The position numbers were made by a program, and so were the translations under genes. 64,000 nucleotides of DNA from Microgenomates group bacterium (GTDB lineage Bacteria; Patescibacteriota; Microgenomatia; UBA1406; GWC2-37-13): positions 193,223-257,222 of the forward strand of contig JARYMT010000001.1 in assembly GCA_029906985.1 (NCBI GenBank). The letters are read 5' to 3'. The notes below the pieces were generated by a model. The model was given only the letters and a program-made list of their open reading frames with translations. It ran no database searches and was not told where the DNA came from. Below, one piece after another: positions 1-64,000 of this stretch (position 1 is the first letter of the stretch; the number at the start of each line of letters is the position of its first letter).

Positions 1-46
1 CAATAATGATTAATAAATAACCAATTTTTTTCATATAAAAACTTAA

Positions 47-979
47 TTAATCAATATTGTATTTTTCTTTAATAAGATACCAAGGTCGTTTTTGGACCTC
101 TTTATATATTTTACTAATATATTCTCCGATGATGCCAATGGTAATTAATTGGACTCCCCCCATAAACATAATTCCCACAAAAATAGCCGTCCAACCAGTC
201 ACCCAATAACTGGGTAAAAAAATTTTGCCAACAATTGCATAAATAATACCTAAAAAACCAATTACCGCAGAGATAAATCCCAAATAAGATGCCAATCTTA
301 ACGGTTTAGTAGAAAAAGAAACAATTCCCTCCAGGGCAAAATTAAACATTTTTGAAAAAGGATAATGAGTTTCACCCGCCAGTCTTTTTTCTCGTTTAAA
401 ATATACATAGTCGGCAGGAAAGCCCGGCCAAGCGACCAAACCGCGTAAAAAACGAGACTGTTCGGTAAGAGTGTTAAGAAATTCAACTGCCTTTCTGTCT
501 AGCAGGCGAAAATCAGCGACATCGGTGGGAATTTGAACGTCGGAAAGAAAGTTTATAAGTTTATAAAAAAACTGGGCCGTCATTTTTTTAAAAAAAGGAT
601 CAACATCCCTTTTCTCTCTTTTAGCATAAACAATTTCAGCTCCGGCCAGCCATTTTTTAATCATTTGGGGAATAATTTCCGGTGGATCCTGAAGGTCCGC
701 ATCCAAACTAATAACACAATCACCTTTAGCATATTGATAACCGCAAGTTAATGCCATTTGGTGACCAAAATTACGCTGAAAAGACAATAATTTTATTTTT
801 TGATTTTTTTGGCCATATTTTTTGATTTCGTTGACAGTATTATCGCTTGAGCCATCATTGACAAAAATTATTTCATAATTATATTTTTTTACAATCGGGA
901 GAAGGCGTTTTAACAACGGTTGAATATTTTTTTCTTCATTAAAAACAGGGATAATTACAGAAACGAGGAAATTATTCAT
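47..979 (-). CDS. GT2 family glycosyltransferase, polyprenyl-phosphate sugar transferase (GtrB/DPM1-like)
   Basis: The 310-residue protein has a GT-A catalytic domain at the N terminus (about residues 6-210) and two membrane helices (about 229-252 and 262-285). Visible motifs are the nucleotide-binding loop VNDGSSDNT (40-48), the metal-binding DADLQDPPE (93-101) and RFLRGLVAWPGF (176-187). This is the architecture of enzymes that move a sugar from a nucleotide donor to undecaprenyl or dolichyl phosphate at the cytoplasmic face of the membrane, feeding glycan or wall-polymer assembly. The ATG start at 979 leaves the N-terminal beta strand complete. The gene stands alone, facing away from the AmmeMemoRadiSam operon. 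The sugar cannot be read from the sequence. Confidence 0.9.
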   Translation of the reverse strand: MNNFLVSVIIPVFNEEKNIQPLLKRLLPIVKKYNYEIIFVNDGSSDNTVNEIKKYGQKNQKIKLLSFQRNFGHQMALTCGYQYAKGDCVISLDADLQDPPEIIPQMIKKWLAGAEIVYAKREKRDVDPFFKKMTAQFFYKLINFLSDVQIPTDVADFRLLDRKAVEFLNTLTEQSRFLRGLVAWPGFPADYVYFKREKRLAGETHYPFSKMFNFALEGIVSFSTKPLRLASYLGFISAVIGFLGIIYAIVGKIFLPSYWVTGWTAIFVGIMFMGGVQLITIGIIGEYISKIYKEVQKRPWYLIKEKYNID

Positions 980-1052
980 AATTTTTTTGAGCCCACCATC
1001 ATTTTTAGCGGACTATTTTATAATTTTTTAGGTTGATTCAAGCGGAATAATG

Positions 1053-1123
1053 TTACGGGGCCGGGAGTCGAACCACGGTCTAGGAGATTATGAGCCTCCT
1101 GTGCCACCGTACACTACCCCGTA
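1053..1123 (-). tRNA. tRNA-Met(CAT)-like, irregular T-arm
   Basis: Read on the minus strand, a 7-bp acceptor stem TACGGGG/CCCCGTA encloses a D-arm (GTG/CAC), an anticodon stem GGAGG/TCTCC with loop CTCATAA (anticodon CAT), and a T-loop TTCGACT. The T-stem is irregular: CGTGG against CCCGG has two mismatches unless one T is bulged, giving CCG-T-GG/CCCGG. The anticodon stem lacks the three GC pairs of an initiator, so elongator Met or Ile2 is more likely. No CCA is encoded. The overall clover-leaf is clear; full function is less certain. Confidence 0.75.
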
Positions 1124-1131
1124 TTTTATGC

Positions 1132-1160
1132 TTGAATTATAACATTTTATAAAATATTAT
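1132..1160 (+). promoter_or_regulatory. Putative sigma70-type promoter of the AmmeMemoRadiSam operon
   Basis: TTGAAT (1132-1137), a 17-nt spacer and TATTAT (1155-1160) lie 12 nt upstream of the ATG at 1173. This would give a very short leader of a few nucleotides. Confidence 0.5.
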
Positions 1161-1172
1161 TAAAGCAAAAAA

Positions 1173-2231
1173 ATGAAAAAAGCTTTTTTGTTTCAAAAGC
1201 TTGAAGAAAATGGGGTTCGTTGCCTTGCCTGTAGTTGGTATTGTCAAATAGCCCCAAATCAGGTTGGAATCTGCGCCACAAGAATTAACAAAAACGGAAA
1301 TTTGTACTCTTTAGTTTATGGAAAAGCAATCGGACTTCACCCTGATCCGGTAGAGAAAAAACCTCTTTTTCATTTTTTACCAAAAAGCAGGGTTTTATCT
1401 TTTGGGACGTTGGGTTGTAATTTTGGTTGTTTATTTTGTCAAAATTGGCAGATGTCCCAAATTAATAAAGACCCATTATTCAGAAAAAATCACTTTGAAA
1501 ACAACTTGATTAAACTTATTGATAAAAATTCTATTAATATCTCTCCTCAAAAAATCGTGGCAATGGCGAAAAAAATCGGAGCGGCCGGAATTGCTTATAC
1601 CTATAATGAACCGGCAATTTTTGTCGAATTCGCCCATGATACAGCTAAATTAGCCAAAAAAAACCGATTAAAAAATATTTATGTTTCTAATGGTTTTGAA
1701 TCAACAGAGGCGTTTGATTATATAAAAGACTATTTAGATGCAATTAATATCGATTTAAAAAGCTTTAATCAAAGTTTTTATCAAAAAATTTGTCTGGCTA
1801 AAATTGAACCAGTAAAAAACAATATTAAAAAATTTTTTCAATCAGGAATCGAAACTGAAGTTACGACATTAATTATTCCCGGTTTAAACAATTCAAGAAC
1901 AGAACTTGAGGAATTGACCAAATTCTTAGTTTCCGTCAGTCATGATCTTCCTTGGCACGTGTCAGCTTTTTATCCGGCTTATAAAATGGTTGACCGGCCG
2001 CCAACTTCTCATCAAACTTTAATAAACGCCTATGAAATTGGCAAACAGGCGGGGTTGAATTATATTTATGTCGGTAATATTATTGATTCAGAAAGATCTT
2101 CAACCTTCTGTCCGCGCTGTCATCAGTTATTAGTTTTTCGACAGGGATATCAGGTGGAGATTAAAAATATTAATTTAAAAACCGGCCGGTGTAATAAATG
2201 CCGAAAAAAAATTTATGGAATTTGGAGTTAG
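1173..2231 (+). CDS. amrS: AmmeMemoRadiSam system radical SAM enzyme
   Basis: The 352-residue protein belongs to the pyruvate-formate-lyase-activase-like radical SAM group of the AmmeMemoRadiSam system. The 4Fe-4S/SAM motif is CX3CX2C at C82, C86 and C89 (GCNFGCLFCQNW). An N-terminal Cys cluster (C17, C20, C24, C34) and a C-terminal CPRC...CNKC pair form further probable metal sites. It overlaps the next gene (Memo) by 17 nt, and AMMECR1 follows, so all three system proteins are encoded in one operon, presumably translationally coupled. The conserved trio implies a shared reaction, but the physiological substrate is not established as far as I know. The start follows directly on a plausible promoter. 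Confidence 0.93.
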   Translation: MKKAFLFQKLEENGVRCLACSWYCQIAPNQVGICATRINKNGNLYSLVYGKAIGLHPDPVEKKPLFHFLPKSRVLSFGTLGCNFGCLFCQNWQMSQINKDPLFRKNHFENNLIKLIDKNSINISPQKIVAMAKKIGAAGIAYTYNEPAIFVEFAHDTAKLAKKNRLKNIYVSNGFESTEAFDYIKDYLDAINIDLKSFNQSFYQKICLAKIEPVKNNIKKFFQSGIETEVTTLIIPGLNNSRTELEELTKFLVSVSHDLPWHVSAFYPAYKMVDRPPTSHQTLINAYEIGKQAGLNYIYVGNIIDSERSSTFCPRCHQLLVFRQGYQVEIKNINLKTGRCNKCRKKIYGIWS

Positions 2232-3000
2232 ACAACCAGCGGTGGCCGGGGCTTTTTATCCCCGATCCAAAAATGATTTAGTATTGATGTTAGAAAAATT
2301 TTTTCAATCAGCAAAAAATATTCAAAAATCAAAGATAAAAGCGATAATTGTTCCTCATGCCGGCTATATTTATTCTGGTCAAACAGCAGCCTGGGGTTAC
2401 TATCAATTATCGTCTAGTCATCTTGAAAATCCTCATTTTGTTTTGATCGGGCCGTCTCATTATTTTTTGTTTGACGGACTGGTTTGTTCTTCTTTTAAAT
2501 ATTGGTTAACTCCCTTGGGAAAAATCAGACACCAACCTTGGTCAAAAGCCGATGACAATATATTTATTGACAATCAACCACATCTTAATGAACATTCACT
2601 TGAAGTTCAACTGCCATTTTTACAATACCTTTACCGCCGGTTAAGTATCAGTGGTTTTTTAACCAGCCAACAAATAAAATTCGAAGAAACCGCCAGACAA
2701 CTTTTAAAAAATTACCCCTCTTCTATTTATATTATTTCTTCCGACTTAAGTCATTATTTACCTGAAGTTCAAGCACGAGAAAAAGACAAAAACACAATTG
2801 AAGCGATTTTAAAATTAGATTTAGACTATTTTCGTTATGAAGATAATTCAGCCTGCGGGGCAAATGGGATAGGTCTTCTTTTATCGATGGCCAGAATAAA
2901 GGGGTGGTTAAGAAAATTAGTTTATTACGATACATCTTTTACCGCCTCCGGCGATAGGAATCAGGTGGTTGGTTATTGTTCAATCGTTTTTTATCAATAA
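2215..3000 (+). CDS. amrB: AmmeMemoRadiSam system protein B (Memo family)
   Basis: The 261-residue protein spans the whole Memo fold, related to extradiol-dioxygenase-like metalloproteins. Family signatures are VPHAGYIYSG (47-56, with H48), IGPSHY (78-83, H82), EHSLEVQLPF (126-135, H127), SSDLSHY (175-181) and ACGANGIG (213-220, C214). The His/Cys set matches the metal pocket known from human MEMO1 and its bacterial relatives. The start overlaps the end of the radical SAM gene. It acts in the cytoplasm and has no signal peptide. Role beyond the system name is unknown. Confidence 0.93.
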   Translation: MEFGVRQPAVAGAFYPRSKNDLVLMLEKFFQSAKNIQKSKIKAIIVPHAGYIYSGQTAAWGYYQLSSSHLENPHFVLIGPSHYFLFDGLVCSSFKYWLTPLGKIRHQPWSKADDNIFIDNQPHLNEHSLEVQLPFLQYLYRRLSISGFLTSQQIKFEETARQLLKNYPSSIYIISSDLSHYLPEVQAREKDKNTIEAILKLDLDYFRYEDNSACGANGIGLLLSMARIKGWLRKLVYYDTSFTASGDRNQVVGYCSIVFYQ

Positions 3001-3001
3001 T

Positions 3002-3580
3002 ATGATATTTAATAATCAAGAACAATTAGCTAGATTTGCGATCGAATATTTTTTAAAAAATCACCAGCAGCCGATAATTAATTCCGACCAAGTTGATAAA
3101 AAATTAAAGGAAAAAAAAAGTTGTTTTGTCACTCTCTATTTACAAAATGAGTTAAGAGGATGTATAGGAGATTATATAGCCTATGAGCCTTTGTACCAAA
3201 ATATTGTAAAAAACGCCATTCGAGCCGCTTTTTATGATCCTCGTTTTTTGCCGATTAGTGAAAAAGAACTGCCCAATTTAAAGATTGAAGTATCGGTTTT
3301 GTCCCCTCTTACGGAGTATCGATATAAATCAATCAAAGAACTTTTAGATTTTTTAGCAAAAGAAAAACCTGGAATTTTAATTGAAAAAAATGGTCATCGA
3401 GCACTTTTTCTTCCCCAAGTTTGGCAAACATTAAAAAACCCCGACGAGTTTTTATCAAACCTTTGCTATAAAGCTGGTTTACCTTTTTTAGCCTGGAAGG
3501 AAGGAGGAATGAAAATCTGGACGTTTTCTGTCATTAAGGAAAATACAAACGCCACCACTGTTGATAAACAGGCAAAGTAG
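3002..3580 (+). CDS. amrA: AmmeMemoRadiSam system protein A (AMMECR1 family)
   Basis: About 192 residues with the family hallmark LRGCIGDY (51-58), the AIRAAFYDPRF stretch, LKIEVSVLSPL and LFLPQVW. The ATG at 3002 lies one base after the amrB stop and gives the normal AMMECR1 N terminus. An in-frame upstream ATG at 2969 lies inside amrB and would add 11 unlike residues, so it is rejected. The 3' end overlaps a convergent DivIC-like gene by 47 nt, so the two transcripts are complementary at their ends. Cytoplasmic; reaction unknown. Confidence 0.93.
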   Translation: MIFNNQEQLARFAIEYFLKNHQQPIINSDQVDKKLKEKKSCFVTLYLQNELRGCIGDYIAYEPLYQNIVKNAIRAAFYDPRFLPISEKELPNLKIEVSVLSPLTEYRYKSIKELLDFLAKEKPGILIEKNGHRALFLPQVWQTLKNPDEFLSNLCYKAGLPFLAWKEGGMKIWTFSVIKENTNATTVDKQAK

Positions 3581-3869
3581 GAGAAATAGCTGGCGTTGGA
3601 GTGGCGGTCGGATTTGGAATAATGACTGCCATTTCATTTGGTTTTGAAAGGTTAAGTTTATTACGAATAGTTTTTTCAATTTCATTTAAATCACTTTTTT
3701 TTAAAATTTCTGTTTTCAGAGTAAGGTTGTTTTTCTTTTCTTTTTCATAACTTTGTTTATATTCCTGATAAAATTGAAGATTTTTTCGATATTCAAAAAA
3801 ACTTCTGGTCAGCGAAGTAAAAAGAAAAATTAAAAGAAGAAAAAAAATTATTTTTTTGACAACTGCCAT
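3534..3869 (-). CDS. Septum formation initiator family protein (FtsB/DivIC-like)
   Basis: The 111-residue protein has a short cytoplasmic tip, one membrane helix (about 6-20), a basic coiled coil (about 25-65) and the family-type ending E-IEKTIRNKLNLSKPNEMAVIIP (about 65-87). This matches FtsB/DivIC, bitopic proteins that join FtsL/FtsQ in the divisome. A Thr/Pro-rich tail follows, unusual in model FtsB but common in exported proteins of this genome. It sits upstream of the yqeY-like gene on the same strand direction (3886-4335 reads into it with a 16-nt gap), so the two probably share a transcript. Confidence 0.75.
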   Translation of the reverse strand: MAVVKKIIFFLLLIFLFTSLTRSFFEYRKNLQFYQEYKQSYEKEKKNNLTLKTEILKKSDLNEIEKTIRNKLNLSKPNEMAVIIPNPTATPTPAISPTLPVYQQWWRLYFP

Positions 3870-3885
3870 TTTTTAAAAAAAACGT

Positions 3886-4335
3886 TTAATGTTTATTATT
3901 TATTATAGAACGAAGAATAGACATAATTCTTAAAGAATCAGCTTTAGATTTTAACTGTTTCATAACAATACCGATAATTGCTTGGCGATTTTTTTGATAA
4001 ATTTCCTGATTCGTCTGAATTATTTTTTCAATCTCTTTCTTTAATTCTTCGTCAGAAAGTTCCGGCGGTAAATAGCTGCTGACAATGGTCAATTGTTTTT
4101 TTGATTGATCGACTAAATCCAATCTTTTTCCTTTTTCAAAAGAGTCGATAGATTCCTTAAGTTCTTTGGCAATTTTTTTTAAAACAGCAATTTCTTCGTC
4201 TTTAGTCAATTCTGCCTGTTTGGCAATTCTTTTATTCTGAAGCTGTGCTAAAATATACCGCAAGGTGGCCAATTTTGGTTTGTCACCGGATTTTAGAGCC
4301 TTAATTTGTTCAATTTGAATTTTTTGGGTTAACAT
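3886..4335 (-). CDS. yqeY: GatB/YqeY domain protein
   Basis: The 149-residue protein has the helical YqeY fold throughout, with the typical KSGDKPKLATLRYILAQLQNKRI segment (about 15-37), EEIAVLKKIAKELKESIDSFEKG and SSYLPPELSDEEL (about 86-98). YqeY resembles the C-terminal domain of GatB and is thought to bind tRNA or the amidotransferase; its precise job is not settled. The ATG at 4335 opens a divergent pair with the gene at 4352, leaving only 16 bp between starts, so promoters must overlap the coding regions. Confidence 0.9.
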   Translation of the reverse strand: MLTQKIQIEQIKALKSGDKPKLATLRYILAQLQNKRIAKQAELTKDEEIAVLKKIAKELKESIDSFEKGKRLDLVDQSKKQLTIVSSYLPPELSDEELKKEIEKIIQTNQEIYQKNRQAIIGIVMKQLKSKADSLRIMSILRSIINNKH

Positions 4336-4351
4336 TCTATTATTATAATCT

Positions 4352-4756
4352 ATGGCACAAAAAACAAAAGAGGAAATTTTGAGTTTGCTAAAAAATTTTC
4401 AGAAAAATATTTTGGATAAAAAACCTTCTTTAAAACAGATGTATGAAGAAATTAGGATGATGAACTTTAAGATTAAACCCCTACAAGGAGATATTAGTAT
4501 TCTTGATTTAAACAACCGGCGTTTTATTGAAACCCTTTGGCGTTTAGGAAAATTAGATGAATTTTTTTATAATAAGGTAAAAAAACTGAAAAAAGCAGAC
4601 CAAAAAATTCTTTTTAACTATTTTGATAGTTTACATTTTAAACTCCAGGAAAAGTTAAATCAGCTCAATTTTAAGCAGGCAAAACTTAAAGAGACTTCAC
4701 CGGTGATTGAGATGGAGATTATTAAAGAGCACTACCAACGCAAAAAATTAAATTAA
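4352..4756 (+). CDS. Hypothetical helical protein
   Basis: I do not recognise this 134-residue protein. It is charged, rich in Lys, Leu and Glu, and predicted mostly alpha-helical, with no signal peptide or membrane helix. Segments such as NRRFIETLWRLGKLDEFFYNKVKKL suggest a helical bundle. It ends 10 nt before the DEDDy exonuclease gene, so the two are likely co-transcribed and perhaps functionally linked. The codon use looks like that of its neighbours. Confidence 0.75.
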   Translation: MAQKTKEEILSLLKNFQKNILDKKPSLKQMYEEIRMMNFKIKPLQGDISILDLNNRRFIETLWRLGKLDEFFYNKVKKLKKADQKILFNYFDSLHFKLQEKLNQLNFKQAKLKETSPVIEMEIIKEHYQRKKLN

Positions 4757-4766
4757 TAAAAGCCTT

Positions 4767-5345
4767 ATGAGAAAATTTCCTGTTGTTATCGATGTGGAGA
4801 CAAAATATACTTTTCGAGAGTTTGATGATCCTAAAAAACTAGGGGTTACAGTGGCAGCTATCTATGACTATAAAAAGAAAAATGCCCTTGTTTTTTTAGA
4901 ATCAGAGCTTAATCAGCTTTTTCCTTTATTAGAAAACGCTTCCTATATCATTGGTTTTAATAATCGCAGTTTTGATATTCCTGTGTTAGCGCCATACTAT
5001 CCGGGAAGGATTGAAGCGTTTTCTATTTTTGATATTTTAGAAGACATTAAAATAAAAATCGGCAAACGAATATCTTTAAATGAACTAGTTTTGGCCACTT
5101 TAAATAAAAAGAAAACCGGTCATGGGTTACAGGCAATTAATTTTTATCATGAGAAAAGATGGCAAGAGCTAAAAGATTATTGTCTCAAGGATGTTTTATT
5201 AACCAAAGAACTTTTTGAGTTTGGAGTTAAAAATGGTGAAATATATTATCTTAATGAAAAAGGCAAAGTAACAATCAAGGTTGATTGGAAAAAATATTTT
5301 GAATCTTCGGGAAAAAATGAGTCGCCCCTTACCCTACCATTTTAA
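4767..5345 (+). CDS. RNase H-fold 3'-5' exonuclease, DEDDy type
   Basis: The 192-residue protein carries the acidic residues of the DEDD exonuclease superfamily: VIDVET (D9, E11), GFNNRSFDIPVL (D70) and DYCLKDVLLTKELF (Y138 with D142, the YX3D form that defines DEDDy). This predicts two-metal-ion hydrolysis of DNA or RNA from the 3' end. It resembles the stand-alone RNase H-like domain proteins (YprB-like) rather than DnaQ. No additional domain is present. It follows the unknown 134-residue gene by 10 nt. Substrate cannot be deduced. Confidence 0.82.
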   Translation: MRKFPVVIDVETKYTFREFDDPKKLGVTVAAIYDYKKKNALVFLESELNQLFPLLENASYIIGFNNRSFDIPVLAPYYPGRIEAFSIFDILEDIKIKIGKRISLNELVLATLNKKKTGHGLQAINFYHEKRWQELKDYCLKDVLLTKELFEFGVKNGEIYYLNEKGKVTIKVDWKKYFESSGKNESPLTLPF

Positions 5346-5482
5346 TTTATTCATAAATCAAAATGTATTTGGTAAAATATATAAATCGTACTTTGATGAT
5401 TTTGTTTTTTATTTTTTTGTAGGTTATTAGGATTCATTTATAAATTAAACCAACCAGGTTAATTAAAAAAATTTTTTTTAAA

Positions 5483-5529
5483 TCCCCTGTAGTTCATCCG
5501 CCAGCTGGCGGAGGTAGATGCAGGTCGCT
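5483..5529 (+). pseudogene. Partial tRNA copy (5' half) with a palindrome in its D-loop
   Basis: TCCCCTGTAG, then TTCA, GGTAGATGCAGGTCGCT match the first ~35 nt of the intact tRNA-Asn at 5829 (TCCCCTGTAGCTCAATTGGTAGAGCAGGTCGCT) with a few changes. The D-loop bases are replaced by the 16-bp palindrome at 5497-5512. After the match the sequence runs into a small hairpin (CTTAG-TTTT-CTAAG, 5527-5540) and then the GIY-YIG start codon, so there is no 3' half. Confidence 0.7.
5497..5512. repeat. Palindrome family A, copy 1
   Basis: TCCGCCAGCTGGCGGA, a perfect 16-bp palindrome, identical to copies at 5813 and 17967 and nearly identical to 49393. It lies in the D-loop of the partial tRNA copy. Confidence 0.95.
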
Positions 5530-5542
5530 TAGTTTTCTAAGT

Positions 5543-5791
5543 ATGTTTGTGATTTATGCTCTTTATAACAAAAGAGCTAATAAAATCTATATTGGACAAA
5601 GTAATAATATAGATGAAAGAATAAAATTACATAATAAGAAAATTTTTAAAAATAGTTTTACAAGTAGATTCAAAGGTAAATGGGAAACAATTTACAAAGA
5701 GGAGGTAGAAACAAGACAAGAAGCGCTTAAAAGAGAAAAACAATTAAAAAGTTATCAAGGAAGAAAATTTATTAGGAATTTAATAAAATAA
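5543..5791 (+). CDS. GIY-YIG domain protein (small endonuclease-like)
   Basis: The 82-residue protein is a bare GIY-YIG domain: VIYALYNK (3-10, the GIY strand), KIYIGQS (14-20, the YIG strand), R26 and the REKQLK helix (64-69) that supplies the catalytic Glu. Stand-alone members of this size (UPF0213/YhbQ-like) are nuclease-fold proteins of mostly unknown target, and are frequent in CPR genomes. It lies between a 5' tRNA fragment and a complete tRNA-Asn, each associated with a copy of the same palindrome. That placement is suggestive of a homing-like insertion, but I see no clean target-site duplication. Confidence 0.9.
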   Translation: MFVIYALYNKRANKIYIGQSNNIDERIKLHNKKIFKNSFTSRFKGKWETIYKEEVETRQEALKREKQLKSYQGRKFIRNLIK

Positions 5792-5801
5792 TAGATTTGC
5801 G

Positions 5802-5828
5802 TTGGCGGAAAATCCGCCAGCTGGCGGA
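5802..5828. repeat. Palindrome family A, copy 2, with an extra half-site
   Basis: The core TCCGCCAGCTGGCGGA is at 5813-5828 and abuts the first base of tRNA-Asn. An additional TGGCGGA half-site (from 5803) lies just upstream and could pair with the same TCCGCCA arm, giving two alternative hairpins. Confidence 0.9.
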
Positions 5829-5904
5829 TCCCCTGTAGCTCAATTGGTAGAGCAGGTCGCTGTTAACGACAAGGTTCCAGGTTCGAGACCTGGCGGGGGA
5901 GCCA
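5829..5904 (+). tRNA. tRNA-Asn(GTT) with encoded CCA
   Basis: Acceptor stem TCCCCTG/CGGGGGA, D-stem GCTC/GAGC, anticodon loop CTGTTAA (GTT), T-arm CCAGG-TTCGAGA-CCTGG, discriminator G and a genomically encoded CCA (5902-5904). One G-A mismatch closes the anticodon stem. All the rest is canonical. Confidence 0.95.
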
Positions 5905-5969
5905 GAGTATTCATTAGATTTTTTATACCAGCATAAATAAATAGACTGCTTTTTGTTAAAATATCTTTA

Positions 5970-6293
5970 ATGAAGCCTCGTTTATTATCCATTTTGCTTT
6001 ATATTTTTGCCTCTGTGTGGTTAGTTTTTGCCATATTTTGGTTTTTTCGTGATTCCAGTTATCGTTATCTTTATTCAACCGCTGGCACAATGTATGCGTT
6101 AATAATGTTTTGTTCGGCTTATTTTATTAATAAAAAGAAATTATGGGCTTGGTGGCTGGCTACGATTCTTGTTGGTATGAATATTATTGCCGGATTTTGT
6201 GACCAAATTGGATTGATTGATCTAGCGTTTATTGCTGGAACTTTTGTCCTGTTTATAATTTTGTTAAAAAGTCGCCCAAGAATAAATCATTAA
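5970..6293 (+). CDS. Hypothetical polytopic membrane protein
   Basis: A 107-residue protein with four likely membrane helices (about 7-26, 39-53, 58-78 and 82-99) and a short basic tail. I do not recognise a family. A TAAAAT -10 box preceded by TG (5954-5962) ends 7 nt before the ATG, so the transcript is probably leaderless. It has no close operon partner: the next gene starts 245 nt later. Confidence 0.7.
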   Translation: MKPRLLSILLYIFASVWLVFAIFWFFRDSSYRYLYSTAGTMYALIMFCSAYFINKKKLWAWWLATILVGMNIIAGFCDQIGLIDLAFIAGTFVLFIILLKSRPRINH

Positions 6294-6312
6294 TAATTAA
6301 GATAGAAATTTT

Positions 6313-6337
6313 TAGCTTCCTCAAAAATAAGAAGCTA
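6313..6337. other. Inverted repeat downstream of the small membrane protein gene
   Basis: TAGCTTC and GAAGCTA arms (7 bp) enclose an 11-nt A-rich loop, 20 nt after the stop at 6293. There is no T-run, so it is at best a weak terminator or RNA-stabilising hairpin. Confidence 0.4.
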
Positions 6338-6537
6338 GTTGATAATAAAGCCTATAGATGGCTATCGCCAAAATATAGAGAAACAATCTTCCTAGTGCTT
6401 ATTATCATTGATTTATAAATGACTCTTCTTGATTTTTAATTTTCATTTTTTTTATATAGTAAGTTAATTCAGGCCGATGAAGATGGCCAATCTTTAAATA
6501 ATAAGCTTTTAATAATTGGTGATATAATTATTGTTTT

Positions 6538-7332
6538 ATGGACAACAATATCATTGAAGTGAAAAATTTGGTAAAAAAATTTAATGGTTTTATTGCCGTC
6601 GACAACATTTCTTTTTTCGTCAAAAAAGCAGAGATCTGTGCTTTTTTAGGTCCAAATGGCGCCGGAAAAACTACGACCATTAAAATTCTAACCACGCTTT
6701 TAAAACCCACCACGGGAGTAATTAAAGTCAACGGTTACAATGTAATTTCTCAATCAGATAATGTAAGAAAAAGTTTTGGTATTGTTTTTCAAGACCAAAG
6801 CCTAGATGATGAATTGACCGCTTTTGAAAATATGGAGTTTCATGGAGTCTTATATCATTTGCCGAAAAAAGAAGCAAGGGAAAAAATCGAAATGCTTTTA
6901 AAATATGTCGATCTGTGGGAAAGGAGGAACGATTTAGTCAAACATTTTTCCGGCGGAATGAAAAGAAGATTGGAAATTGCTCGAGGACTTTTACACAATC
7001 CTAAAGTTTTATTTTTAGACGAACCAACTTTAGGGTTAGACCCTCAGACAAGAAATCTTATTTGGGATTATCTTAAAAAATTAAATTTGAAAGAAAAGAT
7101 TACCATTTTTTTTACTACCCACTATATTGAAGAAGCAGAAAAAATTGCCGGGAGAGTTTTTATTATTGATCATGGAAAAATAATTAGTCAGGGAAGACCG
7201 GAAGAATTAAAAAAAACAACCAAAAGCGCCTCTTTGGAAGAAACATTTTTAAAATTAACCGGCCGGTCAATCCGGGAGGAAAAAGTCAATGGAATTGACC
7301 GAATGAGATTGAGAAGAAAATTTAGACATTAA
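6538..7332 (+). CDS. ABC transporter ATP-binding protein (DrrA-type)
   Basis: The 264-residue ATPase has Walker A GPNGAGKTT (38-46), the signature FSGGMKRRLEIARG, Walker B VLFLDEPTLGLDP and the H-loop TTHYIEEAE. The C-terminal extension and the phrase FFTTHYIEEAE place it with the DrrA/daunorubicin-resistance type exporters. The cognate permease follows 12 nt later. A TGATATAAT extended -10 (6520-6528) lies 9 nt before the start, so the mRNA is probably nearly leaderless. The pair would pump a lipid, drug or polymer outwards; the substrate is unknown. Confidence 0.93.
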   Translation: MDNNIIEVKNLVKKFNGFIAVDNISFFVKKAEICAFLGPNGAGKTTTIKILTTLLKPTTGVIKVNGYNVISQSDNVRKSFGIVFQDQSLDDELTAFENMEFHGVLYHLPKKEAREKIEMLLKYVDLWERRNDLVKHFSGGMKRRLEIARGLLHNPKVLFLDEPTLGLDPQTRNLIWDYLKKLNLKEKITIFFTTHYIEEAEKIAGRVFIIDHGKIISQGRPEELKKTTKSASLEETFLKLTGRSIREEKVNGIDRMRLRRKFRH

Positions 7333-7343
7333 ATAAACAAAAG

Positions 7344-8090
7344 ATGGAAGTAATATATATTCTTTGGCTTAGGCAACTAAAAAAATATTTTCGCTCAAGA
7401 TCAAGGATGATTGGTTCTTTGGCCCAACCTTTGCTTTTTTTAATTAGTTTAGGTTTTGGTTTTGGTCCGGTATTTCAAAGGGCCGGCAACGGCAATTATC
7501 TTGAATTTTTAGCCCCGGGAATTATTTCGATGAGTGTTTTATTTACGGCTTTATTTTCCGGAATTGAAATTATTTGGGATCGACAATTTGGTTTTCTTAA
7601 AGAAACATTAGTGGCGCCGATTTCAAGATTAGAAATTATGATTGGACGGACTTTGGGAGGAGCCACAGTCGCTACAATTCAAGGAATAATTGTTTTTTTT
7701 ATTTCTTTGTTAGTAGGTTTTAGACCAGTTAATTGGTATTCTTTACCGATAGCCTTATTTTTTATTTTTTTGATTGCTTTATTATTTACGGCTTTGGGGA
7801 CCGCTATTGCTTCAATGCTTGAGGATATGCAGGGCTTTCAATTAATTATGAATTTTTTAGTGATGCCTTTATTTTTTCTTTCCGGCGCTTTATTTCCAAT
7901 TAATAATTTACCTAAATTATTGTTAATAATTACAAAAATAGACCCGCTTTCCTATGGGGTTGATGCTTTACGGGCAACACTAATTAATCAATCATATTAT
8001 CCAGTGTCGCTTGATTTTAGTATTCTTTTAATATTAGTTGTTTTTTTATTTATTATTGGTTCATATTTATTTTCAAAAATTGAGATATAG
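7344..8090 (+). CDS. ABC-2 type transporter permease (DrrB-type)
   Basis: The 248-residue protein has the six-helix ABC-2 layout: a cytoplasmic N terminus, helices from about residue 25, the FLAPGIISMSVLFTALFSGIE segment, WDRQFGFLKETLVAPISR coupling region and a C-terminal helix ending in FSKIEI. FLKETLVAPISR is the typical coupling loop of DrrB/NodJ-like permeases. It pairs with the ATPase just upstream. Two bases after its stop begins the interrupted zinc-ribbon gene, implying a three-gene transcript. Confidence 0.93.
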   Translation: MEVIYILWLRQLKKYFRSRSRMIGSLAQPLLFLISLGFGFGPVFQRAGNGNYLEFLAPGIISMSVLFTALFSGIEIIWDRQFGFLKETLVAPISRLEIMIGRTLGGATVATIQGIIVFFISLLVGFRPVNWYSLPIALFFIFLIALLFTALGTAIASMLEDMQGFQLIMNFLVMPLFFLSGALFPINNLPKLLLIITKIDPLSYGVDALRATLINQSYYPVSLDFSILLILVVFLFIIGSYLFSKIEI

Positions 8091-8092
8091 AC

Positions 8093-8329
8093 ATGACAAA
8101 ATCTACTTTTTATTGCCAAAATTGTGATTTGAAATTTAAGGATAAGGGATTTAAAGTTTTTTGGCAGGATAAGATTTAAGGCACCTGCTGGAAAAGAAGC
8201 GCGATTTGTCCCAAATGCAAAAAACAGGTTGATGAATATTTCTCAAAAAACCAAAGTAAAAAAAACAAAGAGGTTGGGGGTTCATCTTTTGGTTGTTTTT
8301 GTAATTCAGGTGGCGGATGTTGTGGTTAA
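8093..8329 (+). pseudogene. Small zinc-ribbon/Cys-rich protein interrupted by an in-frame TAA
   Basis: From the ATG at 8093 the frame encodes a zinc-ribbon start (FYCQNCDLKF, C8 and C11), then a TAA at 8177-8179, and continues in the same frame as GTCWKRSAICPKCKKQVDEY and a Gly/Cys tail (GGGCCG) to a TAA at 8327-8329. The second CPKC pair needed for the ribbon is beyond the first stop, so the ancestral product was about 78 residues with a CXXC...CXXC ribbon and a Cys-rich tail. It starts 2 nt after the permease stop. Either a nonsense mutation, a sequencing error, or readthrough explains it; TAA is not recoded elsewhere in the window. Confidence 0.6.
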
Positions 8330-8373
8330 AAAACTATAAAAAATAAAGAAAAACTTATCTCCATAATCAGGGT

Positions 8374-8398
8374 TTTTGCTTTTAGCAAAAGGTTTTTT
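8374..8398 (+). terminator. Probable intrinsic terminator after the ABC exporter operon
   Basis: TTTTGCT-TTT-AGCAAAA forms a 7-bp stem followed by GG and six T residues. The stem is AT-rich, so termination may be modest. Confidence 0.5.
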
Positions 8399-8620
8399 CT
8401 GGTCTAAGTTTCTAAGAAGAAAGATAAATTATTGATTTGAACCTAAGATTGTTGAGTTGATAAAAAAAGATCCACCTTTCATTCTTCAAACATTTTTTTA
8501 TGATTGCCGGCTTTATTTAGTTTATAAAAAAATAATATAAAAAAAACTATTTGGTGCACTATTTTTGGTCAGATTGTTGTGGGGCCTATTTCAAATTAAG
8601 ACGATGTACGTTTTAAATTC

Positions 8621-8649
8621 TTGATAAATTTAATAAAAATTATTATACT
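8621..8649 (+). promoter_or_regulatory. Putative promoter of the gene at 8722
   Basis: TTGATA (8621-8626), a 17-nt spacer and TATACT (8644-8649). The predicted leader is about 65 nt. Confidence 0.55.
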
Positions 8650-8721
8650 AATTAATAGGATTTATTTTTTTCTAATTTTCTAAATAGTTGATTAAATAAG
8701 TTTTTTTATAAAAACTACAAA

Positions 8722-9420
8722 ATGGACAGTATAAGAAGAGAAGCAATTGGACAAAATCCTCCCGATATAATAAGGCAAACAGCTGAAGAAGTTTTTGGGA
8801 AAGTTCCCACCACGGAACAACTTTGTTTAGTACATTTAATAAAACTTCAGCTAGAAGCAGCAAAAGAATTAGTAAAAGACTTAAAGACTTCTGACATTCC
8901 AGTGGTTGCCTGTAATTTAGTGGCTGGTAGACCTCAAGAAATTTCAGCGACTACAATTAAGACCTTTACTTTATCTTTATCAGATGGCGGCCCATTAACC
9001 GATTTTAAGGTTGCTTTAAATTTTTTTCGTCAAATACCAGTTAATAATGGTAAGACGCCCCCTTCTTCTATATTAGTTAATGCTGAATGGGGTCAGTTAA
9101 GAAAAATTTGTCAAGGAACCTCTAAAGCCCTAGCTAGTCTTTTTGGTTTTAAAGATTTTGATAGTGTCTCTAGGCAAGAACAATTGCTTGTTGGGGTTCA
9201 ACCATGGCAGATAGAAGCCTGTATTTTTGAGATGGTGTTGAGAGATCCGAAAATACAAAGTCCTGAATTATTTCAAAATTATGGAGTAAGAGGTATAAAA
9301 TCACTTGAAAATGTCCCCCCCGAGATACGTTATCAGGCGGCTGAACAAATTGGTAATATGGGTTTGACTACATTAAGGCGCTGGTTTGACTCTTCTAAAC
9401 AAGAACAACAACAAGTTTAA
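8722..9420 (+). CDS. Hypothetical soluble protein
   Basis: I do not recognise this 232-residue protein. It has no signal peptide or membrane helix. The N-terminal half is amphipathic helical (VPTTEQLCLVHLIKLQLEAAKELVKDL), the middle contains Gly/Pro turns, and the tail is Gln-rich (SSKQEQQQV). It is followed after 172 nt by the B12/radical SAM gene, which has its own promoter, so the two are not necessarily an operon. Codon use resembles its neighbours. Confidence 0.75.
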   Translation: MDSIRREAIGQNPPDIIRQTAEEVFGKVPTTEQLCLVHLIKLQLEAAKELVKDLKTSDIPVVACNLVAGRPQEISATTIKTFTLSLSDGGPLTDFKVALNFFRQIPVNNGKTPPSSILVNAEWGQLRKICQGTSKALASLFGFKDFDSVSRQEQLLVGVQPWQIEACIFEMVLRDPKIQSPELFQNYGVRGIKSLENVPPEIRYQAAEQIGNMGLTTLRRWFDSSKQEQQQV

Positions 9421-9558
9421 TTAATAGTAATCGGGAATAACAGTAATCAGCGAGTAAAAAAACATATTTTTTTATTTTTATTATTATAAGGCGTCAAGAT
9501 AAACTATATTAAATTTTTTGTTTATGTAAAATCTGTAGGTAGTCAAATTCTTTATGGG

Positions 9559-9586
9559 TTGACAAGGGAATTTTTTATCCTATAAT
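9559..9586 (+). promoter_or_regulatory. Strong promoter of the radical SAM gene, leaderless start
   Basis: TTGACA (9559-9564), a 16-nt spacer and TATAAT (9581-9586). The ATG at 9593 is only 6 nt past the -10 box, where transcription should begin, so the mRNA is predicted to be leaderless. Confidence 0.75.
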
Positions 9587-9592
9587 AATAAG

Positions 9593-11431
9593 ATGACTTT
9601 AGAAAATTCAACTTATACCGGATGTACTTATTTAGCTTTGGAAGAATTAGGAGATCAACCATTACGGGTTCTCTTATTACATTTGGATAGCGAGAAACAT
9701 TTTAAAGCCCGCTCAGAACCAATAGGAGTAGAACAATTAGCTTGTGCTAATAATGAAAAAGCTCAAATATCGCTTGGCCGGATCAATCAACCCGAACAGA
9801 TTAATGATTTTTTTGACGGTTCATATCTTCCTGATATTATAGGGTTAAGTTTGCCTCTTGGTTCATTAGAGCTTGCTGAATCGGTTATTAATTATATTAT
9901 TGACCAAGTCAATCAAAAAAAATTGAAAAAACCTTTAATTGTGCTTGGAGGATATATACCTACCTGGTATTCGGATGATCATCTTTCAAATTTATTAAAA
10001 AAATACAATGATAAAGTTAAAATAGTGGCGGTAAGATCGGGAGGCGAAAGGCCCTTAGGTGAAATCATTGAGAGAGAGAAAAAAAATGAAGGTTTTGACA
10101 ATATTCCCGGCGTTGCCTATATTGATCCAGAAACACAAAAGCTAAGACAAACCCCACCAAACCAAGAATTTAATTCTATTTTAAACTTTTCCTTAACAGA
10201 TCATTATTTATGGTTGCCGGGCGACATGACAGGGATTGCTGGAGCGCAAGGTTGTCCCCATAATCATTGCACTTTTTGTACCCGTCCCCCACAAGATAAA
10301 GGAAAAAACCACTGTTGGCAAGCTCGAGGCCCAGAACAATATGTTGAAGATCTTAAAAGACTATATTGGCATATAAGAAGAAACCACCAAGTTCCAATAA
10401 AAATTTTTTTTCCTGATGAGGAATATATTAGTGAAGAAAACATAGAAGAAATTGAAGAAAGAATAAAAAGATGGCAGCAGGTAATTGAAGAAGAGGCAAA
10501 AAAATCAATCGAAGAACGTCAATTAGATATAATGGAATTTGAGATTTCTGTCAGGGCAGACACAATTGTAAAACTAATTCACCTAGAAAAAAAAGATATT
10601 TTAGAAGCGCTTAAAAAATTGGGATTACGAAGGGTATTTATCGGTTTTGAAAGCGCAATTCCAGATAATTTTCAAAGGTGGGATGGTTTAGATATTCCCG
10701 GACAGCTTAAAAGATATGGTAAGGGATGTTCGCCTGAAGAACAGCTTGATGGAATTCGAATACTTGAAGGTCTTGGTTTTGATATTGAGTTAGGAACAAT
10801 CTTTTTTGATCCACTAGTTGATTTAGGAGAGCTTTACGAAAATTTTTTATTTTTAAAAAACAAAGGATTGATTCCCTATGCCGCCACCCCTTTTAGCGAA
10901 TTAAGAATTCAGGAGGGCTCAAATATGGAAAAACTTATAACTACTTTTCTAAAAAAAAGTGGTTATAAGCCAGAAGACTTTTTTGATGGTGATTATGATC
11001 CTTCGACAATGACAAAACCCTGTCGATATTTACATCCATTAGTTGAAAAAATAATTGGAGTAATTAGATCATTAAACGAAAACAATTATCAGGCGAAAAG
11101 AGTTGTCAAGCAAGCAGCAAGAGGCGGAGCCTATGATCAGCCAAATGGAAAAGAAAATCTCGGGTGGGAGACATTATCTAGATTGGCAGAGTTTGAAATT
11201 GATTTTATTTTAAATTTAATTTTATTAATCAAAGAAACTTTAGAAAAAAAAGGAATACCTCTTTCTCAATATGATTCATTAACAGAAGAATTTGATAATC
11301 TTTTAAGAGAAAAAAACTTATTAGAAAAACATAAAGAAGCAATAAGAGAAGTTTGGGAAAGCCATTTACAACAAGATCAATCCCCAGCCGCCGAAGAATT
11401 ACGTCGAATTTTAAGCGTTATAAATGAATAA
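9593..11431 (+). CDS. B12-binding-like radical SAM protein
   Basis: The 612-residue protein has an N-terminal cobalamin-binding-like Rossmann region (about 75-150, with PDIIGLSLPLG and PLIVLGGY) and a radical SAM core from about 205. The iron-sulfur motif is CX4CX2C (C221, C226, C229 in GCPHNHCTFC) rather than CX3CX2C; spacing of this kind is found in some B12-type radical SAM families. FEISVRADTI and RRVFIGFESA match later core strands. A helical C-terminal region (about 500-612) is charged. It may methylate or rearrange an unknown substrate. It is monocistronic with a strong promoter. Confidence 0.85.
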   Translation: MTLENSTYTGCTYLALEELGDQPLRVLLLHLDSEKHFKARSEPIGVEQLACANNEKAQISLGRINQPEQINDFFDGSYLPDIIGLSLPLGSLELAESVINYIIDQVNQKKLKKPLIVLGGYIPTWYSDDHLSNLLKKYNDKVKIVAVRSGGERPLGEIIEREKKNEGFDNIPGVAYIDPETQKLRQTPPNQEFNSILNFSLTDHYLWLPGDMTGIAGAQGCPHNHCTFCTRPPQDKGKNHCWQARGPEQYVEDLKRLYWHIRRNHQVPIKIFFPDEEYISEENIEEIEERIKRWQQVIEEEAKKSIEERQLDIMEFEISVRADTIVKLIHLEKKDILEALKKLGLRRVFIGFESAIPDNFQRWDGLDIPGQLKRYGKGCSPEEQLDGIRILEGLGFDIELGTIFFDPLVDLGELYENFLFLKNKGLIPYAATPFSELRIQEGSNMEKLITTFLKKSGYKPEDFFDGDYDPSTMTKPCRYLHPLVEKIIGVIRSLNENNYQAKRVVKQAARGGAYDQPNGKENLGWETLSRLAEFEIDFILNLILLIKETLEKKGIPLSQYDSLTEEFDNLLREKNLLEKHKEAIREVWESHLQQDQSPAAEELRRILSVINE

Positions 11432-11615
11432 TTTTTGTTTTTATATTTTGAAATAGATTGGAAAAGCTTCTGCAAAGACCTTAAACAATAAATATATCGG
11501 CTGTTTTTATTATTTTTTTAGCTTAAGTAGTTATACAAGCAGATTATATTGCCAATTAACCTAGGGGCATTTCTAAGGAGAATATCTTATATTACCTTAC
11601 CAAGTTAAGTAGTGT

Positions 11616-13706
11616 TTATCTGATTATCAATGAGTTATTGAAATTTTTTTCGCCAACTTTGATATTTATAGAATAAATATCAGGGGGAAGAACAAGATTG
11701 TCAATAAGATTTTTTCTGATAAAAATAGTTTTTTTGGGTAAAATTACTGGCGCCACCGGCAAATATGTATTTTTTTTAAACACGACTTTATCGATCAGAG
11801 TTTCAGAGATTAAAAAATTAGTTTTTAAATACCTTTGATCGTAAAAAAATCTAAGAGGACAATTAGTGGGATTGGTTAATCTAAATTCAATAATTAATGG
11901 TTGATTTTTTTGATAAATTTCATTAGTGACGATTTCTATTTTTAATTTAGAAAGTTGGCCATCAAAATAACATTGATGGTCGGGATAACGATTTAAATCT
12001 AAAATTAACCAGTCCCGGTTTTCAAAAACTTTAAGATAAAAATAATTATTTGGCAAATCAGTTTTTAAGCCAGAGCCAAAAAATTTTTGATACCAACTTT
12101 TGTCAAAAATTACATAATCTATTTTTAAACTTTTTAAAACCTCAAACCATTCTTTTTGAAAGCGGTTTTTATTAAGATAAAGGATAAGATCAATATAATC
12201 AGAAGGATAATAAGCGCTGTAACCATTGACAACAGTAAAATCATTTAAAATTGCTAAATTGATATATTTAGCGTTATAAGCATAGGATTTTTCTATCAAA
12301 TCAGGTAAAAATAAAACTTTTTTATGGCTAAGAAAAGAATGATTTAAAGACGGTGTTTGATAAAAAGAAAAAGAATAATTGTTTTTATATTCCAAGAGGA
12401 GAAAAATAATAATGATCAAAGAGAATAATATCTTAAAAAATCGGACAGATTGTTTTTTAGGAGACTTGAATAATACATCAGTTTCCAAGATTTCTTTAAT
12501 AAACCAGACGATTATAAAAACGGCAAAAAAAATTGCTACTAGCATTATTCGGCTGGGGACGCGCATCCCCTTTATAAAAGGTAAAGATTGATAAAAATAG
12601 TAATATGGCAGTTTAATATACGGGTTAATAGCAAAGTTTACTTTAAAAAAAGGACCTAAGGAAAGAATGACGGCTATTATGATTAAACAATAAGCACCAA
12701 AAATTAATTTTTTGTTTTTCTTAATTTTATTAGTAACTAAAAAAAATAAACCAGTAATTAAAACAGCATTGGCCAAAAAACCAAAAAACAGTGAGTGCTC
12801 GGCATAATTCTGATCTAACACTTTATTTTTATACCACTGCCCAAAAAATTTATTTGCCGGTAAACCTAAGAAGAAATCGGTTACCTCAGCAGAAAAATAT
12901 GCATTTTCCATAAGACTTCTTTCAAGCTGTTCTTTGGAAGAAGCCTGAAAATAAGGTTGGTAATAAAAAAAAAGTAGGGGTAAAAAAATGATAAAAACCC
13001 AAGAAGTTAAGATAAGTTTCTTTAAAAAAATTATTATATCAACAAATTTTTTTAAAGAAATAATTTTTATAAAAAAAATAATTATTAAAAAAAATAAGGA
13101 AGAAGTTAGAAAATAGGGATTGGTCAGGCCATTGAGGGTGAAAAATAAAAAAAACAAAAAACTCCATTTTAATTTTGGCTGTTTAAGATAATAGTAAAAA
13201 AATAAAAAAAGAGGAGGAATAAAAAATCGGTAAAGCAAGACCGCATGGTCAATAAACCGGCTCATTACCAAAGGACAAAAACTAAAAACAATGGCACCAA
13301 CTATTGCCGCCGTTCGGTTTTTAACTAAATAGTAAAAAACCAAAAAAGCAGAAAAAAAAGTTAAAACAAGAGCGATAAAAATTGTTGTATTGACAGAAAA
13401 AAAGAAATTCTTAGAAATAAAAAATAAGGGACTAAAAATAAATAAACCAGGAACTAAAGTGTTAAGAAAAAAAATATCAACATAAGGATACGGATAAAGT
13501 TGGTTGCTTATATACCGGCCAGCATGATTGTCAAAAAAATGTTTATAATTATTCCAAAGAATCCAACCGGTCGCCGTATGGTCACCATAATCAGAATAAT
13601 AACTAAAAAGATATTTAGGAAAGGGCCAGGTGAAGTAAGCGGTTAAAAGAAAACTAAAAAAAAATATCAAGAGCCAAAAAAACCAATTATTTTTTATTTT
13701 ATTCAT
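11616..13706 (-). CDS. Large polytopic membrane protein, GT-C/YfhO-like
   Basis: The 696-residue protein has about 12 membrane helices in the first ~430 residues and a soluble beta-rich C-terminal domain (about 480-696). The first extracellular loop carries SDYGDHTATGWILWNNYKHFF (acidic DYGDH, about 38-42), like the catalytic loop of GT-C glycosyltransferases that use polyprenyl-phosphate sugars. I infer a role in glycosylating wall or surface polymers. It lies upstream-to-downstream with another GT-C-like protein (13758-15407) on the same strand, 51 bp apart. Family-level assignment is tentative. Confidence 0.7.
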   Translation of the reverse strand: MNKIKNNWFFWLLIFFFSFLLTAYFTWPFPKYLFSYYSDYGDHTATGWILWNNYKHFFDNHAGRYISNQLYPYPYVDIFFLNTLVPGLFIFSPLFFISKNFFFSVNTTIFIALVLTFFSAFLVFYYLVKNRTAAIVGAIVFSFCPLVMSRFIDHAVLLYRFFIPPLFLFFYYYLKQPKLKWSFLFFLFFTLNGLTNPYFLTSSLFFLIIIFFIKIISLKKFVDIIIFLKKLILTSWVFIIFLPLLFFYYQPYFQASSKEQLERSLMENAYFSAEVTDFFLGLPANKFFGQWYKNKVLDQNYAEHSLFFGFLANAVLITGLFFLVTNKIKKNKKLIFGAYCLIIIAVILSLGPFFKVNFAINPYIKLPYYYFYQSLPFIKGMRVPSRIMLVAIFFAVFIIVWFIKEILETDVLFKSPKKQSVRFFKILFSLIIIIFLLLEYKNNYSFSFYQTPSLNHSFLSHKKVLFLPDLIEKSYAYNAKYINLAILNDFTVVNGYSAYYPSDYIDLILYLNKNRFQKEWFEVLKSLKIDYVIFDKSWYQKFFGSGLKTDLPNNYFYLKVFENRDWLILDLNRYPDHQCYFDGQLSKLKIEIVTNEIYQKNQPLIIEFRLTNPTNCPLRFFYDQRYLKTNFLISETLIDKVVFKKNTYLPVAPVILPKKTIFIRKNLIDNLVLPPDIYSINIKVGEKNFNNSLIIR

Positions 13707-13757
13707 GAAATAAGATATTTTTAAATAATTCCTTAAGGATAAATAGAAAATTACAAA

Positions 13758-15407
13758 TTAATAAACAATCTCCCAAATAATAATTTCCCCATTGTCATAA
13801 ATTTTTTTTAAAAAAGAATAATTTTTAAGATTATTAGGAGAAAAACCATCTAAGGAAGTTAAGACAACATATCCAATGTCATTTTTTTTAATAATAGTTA
13901 AGATCTCTGTTTCATCAATTTCGCCCCGAAAAAATTTATCAACAACCAGTTGTTTCTTAGCAAAATCAGGGGTTTCTATTTCCCTCCCAAGGTAAACTTT
14001 TTTATCAGCGTAGAGAGGAACCACCATTCCAATAAAGTGGCTTGGACCGGTAAGGACGGCTTTATTTTCTTTATTTTTTAAAAAAATTAAACCATTAATA
14101 ATATCTTTAGACAAATAGCTAATAGAAGTAATTGGTGTTTTTGGATCAAGATTTAAAACTCTTTTAAACAAAGTAAAACCGTTATAAAAAACACCGTAGC
14201 CAATAAGAATTATAAGTATAAAATTAAAAAAAATTTTTTTTCGTAGACGAACCAATTTGGTAAATTTTTCAACGCCGTATACCGTCAAAACGCTAAAAAA
14301 AATATAATTTAACGGAGAAAAAAAACGAAGGTTGTGGGTACCCAAATAAAAAGCCACCGGTGATAAAAAAAGGCAATAGCTAATCAAAGTTAGGATAGCC
14401 ATAAATAATTTAGCCGGATTAAGGTTTTTAAAATATTTGGGTAAGCCAAAAGGGAAAAAAATTACCATTGGGCCGATATTTAACAAAAGGAAAGATAAAG
14501 AGACGTGTTCTTGCCAATTAACCTCGAGGTTTTTAACTCTTTTAAACAAATCAACATTATTATAAATTTGGTTTACCAAAATTAAAAATAAAAGTGTCCC
14601 AGCGGTAACAAAAAAACCATAAAGAAAATAATTTTTTGCTTTTTCTTTTTCAGATTTCAAAATAAATTTTGAAAAATAAAAAACAGTTCCTAGGACAATT
14701 GTTAAAAGAAGGGTAAGTACATTAAAAGGCGAAAAGAAAACGAGTATAAAAATGAGAGACAAACTTAAAAAAATTTTTAATAAAAGATCTTTGCTTTGGT
14801 GATAAAAAAAAGACCGCCACAGGTTGACAGTAATAAAGATGACTAATAAAATCAATATCGAACTTAAAATATGATAAGGGACGGTTTCAAAACGTCTTGT
14901 AAAAATACTTGGACCATACCAAAAATCATAAGCTTGTAAGTCTAAATTATTTTTATAAAAAGAAATTTTATAAAAAGGGGAAGCGGTGATAAAAACCGTA
15001 AGAGCCCAAAGCGGATAAAACCAATTTTGTTTTTCAAACATTTTTTTTAAAAAAAAGTAAATCAAAATAATAAAAATAACAACAAAAAGAAAAAGAGAGA
15101 GCCAATAAATTGTTATTGGAGATAATCCAAAAAATCTGCCGATAAAACCAATGAAAGAATAGGGAGTAAAAATTATTAAAAAGGATTTTTCCGAAGTATT
15201 AAAATACTCGATAGGTAAAATATGGCCTTGTGTTCCTTGGTTAATCGCCTGAAGATACAAAAAATAATCCAAATAATAATGACCGGTAGCTTGATAAATA
15301 AAACCAGCCGGCGTTCGGGCAGCGCCGATTATTACATGAAGAATATTAATTAAAGAAATTGTTATTCCAATTGAGCTAATTATAATAACTTCGCTAAGTT
15401 GGTCCAT
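13758..15407 (-). CDS. Polytopic membrane protein, GT-C-like
   Basis: About 549 residues with at least 11 membrane helices and a small soluble tail (about 440-549) that includes NDIGYVVLTSLDGF. The ATG at 15407 is preferred over an in-frame TTG at 15428, because on this strand a TATAAT (15415-15420) lies 7 nt ahead of the ATG, predicting a leaderless transcript. It is divergent from a methyltransferase gene, with 75 bp between starts, and co-directional with the similar 696-residue protein. Probably a membrane glycosyltransferase or polymer enzyme; no specific family is claimed. Confidence 0.72.
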   Translation of the reverse strand: MDQLSEVIIISSIGITISLINILHVIIGAARTPAGFIYQATGHYYLDYFLYLQAINQGTQGHILPIEYFNTSEKSFLIIFTPYSFIGFIGRFFGLSPITIYWLSLFLFVVIFIILIYFFLKKMFEKQNWFYPLWALTVFITASPFYKISFYKNNLDLQAYDFWYGPSIFTRRFETVPYHILSSILILLVIFITVNLWRSFFYHQSKDLLLKIFLSLSLIFILVFFSPFNVLTLLLTIVLGTVFYFSKFILKSEKEKAKNYFLYGFFVTAGTLLFLILVNQIYNNVDLFKRVKNLEVNWQEHVSLSFLLLNIGPMVIFFPFGLPKYFKNLNPAKLFMAILTLISYCLFLSPVAFYLGTHNLRFFSPLNYIFFSVLTVYGVEKFTKLVRLRKKIFFNFILIILIGYGVFYNGFTLFKRVLNLDPKTPITSISYLSKDIINGLIFLKNKENKAVLTGPSHFIGMVVPLYADKKVYLGREIETPDFAKKQLVVDKFFRGEIDETEILTIIKKNDIGYVVLTSLDGFSPNNLKNYSFLKKIYDNGEIIIWEIVY

Positions 15408-15435
15408 GTTTAAAATTATATACAACAAAAATGAT

Positions 15436-15467
15436 TTGACTACGTTCTTAGATATCTTTTGTATAAT
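15436..15467 (+). promoter_or_regulatory. Putative promoter of the methyltransferase gene
   Basis: TTGACT (15436-15441) and TATAAT (15462-15467) with a long 20-nt spacer; the ATG is 15 nt beyond. The promoter covers an in-frame TTG at 15459, which argues against that codon as start. Confidence 0.45.
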
Positions 15468-15482
15468 ATAAGTAATTATTTA

Positions 15483-16229
15483 ATGAAAAAAAAAGAAAAA
15501 GATATTAAGGACATTTTCAATGACGATGTGACAAAATTTCGGCGATATCTTTATACCGGCCAACTGACATTTTCAGATTATGCTGCCACTAAGAAGCAAT
15601 CAGATGAAATCGTCAACTTTATTAAAAAATATGTCAGGAAAAAGAAAACAATTCTTGATATTGGTTGTGGTGATGGAACTTATACCTTAGAGCTTTTTGA
15701 AAGAATAAAACCAAAAAAAATCACCGGTTTTGATATCGCTGAAAAAGCAATTAAAATAGCTAAAAAAAAAGTTGATTTAAAATTGAGAAAAAGAATCTTC
15801 TTTACACAATGTGACATTTATAATATTAAAAAAAGATTCAAAAAAGGCGAATACGACTTAGGAATTATGAGAGGAGTAATTCATCATTTAGACAACCCCC
15901 AAAAAGCAATCAAATTAATAAGCCAAGTCATTGACCAAATTATTGTTCTTGAACCAAATGGTTATAGTCCGATAATGAAAATTATTGAAAAAGTTTCTTC
16001 CTACCACCGGCAACACAAAGAAAAATCTTATTGGCCGCCGACTTTGAACTATTGGTTTAGGGAAAATGGATATAAAGTGGTAAAACAAAAATTTTGCAAC
16101 CTCGTCCCTTACTTTTGTCCTGACCCAATAGCCAGATTTCTAAAAAAAATTGAGCCGATGGTAGAAAAAATTCCATTTTTTTCTCGCTTTTTTGTCGGAA
16201 CAAACCTAATTCTATACCGCAAAAAATAA
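15483..16229 (+). CDS. Class I SAM-dependent methyltransferase
   Basis: About 248 residues. Motif I is ILDIGCGDGTYT (57-68), the acidic residue after strand 2 is in ITGFDIAEKAI, and the post-motif LGIMRGVIHHLDNPQKAI fits a small-molecule or lipid methyltransferase of the Methyltransf_11/25 type. A C-terminal extension contains WPPTLNYWFRENGYK. The ATG at 15483 is chosen because the promoter -10 box overlaps the upstream TTG alternative. Its neighbours, two GT-C-like proteins, suggest surface glycan or lipid metabolism, but the substrate is unknown. Confidence 0.85.
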   Translation: MKKKEKDIKDIFNDDVTKFRRYLYTGQLTFSDYAATKKQSDEIVNFIKKYVRKKKTILDIGCGDGTYTLELFERIKPKKITGFDIAEKAIKIAKKKVDLKLRKRIFFTQCDIYNIKKRFKKGEYDLGIMRGVIHHLDNPQKAIKLISQVIDQIIVLEPNGYSPIMKIIEKVSSYHRQHKEKSYWPPTLNYWFRENGYKVVKQKFCNLVPYFCPDPIARFLKKIEPMVEKIPFFSRFFVGTNLILYRKK

Positions 16230-16254
16230 TATAATATATGTAATCAAATTAACT

Positions 16255-16953
16255 ATGGATAAGATACTTTTAGAAGTGAAAAACTTAACCGTTGTTTTAG
16301 ATGGAGAGAAAATCATTAATAACCTTTCTTTTTCGATCAATCAGGGCGAGACATTAACGATTCTTGGTCCTAACGGTGCCGGTAAAAGTGTCCTTTTAAG
16401 AACTCTTTTGGGGTTAATACCTTATCAGGGAAAAATCAATTGGAATAAAAAAATAAAAATTGGTTATTTACCACAAGGATTGACCCAGTTATCGACAAAA
16501 AATCAACCCTTAACAGTTGAAGACTTTTTTAACTTAAATATCACTACTTTGTCAAAAAAAGAAATAATTCATTTTTTAAAATTGGTCGGTTTGTCAGAAG
16601 AGATTTTAGTTAAATTAATTGGCAATTTATCAAGCGGGCAATTTCAAAGAATGCTCATCGCTTGGGTTTTAATTGGAAAACCAGAGATAATTTTTCTTGA
16701 TGAACCAACCACGGGGATTGATCTGGGAGGCGGAGAAACTATTTATTCATTATTACAAAAAATTAAAAACGAAAGAGGTTTGACAATTTTCTTGGTCACC
16801 CATGATTTAAACATTGTCTATGGTTTTTCTGATAAGGTATTATGTCTTACTCGGCGAGGCCACCGTTGTTTTGGTTCACCAAAGATGGTATTAACTCCGC
16901 AATCAATGAGCGAAGTATTTGGAATGAATGTTAAATTTTATAAACACCAATAA
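16255..16953 (+). CDS. znuC: Metal ABC transporter ATP-binding protein (ZnuC-type)
   Basis: The 232-residue ATPase has Walker A GPNGAGKSV (38-46), Q-loop YLPQG, signature LSSGQFQRMLIAW, Walker B IIFLDEPTTGID and H-loop THD. Length and the adjacent ABC-3 permease identify it as the ATPase of a zinc/manganese/iron-chelate importer. The permease follows 11 nt later. No substrate-binding lipoprotein is encoded in the neighbourhood. Downstream is an ArsR-regulated operon, but the ZnuCB pair has its own start region with a TATAAT at 16230-16235. Confidence 0.9.
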   Translation: MDKILLEVKNLTVVLDGEKIINNLSFSINQGETLTILGPNGAGKSVLLRTLLGLIPYQGKINWNKKIKIGYLPQGLTQLSTKNQPLTVEDFFNLNITTLSKKEIIHFLKLVGLSEEILVKLIGNLSSGQFQRMLIAWVLIGKPEIIFLDEPTTGIDLGGGETIYSLLQKIKNERGLTIFLVTHDLNIVYGFSDKVLCLTRRGHRCFGSPKMVLTPQSMSEVFGMNVKFYKHQ

Positions 16954-16964
16954 TTCTTATCGGT

Positions 16965-17756
16965 ATGGATAATCAATTATTTCTTAGTTTAATCAGCGGT
17001 GTTTTTATTGGGGCAGCGGCTGCCTATCTGGGGACATTAATGTTGTCAAAAAAAATGTCAGTCGTCGCCGGCCCTTTGGCTCATTTGGCTTTGCCAGGAG
17101 TCGCCTTAGCGATTATTTTTCACTTTAGTTTGTTTTTTGGTGTTTTTCCTTTTATTATCTTGGGGATAATTTTTATTTGGTTTTTAGAAAAAAAGACTAA
17201 ATTACCTTTAGAAAATTTAGCGGCAATTACTTTTGCTTTTGGGGTAGGAAGCGCTTTATTGATTTTGTCAATTAATGAGGCAGAAGAAGCCCTAATTGGC
17301 AATATTAATAATATTTCCTTAATCGAAGGACTTTTGGTAATATCAATTGCTTTAATAATTTTTTATTTAACCAATAAAATTTATCTCAGAATGATGCTAA
17401 TTAATATCCATGAAGAGCTTGCTCAAACAAGCGGAATCGATATTAATTTTTATAATTTTTTATATTTATTAGCTATTGGTTTGACAGTAGCCATTGGCGT
17501 ATATCTTGTCGGAGGATTAATAACCGTCGCTTTAATAGCAACTCCTTCTGCTGTAGCCAAAAACTTAAGCAATAATTTAAAAACCTATCAATTCTGGGCA
17601 ATTGCCTGCGGGATAACAATGACGATAATAGGGATTCTTTTGGGTCGTTTTTATTCTTTACCGACGGGACCAATGATTGTTGTTACCGGCGTTTTGTTTT
17701 TTATATTAACAGTTTTTTTTAAAAAAAATAAAGATATTCCGGCCAATGAAAAATAA
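16965..17756 (+). CDS. znuB: Metal ABC transporter permease (ZnuB-type, ABC-3 family)
   Basis: The 263-residue protein has about eight membrane helices and family phrases such as AAAYLGTLMLSKKMSVVAGPLAHLALPG (N-terminal third), EELAQTSGID (the coupling-loop region, about 150) and GGLITVALIATPSAVAKNLS (about 183-202), typical of ABC-3 metal permeases. It follows its ATPase by 11 nt. The last codons overlap a possible 31-residue ORF. Metal specificity is not visible. Confidence 0.92.
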   Translation: MDNQLFLSLISGVFIGAAAAYLGTLMLSKKMSVVAGPLAHLALPGVALAIIFHFSLFFGVFPFIILGIIFIWFLEKKTKLPLENLAAITFAFGVGSALLILSINEAEEALIGNINNISLIEGLLVISIALIIFYLTNKIYLRMMLINIHEELAQTSGIDINFYNFLYLLAIGLTVAIGVYLVGGLITVALIATPSAVAKNLSNNLKTYQFWAIACGITMTIIGILLGRFYSLPTGPMIVVTGVLFFILTVFFKKNKDIPANEK

Positions 17757-17841
17757 TGAAAAATTAAAAAAAATTCTTAAAGAATTTTTTTCAGCTTTCA
17801 AAAAAGCTCTTCGTGGTTTTCTGCCATGTTGTATAAAGTAA
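17746..17841 (+). CDS. Possible small basic amphipathic protein (31 residues)
   Basis: An ATG at 17746, overlapping the end of znuB by 11 nt, opens a frame for a 31-residue Lys-rich amphipathic peptide ending in FLPCCIK. The tight overlap suggests translational coupling and the CC pair could bind metal, which would fit the znuCB context. Against it: the sequence is short, there is no known homologue, and a partly overlapping frame (17826-17912) is also open. Low confidence. Confidence 0.3.
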   Translation: MKNNEKLKKILKEFFSAFKKALRGFLPCCIK

Positions 17842-17919
17842 GGCTAGTTACACCCGGCGAGGTAGAATATAGACTACGGGCTCTAAAAAAAAGATATTTT
17901 TCAATTATATAAAATGTCC

Positions 17920-17949
17920 TTGATATATGAACAATAGTTCATGTATAAT
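17920..17949 (+). promoter_or_regulatory. arsR operon promoter with ArsR/SmtB-type operator
   Basis: TTGATA (17920-17925), an 18-nt spacer and TATAAT (17944-17949). The spacer holds ATGAACAATAGTTCAT (17927-17942), a 6-4-6 inverted repeat of the TGAAC...GTTCA kind bound by ArsR/SmtB repressors. A bound repressor would cover the promoter and be released on metal(loid) binding. Confidence 0.8.
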
Positions 17950-17950
17950 A

Positions 17951-18002
17951 AAAACTCAAAAGTCAATCCGCCAGCTGGCGGAAAATTAAAAATTAAAAAT
18001 TT
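17951..18002. repeat. Composite heptamer-palindrome-heptamer element, arsR leader copy
   Basis: Two 7-mers (AAAACTC, AAAAGTC; 17951-17964), AA, the palindrome TCCGCCAGCTGGCGGA (17967-17982) and three 7-mers (AAAATTA, AAAATTA, AAAATTT; 17982-18002, sharing one base with the palindrome). It fills the leader between the promoter and the start codon. Confidence 0.85.
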
Positions 18003-18010
18003 TCACTCTT

Positions 18011-18325
18011 ATGTTTTCTCAATTTACTTGTCGCTGTCAAAGAAAACATCAAAGAATTAATTTTATGCGTTGTCAAAGATTAGAGAGCGATTTGAAAGAG
18101 ATATCGGTGGCTTCAAAAATTGCCATCCTTAAGGCTCTTGAAAAGCCTCATTGCGTCTGTGATGTAGAAAAATTAACTGACTTTTCCCAAACATTGATTT
18201 CCCATCATCTGTCAAGTTTGGCTGAAAAAGGTTTTGTTGATTTTTCTCAAGAGGGAAAATTTAAAAGATATTTTTTAAAAGAAAAAGGAAAAAAGTTTTT
18301 GGAGATTATTAAAAGTTTAATTTAA
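18011..18325 (+). CDS. arsR: ArsR family metalloregulator
   Basis: The 104-residue winged-helix protein has the ArsR alpha3 metal site motif in PHCVCDVEKL (C48 and C50), matching the CVCDL signature of As/Sb/Cd-sensing ArsR proteins. The recognition helix is SQTLISHHLSSLAEKG (59-74). Additional N-terminal cysteines (C7, C9, C21) could complete a thiolate site as in CadC. It heads a three-gene operon with a CXXC redox protein and a permease, and an ArsR-type operator lies in its own promoter, so it is autoregulated. The inducer could be arsenic or a thiophilic metal. Confidence 0.92.
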   Translation: MFSQFTCRCQRKHQRINFMRCQRLESDLKEISVASKIAILKALEKPHCVCDVEKLTDFSQTLISHHLSSLAEKGFVDFSQEGKFKRYFLKEKGKKFLEIIKSLI

Positions 18326-18329
18326 ACTT

Positions 18330-18566
18330 ATGAAAATTCAGGTTTTAGGGTCAGGATGCGCCACCTGTAAGGCACTTTATGAATTAACAAAAAAAGCCGT
18401 TTCTGAGCTTAAATTAGATGTTGAAGTGGAGTATGTTACTGATATTTCAAAAATTATTGAAATGGGATTAATGCAATCGCCGGTTTTGGCAATTGATGGC
18501 AAACCAGTTATGGTTGGATATAAACCGGATATTGAGGAGATAAAGAAATTAATAATGAATAATTAA
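18330..18566 (+). CDS. Small thioredoxin-fold redox-active disulfide protein
   Basis: The 78-residue protein is a minimal thioredoxin fold with the active-site pair C10-A-T-C13 (GSGCATCKAL), the cis-Pro loop QSPVLAIDG (about 48-56) and KPVMVGYKP. This is the redox-active disulfide protein 2 (MTH895-like) type, commonly encoded next to ArsR-controlled permeases. It starts 4 nt after arsR and ends 8 nt before the permease. I infer that it handles a thiol-bound metal or arsenical for the permease; that is not proven. Confidence 0.9.
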   Translation: MKIQVLGSGCATCKALYELTKKAVSELKLDVEVEYVTDISKIIEMGLMQSPVLAIDGKPVMVGYKPDIEEIKKLIMNN

Positions 18567-18574
18567 AAAATATT

Positions 18575-19543
18575 ATGGATTCTTTTTACCCAATTCAAAA
18601 ATTGGCTGATTGGCTAAGTTTTTCTGTTTTTCATTTGGTGCCAAAAACTCATTTAGCCAGCGCGATGAATTTTTTTATTTATGATGTGATAAAGATTGGT
18701 TTGCTTTTGATTTTAATCGGTTATTTTATGGCGATTACACGTTATTTTTTTCCTTTGGAAAAAGTAAGAAGATTACTTTTGAAAAAAAGACTTTTTGGTT
18801 TAGATTATCTTTTAGCGGCTATTTTAGGGGTGGTGACACCTTTTTGTTCTTGTTCATCAATTCCTTTATTTATTGGTTTTGTTGGCGCGGGTATTCCTTT
18901 GGGGATTACCTTTGCTTTTCTTATTTCTTCTCCTTTGGTTAATGAGTCGTCTTTGTATCTTTTTCCATCGATCTTTGGTTTAAAAATTACCATTCTTTAT
19001 AATCTTTTGGGAATAATAATTGCCATGCTTGGAGGTTTTTTAATTGAAAAGTTAAAAATGGAAAGATATATTAATCAAGATCTTTTAAAACTAAAAAGCA
19101 AAAAAGATCTGGGAAAAGAGTACGAAAACAAAACTCCGCCAATAAAGGTGCTTTTAAAATTTTTTTGGGATGAGGCGCTGACAATTTTTAAACAGGTTTA
19201 TCCTTATGTAATTTTGGGAGTAGCAATTGGAGCGGCAATTCATGGTTTTGTTCCAACATCTTTGGTAGAAAAGTATTTAGCTATTAAAAAATGGTGGGCG
19301 GTGCCTTTGGCGGTTTTACTTGGAGTGCCTTTGTATGCCAACTCAGTTTCAGTGGTGCCATTTTTGGAAGTGATGGTTAAAAAGGGTATGCCTTTGGGGA
19401 CATCTTTAGCTTTTATTACCGCAATAACAACTATTTCTATTCCTGAGGCTTTGATTTTAAAAAAGGTAATGAGAACAAAGCTTTTATTAACTTTTTTTGG
19501 AATAACAATTTTAGGGATAATTTTAATTGGTTGGTTTTTTTAA
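18575..19543 (+). CDS. Permease of the ArsP/SO_0444 type (UPF0718)
   Basis: The 322-residue protein has about nine membrane helices. The conserved first-half motif GVVTPFCSCSSIPLFIGF (85-102, with C91 and C93) is characteristic of ArsP and SO_0444-type permeases, where the Cys pair takes part in transport. In the second half, LLGVPLYANSVSVVPFLEVMV is the inverted-repeat counterpart. It would efflux organoarsenicals or heavy metals, consistent with the ArsR regulator and the redox protein upstream. ArsP versus Cu/Zn exporter cannot be distinguished here. Confidence 0.9.
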   Translation: MDSFYPIQKLADWLSFSVFHLVPKTHLASAMNFFIYDVIKIGLLLILIGYFMAITRYFFPLEKVRRLLLKKRLFGLDYLLAAILGVVTPFCSCSSIPLFIGFVGAGIPLGITFAFLISSPLVNESSLYLFPSIFGLKITILYNLLGIIIAMLGGFLIEKLKMERYINQDLLKLKSKKDLGKEYENKTPPIKVLLKFFWDEALTIFKQVYPYVILGVAIGAAIHGFVPTSLVEKYLAIKKWWAVPLAVLLGVPLYANSVSVVPFLEVMVKKGMPLGTSLAFITAITTISIPEALILKKVMRTKLLLTFFGITILGIILIGWFF

Positions 19544-19613
19544 TTTTGTTTATTAACAGAAGAAAATTTTTTAAAGAATATCGATAAATATCGATAATAA
19601 TAAATAATAGAAA

Positions 19614-19646
19614 ATTCTATCTTTGCTACGATTGGGAAAAGATGGA
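19614..19646. repeat. Hairpin family C, copy 1
   Basis: ATTCTATCTTTGCT, a variable middle, then AAAAGATGGA. It matches the element at 55971-56005 with a few differences and forms an imperfect hairpin. It lies between two genes. Confidence 0.65.
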
Positions 19647-19795
19647 AAAGGTGAGATATTAATTGTTTAAACTTTGAAAAAAATCAATTAATATTAAAAA
19701 TATATAAAAAACAAATATAATCATTAAATTGATAAAACATAGTTGATTTATAAATGTTGTAATATTTAAATTGTTTTATATAATAAAAAATAGAA

Positions 19796-20812
19796 ATGGT
19801 AACAGAACAAACAACCTTTTCAGAATATTTAAAGGCGAGAGAGCCAGTCTTAGGACCAATAATCAAAATAACAGATCAACTTCGTGAAGATTTTTTTTCT
19901 TTAGGAGAAAAACTATCTCAAGAAGAGACAGTGTCTAAAAATATAGAATATATTAAAGTTTATGAAGGAATGGGTAGACCTTATGAAATACAAAGAGCAA
20001 CAATTTCTAACCAGGAAGAAGGAATAACAGTGGTTATTGACACTTATGTTGTTGGTAATTATAGACGATCTAATTTTTGGTTTACGGACCCAATTTTAAG
20101 TCTTAATGTTTTTAATGAAAAAGGAACAAAAATAAGTTTGAAAATAATGGGTAATAGCGAAGTAGAGTTAAAATTTACTCTAGATGGAGTTAATTTTATT
20201 GAGATTCGTTCATATAATATAAATAATCCTGAAGAGTTAGAGAATTTGTTAAGAGATCCTAGGGTATTACAAGTATTAAAAACTTTTGGTTTTAGATCAT
20301 TATTTGAAGAAGAAGCAATTGATCAACAAGAGTCAGCTAATCCTTTGGATTTTTGGTTTAATCGATTGAAGATAAAGATTCTTGAACTACGAGGACTACT
20401 ACCACAAGAATTATTGTTAAGTTTAGAAAGTTTATCAGTAGATCAATTTAAAACTTGGTTTGAGAATCTTAATTCTAGTGAACAACAGGCAGTTCTTCAA
20501 GCGATTTATGATAACAGACAGCAATTTTATGAATTAGGAATGATGGTGGTGCTGGCGGATTTACCTGAAAAAAATAGGAAACTAGTATCTGTAAGTAGGC
20601 CGGTTCCAGATGAACAGGGAGTTCAAGAACCTACAAATTGGGGCGAAACATTTGTTTTAGTCACAAATATAAACACAAACAAACAAAATTTAGGAATGTG
20701 GAGAACAAATATAAGTGGAAAGAGAACTTTAATTATTTTAAATCCAGATGGGAAAGAAATTAAAAAAATATATGAAGAGAATTTATCAAATTCGGAATAT
20801 AAAGTAAAATAA
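19796..20812 (+). CDS. Hypothetical protein
   Basis: I do not recognise this 338-residue protein. There is no signal peptide or membrane helix. The first ~150 residues look beta-rich (TISNQEEGITVVIDTYVVGNY, ISLKIMGNSEVELKFTLDGVNFIEIRSY), the middle is helical with IKILELRGLLPQELLLSLESLSVDQFKTWFENL, and the last ~90 residues are beta-rich again. TATAAT at 19779-19784 lies 11 nt before the ATG. No operon partner is close. Confidence 0.75.
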   Translation: MVTEQTTFSEYLKAREPVLGPIIKITDQLREDFFSLGEKLSQEETVSKNIEYIKVYEGMGRPYEIQRATISNQEEGITVVIDTYVVGNYRRSNFWFTDPILSLNVFNEKGTKISLKIMGNSEVELKFTLDGVNFIEIRSYNINNPEELENLLRDPRVLQVLKTFGFRSLFEEEAIDQQESANPLDFWFNRLKIKILELRGLLPQELLLSLESLSVDQFKTWFENLNSSEQQAVLQAIYDNRQQFYELGMMVVLADLPEKNRKLVSVSRPVPDEQGVQEPTNWGETFVLVTNINTNKQNLGMWRTNISGKRTLIILNPDGKEIKKIYEENLSNSEYKVK

Positions 20813-20889
20813 ATTTCTATAAATTGTACTTAGATTAAAATTCAATAAAAACCACTTCTTTTTTAAATTTTTTTGAGTAAAATTAAATT

Positions 20890-21882
20890 ATGAAAATCTA
20901 CTTTTTTGAGGTTGCTAGTTGGGAGAAAGAGTTGTTGCAAAAAAACTTTCCTGAGGCGGTATTAGTTGAGGAGAAATTAACAATTGAGAATGTAAGAAAT
21001 TTTTCTGAGGCGCAAATTGTTTCTACTTTTGTTTATTCACAACTGACAAAAGAGGTAGTTGACAGCCTACCAAATTTAAAATTTATTGCCACGCGTTCAA
21101 CTGGTTTTGATCATATTAATGTTGAGTATTGTAAGCAAAGAGGAATTTTGGTCGCTAATGTGCCAGAATATGGTTCTCGCACAGTTGCCGAACATACTTT
21201 TGCTTTAATTTTGACTTTAACTCGAAAAATTTACCAGTCAATTAATCAAGCCAAAAATTTTGATTTTAATCATGAAAATATTCGTGGTGTTGATATTTTT
21301 GGAAAAACATTGGGGGTTATTGGCGCCGGTAAAATCGGAATTGAAGTGATAAAAATTGCTAAAGGTTTTGGAATGAAGATTTTAGTTTTTAATCGAAGTC
21401 AAAAACAGGAATTAGCGAAAGAGCTAGGTTTTGAATATGTTGATTTGCAAACTTTATTTAAAAACAGTGATATTGTCAGCCTTCATTTACCTTACAATAA
21501 AAACACTCATCATATTATTAATAAAGAAAATATTGAATTTTTTAAAAAAGGAAGTTTTTTGATTAACACGGCGCGAGGTGGATTAGTTGAGACAGAAGCT
21601 TTAGTATTAGGCCTTGAAAAAGGGATTTTATCTGGTGTGGCTTTGGATGTTTTGGAGGGTGAAAAAGAGATAATGGACGAGATTGAAGTGATGACCTCTT
21701 CGTACAAAAAAGATATTGATTTGAAAACTTTGATTTTGAACCACGTTTTGGTTAATCATCCAAAAGTGATTATTACTCCTCATAATGCCTTTAATACTAA
21801 AGAGGCTTTGGAAAGAATTACCAAGACAACGATTGAGAATATAAAAGCTTTCTTAAATAACAAACCTCAAAATTTAGTTTAA
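20890..21882 (+). CDS. D-isomer specific 2-hydroxyacid dehydrogenase (D-lactate dehydrogenase-like)
   Basis: The 330-residue protein shows the NAD-binding GxGxxG (VIGAGKIG, 143-150), the substrate-binding Arg (NTARGGLVE, R229), the catalytic Glu region (LDVLEGE, 252-258) and His (ITPHNAF, H298). Length and the insert before the final His match D-lactate dehydrogenase-type members. It reduces a 2-keto acid such as pyruvate with NADH, in keeping with a fermentative lifestyle. A TAAAAT box (20878-20883) ends 6 nt before the ATG, predicting a leaderless mRNA. The copper operon begins just downstream with its own promoter. Confidence 0.92.
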   Translation: MKIYFFEVASWEKELLQKNFPEAVLVEEKLTIENVRNFSEAQIVSTFVYSQLTKEVVDSLPNLKFIATRSTGFDHINVEYCKQRGILVANVPEYGSRTVAEHTFALILTLTRKIYQSINQAKNFDFNHENIRGVDIFGKTLGVIGAGKIGIEVIKIAKGFGMKILVFNRSQKQELAKELGFEYVDLQTLFKNSDIVSLHLPYNKNTHHIINKENIEFFKKGSFLINTARGGLVETEALVLGLEKGILSGVALDVLEGEKEIMDEIEVMTSSYKKDIDLKTLILNHVLVNHPKVIITPHNAFNTKEALERITKTTIENIKAFLNNKPQNLV

Positions 21883-21891
21883 AAAAATTCC

Positions 21892-21937
21892 TTGACAAAT
21901 CTTTTTCAATGTAATAGTATATATCTATACCATAGGT
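21892..21937 (+). promoter_or_regulatory. Copper operon promoter with CsoR-type operator
   Basis: TTGACA (21892-21897), a 17-nt spacer and TAGTAT (21915-21920). Just downstream, TATACCATAGGTGGAGGTA (from 21926) contains ACC-ATA-GGT (21929-21937), resembling CsoR operator cores. GGAGGT nearby is ~50 nt from the ATG and is not the ribosome site. Confidence 0.6.
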
Positions 21938-21948
21938 GGAGGTAATAA

Positions 21949-21990
21949 AAAATTAAAAATCAAAAATTAAAGTTAAAAATTTAAAATTTT
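21949..21990. repeat. Heptamer array in the csoR leader
   Basis: Six 7-mers in register: AAAATTA, AAAATCA, AAAATTA, AAGTTAA, AAATTTA, AAATTTT. The array ends 4 nt before the csoR ATG and nearly matches the array that interrupts copA. Confidence 0.8.
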
Positions 21991-21994
21991 AATT

Positions 21995-22267
21995 ATGAAA
22001 CACAATAGAACTGATGTTTTAATTGCTTTAAAAAAAGCAAAAAGTCTGCTTGAGAAAATTATTTCTATGGCGGAGGCAGATGCTTATTGTATTGATATTA
22101 TGCAGCAAAATTTAGCCGTGATTGGTTTGCTTCGTTCAGCTCATCAAAAATTAATGGAAGATCATTTGCAGTCTTGTTTTTCAGATGCTATTGGTTCAAA
22201 AAATAAACTCAAAAAGAAAAAAATGATTAATGAAATTTTAAAAGTAACAAAACTTTATAATAAATGA
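21995..22267 (+). CDS. csoR: CsoR-type copper-sensing repressor (DUF156)
   Basis: The 90-residue all-helical protein carries the Cu(I) ligands of CsoR: C32 (DAYCIDIMQQ), H57 and C61 (DHLQSCF). The helix before C32 and the QNLAVIGLLRSAHQKLMEDHL segment are family hallmarks. It represses its own operon until Cu(I) binds. It heads a copper operon; its TGA stop overlaps the copA start (ATGA type overlap, 22264-22267), giving translational coupling. The start codon directly follows a heptamer array. Confidence 0.93.
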   Translation: MKHNRTDVLIALKKAKSLLEKIISMAEADAYCIDIMQQNLAVIGLLRSAHQKLMEDHLQSCFSDAIGSKNKLKKKKMINEILKVTKLYNK

Positions 22268-22980
22268 TAAAAAAAGCTTTTGCTATAAACGGAATGCATT
22301 GTGCGTCTTGTGTTTATGTTAATGAGCAGGCTTTAAAAAAAATTCCTGGAGTGATTGATGCGGTAGTTAATTTAGCCAATAGTAAAGCAACAATTATTGC
22401 TAAAAGAGAAATTGATTTTGATCAGATTAAAAAAGCAGTTGAGAATGTTGGTTATCAAGTGATCTTTGAAGAAGAAAAAGATGAGGATTTAGAAGATAAA
22501 ATCAAAAAAGAAAAAGAAAAAGAATTAAAAAAGTTAAAAACTAAAAGTTTTATTAGCTTATTTTTTGTTTTTTTTCTTGTTTGGGCGACTTTTCCATATT
22601 TATCAAGTACATCACCTACAATTTTTAAAAATTTTTATTTTCAATTTATTTCTGCTTCAATTGTTCAGTTCTGGGTGGGAGGAGAGTTTTATAAAAATAC
22701 AATTTCAGCTTTAAAACATCGACAGGCAAATATGGATACTTTAGTGGTTTTAGGAACAACCGTGGCTTATATTTATTCAACCATTTTAGTTTTTTTTCCA
22801 AAATTATTTTTAGGGTTAAAAACTGAGCTTACGCTATATTTTGATGTGTCGGTCGTGATTATTGCTTTGGTTTTTTTAGGGAGGTATTTAGAAGCAAAAG
22901 CAAAAACAAAGACTAATGAAGCGTTAAAAAAATTAATGGAACTGCAGGCAAAAGAAGCTAATTTGATAATTAAAAATTAA
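22264..22980 (+). CDS. copA: Copper P1B-type ATPase, N-terminal part (split gene)
   Basis: The 238-residue segment holds an HMA metal-binding domain (GMHCASC, C13 and C16; about 1-70) and the first four membrane helices (about 92-212), ending in the LMELQAKEANLIIKN sequence that normally continues into the actuator domain. A TAA in the first unit of a heptamer array stops it. The rest of the ATPase (actuator, CPC, phosphorylation and ATP domains) is encoded from 23063 in a different frame. Without that part this product is inactive; co-translated halves might still assemble. Pseudogene status is possible. Confidence 0.88.
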   Translation: MIKKAFAINGMHCASCVYVNEQALKKIPGVIDAVVNLANSKATIIAKREIDFDQIKKAVENVGYQVIFEEEKDEDLEDKIKKEKEKELKKLKTKSFISLFFVFFLVWATFPYLSSTSPTIFKNFYFQFISASIVQFWVGGEFYKNTISALKHRQANMDTLVVLGTTVAYIYSTILVFFPKLFLGLKTELTLYFDVSVVIIALVFLGRYLEAKAKTKTNEALKKLMELQAKEANLIIKN

Positions 22981-23028
22981 AAATCAAAAGTTAAAAATTG
23001 CAGTTAAAAATTTAAAATTAAAAAATTT
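22973..23028. repeat. Heptamer array splitting copA
   Basis: Eight 7-mers in register: AAAATTA, AAAATCA, AAAGTTA, AAAATTG, CAGTTAA, AAATTTA, AAATTAA, AAAATTT. The stop of the N-terminal half lies in the first unit. Confidence 0.85.
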
Positions 23029-23062
23029 TTGGTTTTATGTTGTGGTTTTGAGTTTAGTATTT

Positions 23063-24655
23063 ATGAAAGAAATAAAAATTCCGATTGAAAAAATAAAGGT
23101 GGGTGATTTGATTAAGGTTTATCCAGGTGAAAAAATTCCAGTTGATGGAGTGGTGGTTGAAGGCGAATCAACTATTGATGAGTCAACGATAACAGGTGAG
23201 AGCATGCCTGTTTTTAAGAAAAAAGGCGATCAAGTTATTGGATCAACCTTAAATCAAGACGGAATTTTAATATTTAAGGCAACTAAAGTTGGAAAAGAAA
23301 CGATGCTTTCACAAATCATAAAATTGGTTGAAGAAGCCCAAGCGAGTAAAGCGCCAATACAAAGATTAGCTGATATTGTTTCTTCTTTTTTTGTACCAAT
23401 AGTTTTAATTTTGGCGATTTTTACTTTTATATATTGGTATTTTTTTGCCAAAGTTTTAATATCGCAGGCAGTTTTAAATATGATTGCTGTTTTGATTGTT
23501 GCTTGTCCTTGTGCCATGGGTTTAGCTACGCCAACAGCAATAATGGTGGCAACTGGAAAAGCAGCTGAAAATGGGATTTTGGTTAAAGATGCCGAAAGTT
23601 TGGAGATTTTGCATAAAGTTAACACCATCGTTTTTGACAAAACTGGAACTTTAACTAAAGGAAAAATTAGCATTATTGAAATTATTGACTCGGCAACGCA
23701 AATTTTATCGCGACGAGAGTCTCACCCCGACAGAATTGTCGGGGTCCCCTCGAAAGCGAAAAATTTGCTTTTGCCTCGTCAAAAGATTATTCAAATAGCT
23801 TCATCCTTAGAAAATCATTCAAAACACCCTATTGCTCAAGCTATTGTTAATAAAGCTAAGGAGGAAAATATTGAGTTTCTGCTGGTTAAAAAATTTAAAA
23901 ACTTGGTTGGTCAAGGAGTTGAGGGAGAAATTAATGGAAAAAAAGTTTATGTGGGCAAATTATTAAATGAAAACGATGAGCTTCAAGAGGCAAAAAGATT
24001 TAAAAATGAAGGTAAAACTGTGGTTTATATTTATGAGGAAAAAATAATTTTAGGAGCAATTGTGATCGCTGATATCTTAAAAGAGGAAGCAAAAGAGGTA
24101 GTTGAACAGTTAAAAAATATGAAAATTATGGTTTATATGATCACAGGAGATAATAAACAAACCGCTTTATCAATTGGAAAACAAGCCGGAGTTGATGACA
24201 AAAATATTTTTTATGAAGTTTTACCCCAAGAAAAAGAGGAAATTGTTAAAAATTTAAAATTAAAATTTAAAAATTGTGTTTTAGCTTTTGTTGGTGATGG
24301 GATAAATGATGCGCCGGCTTTGGCCGCTTGCGATGTAGGTATTGCTTTATCAACAGGCTCTGATATTGCTATTGAAACTGCCAGCATCTCAATAGTTAAT
24401 AAAAATTTAAAAACAATTTTAAAAGCAATAAATTTATCAAAAAAAACAATTTTTACAATTTATACCAATTTATTTTGGGCATTTGTATATAATGTAATTT
24501 TAATCCCGGTAGCAATGATGGGAAAAATCAATCCAATGCTTGCTTCGGCAGCTATGGGATTATCGAGCGTATCAGTAGTTACCAATTCACTTTTACTTAA
24601 AAATCACTTTTACTTAAAAAAACTAAAATATGAAACAAAAAAAACTGAAAATTAA
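23063..24655 (+). CDS. copA: Copper P1B-type ATPase, C-terminal part (split gene)
   Basis: From the ATG at 23063 (530 residues) the protein has the actuator domain with TGES (44-47), the intramembrane metal motif ACPCAMGLATP (CPC), the phosphorylation motif DKTGTLTKG (Asp about 191), HSKHP (the P1B-type HP motif) and GDGINDAPALA. It carries everything of CopA except the HMA domain and first helices, which lie in the preceding frame. An upstream GTG at 23042 is in the non-coding array margin. Between the DKTGT motif and the nucleotide-binding helix an extra ~30 residues are encoded by a palindromic element (see the repeat at 23725). The end overlaps the next gene by 26 nt. Confidence 0.9.
   Translation: MKEIKIPIEKIKVGDLIKVYPGEKIPVDGVVVEGESTIDESTITGESMPVFKKKGDQVIGSTLNQDGILIFKATKVGKETMLSQIIKLVEEAQASKAPIQRLADIVSSFFVPIVLILAIFTFIYWYFFAKVLISQAVLNMIAVLIVACPCAMGLATPTAIMVATGKAAENGILVKDAESLEILHKVNTIVFDKTGTLTKGKISIIEIIDSATQILSRRESHPDRIVGVPSKAKNLLLPRQKIIQIASSLENHSKHPIAQAIVNKAKEENIEFLLVKKFKNLVGQGVEGEINGKKVYVGKLLNENDELQEAKRFKNEGKTVVYIYEEKIILGAIVIADILKEEAKEVVEQLKNMKIMVYMITGDNKQTALSIGKQAGVDDKNIFYEVLPQEKEEIVKNLKLKFKNCVLAFVGDGINDAPALAACDVGIALSTGSDIAIETASISIVNKNLKTILKAINLSKKTIFTIYTNLFWAFVYNVILIPVAMMGKINPMLASAAMGLSSVSVVTNSLLLKNHFYLKKLKYETKKTEN
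23725..23744. repeat. Hairpin family B, copy inside copA
   Basis: CCCCGACAGAATTGTCGGGG: 8-bp arms, 4-nt loop. Flanking CTCA and GTCC resemble the element at 43853 (TCATCCCGAAG...CTTCGGGGTCC). Further inverted repeats (GACGAG 23712-23717 with CTCGTC near 23777) suggest a ~90-bp insertion. The reading frame stays open through it. Confidence 0.75.
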
Positions 24656-25922
24656 AGGGATGCATTGTCCATCATGTAATATCTTGGTAAAGGATAAGTT
24701 TTCACAAGTTAAAAATATTACAAAAATTATTGCTGATTACAAAACCCAAGAGGCAAAGATCTTTTATCAGGGTGATATTTCAACTGAAAAACTTAATCAA
24801 TTGATTAAACCATACGGTTATATGATTGTTGATGAGGTAAAAGAGGATAAAAATTTTTTAAATAATATTTTTGAATTTTTAGCGATTTCAACAATTTTAT
24901 TTTTTGGTTATTTGATTTTGAAAGAGTTTAATTTATGGCCATCTTTTTCTTATTCTAATTTGTCCTTGCCTTTAGTATTTATTTTAGGTCTGATTGCTTC
25001 AACCTCAACCTGTATGGCAACTGCTGGAGCTTTGTATTTATCGATTGCTAAAAGCAAAAACGATTGGCCAACAGCATTAAGTTTTAATACTGGTCGAGTT
25101 TTATCGTATTTTTTATTTGGAGTAATTTTTGGATTTTTAGGTAAAACAATTTCAACCTCTGTATATTTAGGAGGAATGTTAACTTTAATTATTGCTCTTT
25201 TAATGATTTTTTTAGGTCTTGATATGGCAGGAATTTTTTCTTGGCAAAAATATTTTGGTTTAAATACTGGAAGAATTTTTGAATTTTTTGATGAAAAATT
25301 AAAAAAATATCCTCGGAAAATGCCTTTTTTTCTTGGATTGATAACCTATTTTTTACCATGCGGTTTTACTCAATCTGTTCAAGTTTATGTAATGAGTTTA
25401 GCTAATCCTTGGTTGTCAGGAGTTTATATGATGGTTTTTGCAATAGGAACAGTCCCTCTTTTAATGATGATAAATTTGGCTTTAAATATAAGACAATCTA
25501 ATTTTTATCAATATTTTCTAAAAATTATGGGAGTGTTGGTTTTTTTTGTCGGCGCTTCATATATTTTTAATTTTTTAACTCTTTTTAATCTAAATTATTT
25601 TGAGAGAATATTTTCAAAAAATAGTTTAAAAATAAAAAATGTTGAGATGCTAGATGGAAAACAAATAATAAAGATGGATGTTGTTTCATCTGGTTACCAA
25701 CCAAATAGCTTTGCTGTTAAAAAAAATGTTCCAGTTAAATGGATTGTCAATGGAGTTAATGTTTTGGGGTGTCAAGAGTATTTTGTTGTGCCATCATTGG
25801 GTATTTCTCAAGCGCTAAAGGAAGGAGAGAATATTTTTGAGTTTACTGCAAAAGATGATAAGCCAATTTATTTTTCTTGCGGAATGGGAATGTATCGGGG
25901 TAAAATAGAAGTAATAAATTAA
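24630..25922 (+). CDS. HMA - sulfite-exporter-like (SafE) - cupredoxin fusion protein
   Basis: The 430-residue protein has three parts: an HMA domain (GMHCPSC, C13 and C16; 1-70), a six-helix TauE/SafE/DsbD-like membrane domain (about 80-325) with STSTCMATAGALYLS and YFLPCGFTQSVQVYVMSLANP, and a C-terminal cupredoxin-like domain (about 335-430) containing GCQEYFVV and SCGMGMYRG (Cys and Met ligands). Such a layout suits moving Cu(I) or electrons across the membrane. It overlaps copA by 26 nt and is in the CsoR operon, so a copper-handling role is likely. Confidence 0.88.
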   Translation: MKQKKLKIKGMHCPSCNILVKDKFSQVKNITKIIADYKTQEAKIFYQGDISTEKLNQLIKPYGYMIVDEVKEDKNFLNNIFEFLAISTILFFGYLILKEFNLWPSFSYSNLSLPLVFILGLIASTSTCMATAGALYLSIAKSKNDWPTALSFNTGRVLSYFLFGVIFGFLGKTISTSVYLGGMLTLIIALLMIFLGLDMAGIFSWQKYFGLNTGRIFEFFDEKLKKYPRKMPFFLGLITYFLPCGFTQSVQVYVMSLANPWLSGVYMMVFAIGTVPLLMMINLALNIRQSNFYQYFLKIMGVLVFFVGASYIFNFLTLFNLNYFERIFSKNSLKIKNVEMLDGKQIIKMDVVSSGYQPNSFAVKKNVPVKWIVNGVNVLGCQEYFVVPSLGISQALKEGENIFEFTAKDDKPIYFSCGMGMYRGKIEVIN

Positions 25923-25941
25923 ATTAGAAATTTAAAATCAT
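25921..25941. repeat. Heptamer array filling the gap before the thioredoxin-like gene
   Basis: Three 7-mers, AAATTAG, AAATTTA, AAATCAT, occupy almost exactly the space between the stop at 25922 and the ATG at 25943. Confidence 0.6.
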
Positions 25942-25942
25942 T

Positions 25943-26338
25943 ATGGAAAAAAAACTTGTTGCAACAATTTCAGTTTTATCAGTGATTATATTAGTTTTGG
26001 GATATATAATTTTTGGCTCGCAAAGTAAAAAAACTACTCAAATAAAAATACCTTCAAAAAACGAGATTGTTTTTTATTATGGAGCTACTTGTCCTCATTG
26101 TAAGGATGTTGAGGAATGGATGAAAAAAAATAAGGTTGAGGAGAAAATAAAAATTGAAAAAAAAGAAGTTTATGAAAATCAAAACAATGCTCAAGAATTG
26201 GAACAAGTGGCTGAAGCTTGTGGTTTAGACACTTCATCAATTGGTGTACCTTTGTTATGGGCTGATGGAAAATGTTATATTGGGACGCCGGATGTTGAAA
26301 AAATATTAGCAGAAAAAATTAATTTAAAAGCTAATTAA
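25943..26338 (+). CDS. Membrane-anchored thioredoxin-like protein
   Basis: The 131-residue protein has one N-terminal membrane helix (about 6-24), then a thioredoxin/glutaredoxin-like domain with GATCPHCKDVEEWM (C50, C53) and a cis-Pro loop GVPLLWADGKCYIG. A third Cys (in GKCYIG) may bind metal. It probably faces the cell exterior and exchanges disulfides with the neighbouring membrane proteins of the copper operon. It follows the HMA-SafE-cupredoxin gene by 20 nt. Confidence 0.88.
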   Translation: MEKKLVATISVLSVIILVLGYIIFGSQSKKTTQIKIPSKNEIVFYYGATCPHCKDVEEWMKKNKVEEKIKIEKKEVYENQNNAQELEQVAEACGLDTSSIGVPLLWADGKCYIGTPDVEKILAEKINLKAN

Positions 26339-26339
26339 A

Positions 26340-26861
26340 ATGTCAATTAAAAAAACAATTAAGTCAATTTTTATAATCTTTTTAAGCTATTTATTTTCAG
26401 CGGTTTTTAATAAATCTTTTGCTGTCTGCCCGTTGTGTACCGTGGCAGTTGGCGCCGGTGTTGGTTTATGTCGGTATTTAGGAATTGATGATACAATATC
26501 TGGAGTTTGGATTGGGGGGCTAATAGTTTCAATGGGTTTTTGGCTGGCGGATTTTTTAGGAAAGAAAAAAATAAAAATTAATTTTCTTGAATTTTGGTCA
26601 ATTTTATTAATGTTTTTATTAATTTACCCATTTTTGTACTGGGGAAAACTAATTGGTATTGCCGGTAATACTTTATGGGGAATAGATAAATTAGTTTTGG
26701 GAGTTATTAGCGGATCTGTGGTGTTTTTTTTGGCGGTCTTCACTGATAAATTTTTGCGAAAAAAAAATAATAATAAGGTTTATATTTATTATCAAAAAGT
26801 GATTATTCCTCTTTTATATTTGGCGCTTTTAAGTTTAATATTTTATGAAATAACTTGTTAA
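26340..26861 (+). CDS. Polytopic membrane protein with conserved CPLC motif
   Basis: The 173-residue protein has an N-terminal helix (about 8-24), then AVCPLCTVAVGAGVGLCRYLGIDD (C30, C33, C44) and three or four further helices. The CXXC directly after the first helix and the following Gly-rich GAGVGLCR motif suggest a membrane thiol-redox or metal-binding protein; I do not know an experimentally described relative. The start is 1 nt after the thioredoxin-like gene, so it is co-expressed with it in the copper operon. Confidence 0.8.
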   Translation: MSIKKTIKSIFIIFLSYLFSAVFNKSFAVCPLCTVAVGAGVGLCRYLGIDDTISGVWIGGLIVSMGFWLADFLGKKKIKINFLEFWSILLMFLLIYPFLYWGKLIGIAGNTLWGIDKLVLGVISGSVVFFLAVFTDKFLRKKNNNKVYIYYQKVIIPLLYLALLSLIFYEITC

Positions 26862-26900
26862 AAATTGGTTAATCAATAATTATCAGTTTTAAAATTATTT

Positions 26901-27446
26901 ATGAAAAATTTAGATATCAATCAATTTTTGGAAAAAATTAAAAAAATGGAAAAAGGAGAGAGGCTTGATTTATCATCTGATGAGGATTTGTCAATTGGAA
27001 TAATGAATTTGATCTCAATGGAAGAGCATTTTTTCTTTACTTATAACAAAACCGGTGATGAGAAATATCTGGATTTATTGAATGAAGTTAGGGAAATGAG
27101 AAAAAGCTTACTAAAAATGATTATTAAGGATTATGAGGGGGAGGTCTGGTGTATTTCCAAACATTTGCTAGCAGCTTCAATGAGATTAATGGAGGTGGGA
27201 ACAAAGTATTTAACTAAAGGTGATAAAAAAAACGCTTCTGATTTATTTAAAAAATCTTACCAGTTATATAGTTTGTTTTGGGGTTTAAATTTAGGTGTTG
27301 TAAAAGCAAATGATGTTAAACAAAGTCAAAAAGATGAGGTTAAATTTATCACTGATGATGAAAAACCAAAAGTTAAAAATAAAGCTTCAATTTTTGAGAA
27401 ATTAGGGGAGTTAGTAAAAAAAGCGATTGATTGCTGTCGGGAATGA
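26901..27446 (+). CDS. Hypothetical helical protein, probable copper-operon member
   Basis: The 181-residue cytoplasmic protein is largely alpha-helical. It resembles a small helical-bundle scaffold, with AVWCIS-type Cys (in EVWCISKHLLAASMRL) and a terminal pair DCCRE. I do not recognise the family. It starts 39 nt after the membrane protein and has no promoter of its own that I can see, so it may be the last gene of the copper operon. The fluoride riboswitch begins ~33 nt after its stop. Confidence 0.75.
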   Translation: MKNLDINQFLEKIKKMEKGERLDLSSDEDLSIGIMNLISMEEHFFFTYNKTGDEKYLDLLNEVREMRKSLLKMIIKDYEGEVWCISKHLLAASMRLMEVGTKYLTKGDKKNASDLFKKSYQLYSLFWGLNLGVVKANDVKQSQKDEVKFITDDEKPKVKNKASIFEKLGELVKKAIDCCRE

Positions 27447-27467
27447 TTTTTTATTATTCAAATCTGC

Positions 27468-27473
27468 TATAAT
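27468..27473 (+). promoter_or_regulatory. -10 box ahead of the fluoride riboswitch
   Basis: TATAAT at 27468-27473 places the transcription start near 27480, at the 5' edge of the aptamer. I see no good -35 box at 16-18 nt. Confidence 0.5.
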
Positions 27474-27478
27474 TAATA

Positions 27479-27550
27479 AAAGCGATGAGGCTCGCTTAAT
27501 GTCCTTTTTAAAGGACTGATAGCTTCTACTTTATCAGTAGAAGCTTTTTT
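27479..27550 (+). promoter_or_regulatory. Fluoride riboswitch (crcB motif) with terminator platform
   Basis: AAGCG/CGCTT form the first stem, loop ATGAGGCT; GTCC/GGAC form the second stem; then CTGATAGCTTCTAC. The loop GAGGCT pairs with AGCTTC (27521-27526) in the crcB-motif pseudoknot, and the GATGAGGC and CTGAT elements match the known fluoride aptamer. The same AGCTTCTAC also forms the 5' arm of a terminator, so fluoride binding should favour read-through (ON switch). Confidence 0.9.
27521..27550 (+). terminator. Riboswitch-controlled intrinsic terminator
   Basis: AGCTTCTAC (27521-27529), then TTTATCA, GTAGAAGCT and a run of T ending at 27550. The 5' arm is shared with the aptamer pseudoknot, making the two structures mutually exclusive. 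Confidence 0.88.
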
Positions 27551-27552
27551 AT

Positions 27553-28323
27553 ATGAATCTGAAAAAAATTGAAAAAAATTTAGATATTTTAATCGACCTA
27601 CCTTTAATAAAAGAGCATAAAAACCTCTTTTATCAATTCAATTTAATTAAGGAGAAATTAGGAAACAGGGAATTACAAATAGTAGTTTTAGGACAGTTTA
27701 AACGAGGTAAAACTAGTCTTATAAATTCTTTAATTGGGAAAAAATTATTACCAACGTCAGTGGTTCCCTTAACTTCTGTGATTACCATACTCAAATATGG
27801 ACAAAAATCAAAAGCTTTAGTTAAGTTTTTAGATGGTAGAAATGTCTTAATTGAAATAAAAGATTTAGAAAATTATATTACCGAAGAAAAAAATCCTAAA
27901 AATATTAAAAAAGTAGACAAAGTTATCATCGAATATCCTTCTTTGTATTTAAAAGACGGGGTTCAAATTATAGACACACCGGGGGTAGGATCGGTTTATG
28001 AACACAATACAGATGTCGCTTATCAGTTTGTTCCTCAGGCGGATGTAGGGATATTTGTTGTCACTGCTGATCCTCCGATTAGCGAAGCCGAGCTTTCTTT
28101 TTTATCATCAATAAAAAATCATTTGGGGAAAATTATTTTTATTCAAAACAAAATTGATCAGGTTGAAAAAAAAGATTGGGGGGAATCATTGGAGTTTACA
28201 AAAAAAATTATTAAAGAAAAACTAAAAATCAAAAAGCTAAAAATCTATCCTTTATCTTCAAAAACGGCTATCGATGGAAAACTAAACAACGATAAAAAAA
28301 ATTACAAGAAAGCGGATTTTTAG
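27553..28323 (+). CDS. Dynamin-like GTPase, N-terminal GTPase part (frameshifted gene)
   Basis: The 256-residue frame is a dynamin-superfamily GTPase domain: P-loop GQFKRGKTS (47-55), switch I LPTSVVPLTSV (66-76), G3 DTPGVGS (141-147) and G4 NKID (199-202). The ATG is 2 nt after the riboswitch terminator T-run, leaving no room for a separate ribosome site. The frame ends with a TAG shortly after an A8 run (28294-28301). In the -1 frame the sequence continues LQESGFLEFEKTLHNFLMKEKEQ, joining the second frame (28353-29279) into one ~570-residue protein. Bacterial dynamins remodel or tether membranes. Confidence 0.88.
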   Translation: MNLKKIEKNLDILIDLPLIKEHKNLFYQFNLIKEKLGNRELQIVVLGQFKRGKTSLINSLIGKKLLPTSVVPLTSVITILKYGQKSKALVKFLDGRNVLIEIKDLENYITEEKNPKNIKKVDKVIIEYPSLYLKDGVQIIDTPGVGSVYEHNTDVAYQFVPQADVGIFVVTADPPISEAELSFLSSIKNHLGKIIFIQNKIDQVEKKDWGESLEFTKKIIKEKLKIKKLKIYPLSSKTAIDGKLNNDKKNYKKADF

Positions 28324-28352
28324 AATTTGAAAAAACACTCCATAATTTTCTT

Positions 28353-29279
28353 ATGAAAGAAAAAGAGCAAGCTTTAGTTGAGTCAATTTCTACCAAATTA
28401 AAATCTCTTATTAATCAACTAAAACTAATTATTCAATTAGAGATAAAAAGTTCACAAATGCCCCATTTAACCCTAAAAGAAAAATTACAAACTTTTAAAC
28501 AGGAATTAAAAATTATTAAACAACAAAAAGAAGACTCAGAATATATTCTTAGAGGAGAAACAGAAAAAATAGTCAAAGAGGGTTTAATCGAAGACATTGA
28601 TTTATTTAAAAAAAAGGAATTACCCAAAATGGTTTCAGATTTAGAGCAAATATATAAAAACAACCAAAAACTCAATGGCATTGAATTAGCAAAAAGATTT
28701 AATCTTTTTTTAGAAAATTCTATTAAAAAAAAATTTAATGATTGGCGAAAAGCTGAAGAAAAAAAACTTCAAAAATCATTAAAATTTATTTTAAACAGAT
28801 TTACCAAAAGCACGAATCAATCGATAGAAAAAATTATTAACCTTTCGGCTAACTTATTTGATATTTCTTTAGAAAAATTTACAACGGAATTAGAATTAGT
28901 AGAAGAACAAGAATTTAGATTCTCATTTGATGAAATTCAAGTCGAAATAGAAATATTTACTCCAATTTTTTCACGACTACCAAAATTTCTATCCCACCGC
29001 TTTCTCTATCAAAATATTAAAGAAAAAACTGCCGAAGAATTTGACAAACATTGTGGGCGGGTTAGATTTGATTTTCATCAGCGTCTGCTCAAAACAATCA
29101 ACGAATATCAAATTGAATTAGATAGGGTATTTGAAGAGATAATCTCCGAAATAGAAAAAGCAATAATAAAAGGGCTTAAATTAAAACAAAAAACTAAACA
29201 AGAAGCCGATGATTTTTTAAACAAACTTTACTACCAAGAAAAAACTCTCTTACAAATACAAAAGCAATTAACTTTATAA
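28353..29279 (+). CDS. Dynamin-like GTPase, C-terminal stalk part (frameshifted gene)
   Basis: The 308-residue frame is long alpha-helical and coiled-coil (for example TLKEKLQTFKQELKIIKQQKEDSE and the C-terminal TKQEADDFLNKLYYQEKTLLQIQKQ), as in the stalk of bacterial dynamin-like proteins. In the native protein it would begin at about 28302 in the -1 frame, right after the A8 run. If frameshifting does not occur, the ATG at 28353 could start a separate stalk fragment. The gene is followed by a convergent membrane protein gene 9 nt away. Confidence 0.85.
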   Translation: MKEKEQALVESISTKLKSLINQLKLIIQLEIKSSQMPHLTLKEKLQTFKQELKIIKQQKEDSEYILRGETEKIVKEGLIEDIDLFKKKELPKMVSDLEQIYKNNQKLNGIELAKRFNLFLENSIKKKFNDWRKAEEKKLQKSLKFILNRFTKSTNQSIEKIINLSANLFDISLEKFTTELELVEEQEFRFSFDEIQVEIEIFTPIFSRLPKFLSHRFLYQNIKEKTAEEFDKHCGRVRFDFHQRLLKTINEYQIELDRVFEEIISEIEKAIIKGLKLKQKTKQEADDFLNKLYYQEKTLLQIQKQLTL

Positions 29280-29288
29280 AGAAAAATT

Positions 29289-30596
29289 TTACGGTCTTAT
29301 TTTTCGACAAAAATTTTCTTCATTGGGGGGAAGATAAAATGATTTAACCGGCAAGTTAGATTTTATACAATTTAAAATTACTTCAGACCACTGGCGGGTT
29401 GGATCAGATTCATAGGTATATCTTGCTAATTGGTAATATTTTGGTAAAGAACATAAATTCAAAAAAATAATTATCAACAAAGTTGGGATTAATAAAATTT
29501 CTATTTTTGGATAAAAATGTATAATTTGATTAACGACATATAAAGAAAAAACTAGCAACAAAATTAGTATCGGAATTGTATAATAACTAATTCTTACTTC
29601 AGGCCAGACAATAAACGGATGGCGAAAAATCAATATAGTGTTTAAAAAAAATATTTCCAAAATAGCAAGAAAAGTTAAAAAAATTTTAAGCGACTTAATT
29701 TTTTCATTTGATTCTAGTTTAATAAAAAAATAAATTAATAACCCAAAACAAAGAAAGGCTAGTAAACGATTATTACCAAAAAAATATGAAAAAGAATCAA
29801 AAGTAAAAAAAAGCGGGTCGACAATTAAATTAACATCAGAAGGTTGAATTTTATTCATGATCTGATAAAAAAAACTCGGCCAGTAACCGGCAACGGTTTT
29901 GATTAAAAAAGGAGCTAAAAGCAAATTATAAAAAGTATTAATTATGACAGCGGTAATAGCGATTATAAAATATCTTAAAAATCTTTTATCTTTTAGATAT
30001 AGGTAAATAATAAAAAAATCAATAGCAAAGACAAAAGTATAATAGAATCCTTGTCGATCGACTAAAGTTAATAACAAAAAGGGAATTAATAAAAATTTTT
30101 TGTTTTCTAAAATAAAAAAAATACTTAATAATAGAAAAAAACCAGTTAAAATTTTTGCCGACCGAACAACATTTATATTTAGAAAAAAAATTGGAGAGGA
30201 TAAAAAAACAATCATCAAAAGCATCATCGCCGGATAGGATTTATATTTAAAATTTTTTTGGGAAATTCTTAAGGTTAATCCTAAAATTACAATTAAACAA
30301 ATAAAATAAGTAAGTGAATAATAATGAGGCAAATGGAAAAAAGCGCTCCATTTTATAAAATAAGCATCTAAAATATCAAACACATAACTTAGTTCCCGGG
30401 CCTGATACCAACCAAAAAGTTCATTTTTATTGACGTCGAAAACTTTTAATAAAAAAGGCCTTTGATCAATATAAATAGGAATACGAATGAGAGGTTCATA
30501 TTGAATAATTCCTCCGTGTTGGAAGATTAACATCCCGATAAAAAAAACAGCGAAAATCAAAAACGACAAGAAAAACAACCATCGATTTTTAAACAT
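29289..30596 (-). CDS. Hypothetical polytopic membrane protein
   Basis: The 435-residue protein has about ten membrane helices with Phe/Ile/Leu-rich segments and short loops. It opens with an N-terminal helix and an extracellular loop containing DQRPFLLKVFDVNKNELFGWYQARELSYVFDILDAYF, reminiscent of GT-C glycosyltransferases, though the key acidic motif is not obvious. The C-terminal soluble part is short. It is convergent with the dynamin gene. Role unknown. Confidence 0.7.
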   Translation of the reverse strand: MFKNRWLFFLSFLIFAVFFIGMLIFQHGGIIQYEPLIRIPIYIDQRPFLLKVFDVNKNELFGWYQARELSYVFDILDAYFIKWSAFFHLPHYYSLTYFICLIVILGLTLRISQKNFKYKSYPAMMLLMIVFLSSPIFFLNINVVRSAKILTGFFLLLSIFFILENKKFLLIPFLLLTLVDRQGFYYTFVFAIDFFIIYLYLKDKRFLRYFIIAITAVIINTFYNLLLAPFLIKTVAGYWPSFFYQIMNKIQPSDVNLIVDPLFFTFDSFSYFFGNNRLLAFLCFGLLIYFFIKLESNEKIKSLKIFLTFLAILEIFFLNTILIFRHPFIVWPEVRISYYTIPILILLLVFSLYVVNQIIHFYPKIEILLIPTLLIIIFLNLCSLPKYYQLARYTYESDPTRQWSEVILNCIKSNLPVKSFYLPPNEENFCRKIRP

Positions 30597-30806
30597 ATTA
30601 TATTTTTTTTAATCCATCATAAAAATTATAAATAAAAAAAATTTAAAACACAGTTAAAAAAAATTTATTTTTTGGAGGCGAAGATTAAAATCAGAGAAAA
30701 AGGGGAACAGCGCCTTTTTTGGTTTATAATAAAAATTTTTAATTAGATTGCTTAAGCTTTAATGTTATAATTATCTAAATTAAATAATTTTTAAAATATT
30801 AAAAAT
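30597..30806. other. Intergenic region with a possible structured RNA or terminator
   Basis: GGAGGCG (from 30675) and GCGCC followed by six T (30710-30720) can pair around a long A/G-rich loop. TGTTATAAT (about 30762-30770), an extended -10 box, precedes rubrerythrin. I cannot assign a known RNA family. Confidence 0.3.
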
Positions 30807-31373
30807 ATGAAAAGAATAACAATAACTCAACAAAATTTACTTAAAGCAATGGCAGGAGAATCTTTAGCCCGCAACAAATATACCCAATTTGCAAAAATAG
30901 CCAGAAAAGAAGAATATGAATGGATTGCTCAAATATTTGAAGAAACCGCCAATAACGAAAAAGCTCATACTGAAGAAATATACGAACAAATTAACAATCA
31001 CATCGTCGTCTCAACTAATTTAGAAATAAAAGCCTATGGTAAAACCGCTGACAATCTTAAATTAGCCGTCGAGGGTGAACACTACGAGTGGAATATTATG
31101 TATCCGGATTTTGAAAAAGCAGCAATTGGAGAAAAACAATTGGAATCAGCAAGACTTTTTAGCCAAATAAAAAAAGTGGAAGAAAAACACGAAGAACGCT
31201 ATTTAATTATTGCTAAAAAACTTAATAATAAAACACTTTACGATTCTGATACCGAACTGGAATGGAAATGTTTAAATTGCGGTTATATATATAAAGGGAA
31301 AACTCCACCAAAAGAATGCCCGGTTTGTAAAAAACCCTTTACTTGGTATATGCCTTTAAGGTTGGTGAGGTAA
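30807..31373 (+). CDS. rbr: Rubrerythrin
   Basis: The 188-residue protein has a four-helix diiron domain with metal ligands in AGESLARNKY (E18), NNEKAHTEEIY (E51, H54) and VEGEHYEWNIMYPDF, KKVEEKHEERY, then a C-terminal rubredoxin domain (CLNCGYIY and CPVCKKPF). It reduces hydrogen peroxide in the cytoplasm, with electrons from the rubredoxin iron. It fits an anaerobic cell that meets oxygen occasionally, together with the superoxide dismutase at 50.4 kb. The C terminus overlaps a convergent methyltransferase gene by 35 nt. Confidence 0.95.
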   Translation: MKRITITQQNLLKAMAGESLARNKYTQFAKIARKEEYEWIAQIFEETANNEKAHTEEIYEQINNHIVVSTNLEIKAYGKTADNLKLAVEGEHYEWNIMYPDFEKAAIGEKQLESARLFSQIKKVEEKHEERYLIIAKKLNNKTLYDSDTELEWKCLNCGYIYKGKTPPKECPVCKKPFTWYMPLRLVR

Positions 31374-32118
31374 ATCCATAAATATAGCCGGTGCCCGGAT
31401 TAATGCGATCTTTGATCTGTTTGTAGCGAAATCCATTTTTAATTAAAATAGCAATAATTTTTTTATCAGAATTAACTAATAAATTATTATGATATTCGAT
31501 GGCAAATCTTTTAATTTTTTTAAAACTTTTAGGGGTTAAACTCTTTAATATCTCCACTTCAGCCCCTTCGCAATCAATTTTTACCAAATCAATTGGAAAG
31601 CGAATATATTCAGACAGTTTTCTTGCTCGAATTTTTATTTTTTCGGTTACGTCTTTTTTCTTAATGATTGATCCTTGGACATGATATCGATTCAAATAAA
31701 AATTATATTGTTTTTTTAACCCAATTGCTAAATTCTTCACCCTAACGTTTTTAAGACGGTTTAAACTTAAGTTTTCTTTTAACAATAAAAAAACTTTTTT
31801 ATTTGGTTCGAAAGCAAATACTTTGACTTGGGGAAATTTTTTAGCACAAAAAATAGCAAAATCTCCAATCCCCGCTCCCAAATCAATGATTATTTTAGGA
31901 TTTTTTAATTTATTAATTTTGTATTCGTCATTGATAATCGTATCTTTAATAACAATTAAATCCATCAATTGGAAAATTTTAAACCGCATTTTATTTTTCA
32001 GACAAAAAAGACCGTCTTTTTTAAATAAAAATTTTAATAGAACAAAAGGATTTTCTAAATAAAAAGCGATTTTAGTTAAAGCAAATATAGAATAAAAAAT
32101 CTTAATCAGGAAAGCCAT
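31339..32118 (-). CDS. FkbM family methyltransferase
   Basis: The 259-residue protein has a class I SAM-binding core: IIDLGAGIGDFAIFCAKKFPQVKVFAFEPN (motif I and the acidic E ending strand 2), then DLVKIDCEGAEVEILKSL, a hallmark of the FkbM family. A ~50-residue N-terminal extension is hydrophobic and basic and may tether it to the membrane. FkbM-type enzymes O-methylate sugars or natural products; here a surface glycan is a plausible target. It converges on rubrerythrin with overlapping 3' ends. Confidence 0.88.
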   Translation of the reverse strand: MAFLIKIFYSIFALTKIAFYLENPFVLLKFLFKKDGLFCLKNKMRFKIFQLMDLIVIKDTIINDEYKINKLKNPKIIIDLGAGIGDFAIFCAKKFPQVKVFAFEPNKKVFLLLKENLSLNRLKNVRVKNLAIGLKKQYNFYLNRYHVQGSIIKKKDVTEKIKIRARKLSEYIRFPIDLVKIDCEGAEVEILKSLTPKSFKKIKRFAIEYHNNLLVNSDKKIIAILIKNGFRYKQIKDRINPGTGYIYGFTSPTLKAYTK

Positions 32119-32179
32119 TTTTAAATTATACTTATTTTTTGTTATACTAAATAATTATTAATTCATACATAATAAAAAT

Positions 32180-32833
32180 ATGAAAAAATCATTTTTAATA
32201 ATTTCTCTTTTGATAATTTTAAATACCGTATTAACTATCCAAGCAAAAACCCCCGCCGCTGTTAGAAACCAAAATCAAATCCGCACCGAAAATCAACAAG
32301 AGGAACAAAACCTACAAATCCAGACCCAAGAACAAGAAAAATTAGAAAGCACAGTCGAAGCCCAATCCCAGGGAATTCCTAAAAAAATATCTCCAAGAAG
32401 TGAACAGGCGATACAAAATATGAGCGAAGTAGCTAAAAAAGTTGAGGAGCTTTTACAGTTGCGGACAACTCAAGAAGGAATTGGTGAACAGGTAAGAGAA
32501 ATTGCCAGAGAACAAAATCAAGCACAAGAAAAGATAAAAAATCAAATTAACAAACTGGAAATGAGAAACAAAATAACTAAATTTTTATTTGGTCCCGATT
32601 ATCAAGCGTTAAAGGAAATTAAATATGAAATTCAAAAAAATCAAGTAAGGATCAAACAGTTAGAACAAATTAAAAATAAACTTATCAATCAAAGCGAGAT
32701 TGACAAAATTCAAGAGGCGATTAACGCCATAATTCAACAAAATACCACCCTATTAAACAGCGTTAACCTTGAAGAAAAAACAAAAAGTCTTTTTGGCTGG
32801 TTATTAAAATTGTTTAACCGATCTAATCTTTAA
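32180..32833 (+). CDS. Exported coiled-coil protein
   Basis: The 217-residue protein begins with a signal peptide or anchor (about 1-22, ending IQAKTPAA), followed by a Gln/Glu-rich low-complexity stretch (about 28-60) and two long coiled coils (about 75-150 and 155-205). The tail LFGWLLKLFNRSNL is amphipathic. I recognise no enzymatic domain. It may be a structural cell-envelope protein. TATACT at 32143-32148 is a plausible -10 box. Confidence 0.78.
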   Translation: MKKSFLIISLLIILNTVLTIQAKTPAAVRNQNQIRTENQQEEQNLQIQTQEQEKLESTVEAQSQGIPKKISPRSEQAIQNMSEVAKKVEELLQLRTTQEGIGEQVREIAREQNQAQEKIKNQINKLEMRNKITKFLFGPDYQALKEIKYEIQKNQVRIKQLEQIKNKLINQSEIDKIQEAINAIIQQNTTLLNSVNLEEKTKSLFGWLLKLFNRSNL

Positions 32834-33309
32834 CGATTTAAAAGATAGATTGCTAAATTAAGAATAGAAGCAAAACTTACCCAAAAAAGATAAGGAATTA
32901 GCAACCAACCGGCCAATTTAGAAATTTTATAAAATCGGATAATCGTTACTAAAATTAACAACCAAAGGATAATAATCTCTAAAAAAGCATATAGAGGCAA
33001 TTGCAAGGTAAAAAACAAAAAAGACCAAAGAACATTAGCAATGAGTTGGATACCAAAAAGTAAAATTGCTTCCCGATTTTGTTTTTTCTTTAATCCTTTA
33101 TTTAAGACCAAATATAAGGCAATCCCCATTAAAATAAAAAGAGTCGTCCAGACAGGAGCGAAGATCCAATTTGGGGGATTAAAAGGAGGTTTATTTAATT
33201 GAGCATACCAAGTAGGGACATATTGAGTAGTAAAAAAAGAGCCAATAAAACCAGCCAGAAGACAAATAACAATTGATAAAAACAATTGAAAAATATTTAG
33301 TTTTTTCAT
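32830..33309 (-). CDS. tspO: TspO/MBR family membrane protein
   Basis: The 159-residue five-helix protein carries the TspO landmarks: GSFFTTQYVPTWYAQLNKPPFNPPNWIFAPVWTTLFILMGIALYLV (loop 1, with W and P residues binding porphyrin/cholesterol ligands) and NVLWSFLFF in helix 3. TspO proteins bind tetrapyrroles and modulate stress responses in bacteria. It converges tail-to-tail with the coiled-coil gene (4-nt overlap) and is divergent from DUF192. Confidence 0.93.
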   Translation of the reverse strand: MKKLNIFQLFLSIVICLLAGFIGSFFTTQYVPTWYAQLNKPPFNPPNWIFAPVWTTLFILMGIALYLVLNKGLKKKQNREAILLFGIQLIANVLWSFLFFTLQLPLYAFLEIIILWLLILVTIIRFYKISKLAGWLLIPYLFWVSFASILNLAIYLLNR

Positions 33310-33358
33310 TTATTTAATTAATTAAATTTAATAATCGATATAATTTTACTAGATTTAT

Positions 33359-33763
33359 ATGTTTAAAAAAATAACAATTTTTATTTTTTTATTTTTACTT
33401 GCTTTTTTTGTTATTTATCATTTAAAAAAAACAGCCACCCAAAAGAATCCCCATAAAATTAATTATTTTTTAGAAAATAAAAACGTCACTCTTCTTATTG
33501 CCGACACGCCAGAAAAATGGGAAAGGGGATTAATGTTTGTAAAAAAACTAGATGATGCAGATGGAATGATCTTTATTTTTCCCGATAAAAAGATAAGAAC
33601 TTTTTGGAATAAAAACACTTTTGTTGATTTGGATATTTATTGGATCAACGGTAAAAACATTATTGGCAAGGATTTTTTACCAAGTATTAGCAAAACTGGA
33701 AAAATTACCACGGTTGATTCAAAAAAAGAAGTAAATAAAGTGATAGAAATCATTAAAAAATAA
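33359..33763 (+). CDS. DUF192 domain protein, membrane-anchored
   Basis: One N-terminal membrane helix (about 6-22) is followed by the DUF192 beta fold: VTLLIADTPEKWERGLMFVKKLDDADGMIFIFPDKKIRTFWNKNTFVDLDIYWINGKNII. The RGLM and FxWM-like FWNKN motifs are the family signature. Function is unknown in this family; these proteins are usually exported. TATAAT at 33339-33344 precedes the start by 14 nt. Confidence 0.9.
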   Translation: MFKKITIFIFLFLLAFFVIYHLKKTATQKNPHKINYFLENKNVTLLIADTPEKWERGLMFVKKLDDADGMIFIFPDKKIRTFWNKNTFVDLDIYWINGKNIIGKDFLPSISKTGKITTVDSKKEVNKVIEIIKK

Positions 33764-33781
33764 ATAATCAAAGCTATTAAG

Positions 33782-34969
33782 TCATTGTTTAAGGGCTTCA
33801 ATTCCTGGTAGAGTTCCTTTTTCGATAAATTCAAGCATAGCGCCGCCACCGGTAGAAACATGAGTAATTTTATCTAAATATTCTTTTTTAGAGATTGCAG
33901 CGAGGGTATCTCCACCACCAACCAAAGAAATCGCCTGTTGATTTTGGGTAATGGCATAATATATAAAATCAGTTCCTCGCCTAAAAAGTGGGTTTTCAAA
34001 ATAACCAACCGGCCCATTCCAGATAATAGTTTTGGCTTTGGCAATAATCGCGCCGAATTTAGCTTGGGTTTCTGGACCGATATCAAGGATATTGGCATTT
34101 GGGGGTAAGTTATCAATTTTAAAAATATTATTACCATTTTGTTCTTCTTGAGGATTGCCAATAACCGCGTCAGAAGGCAAAACAATTACGGTATTTTTCT
34201 GCGCCGCTTTAAATAAAATTTTTTTAGCCTCCTCAAGAGCCTCTTTCTCATAAAAACTTTTTCCTAAATTAAATCCCTGGGCCGCCAAAAAAGTATTAGC
34301 CATTGCACCACCGACTAAAAGATAATCACCCATCTCCATTAATCGATTAATTAAATCAGTTTTAGTAGAAACTTTGGCGCCGCCCAAAATGACCACAACC
34401 GGTTTTTTTGGATTTTTAATAATTTTTAAAATAGTTCCAATTTCTTTTTTGAGCAATAATCCTCCATAAGAAGGCATAAACTGGGGCACGCCGGTCACTG
34501 AAGCGTCATTCCGATGAGAAACGCCAAAAGCATCATTGACATAAAAATCAGCAAGACTAGCTAGCGTTTGGGCAAACTGGTAATTGTTGTCCTTTTCTTG
34601 TCGATAAAATCTAATATTTTCAAGAAACAAAATTTCATTTTCTTCTTGCTGGTTGATTCTTTTCTTATCATTATCATTCAAAAGATCATCAATAACTTTT
34701 ACTTTAAATTCAGGCAAATATTCTTGAAGTTTTTTAGCGACAATTTTTACCGAATATCGAGGGTCTCGACATTTGGGCCGATCAAGATGACAAACCAAAA
34801 TTAATCGGTTGTTGTTTTTTAATAAATATTTTATTGTCGGCAGCGATTGACGGATTCGGGCGTCGTCGGCAATAGTTGAATCAGGATTTAAAGAGACATT
34901 AAAATCAACACGAAGGAGGATTTTTTTGTTTTTTATATCAACTTCATCAATGTATTTTATTTTTTTCAT
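33782..34969 (-). CDS. pgk: Phosphoglycerate kinase
   Basis: The 395-residue protein is a full-length PGK: LLRVDFNVSL (substrate-binding loop), the HLDRPK motif, DAFGVSHRNDAS, GGAKVSTKTDLI in the nucleotide domain, NGPVGYFE and GGGDT at the end. It transfers phosphate between 1,3-bisphosphoglycerate and ADP. It is the last gene of the minus-strand block fba-glpX-gap-pgk, 77 nt after gap. Together they run between triose phosphates and fructose-6-phosphate/3-phosphoglycerate. Confidence 0.97.
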   Translation of the reverse strand: MKKIKYIDEVDIKNKKILLRVDFNVSLNPDSTIADDARIRQSLPTIKYLLKNNNRLILVCHLDRPKCRDPRYSVKIVAKKLQEYLPEFKVKVIDDLLNDNDKKRINQQEENEILFLENIRFYRQEKDNNYQFAQTLASLADFYVNDAFGVSHRNDASVTGVPQFMPSYGGLLLKKEIGTILKIIKNPKKPVVVILGGAKVSTKTDLINRLMEMGDYLLVGGAMANTFLAAQGFNLGKSFYEKEALEEAKKILFKAAQKNTVIVLPSDAVIGNPQEEQNGNNIFKIDNLPPNANILDIGPETQAKFGAIIAKAKTIIWNGPVGYFENPLFRRGTDFIYYAITQNQQAISLVGGGDTLAAISKKEYLDKITHVSTGGGAMLEFIEKGTLPGIEALKQ

Positions 34970-35046
34970 AATTCCGTTTGTTATGCTGGATCTATTTTGG
35001 CATTAAAACATACTAGACTTGCTAAAATGGATTCCGCTAAACAAAT

Positions 35047-36054
35047 TTATAAATAATTGGCCAATTTTTCCACCAAATCAACCAATCTTGTTGAATAACC
35101 CCATTCATTGTCATACCAACCAAAGACTTTAATTAAATTGCCCTCAATTACTTTTGTGTATTGTGGTGAAAAAATACACGAATAGGGTGAACCAATGACA
35201 TCCGATGAAACAATTATATCTTCTTCATAGCCCAAAATTCCTTCCATTGTTGTTTGGGCGGCTTGTTTAAAAAGTTTATTTACTTCTTCAACAGTTGTTT
35301 GTTTCTCCACAACAGCAGAGATATCGGTGATTGAACCGGTTGGCACAGGGACACGAAGAGACATACCATCAACCTTTCCTTTTAATTGAGAAATAACTTT
35401 AGCCACTGTTTTGGCAGCGCCAGTTGTTGAAGGAACAATATTAATCATGGCGGCGCGTGATCGGTCTTCTTTTTTTTGAGCATCATCAAGAAGGCTTTGG
35501 CTTATGGTGACAGCGTGAACAGTTGTTAGGAAACCGGATTTAATTTTTAAATTATCCTCTAAAATTTTAAACATTGGAGCAGCACAATTAGTCGTACATG
35601 AGGCCATTGATATTACCGAATGACTAAAATCAAAATTATTGTCATTAACTCCCAAAACCACTACCGGTGTTTCTTCATCTTTGGCAGGAGCAGTAAGTAT
35701 TACTTTTTTTACCTTTCCTTTAAGATGTTTTTCTAAATCGACTTTTTTAGTAAAGGCCCCAGTAGCATCAATGACGATATCAATATCATATTTATCCCAA
35801 GGGATATTTTCTGGTTGGTCATTAAGAAGAGTAAAAATTCTTTGTCCATTTACGGAAATTCCATCGGTTTCTTCTTTAATTTCCTGATTAAATTTATGAT
35901 AAACCGAATCATATCGAAGCAAATAGGCAATCATAGCGTTTTGGGTTTTTCTAGTATTAATTGCGGCGATTTGAAAGTTTCTTTTATTAGATAAAGCAAT
36001 TCGAGTAAAAGCTCGACCAATTCTGCCAAAACCATTAAGACCAACTTTTAGCAT
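35047..36054 (-). CDS. gap: Type I glyceraldehyde-3-phosphate dehydrogenase
   Basis: The 335-residue enzyme has the Rossmann start VGLNGFGRIGR (4-14), the catalytic SCTTNCAAP (C153) and H180. The stretch after strand 2 is AAINTRKTQN (31-40), so the Asp that restricts most glycolytic GAPDHs to NAD (INDL) is replaced by Thr and Arg. By analogy with NADP-using GapB-type enzymes this suggests it accepts NADP(H). It lies between glpX and pgk, and would work in both directions; the presence of FBPase favours gluconeogenesis. Confidence 0.96.
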   Translation of the reverse strand: MLKVGLNGFGRIGRAFTRIALSNKRNFQIAAINTRKTQNAMIAYLLRYDSVYHKFNQEIKEETDGISVNGQRIFTLLNDQPENIPWDKYDIDIVIDATGAFTKKVDLEKHLKGKVKKVILTAPAKDEETPVVVLGVNDNNFDFSHSVISMASCTTNCAAPMFKILEDNLKIKSGFLTTVHAVTISQSLLDDAQKKEDRSRAAMINIVPSTTGAAKTVAKVISQLKGKVDGMSLRVPVPTGSITDISAVVEKQTTVEEVNKLFKQAAQTTMEGILGYEEDIIVSSDVIGSPYSCIFSPQYTKVIEGNLIKVFGWYDNEWGYSTRLVDLVEKLANYL

Positions 36055-36100
36055 ATTTTTATAGTTAAATTTTTAATGATTTATTCTATTATATTAATTT

Positions 36101-37051
36101 CTAATAGTTATGATAATAATGATGATAAGTGGTTATATATCTAATCGTCCCAGACACACCTCTTGTAACAACCGAGTGGGTGATAATCCTTTGTTTTTCA
36201 AAAATAACGCCATTAAGAAGCGGTCCCTCAATTACACCAGTGGCGGTAAAACTCAACTCTTTCCCTTTTGCCATATCTTCGGCAGTAAAAATACGATTTA
36301 AATTTTTTACTCCAGCAGCTTTAATTTTCGCAATATCAGATTCTTTTTTTGGTTTGAATCGACAAAGAATTTCTCCTCCCATCACTTTCATCGCCACCGC
36401 CGCTAAAACCCCTTCAGTTGATCCACCAATACCCATATAAACATCAATTCCTGAGTCAGGAAAACAGGTGGCAATTGCCGCTGAAACATCACCATCGGTA
36501 ATTAATCTTACCCGACTACCAACTCTTCTTATTTCTTCGATAAGTTTGATATGACGATCGCGGTCAAGAACCATCACAGTTATTTCCGAAATTTTTTTAC
36601 CGAGAGCGCGGGCAATTTTTTTTAAATTATCTTTTACCGGCGCGTCAAGATCAATAACTTGTGCTGCTTGTTTACCAACAGCAATTTTTTCCATATAGGT
36701 ATCAGGAGCATGAAGAAGCGATCCCCTTTTCCCAGCGGCAATAACCGATATGGCATTATATCGGCCGTTGGCAACACTATCAGTACACTCTAAGGGATCA
36801 ACCGCCAAATCCATCGCCGGCCCATGGCCAGTGCCAACTTTTTCGCCATTATAAAGCATGGGGGCTTCATCTTTTTCACCTTCTCCAATTACCACCGTGC
36901 CCTGAAAGTCAACCTGGTTAAATCTTTTTCTCATCGCTAAAACAGCTGCTCCGTCGGCTTTTTTCTTTTCACCTCGGCCAACCCATTTAGCTGCTTCGAT
37001 AGCCGCCGCTTCAGTTACTCGGACAAATTCCAAGGCCAAATTTCGATCCAT
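36101..37051 (-). CDS. glpX: Class II fructose-1,6-bisphosphatase
   Basis: The 316-residue protein matches GlpX from its first residues (RNLALEFVRVTEAAAIEAAKWVGRGEKKKADGAAVLAMR) through VIGEGEKDEAPMLYNGEKVG (metal and substrate acids), DPLECTDSVANG and IGGSTEGVLAAVAMKVMGG. It dephosphorylates fructose-1,6-bisphosphate, the committed gluconeogenic step, with Mn/Mg. It lies between fba and gap and is separated from fba by 12 nt. Its presence implies that carbon flow can go upward to hexoses in this cell. Confidence 0.96.
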   Translation of the reverse strand: MDRNLALEFVRVTEAAAIEAAKWVGRGEKKKADGAAVLAMRKRFNQVDFQGTVVIGEGEKDEAPMLYNGEKVGTGHGPAMDLAVDPLECTDSVANGRYNAISVIAAGKRGSLLHAPDTYMEKIAVGKQAAQVIDLDAPVKDNLKKIARALGKKISEITVMVLDRDRHIKLIEEIRRVGSRVRLITDGDVSAAIATCFPDSGIDVYMGIGGSTEGVLAAVAMKVMGGEILCRFKPKKESDIAKIKAAGVKNLNRIFTAEDMAKGKELSFTATGVIEGPLLNGVIFEKQRIITHSVVTRGVSGTIRYITTYHHYYHNY

Positions 37052-37063
37052 AATAAAATGAAT

Positions 37064-38359
37064 TTAAAAAAATCTTTCTAAAATATTTTTTTTACCAACG
37101 ATATTTAATTGCTGAAAAAGAAATTTAAATTGTTTGGTAAGATCATCAATAATTTTCTGTTTTTCTTTTGATGACAAATCCCACAAATGTTTTTTAAACG
37201 GTCCCAAAGCTTTTTTTCTTGTTTTATAAATAAACTGTTTTTTGGTCATACCGGGTTTTTTTTCTTGCGAGAGATTTTTTTCAATCCAGCTATACATTTC
37301 TTTTTTTAAATCATCGGGCAAGTGAGAGTAAACAATATTTTGGAAAGCGGTGGCAAGATGGATTTCTAAAGTCTTAACAGAAACAAAGTGATGAAAAAGT
37401 TCGTTGGGTAAGGTAGAGGCTCCATGTTGGACAGCTCCACCAATTTTATATTTTTTTCTGGCCACTTGACCGATTTTTTTTAAGACCTCAAAATCAATTT
37501 CCACTTTGGCAATTCGCCCATCGGGAAGAGGAATCCCTCCGTGGGTGGTTCCTGTCTGAATACTAATTTTACTTATTCCGCAAATTTTAGCTGGTTTTAT
37601 CATTTTTAAATAACCTTCCATAAAAGCAATAAAATCTTCTGGGGTGCTGTTTTTTCCTCCAATGTGTCCAATTTCACCACCTACGGAGATTGTGATATCT
37701 TTTGGCTCAAGGCGTCTGATATATTTAGTTAAAAAAGCAGTCACTTGATAATTTTCTCTTTGTTGATCGTCGAAACCCTTTTTTTCTAAATCAACAAGAG
37801 TTGAAGCATCGATGTCGATATTGTAAAATCCAGCCTCAATTGATTTTTTAATCAGGTCTTTGACTTTGTTCATTTCTTCATCAGGCGATTCTTTATAGGC
37901 AGAGGCTTTAATTTGATAATGATCTCCTTGAAGAAAAACCGGTCCTTGATAACCCTCTTTGATGGCGGCAGCTAAAATGACTGTTGCATATTCATCAGGG
38001 AGTTGATTGGTATATTTAATTTCAGATCGGGCAATCTCAAAAATAAAAGGACCAAGACATTCCTCTTTGGCCAATTGAAAAATAATCCGAGCAATATCAT
38101 AGGTTAGGGTCCGGACATTGATAGCTGGCACAGTAAACCCGTCAACTTCACCGTGGCCAACAGCGATATAAAGATCATGGATAGAGGCGGGAAAGACTCC
38201 AAAGTTAGCAGCAGTTTTTTTTATCAGCTGGCGAGCAGTTTTTTTTATTTTTTCATTTTTGGCAAATACTGCCGTATAAACTAAATCATCAATCGTGTCG
38301 ATGGCTGGTTTTTTTTTATAAGCCAACTTAAGATCGGCTAGTGTTTGATAAATTTTCAT
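37064..38359 (-). CDS. fba: Class II fructose-bisphosphate aldolase family protein
   Basis: The 431-residue protein is longer than usual class II aldolases (about 300-360). The catalytic region is recognised by ...VGHGEVDGFTVPAINVRTLTYDIA, VFLQGDHYQ (Zn-binding HxH region), VGGEIGHIGG and GTTHGGIPLPDG, and the C-terminal ~90 residues add a helical extension that ends in QFKFLFQQLNIVGKK. It is the first gene of the block that continues with glpX, gap and pgk, all one direction, so aldol condensation of triose phosphates is the likely reaction. A related tagatose-bisphosphate aldolase activity is possible. Confidence 0.92.
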   Translation of the reverse strand: MKIYQTLADLKLAYKKKPAIDTIDDLVYTAVFAKNEKIKKTARQLIKKTAANFGVFPASIHDLYIAVGHGEVDGFTVPAINVRTLTYDIARIIFQLAKEECLGPFIFEIARSEIKYTNQLPDEYATVILAAAIKEGYQGPVFLQGDHYQIKASAYKESPDEEMNKVKDLIKKSIEAGFYNIDIDASTLVDLEKKGFDDQQRENYQVTAFLTKYIRRLEPKDITISVGGEIGHIGGKNSTPEDFIAFMEGYLKMIKPAKICGISKISIQTGTTHGGIPLPDGRIAKVEIDFEVLKKIGQVARKKYKIGGAVQHGASTLPNELFHHFVSVKTLEIHLATAFQNIVYSHLPDDLKKEMYSWIEKNLSQEKKPGMTKKQFIYKTRKKALGPFKKHLWDLSSKEKQKIIDDLTKQFKFLFQQLNIVGKKNILERFF

Positions 38360-38408
38360 ATACTATCATATAATTTTAATTTTACAATGATAAACAAATC
38401 AATAAAAA

Positions 38409-38437
38409 TTGTCAAGGTGGGTTTGATTTACTAAAAT
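38409..38437 (+). promoter_or_regulatory. Promoter of the HIT gene, leaderless start
   Basis: TTGTCA (38409-38414), 17-nt spacer, TAAAAT (38432-38437). The ATG at 38444 is 6 nt past the -10 box, predicting a leaderless mRNA. Confidence 0.6.
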
Positions 38438-38443
38438 AAATAT

Positions 38444-38842
38444 ATGGTAAATTGTGTTTTCTGTCAAATCGTAAACAAAACAAAACCGGCTTATTTAATC
38501 TATGAAGATAAAAATTTTTTAGCTTTTTTAGATATTAATCCCCGTGTAGAAGGACACACTTTAGTTATCCCAAAAAAACATTATCAATTTATTTACGAAG
38601 TCCCTAATTTTAGTCAATATTGGCAAGTGGCTTTAAAGATCACTAAGGCGATGAGAAAAGCCATGAAGCCTTATTTTGTTACCTATATTGTTCATGGTTT
38701 GGAAGTTCCTCATGCCCATATTCATATTTTGCCACGAAAGGTTAACGAAACAGAATTTATTCCGGCGGTAAAATATTTCAGCAGAGTAAAAATGGTAGAA
38801 ATCGCTAATAAGATCGCTCAAGCACTAAAAAATAAACAGTAA
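38444..38842 (+). CDS. HIT family nucleotide-binding hydrolase
   Basis: The 132-residue protein has the HIT signature HAHIHILPR (HxHxHxx; about 88-96), the N-terminal CVFCQIVNK metal-binding-like start and the RVEGHTLVIPKKHY strand. HIT proteins hydrolyse nucleoside phosphoramidates or dinucleoside polyphosphates. It is divergent from the fba operon, 84 nt between starts, with a good promoter. Substrate not predictable. Confidence 0.93.
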   Translation: MVNCVFCQIVNKTKPAYLIYEDKNFLAFLDINPRVEGHTLVIPKKHYQFIYEVPNFSQYWQVALKITKAMRKAMKPYFVTYIVHGLEVPHAHIHILPRKVNETEFIPAVKYFSRVKMVEIANKIAQALKNKQ

Positions 38843-39112
38843 TTTTATTTTGGCAATTGGACAACACCGTTTTCAGGCAATCCATAAAAACTATAATAAT
38901 AAAAATATATATACAACAAAAAATAAAAAAAATAAAACAGGATTACAAAGCAAAAATTCGTTACTACAATTAATTGTAATATTTTTGATTTGTGGTTTTA
39001 AAAGGAGGATTTTTTAAATTTTCATGAAGATAACTTTTTGTTTCGGTAAGACCAATGTTTTTTTATATAAGGTTAAATTAAAAAACTATTGAAAGATCGA
39101 AGAACAATAAAT
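38843..39112. other. Intergenic region, AT-rich, with a palindrome
   Basis: The only structure I see is a 14-bp palindrome TACAATTAATTGTA near 38965. A GGAGG at about 39003 precedes a short 22-codon frame (39024 on), with poor spacing, which I do not count as a gene. Confidence 0.4.
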
Positions 39113-41254
39113 TTAGTTAAGTTTTTTAACAGTAAGAGAAAATTTTTTTTGCTTATAATCAACAATGATTTTATCACCGGGTTCTATTTTTCCTTCAATT
39201 ATCTGTAAGGCAATTTCATCAACAATAAGTTCATTTATCAATCTTTTTAAAGGTCGAGCACCATAAATCGGATCAAAACCAACTTTAAGAAGATAATCTT
39301 TTACTTTTTTAGAAAATTCAATATCAAGAGTTTGTTTTTTAAGTTTTTCTTCAACATTTTTTAGCTGAATATTAATAATTTGCTTCATCATCTCTTCATT
39401 TAAAGGATTGTAAATCATTATTCCATCAAGTCGATTTATAAGCTCTGGTTTAAAAAATTTTCTAATAATGTCATTGATTTTATTTTCTTTTTCTTTTTGA
39501 GGAATATTTTCTTGGAAAATTTCGCTGCCTAAATTTGAAGTTAAAATAATAATTGTATTTTTAAAATCAACTACTCTTCCTTTTCCATCAGTTAGTCGGC
39601 CATCATCAAAAATCTGCAAAAAAATATTAAAAACTTGTGGATGGGCTTTTTCTACTTCATCAAAAAGAATGACTGAGTAAGGTTTTCTTCTGACAGCTTC
39701 AGTTAACTGGCCTCCTTCTTCATATCCAACATATCCAGGAGGGGCACCAATAAGGCGAGCGACAGTGTGGGCCTCTTGATATTCGCTCATATCAATTCTA
39801 ATTAAGGCCTTTTTATCATTAAAAAGAGAGTAGGCTAATGTTTTTGCTGTTTCAGTTTTGCCAACTCCGGTTGGTCCTAAAAATAAAAAAGAGCCAATTG
39901 GTCGATTTTCATCCGAAAGACCAGCTCGAGATCTTCTTATTGCTTTAGCAATTTTGCTTAATGCTTGATCTTGGCCAACGACTCGTTTTTTTAATTCTTC
40001 CTCAAGTTTAGCTAATTTTTCTGATTCTGATTTAAGGAGTTTTGAAACAGGAATACCTGTCCAGCGAGAGACAATTTTGGCAATATCATCTTCAGTTACT
40101 TGTTCTTTGATTAATCTTTCCTCAGCAGGAATTTTTTGCCATTTTTCCTCAACTTCTTTTAATTTTTTTTCTACTTGAGGTATCTCACCATATTTTAATT
40201 GGGCTGCTTTATCAAGTAAAATCTCTCTCTCTGCTTTTTCTAATTCATTTTTTAATTGATCAAGTTGAACTCGAAGTTTTTGCAGTTCACTAATGATTTT
40301 CTTTTGTTCTTTCCATTTTATTTTTAGATTATTAAATTTTTCTTCAAGTTGTTTTTTTTCTTCATCAAGCGCTTTTTTTCTAGTTTCCAGCCCTTTTTCT
40401 TTTTTTAAAGCCGCCAACTCTATCTCAATTTGAAAAATTCGTCTTTTTATTTGGTCTAATTCGGTGGGCATAGAATCAATTTCTATTTTGACAGCCGCCG
40501 CAGCCTCGTCGATTAAATCAATCGCTTTATCGGGAAGATATCGATCTGTGATATATCGAATTGATAGATTTACTGCCGCAATTAAAGCATCATCAGAGAT
40601 TTTAATTCCGTGATGAATTTCGTATTTTTCCTTGATTCCCCGAAGGATTGTTAAAGTTGCTTCAGCTGAGGGCTCATCGATATAAATTGGCTGGAAACGC
40701 CTTTCTAAAGCAGCGTCCTTCTCAATGTATTGACGGTATTCGCGGACTGTGGTGGCACCAATAGCATGGAGGACACCTCGTGCCAAAGCTGGTTTTAACA
40801 TATTTGAAGCATCTACCGCTCCCTCGGCCGCCCCAGCGCCAACTAAAGTATGAAGTTCATCAATAAATAAAATGTATTTGCCTTCAGCTTTTTCAATCAT
40901 TTCAAGTAGTTTTTTTAATCTTTGCTCAAATTCTCCTCGAAAGGAAGCTCCAGCCAATAAACCGGCTAAATCCAAAGATAAAACCTCTTTATTTCTTAAA
41001 GTTTCAGGCACGTCTCCAGCCACGATTCTTTGAGCTAAACCTTCGACAATGGCAGTTTTTCCCACTCCTGGGTCACCCAAAAGAACAGGATTATTTTTAA
41101 TTCGCCGTGAAAGAATTTGGATTAATCGCCTAATTTCTTCATCTCGGCCGATAATAGGATCAAGTTTGTCTTGTTTAGCTTTTTGGGTTAAGTTAATTGT
41201 ATATTTTTCCAAAATATTTCCTTGATCATCAGGAGGTTGATAATGGATATTCAT
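39113..41254 (-). CDS. clpB: ClpB-type AAA+ disaggregase lacking the N domain
   Basis: The 713-residue protein has AAA-1 with Walker A GDPGVGKT (about 59-66) and LFIDELHT, a long coiled-coil middle domain (about 280-390), AAA-2 with GPTGVGKTE and LFDEVEKAH, and the ClpB C-terminal domain. It is ~150 residues shorter than typical ClpB because the N-terminal substrate-binding domain is absent. It should reactivate aggregated proteins with DnaK. A promoter overlapped by a CIRCE-like inverted repeat lies 50-90 nt upstream, implying heat-shock control by HrcA. Confidence 0.95.
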
Positions 41255-41304
41255 AATTAATTTTTTAATTAAAAATTTTTAAATATAAATTTTTAAATAC
41301 CTTG

Positions 41305-41344
41305 ATTTTACTAATAATTAGCAGATTTGTCAAGAGATTGCTAA
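41305..41344 (-). promoter_or_regulatory. clpB promoter with CIRCE-like operator
   Basis: On the minus strand: TTGACA (41333-41328), 17-nt spacer, TAAAAT (41310-41305). The inverted repeat TTAGCAGAT-N9-GATTGCTAA at 41318-41344 has the 9-9-9 geometry of CIRCE (TTAGCACTC-N9-GAGTGCTAA) and identical outer six bases of each arm; the inner three differ. The -35 box sits in its spacer. Confidence 0.72.
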
Positions 41345-41424
41345 ATTTAGCTACTTTATTTATTGTCGAGTAATTATAAATTTTAATCTCTGTTTTTTTA
41401 TTTAAGAACTTTATTAAAAAATCC

Positions 41425-41481
41425 TTGACAAGGGATGTTTGATTATGGTAAATTATCTACTATTTATGATAGTAGATAATT
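41425..41481 (+). promoter_or_regulatory. Promoter and operator of the BlaI-like regulator
   Basis: TTGACA (41425-41430) with a -10 near GTAAAT (41448-41453). A perfect 12-bp inverted repeat AATTATCTACTA / TAGTAGATAATT with a 7-nt spacer spans 41451-41481, over and just after the -10 box. The TACTA...TAGTA core resembles BlaI/MecI operators. Autoregulation is inferred. Confidence 0.7.
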
Positions 41482-41492
41482 AAAGAAAATTT

Positions 41493-42131
41493 ATGAACAA
41501 AAAAAAATTATTAAAACTAGATAATAAATTAGGCGCACTTGAGGAAAAGGTATTAAATTTAATTAGTGACAATGTTTCCCCCCGAATGGTCGTTAATTTA
41601 TTAAAAGAAATAAACCACCACTATGCCTACACAACAATCATGACAGTGATGGATAAACTTTTTAAAAAAGGTTATTTAAAAAGAAACAAAATTGGTAAAA
41701 CATTTTTTTACCGCCGAAAAAAAACTATCGACCGAGAAATTTATGAAAATAATTTAGCTTTACTAGACAAATTAATATCTTCGATTGGTAAAATTAATTT
41801 TTTAAAAATTTCATTTTATTTGTTTATAACAGCTCCTTTCATTTCTTTTTTTTCAAAACCTTTATTGGCTGTTTTTTTAAATTTAATAATTATATTGGTT
41901 ACCTTTATTTCGGGTTTAAATATATTTTTCAATCTTTATCTCAATGGTTTTTGGGAATACCTAAATACAGTTATTATTCAGCCTGATCTTTTTTTAAAAG
42001 ACGCATCGATCAATACGTATTATATATTAGAAACGATTTCTTTGATTAATCTAATGTTGTTTTTTACCAGTAGTTTATTAATTTTTTATTTTTTAAAAAA
42101 GCGGCTAAATCGTTATAAATTTAATCCTTAA
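41493..42131 (+). CDS. BlaI/MecI-type winged-helix regulator with membrane domain
   Basis: Residues 12-85 form a BlaI/MecI-like winged helix (LGALEEKVLNLISDNVSPRMVVNLLKEI and YTTIMTVMDKLFKKGYLKRNKIGKTFFY). Unlike ~125-residue cytosolic BlaI, the protein continues with three probable membrane helices (about 103-120, 123-148 and 181-201). This would make a membrane-tethered repressor, perhaps sensing its signal directly instead of needing a BlaR protease. It heads the MacAB-like efflux operon and has an inverted repeat at its own promoter. Confidence 0.85.
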   Translation: MNKKKLLKLDNKLGALEEKVLNLISDNVSPRMVVNLLKEINHHYAYTTIMTVMDKLFKKGYLKRNKIGKTFFYRRKKTIDREIYENNLALLDKLISSIGKINFLKISFYLFITAPFISFFSKPLLAVFLNLIIILVTFISGLNIFFNLYLNGFWEYLNTVIIQPDLFLKDASINTYYILETISLINLMLFFTSSLLIFYFLKKRLNRYKFNP

Positions 42132-42138
42132 AAAAAAT

Positions 42139-42567
42139 ATGGCAGAAAACAATCATCAGCAAAAACAAAATTTTTATCAAGGAATAATTATTGGAACAGT
42201 ATTTATTTTCATAATTTTTTTAGCTTTTTTTGCTGGTTTAAAAATAGGTCAAAGGAGAGTTTTTGATAAACGTTATCCTCCAATGTTCTACCAGTTTTTA
42301 AGACCACCAAAAGAAGGATTTATTCCAAGAAGGTTTCAAGGCCATGGTTTGGTAGGAGTGGTTGACTCTGTCTCCAAAGAAAGTTTTGTCGTGAAAAATC
42401 GTTGGGGAGAACTGGTTACTGTGTTGGTAAATAAAGATACTCAATACAAAATGGATAATAAAAATGCGAGTTTTTCTGATATTAAAAAAGGAAAAAACGT
42501 GATGGTAATTGGCGAACCAAAAGAAGAAGAGATAGGGGTAGTTGCCAAAATCATTAGAATTTTTTAA
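42139..42567 (+). CDS. Membrane-anchored DUF5666-like protein (first copy)
   Basis: The 142-residue protein has one N-terminal membrane helix (about 16-37), a short linker with RPPKEGFIPRRFQGHG, and a small beta-barrel-like domain GVVDSVSKESFVVKNRWGELVTVLVNKDTQYK...DIKKGKNVMVIGEPKEEEIGVVAKIIRIF (about 75-142). The domain follows the OB-like DUF5666 pattern. A paralogue at 45949 bounds the same operon, so the two bracket the MacAB genes; a periplasmic-type scaffold role is possible. It starts 7 nt after the regulator. Confidence 0.75.
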   Translation: MAENNHQQKQNFYQGIIIGTVFIFIIFLAFFAGLKIGQRRVFDKRYPPMFYQFLRPPKEGFIPRRFQGHGLVGVVDSVSKESFVVKNRWGELVTVLVNKDTQYKMDNKNASFSDIKKGKNVMVIGEPKEEEIGVVAKIIRIF

Positions 42568-42581
42568 TTGATTAGTTTTTT

Positions 42582-43835
42582 ATGAAAAAAATAACGACAA
42601 TTTTTTTGAAAAACAAAAGGTTGTTATTAGTTTTTATTTTGATTATTTTAATTACTGTTTTTTTTGTTTTGAAAAACAAAAATGAAAAACAACAAAAATA
42701 TCAGACAACCAAAGTTGCAAAAGAAACCTTAATTGAGTCGGTTTCTGCTTCAGGTCAGATAATTAGCTCTTCTTCTCAGATTGTTTATACCCAAGCGACC
42801 GGTATGGTAAAAGCGGTTTATGTAAAAAACGGCCAGTTTGTTAAAAAAGGCGAGAAAATCTTAGAAATTGAGTTAGATCAAACAGGACAACAAAAATATC
42901 AGACAGCTTTAGCAAACTATCTTTCAGCCAAGAATAATTTAGATTCGGCGCAAAATAATTTATACACTCTCCAGGCTGATATGTTTGACAAATGGGAAAC
43001 TTTTTATAATTTAGCTACGTCATCAACCTATCAAAACGCTGACGGGAGCCCCAACGAAACCAATCGACAGTTGCCAGAATTTTTAATTGCTAAAAATAAT
43101 TGGTTAGCTGCTGAAGCAAAATACAAAAACCAACAAAACCAAATTCAACAAACACAGGCTTCTTTATCAAGCGCCTGGGCATCTTACCAATTAGCTTCGC
43201 CATTAATCACGGCACCAGTTGGAGGCAAAATTAATGATTTAATTTATGAGACAGGAATGATTATTGGAGGTCTAGATTCTGACACAAGTTCCTCAAATAT
43301 TAAAATAGCAACAATTAAAAACGAATCAACCTCTTTTGGTAAATTTACTGTTTCTGAAATTGATGTTTCAAAAATAAAATCCGGGCAAAAAGCAACGATT
43401 ACTATCGATGCTCTCCCAGACAAAACCTTTACCGGCGAGGTAATCGCCATTGATCAGACGGGTGAAGTAATTTCATCGGTGGTTGATTATCCGTTGACGA
43501 TAAAATTTGATTCATTTTCAGATGAAGTTTTGCCAAATATGTCGGCCACGGCCAATATTATTATCAATAAAAAAATTAATGTCTTGACTGTTCCGTTAAC
43601 GGCAATTATTAAACAAAATGATTTAAATTATCTAAGAGTTTTAAAAAAAGGGCAAATAATTTTAACGCCGGTGGAAATTGGTATTTCCTCGGATACGAAA
43701 ACAGAAGTTATTGGAGGAATTTCCGAAGGCGACGAGATTGTTACCTCCACTATTTCCAACAGCTCAACCTCAACCGGCCAATCACCTTTTTCCAATTTTG
43801 GTATCGGTGGAGGAACAAGAATTAGGATGAGATAA
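42582..43835 (+). CDS. MacA/HlyD-type efflux adaptor protein
   Basis: The 417-residue protein has a membrane anchor (about 13-30), two lipoyl-like half-motifs (SASGQIISSSSQIVYTQATGMVKAVYVKNGQFVKKGEKILEIE and ASPLITAPVGGKINDLIYETG) flanking a coiled-coil hairpin (about 105-200), and beta-barrel/membrane-proximal parts (about 240-390). It links a MacB-like ABC transporter to the cell surface. In a cell without an outer membrane it would act as an extracytoplasmic partner. It lies in the operon after the DUF5666-like gene by 14 nt. A hairpin element separates it from the ATPase gene. Confidence 0.92.
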   Translation: MKKITTIFLKNKRLLLVFILIILITVFFVLKNKNEKQQKYQTTKVAKETLIESVSASGQIISSSSQIVYTQATGMVKAVYVKNGQFVKKGEKILEIELDQTGQQKYQTALANYLSAKNNLDSAQNNLYTLQADMFDKWETFYNLATSSTYQNADGSPNETNRQLPEFLIAKNNWLAAEAKYKNQQNQIQQTQASLSSAWASYQLASPLITAPVGGKINDLIYETGMIIGGLDSDTSSSNIKIATIKNESTSFGKFTVSEIDVSKIKSGQKATITIDALPDKTFTGEVIAIDQTGEVISSVVDYPLTIKFDSFSDEVLPNMSATANIIINKKINVLTVPLTAIIKQNDLNYLRVLKKGQIILTPVEIGISSDTKTEVIGGISEGDEIVTSTISNSSTSTGQSPFSNFGIGGGTRIRMR

Positions 43836-43852
43836 AAAATAATAATAGAATT

Positions 43853-43878
43853 GTCATCCCGAAGTTGCTTCGGGGTCC
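43853..43878. repeat. Hairpin family B, copy between the macA- and macB-like genes
   Basis: CATCCCGAAGTTGCTTCGGGGTCC: 7-bp arms CCCGAAG/CTTCGGG with loop TTG (43858-43874). Sequence and flanks resemble the copA element at 23725. No T-run follows, so it is not a normal terminator. Confidence 0.75.
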
Positions 43879-43942
43879 AATTTAAGACACCGCGGTTAAA
43901 ATTTCAAAAAGATAGATTTGGTTAGTAATTTAAATTGTAATA

Positions 43943-44617
43943 ATGACAGATGTACTGATTGAATTAAAAAATATAACTAAAATTTATAAAAACCATTTTA
44001 TTGAAACCAAAGCCTTAGATAATATCTCATTAAAAATAAATAGAAGTGAATTCATCGCCATAATGGGTCCTTCGGGATCGGGGAAATCTACTTTGCTTCA
44101 TATATTAGGTTTATTAGATAAACCAACTTCTGGAGAATATCTTTTTGAAGGAAAAAAAACTTTACAAATGGATGAAAATACTTTAGCCGATTTTAGAAAT
44201 AAAAAGATTGGTTTTGTTTTTCAAGCTTATAATCTTTTGCCACGAATAAAAGCTTTAAAAAATGTTGCTCTTCCTTTGATTTATGCCGGCGTTGATAAAA
44301 AAAATCGAGAAGAAAAAGCTTTTGAAAAATTAAAAGAAGTTGGGTTAAAAGACTATGCTGATCATTTTCCTAACCAATTGTCAGGAGGTCAACAACAGCG
44401 AGTTGCTATCGCTAGAGCGCTAGTTAATAATCCTTCAATAATTTTAGCCGATGAGCCGACGGGTAATTTAGCTTCTTTTCAAGCAGAAGAAATAATGAAA
44501 ATTTTTAAAAATTTAAACAAAGAGGGAAAAACAATTATTTTAATTACCCACGAAGAAGAAATTGCTAAATGGGCAAAAAGGATAATAAAAATAAAAGACG
44601 GCAAAATAATTAATTAA
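43943..44617 (+). CDS. ABC transporter ATP-binding protein (MacB/LolD type)
   Basis: The 224-residue ATPase has Walker A GPSGSGKST (about 35-43), the Q-loop GFVFQAYNLLPR, signature LSGGQQQRVAIARALV, Walker B IILADEPTGNLAS and H-loop ITHEEE. The FVFQAYNLLPR and ADEPTGNL phrases are typical of the MacB/LolD/FtsE family. It serves the FtsX-like permease that starts 19 nt later. Upstream is the hairpin element and the adaptor gene. Confidence 0.94.
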   Translation: MTDVLIELKNITKIYKNHFIETKALDNISLKINRSEFIAIMGPSGSGKSTLLHILGLLDKPTSGEYLFEGKKTLQMDENTLADFRNKKIGFVFQAYNLLPRIKALKNVALPLIYAGVDKKNREEKAFEKLKEVGLKDYADHFPNQLSGGQQQRVAIARALVNNPSIILADEPTGNLASFQAEEIMKIFKNLNKEGKTIILITHEEEIAKWAKRIIKIKDGKIIN

Positions 44618-44636
44618 TTCATAAAATAAATCCAAA

Positions 44637-45911
44637 ATGAAAAATAATGACTCAAATTCTAAAACCGGCGAAATTAAAAAATTTTTAGATTATTTCCTTG
44701 AGATAGTCAATGAAGCGGTTTTTTCCCTTTTGGCAAATAAAATAAGAAGCGGTTTGGCGGTTTTAGGAATCATTATAGGGATAGCTTCGGTAATTGTTAT
44801 GCTGTCTTTAGGTCAGGCTAGTCAAAAAAGCATCGAATCACAAATTAAATCTTTGGGTTCGAATCTTTTAACAATAATGCCCGGCGCCTTATCGACGGGA
44901 ACAGTCCGTCAGGCGGCTGGCAGCGCCAACACTCTAACTTTAAGCGATGCTTTAGCGATAAAAAATGAATTTTTAAATAAATATATTATTGATATTTCAC
45001 CAGAGCTGTCAAGGCGTTCTCAAGTGATTTTTGAAAGAGCTAATACCAATACACAAATAATTGGTGTTTATCCCAGCTATCAAACACTAAGAAATATAAA
45101 CTTATCTTCAGGCGATTTTATCAGCCAATTTGATATTGAAGGGACAAGGCAAGTTGCCGTCGTTGGGCCGCAGGTGGTTGCTGATCTTTTTGGTGACGGC
45201 GTTAATCCGGTGGGAAAAATGATAAGAATTTCTGGAAAAAGTTTTCGGGTAATTGGGGTCACTTTAGCAAAAGGGGGAGCGGGATTTTTTAATCAGGATG
45301 ATATGGTTTTTGTTCCTTTATCAACCGCTCAGAAATTATTATTTGGAACAGATTATTTATCTTCAATCAGCATCGGTATTAAAGATGAAAAACTTATGAA
45401 TCAAGCGAGGGACGAAATTGGTTATTTTTTATTAGCCCGTCATAAAATAAATGATCCATATCAAGCTGATTTTTCAATAATGTCGCAAGCTGATATTTTA
45501 CAAACCGCAACATCAGTGACTTCAACTTTCACCAATCTTTTATCAGGAATTGCGGCGATCTCTTTATTGGTCGGAGGGATCGGAATTATGAATATTATGT
45601 TGGTAGCGGTAGTTGAACGAACAAGAGAAATAGGTCTTCGTAAAGCAATTGGCGCTAAAAACAGAGTCATTGTCGGTCAATTTTTAAGTGAAGCAATAAT
45701 CTTAACATTATTAGGAGGTTTTTTTGGAATTATTTTCGGCATTATTATTTATTTTATTTTATCGGTGATTTTAAAATTTTCTTTTATTATTTCTTTACCG
45801 GCAATATTTTTAGCAGTGACGGTCGCCTCGATAATTGGCGTGGTTTTTGGTTATTATCCAGCAAAAAAAGCCGCCAGCTTGTCGCCAATCGAGGCTTTAA
45901 GATACGAATAA
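44637..45911 (+). CDS. MacB-type ABC transporter permease (FtsX-like)
   Basis: The 424-residue protein has an N-terminal helix (about 38-62 with ANKIRSGLAVLGIIIGIASVIVMLSLGQ), a large extracytoplasmic domain (about 65-295) and three C-terminal helices with GGIGIMNIMLVAVVERTREIGLRKAIGAKNR, the FtsX/MacB signature. The C terminus AASLSPIEALRYE is also diagnostic. MacAB systems export peptides, lipoproteins or macrolides. It follows its ATPase by 19 nt and is followed by a second DUF5666-like protein. Confidence 0.95.
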   Translation: MKNNDSNSKTGEIKKFLDYFLEIVNEAVFSLLANKIRSGLAVLGIIIGIASVIVMLSLGQASQKSIESQIKSLGSNLLTIMPGALSTGTVRQAAGSANTLTLSDALAIKNEFLNKYIIDISPELSRRSQVIFERANTNTQIIGVYPSYQTLRNINLSSGDFISQFDIEGTRQVAVVGPQVVADLFGDGVNPVGKMIRISGKSFRVIGVTLAKGGAGFFNQDDMVFVPLSTAQKLLFGTDYLSSISIGIKDEKLMNQARDEIGYFLLARHKINDPYQADFSIMSQADILQTATSVTSTFTNLLSGIAAISLLVGGIGIMNIMLVAVVERTREIGLRKAIGAKNRVIVGQFLSEAIILTLLGGFFGIIFGIIIYFILSVILKFSFIISLPAIFLAVTVASIIGVVFGYYPAKKAASLSPIEALRYE

Positions 45912-45948
45912 TAAAAAACAAAAGTTAGAAGTTTTTTTTATAACAATT

Positions 45949-46371
45949 ATGAAAAACAACATAATTTTCTATATTTTGATTGGAGTTATAAGTTTAGGAG
46001 TCGGTTTTTATGTTGGAATTTGGTATCAAAAAAATCAACAACTATCAAGATTTTCCCAACCTTGGATTGTTAGTCAAACAGGAAGACAAGGCCAAAATCA
46101 GGGAAGATTTACCGGCGGGATGAGACCTGTTAGCGGAGAAATTATCAAAAAAGACCAAGATTCAATTACAATTAAAACACAAAATAGTTCAACAAAAATT
46201 ATTTTAATTCCCAGCGGCGTCTTAATTACCAAATCGCAAAAAGCAACTTTCGATGATTTAAAAGAGAAAGAAACCGTCTTTGTTATTGGTCAACAAAACC
46301 CAGACGGATCGATTACCGCAGAGAATATTCAAATTGGTCAGATTAATTTAAGAAGAAATAATACTAACTAG
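45949..46371 (+). CDS. Membrane-anchored DUF5666-like protein (second copy)
   Basis: The 140-residue protein repeats the layout of the gene at 42139: an N-terminal helix (about 5-24), a Gln/Gly-rich linker, then a beta-rich DUF5666-like domain (about 60-135) with GEIIKKDQDSITIKTQNSSTKIILIPSGVLITK and FDDLKEKETVFVIGQQNPDGSITAENIQIG. The end overlaps a convergent exported-protein gene by 8 nt. It closes the MacAB operon. Confidence 0.75.
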   Translation: MKNNIIFYILIGVISLGVGFYVGIWYQKNQQLSRFSQPWIVSQTGRQGQNQGRFTGGMRPVSGEIIKKDQDSITIKTQNSSTKIILIPSGVLITKSQKATFDDLKEKETVFVIGQQNPDGSITAENIQIGQINLRRNNTN

Positions 46372-46792
46372 TTTTTTCATGAAGCCATTTTTTCACTTTT
46401 GGCCAATTTTGGAGAAAAAGGACAACAACCAAAAAACCAATAACAAAATAAATTGCGACATTTTTTGGAGTTAGATTTTGTGATAAGGCAATTGTTGGGG
46501 TTGGTGTTTCCAAAGACAAAGAAGGCGATGATTGAGGAGTAACTGATTCTATGTTTTGTGGTGAAGGATTGGACGTGGCGATTGGTTTTGTCGGTTGAGG
46601 AGTTTCGGTTGGAGAAGGGGTTTCGGTTGGCTGGAGGGTCGGTGTCGGGGTGTTGGTTGGCGTTTGGGTTGGAATGACAGAAACAATAATATCAAAAAGA
46701 TTTTGGTTGATTTTTCTTACGTTGGGATCAAGAGCAAGAGTTTGCCGAAGACAAACAAATAAAAAAACAACTAAAAAAATTATTTTTTTCAT
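46364..46792 (-). CDS. Exported Pro/Thr-rich protein with C-terminal membrane helix
   Basis: The 142-residue protein starts with a signal peptide (about 1-20), has a low-complexity TPTP/ETPSPT-rich stalk (about 40-100) and ends in one membrane helix (about 111-129) followed by a basic tail. The pattern is that of a surface stalk with a C-terminal anchor and no enzymatic domain. It converges with the second DUF5666-like gene and precedes yidD by 38 nt on the same strand. Confidence 0.75.
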   Translation of the reverse strand: MKKIIFLVVFLFVCLRQTLALDPNVRKINQNLFDIIVSVIPTQTPTNTPTPTLQPTETPSPTETPQPTKPIATSNPSPQNIESVTPQSSPSLSLETPTPTIALSQNLTPKNVAIYFVIGFLVVVLFLQNWPKVKKWLHEKTS

Positions 46793-46830
46793 CTAGTGGT
46801 ATTAAATCACAAAAGAATCCAAAAATCAAA

Positions 46831-47067
46831 TCATTTTAACGGATCATAGCCGCCTGTATTCCAGGGATGACAACGAACGATTCTTTTTAATCCTAAAAAC
46901 AAACCGCGAAATACTCCATATTTTTCAACTGCCTGATATGTATATTCTGAACATGTTGGCTTAAAGCGGCAAACTTTATCAGTCAAAAATAGTTGCCTGG
47001 CAATTGCTCCATGGAACCATTTTGTTTTTTGATAAAAGCGGATGAGAAAAAAAATAATTTTTTTCAT
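46831..47067 (-). CDS. yidD: Membrane protein insertion efficiency factor YidD
   Basis: About 78 residues with the YidD hallmark [44 protein letters not shown] (C-rich HPW...GGxDP). YidD assists YidC-dependent insertion of membrane proteins. The ATG at 47067 is used; an upstream in-frame TTG at 47079 would overlap the promoter of the divergent aldolase gene. It faces away from the transaldolase-like gene, 65 nt between starts. Confidence 0.95.
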
Positions 47068-47072
47068 TTTAA

Positions 47073-47101
47073 TTGACAAGATTTAACCTTTTTTATATTA
47101 T
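47073..47101 (+). promoter_or_regulatory. Promoter of the transaldolase-like gene
   Basis: TTGACA (47073-47078), a 17-nt spacer and TATTAT (47096-47101). The predicted leader is about 25 nt. Confidence 0.7.
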
Positions 47102-47132
47102 AAATTCTAAATCTTTATTTCAATAAAAAATA

Positions 47133-47780
47133 ATGAAAATATTTATTGATTCCGCCAACTTAGCAGAAATAAAAGAAGCAGTTTCTTGGGGAATAATAGA
47201 AGGGGCAACCACTAACCCAACCTTGATGGCTAAAGAAAAAAATCAATCATTGAAAAAAATTTCTCAAGAAATTTGTCGAATTGTCCCTGGACCAGTCAGC
47301 TTAGAAGGAAACGCCAGCCAAGCAGAGGAGATTATTAAGGAAGCGAAAATTTTAGCTAAAATTGCTAATAATGTGGTTGTTAAAATTCCAATGACTATAG
47401 AAGGTATTAAAGCGGTTATTAAACTTAATAAAGAAGGAATAAAAACCAATGTTACTTTGGTTTTTTCAGCTAATCAAGCCTTAATAGCCGCTAAGGCAAA
47501 AGCAACTTATGTTTCGCCATTTTTAGGAAGACTTGATGATATTGGCCAAAGCGGATTGCTTTTAATTGAAGAGATAAAAAAAATATACAAAAATTATCAG
47601 TTTAATACTAAAATTATTGCCGCTAGTATTAGAAATCCAGATCATGTCAAACAAGTGGCTTTAATTGGTTGTGATATTGCAACAATTCCTTTTAAAGTCC
47701 TAAAACAACTATATCAACACTCTTTAACTGATAAAGGAATAGCTTTATTTCAAGCAGACTGGAATAAATTAAAAATTTAA
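47133..47780 (+). CDS. fsa: Transaldolase-like / fructose-6-phosphate aldolase
   Basis: The 215-residue protein is the short transaldolase type (TalC/FSA): [14 protein letters not shown] (3-16), [12 protein letters not shown] (24-35), and the Schiff-base lysine in VVVKIPMT (K84). FSA cleaves fructose-6-phosphate; short transaldolases move dihydroxyacetone units in the pentose phosphate pathway. The two cannot be told apart from this sequence alone. It is the first gene after a clear promoter and ends 4 nt inside the convergent rsmI gene. Confidence 0.93.
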
Positions 47781-48460
47781 TTATTTATTTTAAAAACAAC
47801 AGTAATTTCACCTTTAATTTCTTTTCTTTGTTTTAATATTTTTAAAACCTCATCAACGTTTCCTCTTAAAAATTCTTCATAAATTTTGGTCATTTCCCGG
47901 GCAAGAGAGATTCTGGTTTTTGGGTTAATTTGATTTAAAATTTCCAAAGTTTTAATAATTCTTTGTGGCGATTCAAAAAAAATTATCGATGGAGTTTTTT
48001 TGCCAATTTTTAATTTCGAGATTTCTTGAAAAATTTTCTGTTTTTGAGATAAATTTTTTGGCAAAAAACCTAAAAATAAAAAGGGAGAAGTAGAAAGTCC
48101 TGATGTTATTAATGCCGATAAAACTGCTGATGGTCCGGGAACAGGAACAATTTTTATATTTTCTTTAATAACTCGTTTGACTAAAAATTGACCGGGATCT
48201 GATAAAGTAGGGGTGCCAGCATCAGAGATTAAGGCTAATTTTTTTCCTTGTTTTAATTTTTCTAGAATTTTTGGCAGAACTTGCAGTTGATTTTCATCAG
48301 TTAGATGAATAAGCGGTTTTTTTATTTGATAATGATTAAGTAAAATATTACCTTTATAAGTTGATTCGCAGATTATTTCATCAACTTCTTTTAAAATTTC
48401 AGTCGCTCGAAAAGTAATATCTTTTAAGTTACCAATTGGAGTGGAAACTAAATATAGCAT
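47777..48460 (-). CDS. rsmI: 16S rRNA (cytidine1402-2'-O)-methyltransferase
   Basis: The 227-residue protein has the RsmI opening [26 protein letters not shown], the [12 protein letters not shown] loop (SAM-binding) and [28 protein letters not shown]. It methylates C1402 of 16S rRNA in the decoding centre. It is shorter than E. coli RsmI (~286), lacking part of the C-terminal domain, as seen in some minimal genomes. The gap to pth is filled by a heptamer array. Confidence 0.95.
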
Positions 48461-48488
48461 AAATTAAAAATTAAAAGTTAAATATTAA
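48461..48488. repeat. Heptamer array filling the rsmI-pth gap
   Basis: Four 7-mers AAATTAA, AAATTAA, AAGTTAA, ATATTAA exactly fill the 28 nt between the rsmI start codon and the pth stop codon. Confidence 0.8.
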
Positions 48489-49025
48489 TTAAGAAAAAAT
48501 TTCCGGATGGGTTTTGATAATTTTTGGAAAAACCTCGTTGACTAAAATCTGTTTTTCCTCATCTAAAAAATTTTGCAAAACATAAGTTTCACCATCAATC
48601 CAGTTTTCTTTTTGGCGGTTATCAACACCAATTCTTATCCGCCAAAAATCTTTAGTTTTTAAGGTTTGTTCAATTGATTTAATGCCATTGTGTAATTTTG
48701 GACCGTTGGCAAACTGGATTTTGAATTTTCCCAAGGGAATGTCTAAATCATCATGAATAATGTATAACGTAGAACGTGGAACGTGAAACGTATTAAAGAT
48801 TTTTTTAACTGCTTTACCTGATTCATTCATATAGGTTAAAGTTTGACAAAGAATTAAATTATTAAGGGTAAAAATTTTAGCAATGGAAGAATTTTTTTCT
48901 TTCAACTCGCTAACCCGCCAACCCGTTAACTTTTTAACTAAATAATCAATAAACATATGACCAACATTATGGCGGTTATTTTTATATTTTTCACCAGGAT
49001 TGCCAAGACCAAGAGAAATTTTCAT
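48489..49025 (-). CDS. pth: Peptidyl-tRNA hydrolase with repeat-encoded loops
   Basis: From the ATG at 49025 (178 residues) the enzyme starts MKISLGLGNPG, and active-site residues are seen in GNPG, RHNVGH (catalytic His), YMNESGKAV, IIHDDLDIP and HNG. It releases tRNA from stalled peptidyl-tRNA. Two surface loops, LTGWRVSELK and TFHVPRSTLY, are encoded by an 8-bp and a 7-bp tandem array; loop lengths are near normal, so the protein is probably active. An upstream in-frame ATG at 49052 is less likely because it adds residues encoded by a heptamer array (49035-49062). Confidence 0.94.
   Translation of the reverse strand: MKISLGLGNPGEKYKNNRHNVGHMFIDYLVKKLTGWRVSELKEKNSSIAKIFTLNNLILCQTLTYMNESGKAVKKIFNTFHVPRSTLYIIHDDLDIPLGKFKIQFANGPKLHNGIKSIEQTLKTKDFWRIRIGVDNRQKENWIDGETYVLQNFLDEEKQILVNEVFPKIIKTHPEIFS
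48767..48794. repeat. Tandem 7-mer array inside pth
   Basis: ACGTAGA, ACGTGGA, ACGTGAA, ACGTATT (4 x 7 nt) encode part of TFHVPRSTLY in the minus-strand pth frame. Confidence 0.85.
48903..48930. repeat. Tandem 8-mer array inside pth
   Basis: CAACTCGC, TAACCCGC, CAACCCGT, TAAC (3.5 x 8 nt, consensus YAACYCGY) encode LTGWRVSEL on the minus strand. Confidence 0.85.
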
Positions 49026-49081
49026 TCCTATTTTAAATTTCAAATTTATCATTTATAATTATAATCTAAAATCTTTTCTTT

Positions 49082-49154
49082 GGGCCCGTAGCTCAACTGG
49101 CAGAGCAGCAGCCTTTTAAGCTGTTGGTTGAGAGTTCGAGTCTCTCCGGGCTCA
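49082..49154 (+). tRNA. tRNA-Lys(TTT)
   Basis: Acceptor stem GGGCCCG/CGGGCTC (one G-T pair), D-stem GCTC/GAGC, anticodon stem GCAGC/GCTGT with loop CTTTTAA (TTT), T-arm GAGAG-TTCGAGT-CTCTC, discriminator A. CCA is not encoded. trmD starts 9 nt downstream. Confidence 0.95.
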
Positions 49155-49162
49155 CTAACAAA

Positions 49163-49939
49163 ATGAAAATCTACATTGTCACTCTTTTCCCCAAAATGAT
49201 CTCTTCTTTTTTTGCAGAAAGCATTATTAAAAAAGCTCAAGAAAAAGGTCTAGTTGAAATTGAGATCGTTGATCTTCGTCAGTTTGCTTATGATAAACGG
49301 GGATCGGTTGATGATCGGGTGTATGGAGGGGGAAAAGGGATGGTGATAAGGGTGGATGTGATGTATAAGGCACTAAAAAAATTAAAAATTAATCCGCCGG
49401 TTGGCGGACAAAATTCAAAATTAAAATCTAAAATTTTTTTAACCTCGCCTAAAGGTAAAGTTTTTGATCAGAAAAAAGCAAAAGAGTTGGCAAAATTAGA
49501 TAAATTAGTGATTATTTGCGGCCATTATGAGGGAATTGATGAACGAGTAAGACAGTTTGCTGATGAAGAGATATCTTTGGGTGATTTTGTGATGACCGGA
49601 GGAGAGATTACCGCTGCGGCCATCGTTGACTCAGTTATTCGATTGGCTCCCGGAGTTTTGAAAAAAGAAGCGACAGAAAAAGAGAGTTTTTCTGAATATG
49701 AGGTTGATTATTTAATAAAAATTTTAGGTGAAAATGAAATTTTAAAAAAATTAAAAGAAAAAAGGATCAAAAAAACAAAACTTTTAGAATATCCTCAATA
49801 TACCCGGCCGGAGGAATTTTTAGGTTTAAAAGTGCCAAAAGTTTTGCTCTCCGGCAATCATAAAGAAATAGAAAAATGGCGAATAAAAAAAGCTTGGGAA
49901 GAGACAGTCAAGAAAAGACAAGATTTATTAAATATTTAA
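49163..49939 (+). CDS. trmD: tRNA (guanine37-N1)-methyltransferase TrmD with inserted element
   Basis: About 258 residues with the TrmD landmarks VTLFPKMISSFF, DRVYGGGKGMVIRVDVM, ICGHYEGIDERVRQFADEEISLGDFVMTGGE (the knotted SAM site) and PQYTRPEEF. It methylates G37 next to the anticodon of tRNAs, preventing frameshifts. Codons about 73-91, encoding ...LKINPPVGGQNSKLKSKI, come from a composite heptamer-palindrome element (49378-49436), in a surface loop before IFLTSPKGK where bacterial TrmD length varies. The ATG at 49163 follows the tRNA-Lys gene by 8 nt, so tRNA and mRNA must be cut apart. Confidence 0.95.
   Translation: MKIYIVTLFPKMISSFFAESIIKKAQEKGLVEIEIVDLRQFAYDKRGSVDDRVYGGGKGMVIRVDVMYKALKKLKINPPVGGQNSKLKSKIFLTSPKGKVFDQKKAKELAKLDKLVIICGHYEGIDERVRQFADEEISLGDFVMTGGEITAAAIVDSVIRLAPGVLKKEATEKESFSEYEVDYLIKILGENEILKKLKEKRIKKTKLLEYPQYTRPEEFLGLKVPKVLLSGNHKEIEKWRIKKAWEETVKKRQDLLNI
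49378..49436. repeat. Composite heptamer-palindrome-heptamer element inside trmD
   Basis: Two 7-mers (AAAATTA twice), A, the palindrome variant TCCGCCGGTTGGCGGA (49393-49408), then four 7-mers (CAAAATT, CAAAATT, AAAATCT, AAAATTT). The two changes in the palindrome centre (AGCT to GGTT) still allow G-T pairing in RNA. The trmD frame stays open through it. Confidence 0.85.
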
Positions 49940-50289
49940 ACCTTCGGTTTAAATTGTCTCCTTTTTATTTTATTAATTGAATACATTATCCTTTTATGAA
50001 GATCAATATTTTTAATTCTAGCAAAGCGAAGTATAGCAACAATAATATCACCCAATTCTTGTTCATAACTTTCATCTTTTTGAGCAGCAATGTTGGTGGT
50101 TTTTCGACCATGTTTAGCTAAATAGGCGCGAGCCATCTCGCCGATTTCTTCAACCAAAGACAATATTAAAAAAGAGCCAAACTCTTTTTCTTCTTTCCAT
50201 TGTTTATCAATGTCTTCAAGTTTTTTGTAATAGTATCCAAAAAGCGATCTTATTTTTTTTGCTTTTTTTGGGATTTTGTAAGTTCTCAT
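49936..50289 (-). CDS. MazG-like nucleotide pyrophosphohydrolase
   Basis: The 117-residue all-alpha protein has the MazG-type metal motif EEIGEMARAYL (about 46-56) followed by ELGDIIVAILRFARIKN (about 78-94), i.e. the ExxE...ExxD pattern of house-cleaning NTP pyrophosphatases. It probably hydrolyses non-canonical or excess NTPs to NMPs. It converges on trmD with a 4-nt overlap and is divergent from the superoxide dismutase gene. Confidence 0.88.
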   Translation of the reverse strand: MRTYKIPKKAKKIRSLFGYYYKKLEDIDKQWKEEKEFGSFLILSLVEEIGEMARAYLAKHGRKTTNIAAQKDESYEQELGDIIVAILRFARIKNIDLHKRIMYSINKIKRRQFKPKV

Positions 50290-50371
50290 AATTAAATTTT
50301 AGCATTTTTCTTGACTTTTAATAATTTATATGATGTAATTAAACTATTACAAATTTAATCATAGTTTAAAT

Positions 50372-51010
50372 ATGCCATCTAAAAAATTACTACCAAAAAA
50401 ATTTAGCCAAAAGCTATTTCAAATGAAAGGGATTTCAAAAAAAACAGTTGAAGAACATTTAAAACTTTATCAGGGATATATTAATAAATATAATGAGATT
50501 CAAGAAAAATTAACGGCTTTAACCGATGATGATTTTTCCAAAGCCAATCAGGTTTATTCAAAAATTAGAGAGTTAAAAACAGAATTATCTTTTGCTTGGG
50601 GAGGAGTAGTTAATCATGAGATTTATTTTGGTCATTTAGGTGGAGAAGGTAAAACACCGAATGGTGCCTTATTAAAACAAATTAAAAACGATTTTGGATC
50701 GTTTGAAGCCTACAAAAAAGATCTAAAAGCCACCGGTATGGCGGCTCGGGGTTGGGTTTGGACAGCTTGGAATGAAAAAGAAGGCCGGTTAATCAATCAT
50801 TTAGGCGATAGTCAAAATACCTATGCCTTATGGTTTACCAAACCAATTTTAGCTTTAGATACCTATGAGCATGCTTATTTCATCGACTACGGCGTCAATC
50901 GCGCCTTATACATTGATTCATTTTTTGAAAATTTAGATTGGAAAAAAATTGAAAAGGAATTTGAAAAAATTTTAAATGGCTGTAGTTGCGAAGATTGTCA
51001 ATGCGATTGA
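50372..51010 (+). CDS. sod: Fe/Mn superoxide dismutase
   Basis: The 212-residue enzyme carries the family metal ligands: the first His in EEHLKLYQGY, the second in VVNHEIYFGH, and Asp and His in LALDTYEHAYF. ARGWVWTAW is the conserved core strand. It dismutates superoxide in the cytoplasm; with rubrerythrin it provides oxygen defence. The C-terminal tail NGCSCEDCQCD is not part of the normal fold and could bind metal. Fe versus Mn use is unknown. It is monocistronic and divergent from the MazG-like gene. Confidence 0.95.
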   Translation: MPSKKLLPKKFSQKLFQMKGISKKTVEEHLKLYQGYINKYNEIQEKLTALTDDDFSKANQVYSKIRELKTELSFAWGGVVNHEIYFGHLGGEGKTPNGALLKQIKNDFGSFEAYKKDLKATGMAARGWVWTAWNEKEGRLINHLGDSQNTYALWFTKPILALDTYEHAYFIDYGVNRALYIDSFFENLDWKKIEKEFEKILNGCSCEDCQCD

Positions 51011-51051
51011 AATTTATTTAAATAATTTAATTTAAAATCTATAATCGTCTC

Positions 51052-51593
51052 ATGTCTTTCTGGCAGGAAAATAAAGTTCCTTTGGCGATTGTTTTTTCAG
51101 GAATAGTTATCGCTGTCCTTTATATTTTGCTTTAAAACCAAGCGGTTCAACCTTAATAAAAAAAGAAAAAGTGGTTGAAAACGAGCAGAAATTAGAAATT
51201 TCCCCAACTTCAATTTCTGAAGCAATAAATATCTCAACAACCACTGCTTCAATACCAACAGAAAAACCATCACCAACTTTAGGAGTTCCGGTTTTAAATG
51301 AAAATCAGATAAAACAAGGTCTTTTATCAAAAACCATTATTCCCGAGAATAAATTAGAGTTTCAGATCGGTGAAAGAGTTGATCGGGAAAACAAAATTTT
51401 AATCCGGGGGACAGTAAAAAATAAAGATGAAGAAAGTGGCGCTGGTTTTTTTAGCTATTGCGATTTGCAAAAATGCGAGGTGACTTTTGTTGGTCAAGAG
51501 GTGCCAAAATGCAGTGAGGTTAATCCTTATGGTTATCCATTATCCTGGGCTGATTGTTGTGTAAATGAAGAAGAAAAATTGATTAAGCGTTAA
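51052..51593 (+). pseudogene. Frameshifted membrane-anchored exported protein
   Basis: An ATG at 51052 encodes a 27-residue N-terminal anchor (VPLAIVFSGIVIAVLYILL) ending in TAA (51133-51135). In the -1 frame the sequence continues from about 51136 (KPSGSTLIKKEKVVENEQK) and runs to 51593, giving a ~180-residue anchored protein. The C-terminal part (about 90 residues) includes YCDLQKCEVTFVGQEVPKCSEVNPYGYPLSWADCC with five cysteines and no recognised family. One indel in a short T/A run would restore the frame, so a sequencing error or a recent frameshift is likely. Confidence 0.65.
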
Positions 51594-51637
51594 ATTATTC
51601 TTGCTTTAGAAAAAATTTCTTGATATAAATATAAACT

Positions 51638-52318
51638 ATGATTTTTATCAATAATATAAGTAAGATTTTTAAGGAAAAAAAAGCAGTTGATAAAATAACA
51701 TTCAAAACCAAAGCCGGAGAAATTATTGGTTTTATTGGGCCAAACGGCGCCGGTAAGACGACGACCATGCGTTTGATTATCGGCTATCTTCAGCCGACAG
51801 AAGGGGAAATATTAATTGATAATCTTAATCCGATTATTCACAGATTATTGGTATTAAAAAAAATCGGCTATTTACCGGAAAATAATCCTTTATATAACGA
51901 AATGAAAGTAGAGGAATATCTTAATTTTATTGCCGGCCTTAAGAAAGAAAATAATATTAATTCTGTCATTAATACCGTTGGTTTAAAAGAAGTAGTTGAT
52001 CAAAAAATCGAAGAGCTTTCCCGCGGATTTCGACAGCGGGTTGGTTTGGCGGCCGCTCTTTTGGGAAACCCAGAGGTGCTTATTCTTGATGAACCCACCT
52101 CGGGTCTTGATCCGATAGAGCAGGAAAAAATTCGGGGATTAATCAAAAAACTGGCAAAAAATAAAACAATTATTTTTTCCACCCATATTTTGTCAGAAGT
52201 AGAGGATGTCGCCAACAGAATTATCATTATTAATAAAGGAAAAATTATCTATGATGGCAAGAAACCCAAAGGAAAAGGAGCGGTGGAAAAATTATTTAAA
52301 AAACTAGTCAAAAATTAA
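51638..52318 (+). CDS. ABC transporter ATP-binding protein (GldA-like)
   Basis: The 226-residue ATPase has Walker A GPNGAGKTT (about 33-41), Q-loop YLPENNPLY, signature ELSRGFRQRVGLAAALLG, Walker B VLILDEPTSGLDP and H-loop STHILSEVE. The signature has Arg in place of the first Gly (SRGF versus SGGQ), a variant seen in GldA-type ATPases. It is followed by a GldF-like permease and a GldG-like protein, each a few nt apart, forming the GldAFG-type complex. Its role outside gliding bacteria is unknown. Confidence 0.92.
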   Translation: MIFINNISKIFKEKKAVDKITFKTKAGEIIGFIGPNGAGKTTTMRLIIGYLQPTEGEILIDNLNPIIHRLLVLKKIGYLPENNPLYNEMKVEEYLNFIAGLKKENNINSVINTVGLKEVVDQKIEELSRGFRQRVGLAAALLGNPEVLILDEPTSGLDPIEQEKIRGLIKKLAKNKTIIFSTHILSEVEDVANRIIIINKGKIIYDGKKPKGKGAVEKLFKKLVKN

Positions 52319-52338
52319 TAAAAAAAAGGATTATTCAT

Positions 52339-53040
52339 ATGAAAGACCTATACAAAAAAGAACTAAATTATTATTTAAATAATCCAATTGGATATATTGT
52401 AATTATTCTTTTTGTCGTCTTTGCCAATTTTCTTTTTGTCAAAGATCTTTTTTTGGTTGGTTCTGCTTCAATGAAGCCTTTTTTTTCAATTATGCCTTGG
52501 CTTTTTTTGGTTTTTATTCCAGCTTTAGCAATGAGAATTTTTGCTGAAGAAAAAAGATTAAACACAATTGAGATTCTTTTAACTTTACCGATTTCCGAAA
52601 CAAAAATAGTTCTGGCAAAATTTTTAGCTTTATTAACCTTGGTTTTAATTGCTTTATTTTTAACTTTTTCTTTACCAATTTCTCTTTATTATTTAACCAA
52701 AGTTCATTTTTTAGAAATAGAAATTGGTTATTTAGGAGTTTTTTTGATGGCAGGAGCTTTTTTAGCAATTACGGTCTATTTTTCTAATCTAACCAAAAAC
52801 CAAATCGTTGCTTTTTTAACTTCTGTTTTAGTAATTTTTTTTCTTATTGTTTTATCAACTGATTTTTTTGCCACAATCACTCCCAAATTTATTCAAGATT
52901 TTTTAATTTATTACAGTCCGGTTTACCATTTACAAAACTTTATTCGCGGCGTCTTAGATTTAAGGTCAATTTTTTATTTTATCAGTTTAACCGGATTATT
53001 CTTGATTTTAACAATCATTGATTTAAAAAAAAGAAAATAA
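52339..53040 (+). CDS. ABC-2 transporter permease (GldF-like)
   Basis: The 233-residue protein has six membrane helices, an N-terminal coupling helix (KELNYYLNNPIGYIVI), and FIPALAMRIFAEEKRLNTIEILLTLPISETKIVLAKF, the signature of the GldF/ABC-2_3 family. It pairs with the upstream ATPase (20-nt gap) and the downstream GldG-like protein (3-nt gap). It probably drives a conformational change or export step; the substrate is unknown. Confidence 0.92.
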   Translation: MKDLYKKELNYYLNNPIGYIVIILFVVFANFLFVKDLFLVGSASMKPFFSIMPWLFLVFIPALAMRIFAEEKRLNTIEILLTLPISETKIVLAKFLALLTLVLIALFLTFSLPISLYYLTKVHFLEIEIGYLGVFLMAGAFLAITVYFSNLTKNQIVAFLTSVLVIFFLIVLSTDFFATITPKFIQDFLIYYSPVYHLQNFIRGVLDLRSIFYFISLTGLFLILTIIDLKKRK

Positions 53041-53043
53041 CTT

Positions 53044-54507
53044 ATGTTTAAATTCATAGATCAATTAAAAAAATCAACAATTTATTTATTACTGATTTTT
53101 TTATTTATTATTATTAATTTTCTAATGTCTGCCGTTTCTTTTCGTCTGGATTTTTCCCAGGGTCAGGCTTATACTTTATCTTCGGCAACAAAAAAAATTC
53201 TTAAAAAATTAGATCAGCCGGTTCAAATAAAATTTTTTGTTTCATCTGATCTTCCCACAAGATTTTTGCCTTTAAAAACAGAAACCAATGAGCTTTTAAA
53301 TGAATACAAAAAAGAGGGACGGGGAAAAATTTCAATATCAATAATTGATCCTAAAAAAGATAATAAAGCTCAGGAGGAAGCTCAACAGGCTGGAATCCCC
53401 GAAGTCCGTTTTTCTCAATTGGAAAAAGATAAATACGCGGTTGCTAATGCCTATTTTGGTATAGCCATAAATTATAAGGACAAAAAAGAGATTTTACCGC
53501 AAGTAACGGATGTTGAAAATTTGGAATATAATTTGACGGCGGCAATTTATAAATTATCAAGAAAAGAGACTCCCAAAATCGGAATTTTGGGCCAATCACA
53601 AGTTTTTGATATTAATAATGACCCGCTTTATACTTTAAAAAAAGTATTATCTCAACAATTCGAGGTAGATTTTCCGGAAAAAATCGATACCAATCATCAA
53701 GCTTTTTTAATTTTTGATGACAATCAAAAAGAATATAAACAAGAGGAAATCGATGAAATAAAAAAATATTTGGAAAAAGGTAAAGTGATTTTTTTTATTG
53801 ATGGGGTATGGGTTTCTGAACAATTAATGACTTCCGAAGCCAAACACAATCTTTTTTCTTTATTAAAAGAATTGGGGGTTGGATTGGAAAAAAATTTAAT
53901 TCTCTCTTCGGCAGCGGAATTAGTAAATTTTGGTTATGGCAATACCCGATATTTTGTTCCTTATCCTTTTTGGTTTAGGACCAACAACTTTAATAAAAAA
54001 ATTAGTTATTTCAACAACATTAATCAAATAACTTATCCTTGGGTATCATCGCTGTCTTTATTAAAATCCGAAAATTTTAAAATAGAGGCAATTATAAAAA
54101 CCAATGATCAGTCTTGGCAGGAAAAACAAAGCACAGAGAGCGCTAGTATTGTCCTTGATCCTCAAGGAATAAGAAAACCAAACAATAACGAGCTTAAAGA
54201 GTTTATTGTCGGGGCTGATATCAAAAACAAAAACGGTGGAGAAGCGATTGTTATTCCTTGTTCAAGATTTGTTTTAGAGCGTTATTTAAGCCAAAATTCC
54301 GACAATCTGGAATTAGTATTAAATATGGTTAATGATTTGGCTTCCGAAGGCGCATTAACCGGGATTAAAGCGAGAGCGGTCAATTTTTATCCTTTACCAG
54401 AGCTGACAGAAAATCAAAAAGATATTTTTAAATACTTAAATACTTTATTACTGCCGTTATTATTTGCTATCTACGGAATCTTACGGATTAATTTAAGAAA
54501 AGATTAA
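53044..54507 (+). CDS. GldG-like ABC-associated protein
   Basis: The 487-residue protein has an N-terminal membrane helix (about 14-33), a large extracytoplasmic domain of the GldG/DUF7088 type beginning with RLDFSQGQAYTLSSATKKILKKLDQPVQIKFFVSSDLPTRFLPLK, and a C-terminal helix (about 462-482). It forms the third component of the GldAFG-type system with the two genes upstream and is co-transcribed (3-nt spacing). Beta/alpha segments such as KVIFFIDGVWVSEQ fit the glutamine-amidotransferase-like fold of the family. Confidence 0.9.
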   Translation: MFKFIDQLKKSTIYLLLIFLFIIINFLMSAVSFRLDFSQGQAYTLSSATKKILKKLDQPVQIKFFVSSDLPTRFLPLKTETNELLNEYKKEGRGKISISIIDPKKDNKAQEEAQQAGIPEVRFSQLEKDKYAVANAYFGIAINYKDKKEILPQVTDVENLEYNLTAAIYKLSRKETPKIGILGQSQVFDINNDPLYTLKKVLSQQFEVDFPEKIDTNHQAFLIFDDNQKEYKQEEIDEIKKYLEKGKVIFFIDGVWVSEQLMTSEAKHNLFSLLKELGVGLEKNLILSSAAELVNFGYGNTRYFVPYPFWFRTNNFNKKISYFNNINQITYPWVSSLSLLKSENFKIEAIIKTNDQSWQEKQSTESASIVLDPQGIRKPNNNELKEFIVGADIKNKNGGEAIVIPCSRFVLERYLSQNSDNLELVLNMVNDLASEGALTGIKARAVNFYPLPELTENQKDIFKYLNTLLLPLLFAIYGILRINLRKD

Positions 54508-54567
54508 ATTTTAAGCTCTATAATCATTAAAGATTCTTAAGATTTATAATATAATTTTAATTAGTTT

Positions 54568-55968
54568 ATGGTTAGAACAAGAATTGCCCCATCGCCAACA
54601 GGCGAAGATTTACATATTGGTAATTTATATACCGCCTTAATTAACTGGGCTTGGGTAAGAAAAAATAAAGGTAAATTTGTTGTTAGGATTGAGGATACTG
54701 ACAGACAAAGACTGGTTAAAGGAGCAGAAGAAAGAATTTTAAAAACTCTAAAAGATTTTGGATTAGAACCTGATGAAGATCCAAATAAAGGAGGGCCTTT
54801 TGGGCCATATCGTCAATCTGAGAGGCTTAGGTTATACCAAGAATATGCTCATCAATTAGTGGAAAAAGGTTTTGCTTATTATTGCACTTGTTCTAAAGAA
54901 AGATTAGATGAAGTAAGAAAAAAACAAATTGCCCAAAAACAAATTCCTCGTTATGACCGCCATTGCCGGAATCTTAACCTTAAAAAATCAGATTTAAAAA
55001 CTGGTCAATATGTAGTTCGTCTTAAAGTGCCGGTAAATAGCAAAATTATTGTGGATGATTTACTTCGGGGAAAAGTTGAGTTTGATTCAAACAATATCGA
55101 TGATCAGGTGCTTTTAAAATCAGATGGTTATCCAACCTATCATTTAGCCGTAGTTATTGATGATTATTTAATGAAAATTTCCCATGTTATCCGGGCGGAG
55201 GAGTGGTTGTCGTCAACACCAAAACATATTCTTTTATATGAAGCATTTGGCTGGGAAAAACCAATATTTTGTCACTTGCCAATTCTTCGCAATCCGGATC
55301 GTTCAAAACTTTCCAAAAGAAAAAACCCAGTTTGGGCTTCTTGGTATTTGTCACAAGGCTATCTGCCAGAAGCGGTTTTAAATTATTTAGCTTTGATGGG
55401 ATGGTCACATCCTCAAGAAAAGGAAATTTTTTCTTTGGATGAGTTTATTGAAGTTTTTGATTTAAAAGATATTCATATTGTTGGGCCAGCATTTGACCCG
55501 GTAAAACTGGAGTGGATGAATGGAGAATACATTCGCCAATCTCAAAATTCAAATCTCAAATCTCAAATCTTAAATTATTTTAAAGAACATCATAATAAAG
55601 ATTTACCAGAAGATTTGGTTGAAAAGACAATTCCTTTAATTAAAGAAAGAATTAAACAACTGGCTGATTATTGGGATTATTGTCAGTTTTTTTACAAAAG
55701 ACCAGAAAATTATGAAGTTGATTTAAAAGATAAAAAACCATTGTTAAAAAAAATTTATGAAAAATTGGAAAAATTAGAAGAATTTACGGCAAAAAAAATA
55801 GGCGAGGCAATGATGGAGTTGGTAAAAGAGGAAAATTTAAAAACAGGCAGGTTTTTTCAAGATCTTCGAGTAGCTATTACTGGCAAAAAAATCTCTCCAC
55901 CTTTAAATGAGAGTATGGAAATTTTGGGAAAAAGTGAGTGTTTGGAGAGGATTAAAAAGCTAATTTAA
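54568..55968 (+). CDS. gltX: Glutamate-tRNA ligase
   Basis: The 466-residue class I synthetase has the HIGH-type motif in APSPTGEDLHIGNLYTALINW (H16-I-G-N) and the KMSKS-type loop in DRSKLSKRKNP. FVVRIEDTDRQRLVKGAEE is family-typical. It charges tRNA-Glu (and possibly tRNA-Gln for later amidation). A stretch QSQNSNLKSQILNYF (about 328-342) at the start of the anticodon-binding region is encoded by five heptamers. TATAAT boxes lie 15-30 nt upstream. Confidence 0.96.
   Translation: MVRTRIAPSPTGEDLHIGNLYTALINWAWVRKNKGKFVVRIEDTDRQRLVKGAEERILKTLKDFGLEPDEDPNKGGPFGPYRQSERLRLYQEYAHQLVEKGFAYYCTCSKERLDEVRKKQIAQKQIPRYDRHCRNLNLKKSDLKTGQYVVRLKVPVNSKIIVDDLLRGKVEFDSNNIDDQVLLKSDGYPTYHLAVVIDDYLMKISHVIRAEEWLSSTPKHILLYEAFGWEKPIFCHLPILRNPDRSKLSKRKNPVWASWYLSQGYLPEAVLNYLALMGWSHPQEKEIFSLDEFIEVFDLKDIHIVGPAFDPVKLEWMNGEYIRQSQNSNLKSQILNYFKEHHNKDLPEDLVEKTIPLIKERIKQLADYWDYCQFFYKRPENYEVDLKDKKPLLKKIYEKLEKLEEFTAKKIGEAMMELVKEENLKTGRFFQDLRVAITGKKISPPLNESMEILGKSECLERIKKLI
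55541..55575. repeat. Heptamer array inside gltX
   Basis: Five 7-mers CTCAAAA, TTCAAAT, CTCAAAT, CTCAAAT, CTTAAAT encode SQNSNLKSQILN in frame. Confidence 0.75.
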
Positions 55969-55970
55969 AA

Positions 55971-56005
55971 ATTCTATCTTTGCTTGATCGGAGAAAAGAT
56001 AGAAT
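55971..56005. repeat. Hairpin family C, copy 2
   Basis: ATTCTATCTTT and AAAGATAGAAT are perfect 11-bp arms with a 13-nt loop. It begins 3 nt after the gltX stop and recurs in imperfect form at 19614. It could act as a weak terminator or processing signal between gltX and the GNAT gene. Confidence 0.75.
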
Positions 56006-56016
56006 TAGAAGTTTTA

Positions 56017-56508
56017 ATGGAAAAAATGAAATTTAATATAAAATCAATAGACGATAAAGAAAGAAAAGGGATTAAAAAAATTATTAAAGAACGCTGGAAT
56101 GATAAAAGAATTGTTTATAATGGTAAAGTGTTTTATCCCCATAAGCTTAAAGGATTTATTGCTTTAAAAGGTAAAGAAATTATCGGTTTAATTTCTTATA
56201 AAACTTTAAAAAACACATATTGGATAATTTCAATAGATTTTTTATTTGAAAGCAGGGGAATTGGAACCGCTTTAATTAAAACAGTAAAAAAAGAGGCAAA
56301 AAAGAATGGAATAAAAAAATTAAAATTAATTACTACCAATGATAATTTATCGGCAATAAGGTTTTACCAAAAGCGAGGATTTCGTTTGAAAAAAATTTAC
56401 CCTAATGCGGTTGAAAAATCAAGAAAGGTAAAACCGACGATTCCTAAAGTTGGCGAAGAAGGCATACCGATTTTAGATGAGATTGAGTTAGAGATGATAG
56501 TAAATTAA
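56017..56508 (+). CDS. GNAT family N-acetyltransferase
   Basis: About 163 residues of GNAT fold. Motif A is seen in ISIDFLFESRGIGTALIKTVKKEAKKNG (acetyl-CoA pyrophosphate loop RGIGTA) and motif B in LKLITTNDNLSAIRFYQKRGFRLKKIY. It acetylates an unknown amine. The ATG at 56017 is chosen; the in-frame TTG at 55984 would lie inside the hairpin. It follows gltX and its hairpin at 48 nt, so it may be a read-through gene of that operon. Confidence 0.88.
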   Translation: MEKMKFNIKSIDDKERKGIKKIIKERWNDKRIVYNGKVFYPHKLKGFIALKGKEIIGLISYKTLKNTYWIISIDFLFESRGIGTALIKTVKKEAKKNGIKKLKLITTNDNLSAIRFYQKRGFRLKKIYPNAVEKSRKVKPTIPKVGEEGIPILDEIELEMIVN

Positions 56509-56534
56509 AGGGATAATCCCTATAAGATTTATTC

Positions 56535-57998
56535 CTATTGATATATTAACCTTCCCCCTATTTTTGCCTGAGAGTTTGGGTGGTTGCGAAAATATTCTTC
56601 CAAAACCTGCTGGGCCGAGGTGGTAATAACCTTTGTTTTTCCTGATTGATTAAGCTCTTCTTGGGTAATGTTTAAAAAACTTTGACAATTATTGTAATGA
56701 TAATTTTGCATGCAGATAGTATATTCTTTATCATCTTCAACTGGTTTATTATCAACTGTTAAAGAAATCAATCCTTCTTTTTTATCGCTGTAAATCGCCT
56801 TAACTTTTGAGTTAACCTGATAACATTCACCTTCTGAGTTGCGGTTTTCTTTGCGCATAATAAAAGAAAAAATTCTTTTTAGCTGATAACCTTTAATAGT
56901 AAAGCGGGTTAAAGTATCATCATAAGGAAAACAGGCTAGAAAATCTTTTAAAGTGACAGCTGGGCCCAATTCTTTTACCCGGATTGAGCCTGAGCCAACT
57001 AGCATTACGTCACATTCAGCTCTTTGGGCAAAAGCATCAGCAATATAATTACCTAAACTGGTTTCAATTTCTCTTTTTGGGTGGGTTAACTGACAGGCTA
57101 ATTTACAAATTAATGTTGAGTATTTTCGGTCAACCACATTTTTGAAAGAGTTGATATATTCTTCAAGTTGTTTGTCTTTCGGGGCAATTTTATTATTAAT
57201 GGGAATCAGTTGCCATTTATAATCAATAATTGAGTTGGTGTCATCATCAACTAAAATATCAAATCGGCCAATTTGGTCAGTGCCAACGCCGGCTTGAGCA
57301 ATCAAAATATTATTGACTTTGGCGGGTTTAGCCAAAATTGTATGGGAATGACCGCCAATAATCATATCAATGCCCCATTCCGGTTTTAAAAGCTTTGCCA
57401 GTTGCTGATCAGATTCATAACCAATATGGGTTAAAAGAATGGTTAGATCAATATCATCGTTTTTGTAGGCATTGCAGATTTTTCCAACCTCATCGCTTGC
57501 TTCAGCTAAATCAACAAAGGTACCAATCAGTTTATCTTGCTTTATTGAGTCCATTATTTTTTCAGTAATTATTCCAGTAAATAAAATATCAAAGCCGGCT
57601 TTTTTAATAATTAGATAAGGAAGCATTAACCGTTTATTATTTTTTTTAATATACAAATTAGCATTAACAATAGGGAAGTTAGCCACTTTTTCCAAAAACA
57701 AAAGATGAGGCAGGCCATAATCAATTTCATGATTACCCAGGGCAACAACATCGGGTGAAAGCCAATTCATAATTTCAATCGTTGACAAGCCTTTCCATTC
57801 AGAATCGATTAAAGAACCCTGAAGCATATCGCCGGAAATAACATATAAAACATTTTCTTCCTCTTTTCTTACTTTATTAATGTATCCTGAAAGCAAAGCC
57901 AAGCCGCCAATTAATTGTTTTTTTCCTTCTTTTATTTCCGCTAAAAAATCGCCATGCATGTCGTTGGAGTGAAGGATGGTGAATTTTTTGGTTTTCAT
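56535..57998 (-). CDS. Bifunctional metallophosphatase/5'-nucleotidase family protein
   Basis: The 487-residue protein begins ILHSNDMHGDF (metal-binding D and H), with VISGDMLQGSLIDS, ALGNHEIDYG (GNHE), LLTHIGYESD and IIGGHSHT, so the calcineurin-like domain is intact (about 1-240). The C-terminal 5'-nucleotidase domain has ETSLGNYIADAFAQRAECDVMLVGSGSIRVKE. There is no signal peptide, unlike many exported 5'-nucleotidases, so a cytoplasmic nucleotide- or sugar-nucleotide-hydrolase role is likely. It may salvage nucleotides. Confidence 0.92.
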   Translation of the reverse strand: MKTKKFTILHSNDMHGDFLAEIKEGKKQLIGGLALLSGYINKVRKEEENVLYVISGDMLQGSLIDSEWKGLSTIEIMNWLSPDVVALGNHEIDYGLPHLLFLEKVANFPIVNANLYIKKNNKRLMLPYLIIKKAGFDILFTGIITEKIMDSIKQDKLIGTFVDLAEASDEVGKICNAYKNDDIDLTILLTHIGYESDQQLAKLLKPEWGIDMIIGGHSHTILAKPAKVNNILIAQAGVGTDQIGRFDILVDDDTNSIIDYKWQLIPINNKIAPKDKQLEEYINSFKNVVDRKYSTLICKLACQLTHPKREIETSLGNYIADAFAQRAECDVMLVGSGSIRVKELGPAVTLKDFLACFPYDDTLTRFTIKGYQLKRIFSFIMRKENRNSEGECYQVNSKVKAIYSDKKEGLISLTVDNKPVEDDKEYTICMQNYHYNNCQSFLNITQEELNQSGKTKVITTSAQQVLEEYFRNHPNSQAKIGGRLIYQ

Positions 57999-58037
57999 TT
58001 TAAAATTTTTATGATTTCAAATTTCGGATTTATTTTT

Positions 58038-59096
58038 TTATGGTCCGGTGGCAATTTCAGCAATTTTCCAAAGATTGCCGACTTTTTCCAAAGTTATAAA
58101 GCGGGTATTTTCACCATTTTCCCAGCCGTAATAGGGAATTGGAGCAGAGGCAGAATCCGGATTCATCCAGACATCCAAAACTACTTTATAAATATGTTTT
58201 ATGTCAGTCCACTGATTCTCATTGGTTTTTTCCATTTTTAAAAGTTTAAAAGAAGTGATATTGGAAAACTGAACCGCCCAAGCTTGAAGTTCAGAATTGG
58301 CTTGAGGTGGACTTTGATCGGAAATTTTCATCATTTTAGCCGCATCATCGGGTTTTCCTTCTTCAATTAAATTAACAAAGTTGCGAAGAACATCTTCGTC
58401 TTGGGGTAGGGGCACAGTGCCGCTAGTTTGAGAGTTGGTTGTTGGATTTGGCTGTTGAGATTGCGAGCTGGTTTTGTTTTCGCTTAAGTCTTTGACATAT
58501 AAAGCAAATTTTTTGACAAAATTTAAAGCTTCATCAGAGGTTAGATTGCTTTGAAAGGTGTTGACAATTAAATCCAAATCATCAGCCAAAAAAATCTCCA
58601 GTCTTTGAAGTTGATTTTTTTGGTTGTACACTAACTGATGAGGGAAAGGAATTTCACTGTTTTGTTTGATTGAATAGCCAGAAAGTTTATAAGATTCTCT
58701 GATTCCTGTTATATCTCCTTTAACAAAACTTATGGGAATTCTTTTTGAGGGAATTGGAACATTGCCTTCGTAGGTAAATCCTGGTGGTTCTTGATAATAC
58801 TCACAATAATATTCAGTGTATTTGGAAGTTTTATTTTCTCCGTTTTTTACTGAATGAAAGGTTTTTCCCAAAAATTCTTCAATTTTTTCTTTTTTAAAAA
58901 TTTCACAGACATTTTTTCCTTCTTGAAAGATAGAGGTATAGTTTACAGTTGATGTTGGTTGTAAACTAGGTGAGGCGGTTGAGGTTTGATTGGTTTTTTG
59001 AGTGGTTGATTTGTTTTCTTTAGGTTTATTTTTTATAACCAAAACTCCACCAATAGCCAAAAGGCCAATTAAAACAGCAATAAGATAGTTTTTCAT
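58038..59096 (-). CDS. Membrane-anchored exported protein
   Basis: The 352-residue protein has an N-terminal anchor (about 4-21), a Ser/Thr/Gln-rich linker (about 28-52), a first domain (about 55-205, with CEIFKKEKIEEFLGKTFHSVKNG and YCEYYQEPPG), a second linker rich in Ser, Gln and Pro, and a C-terminal NTF2/DUF4878-like domain (about 235-350) with EDVLRNFVNLIEEGKPDDAAKMM. Two cysteines in the first domain may form a disulfide. No enzyme is evident. It is divergent from the signal peptidase gene. Confidence 0.75.
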   Translation of the reverse strand: MKNYLIAVLIGLLAIGGVLVIKNKPKENKSTTQKTNQTSTASPSLQPTSTVNYTSIFQEGKNVCEIFKKEKIEEFLGKTFHSVKNGENKTSKYTEYYCEYYQEPPGFTYEGNVPIPSKRIPISFVKGDITGIRESYKLSGYSIKQNSEIPFPHQLVYNQKNQLQRLEIFLADDLDLIVNTFQSNLTSDEALNFVKKFALYVKDLSENKTSSQSQQPNPTTNSQTSGTVPLPQDEDVLRNFVNLIEEGKPDDAAKMMKISDQSPPQANSELQAWAVQFSNITSFKLLKMEKTNENQWTDIKHIYKVVLDVWMNPDSASAPIPYYGWENGENTRFITLEKVGNLWKIAEIATGP

Positions 59097-59193
59097 AATT
59101 TTTTCTTTTTATTATTTTAACATTTTATACTTTTATAGGTATTAAAGTTTAATATTTAAATGGTAAATTAAAAAATTTATATAATTTTTTTTA

Positions 59194-61002
59194 ATGGCAG
59201 AAAAGCCTTTAGTAAAAAATAAAGAAAAAGGTAATTTGTTGGTTAAAATAATTAAGATTGTTTTTTTTATCTGGGTTTTTTCGGTTTTGGTAGTTTTGAT
59301 AACTATTGGTCTTGTTGTTTTGGTAAGAGGAGAAACTTTTGATAAAACTCCGGAAATTTTTTCATATACGTTTTTGGTTTTTTTCTTTTTGGGTTTTTTG
59401 GCTTTTTTGGTTGGGATATTAGTTTTAACAATTAATCTTTTAACCTCAGGTTTAAATAAAAAACAAAATATTTTTATTTTCCCAATAAAACTTTTTTTCG
59501 CCTTATTTTTTTTACCTTTTTATTTAACTTTTTATATCGTCCCGCTTTTAAAAATAATTAAGGCTTTAAAAAATTCCGGAGTAAAAAATTTTTTTAAAAA
59601 GTTGTCATTGTCTTTATTATTTAAAAAAGCGGCTTATCTTATTTTTGTCTGGCTGATAATTTTACCAGTTTGGCTGGCTGGTTATTTTAGCTTGTTTTAT
59701 ATAGCTGAAGAATATATGGGTTATAATCCAAAACTTATTCCTATTGCCGGTACGGGTTCAATGTATCCCACCTTTCCTAAAGGCAAAGGCAAAGACCCGA
59801 AAGAATTAGCCAAACAAATTGTCTCCTCCCCGGGAATGATTCGTTATCCAAATGGGATTGTTGTTTTTGGTAAAAGAATATTTAATTATGAAATTGGCCG
59901 GGGAGATATTGTGGTTGTTGAAAATGAAAAAATAAGAAAAATAACCAAAGAGATTAATGGTGAACCAACTGGTTGGGTAAAAAGGGTAATTGGATTACCG
60001 GGCGATACAATCGAGCTTAAAGGAGGAATTGTTTATTTAAATAACGAATCGCTTAAAGAACCTTATACTGCCAGACCACGTTCCACTTTTGGCCAGACAT
60101 TTTTGAGTGAATGTAAAAAAATTACTGTTCCCCAAAATCATATTTTTGTGATGGGTGACAATCGAAAAGCAAGTGGTGATTCAAGGGAAATCGGTTTTAT
60201 TGAAAAAAGCGCTGTTTATTATATTTTACCTTTAAAAGAACAGAAGGGAGACTTGGTAAAATATTGGCGAAAAACCGATAAAGATTTTGATGACTCAGCT
60301 AAAATTAAGCTTGACAAAGAAAAATATTTAATCCTTCTTAATGAAAAACGAAAAGAATTTAAGGCAAGGCCGCTTAAATATCAAAAAAAGCTTGAACTTT
60401 CCGCCCAAAAAAGGGGCGAGGTGATTTTGAAATTCAATGATTTTTCCTTTGAGGCAACCAGAAGCGGATATACAATGGAGAAGGCAATGTATAATTCTGG
60501 TTATTCAAATATTGTTTGGGGAGAAGTGCCAATTCAGGGATACTTTGAGGCGGAAGAGTTGATTGAAAATCAGTTTCAGTTTCCAGAAAGCAAAAAGTTT
60601 TTAACTGATAAACAGTTTCAGGAAATTGGCATTGCTGAGGTTGAGGGAGAGATAAACAACTGCCCAACTCAGGTGGTAGTTTTACACTTGGCTGGTTATG
60701 TGCCACCCAATTATTCAAAAGAAGTTGTAGAAAGCTGGAAAAAATTGCTTGAAAATTTAAAAGAAATTCAGCCGGGTTGGGCAGATTTAAAAAATTATGA
60801 AAGTTTTTATCAAAGAAACAAAAATGATATTGACAGAATCAATGAAATAATTAACCAAAGAATTAGCAATGTTTCCCAAATAGTTTCCCGAATGGAAGCC
60901 AATCAATGGTTAACCGCTCAGGAGAAGAAATACATTGAGATAGACGAAAGTTTATCCAATGAACAGGAAGAGATTGCTAAAAAATTAAACAGTCAAAATT
61001 AA
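59194..61002 (+). CDS. lepB: Signal peptidase I fused to a CAP-like domain
   Basis: The 602-residue protein starts with three membrane hairpin helices (about 20-120) and a last helix (147-170), then the signal peptidase I catalytic domain: GTGSMYPTF (catalytic S189), WVKRVIGLPGDTIELKGG (K263) and VMGDNRKASGDSREIGFI (319-336). Residues ~365-510 look like a CAP/SCP domain (LLNEKRKEFKARPLKYQKKLELSAQKR, IGIAEVEGEINNCPTQVVVLHLAGY), and a coiled coil closes the protein (about 525-602). It removes signal peptides at the membrane. A TATAAT 8 nt before the ATG suggests a leaderless mRNA. Confidence 0.92.
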   Translation: MAEKPLVKNKEKGNLLVKIIKIVFFIWVFSVLVVLITIGLVVLVRGETFDKTPEIFSYTFLVFFFLGFLAFLVGILVLTINLLTSGLNKKQNIFIFPIKLFFALFFLPFYLTFYIVPLLKIIKALKNSGVKNFFKKLSLSLLFKKAAYLIFVWLIILPVWLAGYFSLFYIAEEYMGYNPKLIPIAGTGSMYPTFPKGKGKDPKELAKQIVSSPGMIRYPNGIVVFGKRIFNYEIGRGDIVVVENEKIRKITKEINGEPTGWVKRVIGLPGDTIELKGGIVYLNNESLKEPYTARPRSTFGQTFLSECKKITVPQNHIFVMGDNRKASGDSREIGFIEKSAVYYILPLKEQKGDLVKYWRKTDKDFDDSAKIKLDKEKYLILLNEKRKEFKARPLKYQKKLELSAQKRGEVILKFNDFSFEATRSGYTMEKAMYNSGYSNIVWGEVPIQGYFEAEELIENQFQFPESKKFLTDKQFQEIGIAEVEGEINNCPTQVVVLHLAGYVPPNYSKEVVESWKKLLENLKEIQPGWADLKNYESFYQRNKNDIDRINEIINQRISNVSQIVSRMEANQWLTAQEKKYIEIDESLSNEQEEIAKKLNSQN

Positions 61003-61147
61003 TATCCCAAAACTTTTGTTTTTGAATTTTTTGACACCACAGAGGGCAACAAATATAGCACCTCGGGAAAAACAATATAAAAATAATAAAATTTTCATCG
61101 GGTTGTAAATTTAATTTTGATTAATATATAATATTATTTAAATTTCA

Positions 61148-61807
61148 ATGAAACAAAATTTATTGTTTTTTTTTCTTTTAATTTTTGTTTTTTTAACCGG
61201 AATTTTATCGGCAACGGTTTATTTTAACCGGCAAAAAATCTTTGAAAAAGAAGAGACAAAAGTTTCTCAAGAAAAGAAAATTGAAGAAAGCCAACCAGCT
61301 CCATCAGCCTCTAAAGAAGAAACCTCTAAAAAAGAAACCCCAACAGTTGAAGTTGTTTCTCCAAACACCAGTGAATTTGCCAACTGGGTAAGCTATCAGA
61401 ATAATAGATTTAAATATCGCTTGAAATATGACCCAAACTGGTTAAAAGGCAGAGATTGTGATACTGGTGATTCCTGTTTTTTTCAAGGTGATATTTCCAC
61501 CAAAGGCTGGCCGGATATTTCTATCGGCAAAAGATATTTTTCAGCAATAGAAGACATAGATGCTTTAAAAAATCATCTTGCGGAAACTTATTCCGGAGCC
61601 GAAGTTAAAAAAGTTGTTTTTTCAAGATATGAAATTCCGGCAGTTTATCTTTCTTCTGGCCGCTCGCCGCAATCTTATGCCCATGAAGAATATTATTTTT
61701 TTCATAAAGGTGAGATTTTAGCTATTACTTTAAATGATTCTGATAATTCGACAGCTCAAAAGATTTACCACTATTTTCTTAGTAATTTTGAGCTTTTAAA
61801 TGACTAA
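61148..61807 (+). CDS. Exported protein of unknown function
   Basis: The 219-residue protein has an N-terminal anchor or signal (about 4-26), a charged Glu/Ser/Pro/Thr linker (about 32-75) and a globular domain (about 78-219) with NWVSYQNNRFKYRLKYDPNW and DCDTGDSCFFQGD (Cys pair) resembling the PsbP-like or lipoprotein-like domains often found in surface proteins. I cannot assign a family firmly. It overlaps the next gene by 8 nt. Confidence 0.72.
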   Translation: MKQNLLFFFLLIFVFLTGILSATVYFNRQKIFEKEETKVSQEKKIEESQPAPSASKEETSKKETPTVEVVSPNTSEFANWVSYQNNRFKYRLKYDPNWLKGRDCDTGDSCFFQGDISTKGWPDISIGKRYFSAIEDIDALKNHLAETYSGAEVKKVVFSRYEIPAVYLSSGRSPQSYAHEEYYFFHKGEILAITLNDSDNSTAQKIYHYFLSNFELLND

Positions 61808-62858
61808 TAAAAAACTAATAATTTTAATTTTAGTTTTTTTTATCCCTTTTTTTCTTACTTATTTTTTTCTGTCAATAAAAGAAAAGACAAAAGGAAAGGG
61901 AAGTATTTTTAGTAGTTTTATAAATCAGGAGAAAAAAATTATTGCCAATAAGGATAAAGAAAAAGTTTCTCCAACAGTAAAAATAACTGGTTCTACTACC
62001 CCTCAACCAACCTTATCGATTAGCCAAAATGCCGGGCAGCAAGATATGACAGAAAGAGAGTCATTAACAATCACACTAACACCAACGACTTTTCCCCGTC
62101 TTGATGTTAATGAAGACAATATACCAACTCCAACACAATTAGTTGAAAGAGTCCGCGGTTATCTTATTCTACCAACAAAAGCACCAACCCCAACGCCAAC
62201 GATTACCATTAGTCGATTAAATGTTACAACTACTACCTATACAGCAACAATTACCTTTAATACCTCCCGACCGTGTTCAAGTCAGATTTTATATGGCGAA
62301 GCGAGCGTTGGCGGCAATTTGCCAAGAAGCGAAGTGACTACTTCCCATTCAAAAACCATAAATTTAGAGGAAGGAACAACCTATTTTTATCAAATTAAGC
62401 TTTTTCCTTCAAAATATTCAGGTGAGCTTTTATACGAGAGTCCGGTGGGAAGATTTACCACAAAAAATGCTAAAAGAGTTAAATTGGTCTTAGAAACAAT
62501 AGAGATTATAAAAGACGGTAATTCTTCTGGTCCGGGAAGTTTTAGATTTTATTTGGGAGTTCGCGATCCTGCTCATTCTGATCTTGTTACCTGCTGTGGG
62601 TTTTTAGAGAGATTTAGCGCCTCAGATGGTCAAAAGGTTAATATTAACAAAACATTTTTAGGTGGTGGCGCTCAACACGGGACGCCTTTAACTGTTTATA
62701 TGGATGAGGACCAACTGGCCGACCCGGGAATGCTTCATTTTTCTTTTGAGGCGCCGTTATCAGGCCCCAATCAGCAATATACCAAAAGCGTTACTTCTTC
62801 CGAAAAAAATGGAAAAAAATTCAAAGCCAATTTCAGAATTGAGATTTTTGATAATTAA
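61800..62858 (+). CDS. Membrane-anchored protein with fibronectin-III-like domain
   Basis: The 352-residue protein has an N-terminal helix (about 4-24), a long Thr/Pro/Ser-rich stalk (about 55-135, with TPTPTQ- and TPTPTI-type repeats), an Ig/fibronectin-III-like domain (about 137-225, TATITFNTSRPCSSQILYGEASVGG and TTYFYQIKLFPS) and a C-terminal beta-rich domain (about 230-352). It looks like a cell-surface stalk protein. The start overlaps the previous gene by 8 nt, so the two are translationally linked. Confidence 0.78.
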   Translation: MTNKKLIILILVFFIPFFLTYFFLSIKEKTKGKGSIFSSFINQEKKIIANKDKEKVSPTVKITGSTTPQPTLSISQNAGQQDMTERESLTITLTPTTFPRLDVNEDNIPTPTQLVERVRGYLILPTKAPTPTPTITISRLNVTTTTYTATITFNTSRPCSSQILYGEASVGGNLPRSEVTTSHSKTINLEEGTTYFYQIKLFPSKYSGELLYESPVGRFTTKNAKRVKLVLETIEIIKDGNSSGPGSFRFYLGVRDPAHSDLVTCCGFLERFSASDGQKVNINKTFLGGGAQHGTPLTVYMDEDQLADPGMLHFSFEAPLSGPNQQYTKSVTSSEKNGKKFKANFRIEIFDN

Positions 62859-62899
62859 AGATAGTCAAATAACCCTCGATATATTATTGAGACTATAAT

Positions 62900-63232
62900 C
62901 TATGAAATTTTTTTTGGCCATAAAGAGCCTTTTTCTTTTTTTAACCGATCGCCGACTTTGATTTTTTGGTAAAAATCAGCCGTGGCTGGGATGTTGTGAA
63001 TTTCTCCATTATCAAGCCTAACTTTTAAAGAATAAAGATGATGGGTTTTTTTTAAACCATATTTATCTTTTTCTTCCTCAATATGATGGCCTTTATCAAT
63101 AACTTCCCCTTCCCATTCCTGGGCTTTGGCTTTGAAAAAAAGTTTTGCCACCAAAGCAAAAAAACCAATAATTAAAAGACCAAAAAAACCAAAAAAAATT
63201 ATGATTGGCAAAAAAACAATTGTTTTTTCCAT
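62900..63232 (-). CDS. Small membrane protein with DUF7489-like domain
   Basis: The 110-residue protein has one long N-terminal membrane helix (about 5-28) and a small beta domain: EWEGEVIDKGHHIEEEKDKYGLKKTHHLYSLKVRLDNGEIHNIPATADFYQKIKVGDRLKKEKG. The GHHIEEE/ DNGE pattern resembles the DUF7489 small beta-barrel, likely cytoplasmic-side. No operon partner. The region upstream of its start (63241-63345) is dense heptamer repeat. Confidence 0.7.
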   Translation of the reverse strand: MEKTIVFLPIIIFFGFFGLLIIGFFALVAKLFFKAKAQEWEGEVIDKGHHIEEEKDKYGLKKTHHLYSLKVRLDNGEIHNIPATADFYQKIKVGDRLKKEKGSLWPKKIS

Positions 63233-63240
63233 AAGGGTTT

Positions 63241-63345
63241 AAAAAATTTATAATTTTTTAAAATTTTTAATTTTTAATTTCTAATTTTTATTAAATTTTA
63301 AATGATTTAATTTTTAATTAATTTTTAGTTTTTAAATTTTTATTT
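63241..63345. repeat. Dense heptamer-repeat region
   Basis: TTTTTAA, TTTTTAA, TTTCTAA, TTTTTAT (63264-63291) and further degenerate units read as the reverse complement of the AAAATTA family. It separates the DUF7489-like and four-helix-bundle genes. Confidence 0.7.
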
Positions 63346-63611
63346 AAGGTATTAGTAATTTTTTGAAATATTAAATGAAGTTGATGAGTTTCACCCCAAA
63401 AAAACTTTATTTTTTCTTTTTTAGAACTTGATGTATTTGCTTCACAATAGTTAGTGTCAACTGATGTTGCTGATTTTACTAATTGGACAATAATGTTTTG
63501 ATTAATACAATCTTTTTTAATTGTTTTTATGAATTCAATTATTTCTTCGGCAAATCTTGCTGTTCTTTCTTCTAAATCATATGCTTTATGATTTTTTGGT
63601 AATTGATTCAT
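63318..63611 (-). CDS. Four-helix bundle protein (23S rRNA intervening-protein-like), possibly short
   Basis: The 97-residue protein resembles the small four-helix bundle family found in 23S rRNA intervening sequences: YDLEERTARFAEEIIEFIKTI (helix 1), NIIVQLVKSATSVDTNYCEANTSSSKKEKIKFFWGETHQ (helices 2-3), where the SATSVDTNYCEA phrase is diagnostic. It is ~20 residues shorter than usual and its last helix ends in a Lys/Asn-rich tail that runs into the heptamer-rich region, so it may be truncated. Such proteins occur freely in CPR genomes; function unknown. Confidence 0.72.
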   Translation of the reverse strand: MNQLPKNHKAYDLEERTARFAEEIIEFIKTIKKDCINQNIIVQLVKSATSVDTNYCEANTSSSKKEKIKFFWGETHQLHLIFQKITNTLNKNLKTKN

Positions 63612-63626
63612 TTTTAATTTTAATAG

Positions 63627-63654
63627 AAATTAAAAATTATAAATTGAAAATTAT
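63627..63654. repeat. Heptamer array upstream of the four-helix-bundle gene
   Basis: Four 7-mers AAATTAA, AAATTAT, AAATTGA, AAATTAT in register. Confidence 0.7.
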
Positions 63655-63665
63655 TTCGTGTTTAA

Positions 63666-64000
63666 TTAATCAACACACACTACTCTCACTTTTCCTTTTT
63701 CCATTTTTCCAAAACAGCCAAAGTTTAAGAGCCACTCGGAGCACTGACCTAAGTTTTTATTAAAAGTTTTTTTTCGTAATTCTTCTTTAGTTAAATTAAC
63801 TTTGCAAATGCCTTCACATTCGCTACTGTCCTGACAGGGATTGCCATCGTCATTAGTTTTTAAATTACAACTTTCAACTGGTGATAGTCCCCATTTTTTC
63901 CAAACACCACCTTGTTTTTGACAATCTTCTTTAGTTTTTGGCAAAGAGATTTTTTTTGGGCAGGAAACTTTTGGTTGGGGGTGTTTGGGATTACCGTGCT
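63666..64000 (-). CDS. Cys-rich protein, N terminus beyond the window
   Basis: The minus-strand frame ends at 63666 and stays open to the window edge, so its true start is outside. The visible ~110 residues contain about ten cysteines in the pattern CQKQGGVWKKWG, SCNLKTNDDGNPCQDSSECEGICK and GQCSEWLLNFGCFGKMEKGK, ending VRVVCVD, which is typical of small disulfide-stabilised exported domains. An in-frame TTG at 63944 is not a natural start, because the coding pattern continues upstream (GNPKHPQPKVSCPKK). Family not certain. Confidence 0.72.
   Translation of the reverse strand, partial: HGNPKHPQPKVSCPKKISLPKTKEDCQKQGGVWKKWGLSPVESCNLKTNDDGNPCQDSSECEGICKVNLTKEELRKKTFNKNLGQCSEWLLNFGCFGKMEKGKVRVVCVD

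Follow-up and report, generated by a model that had tools for sequence, protein, structure and literature searches.

In the genome of a Microgenomates group bacterium, a fluoride riboswitch lies directly ahead of a gene for a dynamin-like GTPase, and the reading that we favour, and consider likely, is that of a transcription switch, turned ON by fluoride, for a dynamin that maintains the membrane, set within a group of fluoride-tolerance genes. The parts of this reading carry different weight. That the dynamin gene is under fluoride regulation is very probable, and the comparison of related sequences supports it well; membrane maintenance as the role of the protein is a proposal suggested by its protein type, which we would hesitate to call probable. 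The stretch of DNA analysed, referred to as the window, comprises 64,000 nucleotides and is part of a 299 kb contig in a draft genome of 953 kb that is 98% complete. The features discussed are collected in Table 1.

Table 1. Features of the riboswitch-dynamin unit in the window, and of associated loci in related genomes (L numbers)
Feature	Position	Strand	Basis
Extended -10 promoter TGCTATAAT	27465..27473	+	sequence; element shared with related aptamers
Fluoride riboswitch aptamer (crcB motif, RF01734)	27472..27535	+	cmscan 32.9 bits, model 1-64
Stem P1	27480-27484 with 27493-27497	+	fold; covariation in 11 aptamers
Pseudoknot strand 1, GAGGCT, loop of P1	27487..27492	+	pairs with 27521-27526 (six pairs)
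Stem P3	GTCCTT 27501-27506 with AAGGAC 27511-27516	+	fold; RF01734 alignment
Pseudoknot strand 2, AGCTTC, also a terminator stem strand	27521..27526	+	RF01734 match, fold, covariation
Intrinsic terminator, 10-pair stem 27521-27545 and T-run	27521..27550	+	fold; independent terminator call
Dynamin-like GTPase gene, first part (GTPase domain)	27553..28323	+	Dynamin_N (PF00350) 109 bits; 62% identity to N-terminal half of intact G314 ortholog
A8 tract, reading frame lost (frameshift)	28294..28301	+	real and assembly error both possible
Second part of the dynamin-like GTPase gene (helices of stalk and tip), other frame	28353..29279	+	47% identity over 286 aa to C-terminal half of G314 ortholog
EYxHHF membrane protein	L015 14881-15096; L012 and L014; L006 2776-3000; L023 1000-1227	reverse (L012, L014)	
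Fluoride aptamer ahead of prenyltransferase-toroid gene	L013 1594-1646; L015 7507-7559	+ (L013)	

An earlier note on this DNA, made from the sequence alone, had described a complete crcB-motif aptamer with both stems and a GAGGCT/AGCTTC pseudoknot, and this description is borne out by covariance model, fold and covariation. A covariance-model search, which the note had suggested, gave a significant match to RF01734 over the full model length in the window (E 6.7e-8). Genome-wide (E 9.5e-8) no other match is credible, and those at L002-L005, with E 0.21 or worse, were put down to chance. The score lies 1.1 bits below the Rfam gathering score of 34, and a default Rfam scan at that threshold returned tRNAs only and missed the aptamer; E-value mode was required to see it. 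A class-specific aptamer model, R1, whose set contains the window sequence, gave 57.6 bits, and the aptamer region folds far better than its shuffles (z -5.2, none of 200 as good). Of the features by which RF01734 is recognized, P1, P3 and the pseudoknot from loop to 3' strand are all present, as is an expression platform exclusive with the aptamer, here the terminator. A target gene of a known fluoride-tolerance type, which is customary and not defining, is replaced by a dynamin. Since the family is defined by the aptamer, this unusual target does not exclude identity as a fluoride riboswitch, and we infer that the RNA encoded in the window would bind fluoride.

Covariation was assessed in 11 aptamers from the class to which the window genome belongs, aligned by sequence and not fitted to structure. 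Three of them precede dynamin genes and three pyrophosphatase genes, single aptamers precede crcB and the genes for an antiporter, a prenyltransferase-like protein and a small membrane protein, and one lies at a contig end. Across P1 and the pseudoknot together, standard pairs occupy 96.7% of cells, and five of the pairs show compensatory changes; the pseudoknot pairs alone are held in 98.5%, again with such changes. When the pairing was slid along the alignment as a control, 32-60% of cells were paired.

The way in which the switch would operate follows from the shared use of one strand. The terminator reuses the second pseudoknot strand, as the earlier note had claimed, and is recovered by folding as well as by an independent terminator call at 27521-27545. 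Since AGCTTC is common to pseudoknot and terminator stem, the two structures are mutually exclusive, and fluoride should switch the gene ON. The extended -10 element puts the transcription start close to base one of the aptamer, and an element of the same form, TGnTAAAAT, is found 14-16 bases upstream of four other aptamers in the related set; the window promoter has a weak -35 and is absent from the list of a simple promoter scan. RNA polymerase would start at the aptamer, and the whole would form a single-gene unit under a fluoride-ON, transcription-terminating riboswitch. In fluoride riboswitches, binding of Mg-F stabilises the pseudoknot and prevents termination. In the absence of fluoride, the AGCTTC strand would thus be free to pair into the terminator, and transcription would halt just before the start codon, while with fluoride, present as the Mg-F complex, the strand would be held in the pseudoknot, the terminator blocked and the dynamin made.

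The dynamin gene starts directly behind the T-run of the terminator, and the product of its first part carries the GTPase motifs G1, G3 and G4 (P-loop GQFKRGKTS, DTPG and NKID). As the gene after the dynamin lies on the opposite strand, the dynamin is the only gene that the switch can control. The earlier note was therefore right to name a dynamin-superfamily GTPase as the next and only downstream gene, but the end that it gave, 28323, is not the true one: a frameshift in an A8 tract had been overlooked, and homology to the ortholog in a related genome, G314, picks up directly after this tract, so that the dynamin continues to 29279. The frame is thus broken in the window genome, whereas the gene is intact in G314 and in a third genome, G183. 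With its frame lost in a homopolymer and its orthologs intact, the window unit might be in decay, a working switch in front of a pseudogene. We consider this unlikely, though the least improbable of the alternatives, because both halves are clearly conserved without further stops, because one-base homopolymer errors are common in multi-contig drafts such as this genome, and because A8 tracts can be read through by slippage. The frameshift may be a draft error, a site of slippage or a real loss, and caution is called for in that the dynamin product of this particular genome may be broken. Directly upstream of the switch, at 22264-27446, there is an apparent cluster for a copper/heavy-metal P-type ATPase, which includes proteins with heavy-metal-binding domains (named by eye); for the last gene upstream of the switch (26901-27446), neither Pfam nor NCBIfam gave a match.

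Among proteins of solved structure, the closest in sequence are the Nostoc BDLP, the Campylobacter DLPs, IniA and the mitofusins. The predicted structure of the G314 ortholog (mean pLDDT 77, pTM 0.55, with low confidence in the tip region 435-477) consists of a GTPase domain and long stalk helices, and its best fold matches in the PDB are BDLP, IniA in second place, the Campylobacter DLP pair and SynDLP. Beyond the GTPase domain with its motifs, the helical stalk and dynamin fold expected of a bacterial dynamin-like protein are thus predicted on this model. No Pfam model covers the C-terminal half of this dynamin. An assignment to the LeoA/LeoBC anti-phage dynamins was rejected, since PADLOC gave only partial matches to LeoA models (57-63 bits), in a single gene without a partner.

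The class, presumably of the Candidate Phyla Radiation type, comprises numerous genera whose genomes mostly measure 0.7-1.5 Mb. Using the G314 protein as query, dynamin orthologs were found in three of the 373 class genomes searched (the window genome, G314 and G183), each from a different family, and in all three a fluoride riboswitch lies directly ahead of the dynamin start codon. The G314 ortholog had surfaced through the RNA search, with the aptamer (L013/L015) directly upstream of an intact dynamin of 574 aa, and the G183 ortholog through the full-length protein query, with aptamer and terminator directly upstream (53.1 bits with R1, whose set includes the G183 sequence). The GTPase fragment of the window as query yielded no ortholog in the family, the order or the sampled phylum, and no relative turned up among viral contigs. 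The terminators ahead of the class dynamins are intact. At the protein level, G314 and G183 are 52% identical over the full length, and identity in the GTPase domain is 60-62% across the orthologs, which indicates that the pairing is old enough to be kept by selection. The three could represent one transferred riboswitch-dynamin unit rather than three independent origins; a tree built from the GTPase domains of nine dynamins lacked resolution, and we do not use it as evidence. A class-wide search with RF01734 gave matches in three further genomes (E up to 1e-4), and among 72 genomes of the family to which the window belongs, only one other (G056) has a strong fluoride aptamer. Since the large RF01734 searches scored few candidates per genome, and missed the window aptamer, these counts of riboswitch-bearing genomes are lower bounds. 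One of the matches, L010 (E 2.9e-5), has no aptamer core at the matched site, lies in apparent ribosomal RNA sequence and was set aside as chance.

The other aptamers of the class show what surrounds the pair. Fluoride riboswitches lie upstream of inorganic pyrophosphatase in G314 (PF00719) and in G338, ahead of a Na+/H+ antiporter in G056, and ahead of a canonical crcB in G767. Pyrophosphatase and Na+/H+ antiporters are listed as established fluoride riboswitch genes in PMC11139923, and, being known targets, they support the reading of the class aptamers as fluoride switches. Of the further aptamers in G314, one stands ahead of a membrane protein of 71 aa that carries an EYxHHF motif, another before a prenyltransferase-toroid protein, whose gene is divergent to the riboswitch-dynamin unit. 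In G183, genes for an EYxHHF protein and a prenyltransferase-like protein are convergent with the dynamin. Models of the CrcB and CLC families found no match in the window genome, G183 and G314, all draft genomes (G183 81% complete).

The EYxHHF protein, of 67-75 aa, occurs beside fluoride riboswitch genes in G314, G338, G056 and G183, with an aptamer of its own once, and contig 3 of G338 (L012, L014) carries two near-identical riboswitch-pyrophosphatase-EYxHHF units a few kb apart. It has no NCBIfam match and no Pfam match above the cut-off, and is a candidate new fluoride-tolerance protein. The aptamer of the prenyltransferase-toroid gene lacks a terminator, and a hairpin covers the AGGAG adjoining the ATG; this switch may act on translation. 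Before the prenyltransferase-like gene of G183 (L023 60-126), there are a hairpin of terminator type and TCATTAGCTTCTAC, which together look like the 3' half of a fluoride switch. No aptamer was detected upstream of that gene, despite a terminator like those of the related set, and the element is a possible remnant of a fluoride switch.

On the favoured reading, the dynamin would maintain or repair the membrane during the entry of HF and the accompanying fall of the proton gradient, in cells in which no exporter was detected. One could also speculate, with considerable doubt, that in some bacteria with small genomes and no known exporters the riboswitch-induced dynamin, the EYxHHF protein and the prenyltransferase-like protein together constitute a system of fluoride tolerance that is based on the membrane and independent of export. 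A different role for the same regulation would be that the dynamin is itself sensitive to fluoride and is made in larger amounts to compensate for its inhibition, an explanation put forward for enolase and pyrophosphatase. Together with Mg or Al, fluoride imitates the gamma phosphate, and GTPases are thereby trapped with GDP in a transition-like state. Dynamin-family structures of this GDP-AlFx or transition-like type are among the fold matches, pyrophosphatase is under the same switch in two genomes, and overproduction of inhibited enzymes is given as an explanation for other riboswitch targets in PMC11139923. We nevertheless judge this role rather improbable, given that the dynamin is missing from nearly all related genomes, and so is not essential and behaves as an accessory stress gene, and that no other GTPase gene stands behind a switch among the loci examined.

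A link between a dynamin and fluoride genes is also found in another phylum. Among plasmid-borne relatives, the one that scores highest with the G314 dynamin is encoded on plasmid unnamed5 of the alphaproteobacterium Lichenicola cladoniae, where a fluoride island among transposases (L030 2061-11521) holds a Na+/H+ antiporter, a universal stress protein, crcB and the dynamin; the CrcB protein is fused to a Usp domain and stands under a strong fluoride riboswitch. As in our class, a related dynamin thus lies close to a fluoride riboswitch, here beside crcB, Usp and the antiporter. Unlike in our class, the riboswitch (59.7 bits) is on the strand of crcB and not on that of the dynamin, which is divergently oriented and shares no more than about 30-35% identity. 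The dynamin is here linked to fluoride genes separately from the class, in a single case. Two further plasmid dynamins, from Anabaena and Lysinibacillus, have no fluoride gene setting around them, and the fluoride riboswitch is absent from a near relative, 44% identical in the GTPase domain, that occurs in a Peptostreptococcaceae MAG.

These comparisons bear on a possibility raised in the earlier note, namely that a riboswitch which had lost its original gene was captured. The gene lost would have been that of an exporter, the dynamin behind the switch would be unrelated, and the pairing would have no function in fluoride stress. The dynamin is indeed sporadic in the class and frameshifted in the window genome, and fluoride riboswitches are themselves rare there, as far as lower-bound counts tell. 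However, in the related genomes, whose comparison the note had advised, no crcB or remnant of it lies between switch and dynamin, and the same pair recurs in two other families, which argues against a switch left behind by a lost exporter gene. Given that three families retain the pair, with proteins 52-62% identical and terminators that are still intact, and that a dynamin is linked to crcB in the alphaproteobacterial island, capture is highly improbable. That the window element is a degenerate aptamer, or senses a ligand other than fluoride, is scarcely credible, since, despite a score just under the gathering value, its match spans the whole RF01734 model and its invariant core is common to the class set, including a bona fide crcB switch and the pyrophosphatase switches.

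The switch is thus of a known kind, and the dynamin as its target is apparently new, judged from later reviews and from text searches of the open-licence literature. The latter, in agreement with the earlier note's view that a fluoride-controlled dynamin was unreported, contains no mention of a fluoride riboswitch with a dynamin, with the Candidate Phyla Radiation or with Patescibacteria, a mention in supplementary tables elsewhere being possible. The target types given in the accessible parts of PMC2864571, PMC7266159 and PMC11139923 include no dynamin. A riboswitch reveals the signal that its gene answers, and the present one would tie a bacterial dynamin to fluoride stress in three lineages, next to the separate crcB-linked case. 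To our knowledge, the physiological triggers of bacterial dynamins are mostly unknown. The pairing suggests a membrane arm of fluoride tolerance beside ion export, and makes fluoride a chemically simple inducer with which bacterial dynamin function could be probed.

Among known systems, the isoniazid-inducible iniBAC operon of mycobacteria offers a precedent for a stress-induced bacterial dynamin, IniA, its induction by cell-wall stress depending on a protein regulator. Both IniA and the class dynamin can be read as stress-type dynamins, but iniBAC uses a protein regulator and not an ion-sensing RNA. With the bacterial dynamin-like proteins at large (Nostoc BDLP, B. subtilis DynA, Campylobacter DLP1/2, IniA, SynDLP and LeoA), the class dynamin shares the GTPase domain, its motifs and the long helical stalk; it differs in being a single short protein of about 570 aa, neither paired nor fused, and in being riboswitch-controlled. 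For DynA of B. subtilis, which is of a related type, a role in membrane surveillance is reported, directed at phage and pore-forming agents (PMC8844932). With the known fluoride riboswitches, which precede crcB, CLC-F, Na+/H+ antiporter, pyrophosphatase and enolase genes, the window switch has the aptamer, the pseudoknot and the terminator logic in common, and it differs from them in controlling a dynamin-like GTPase.
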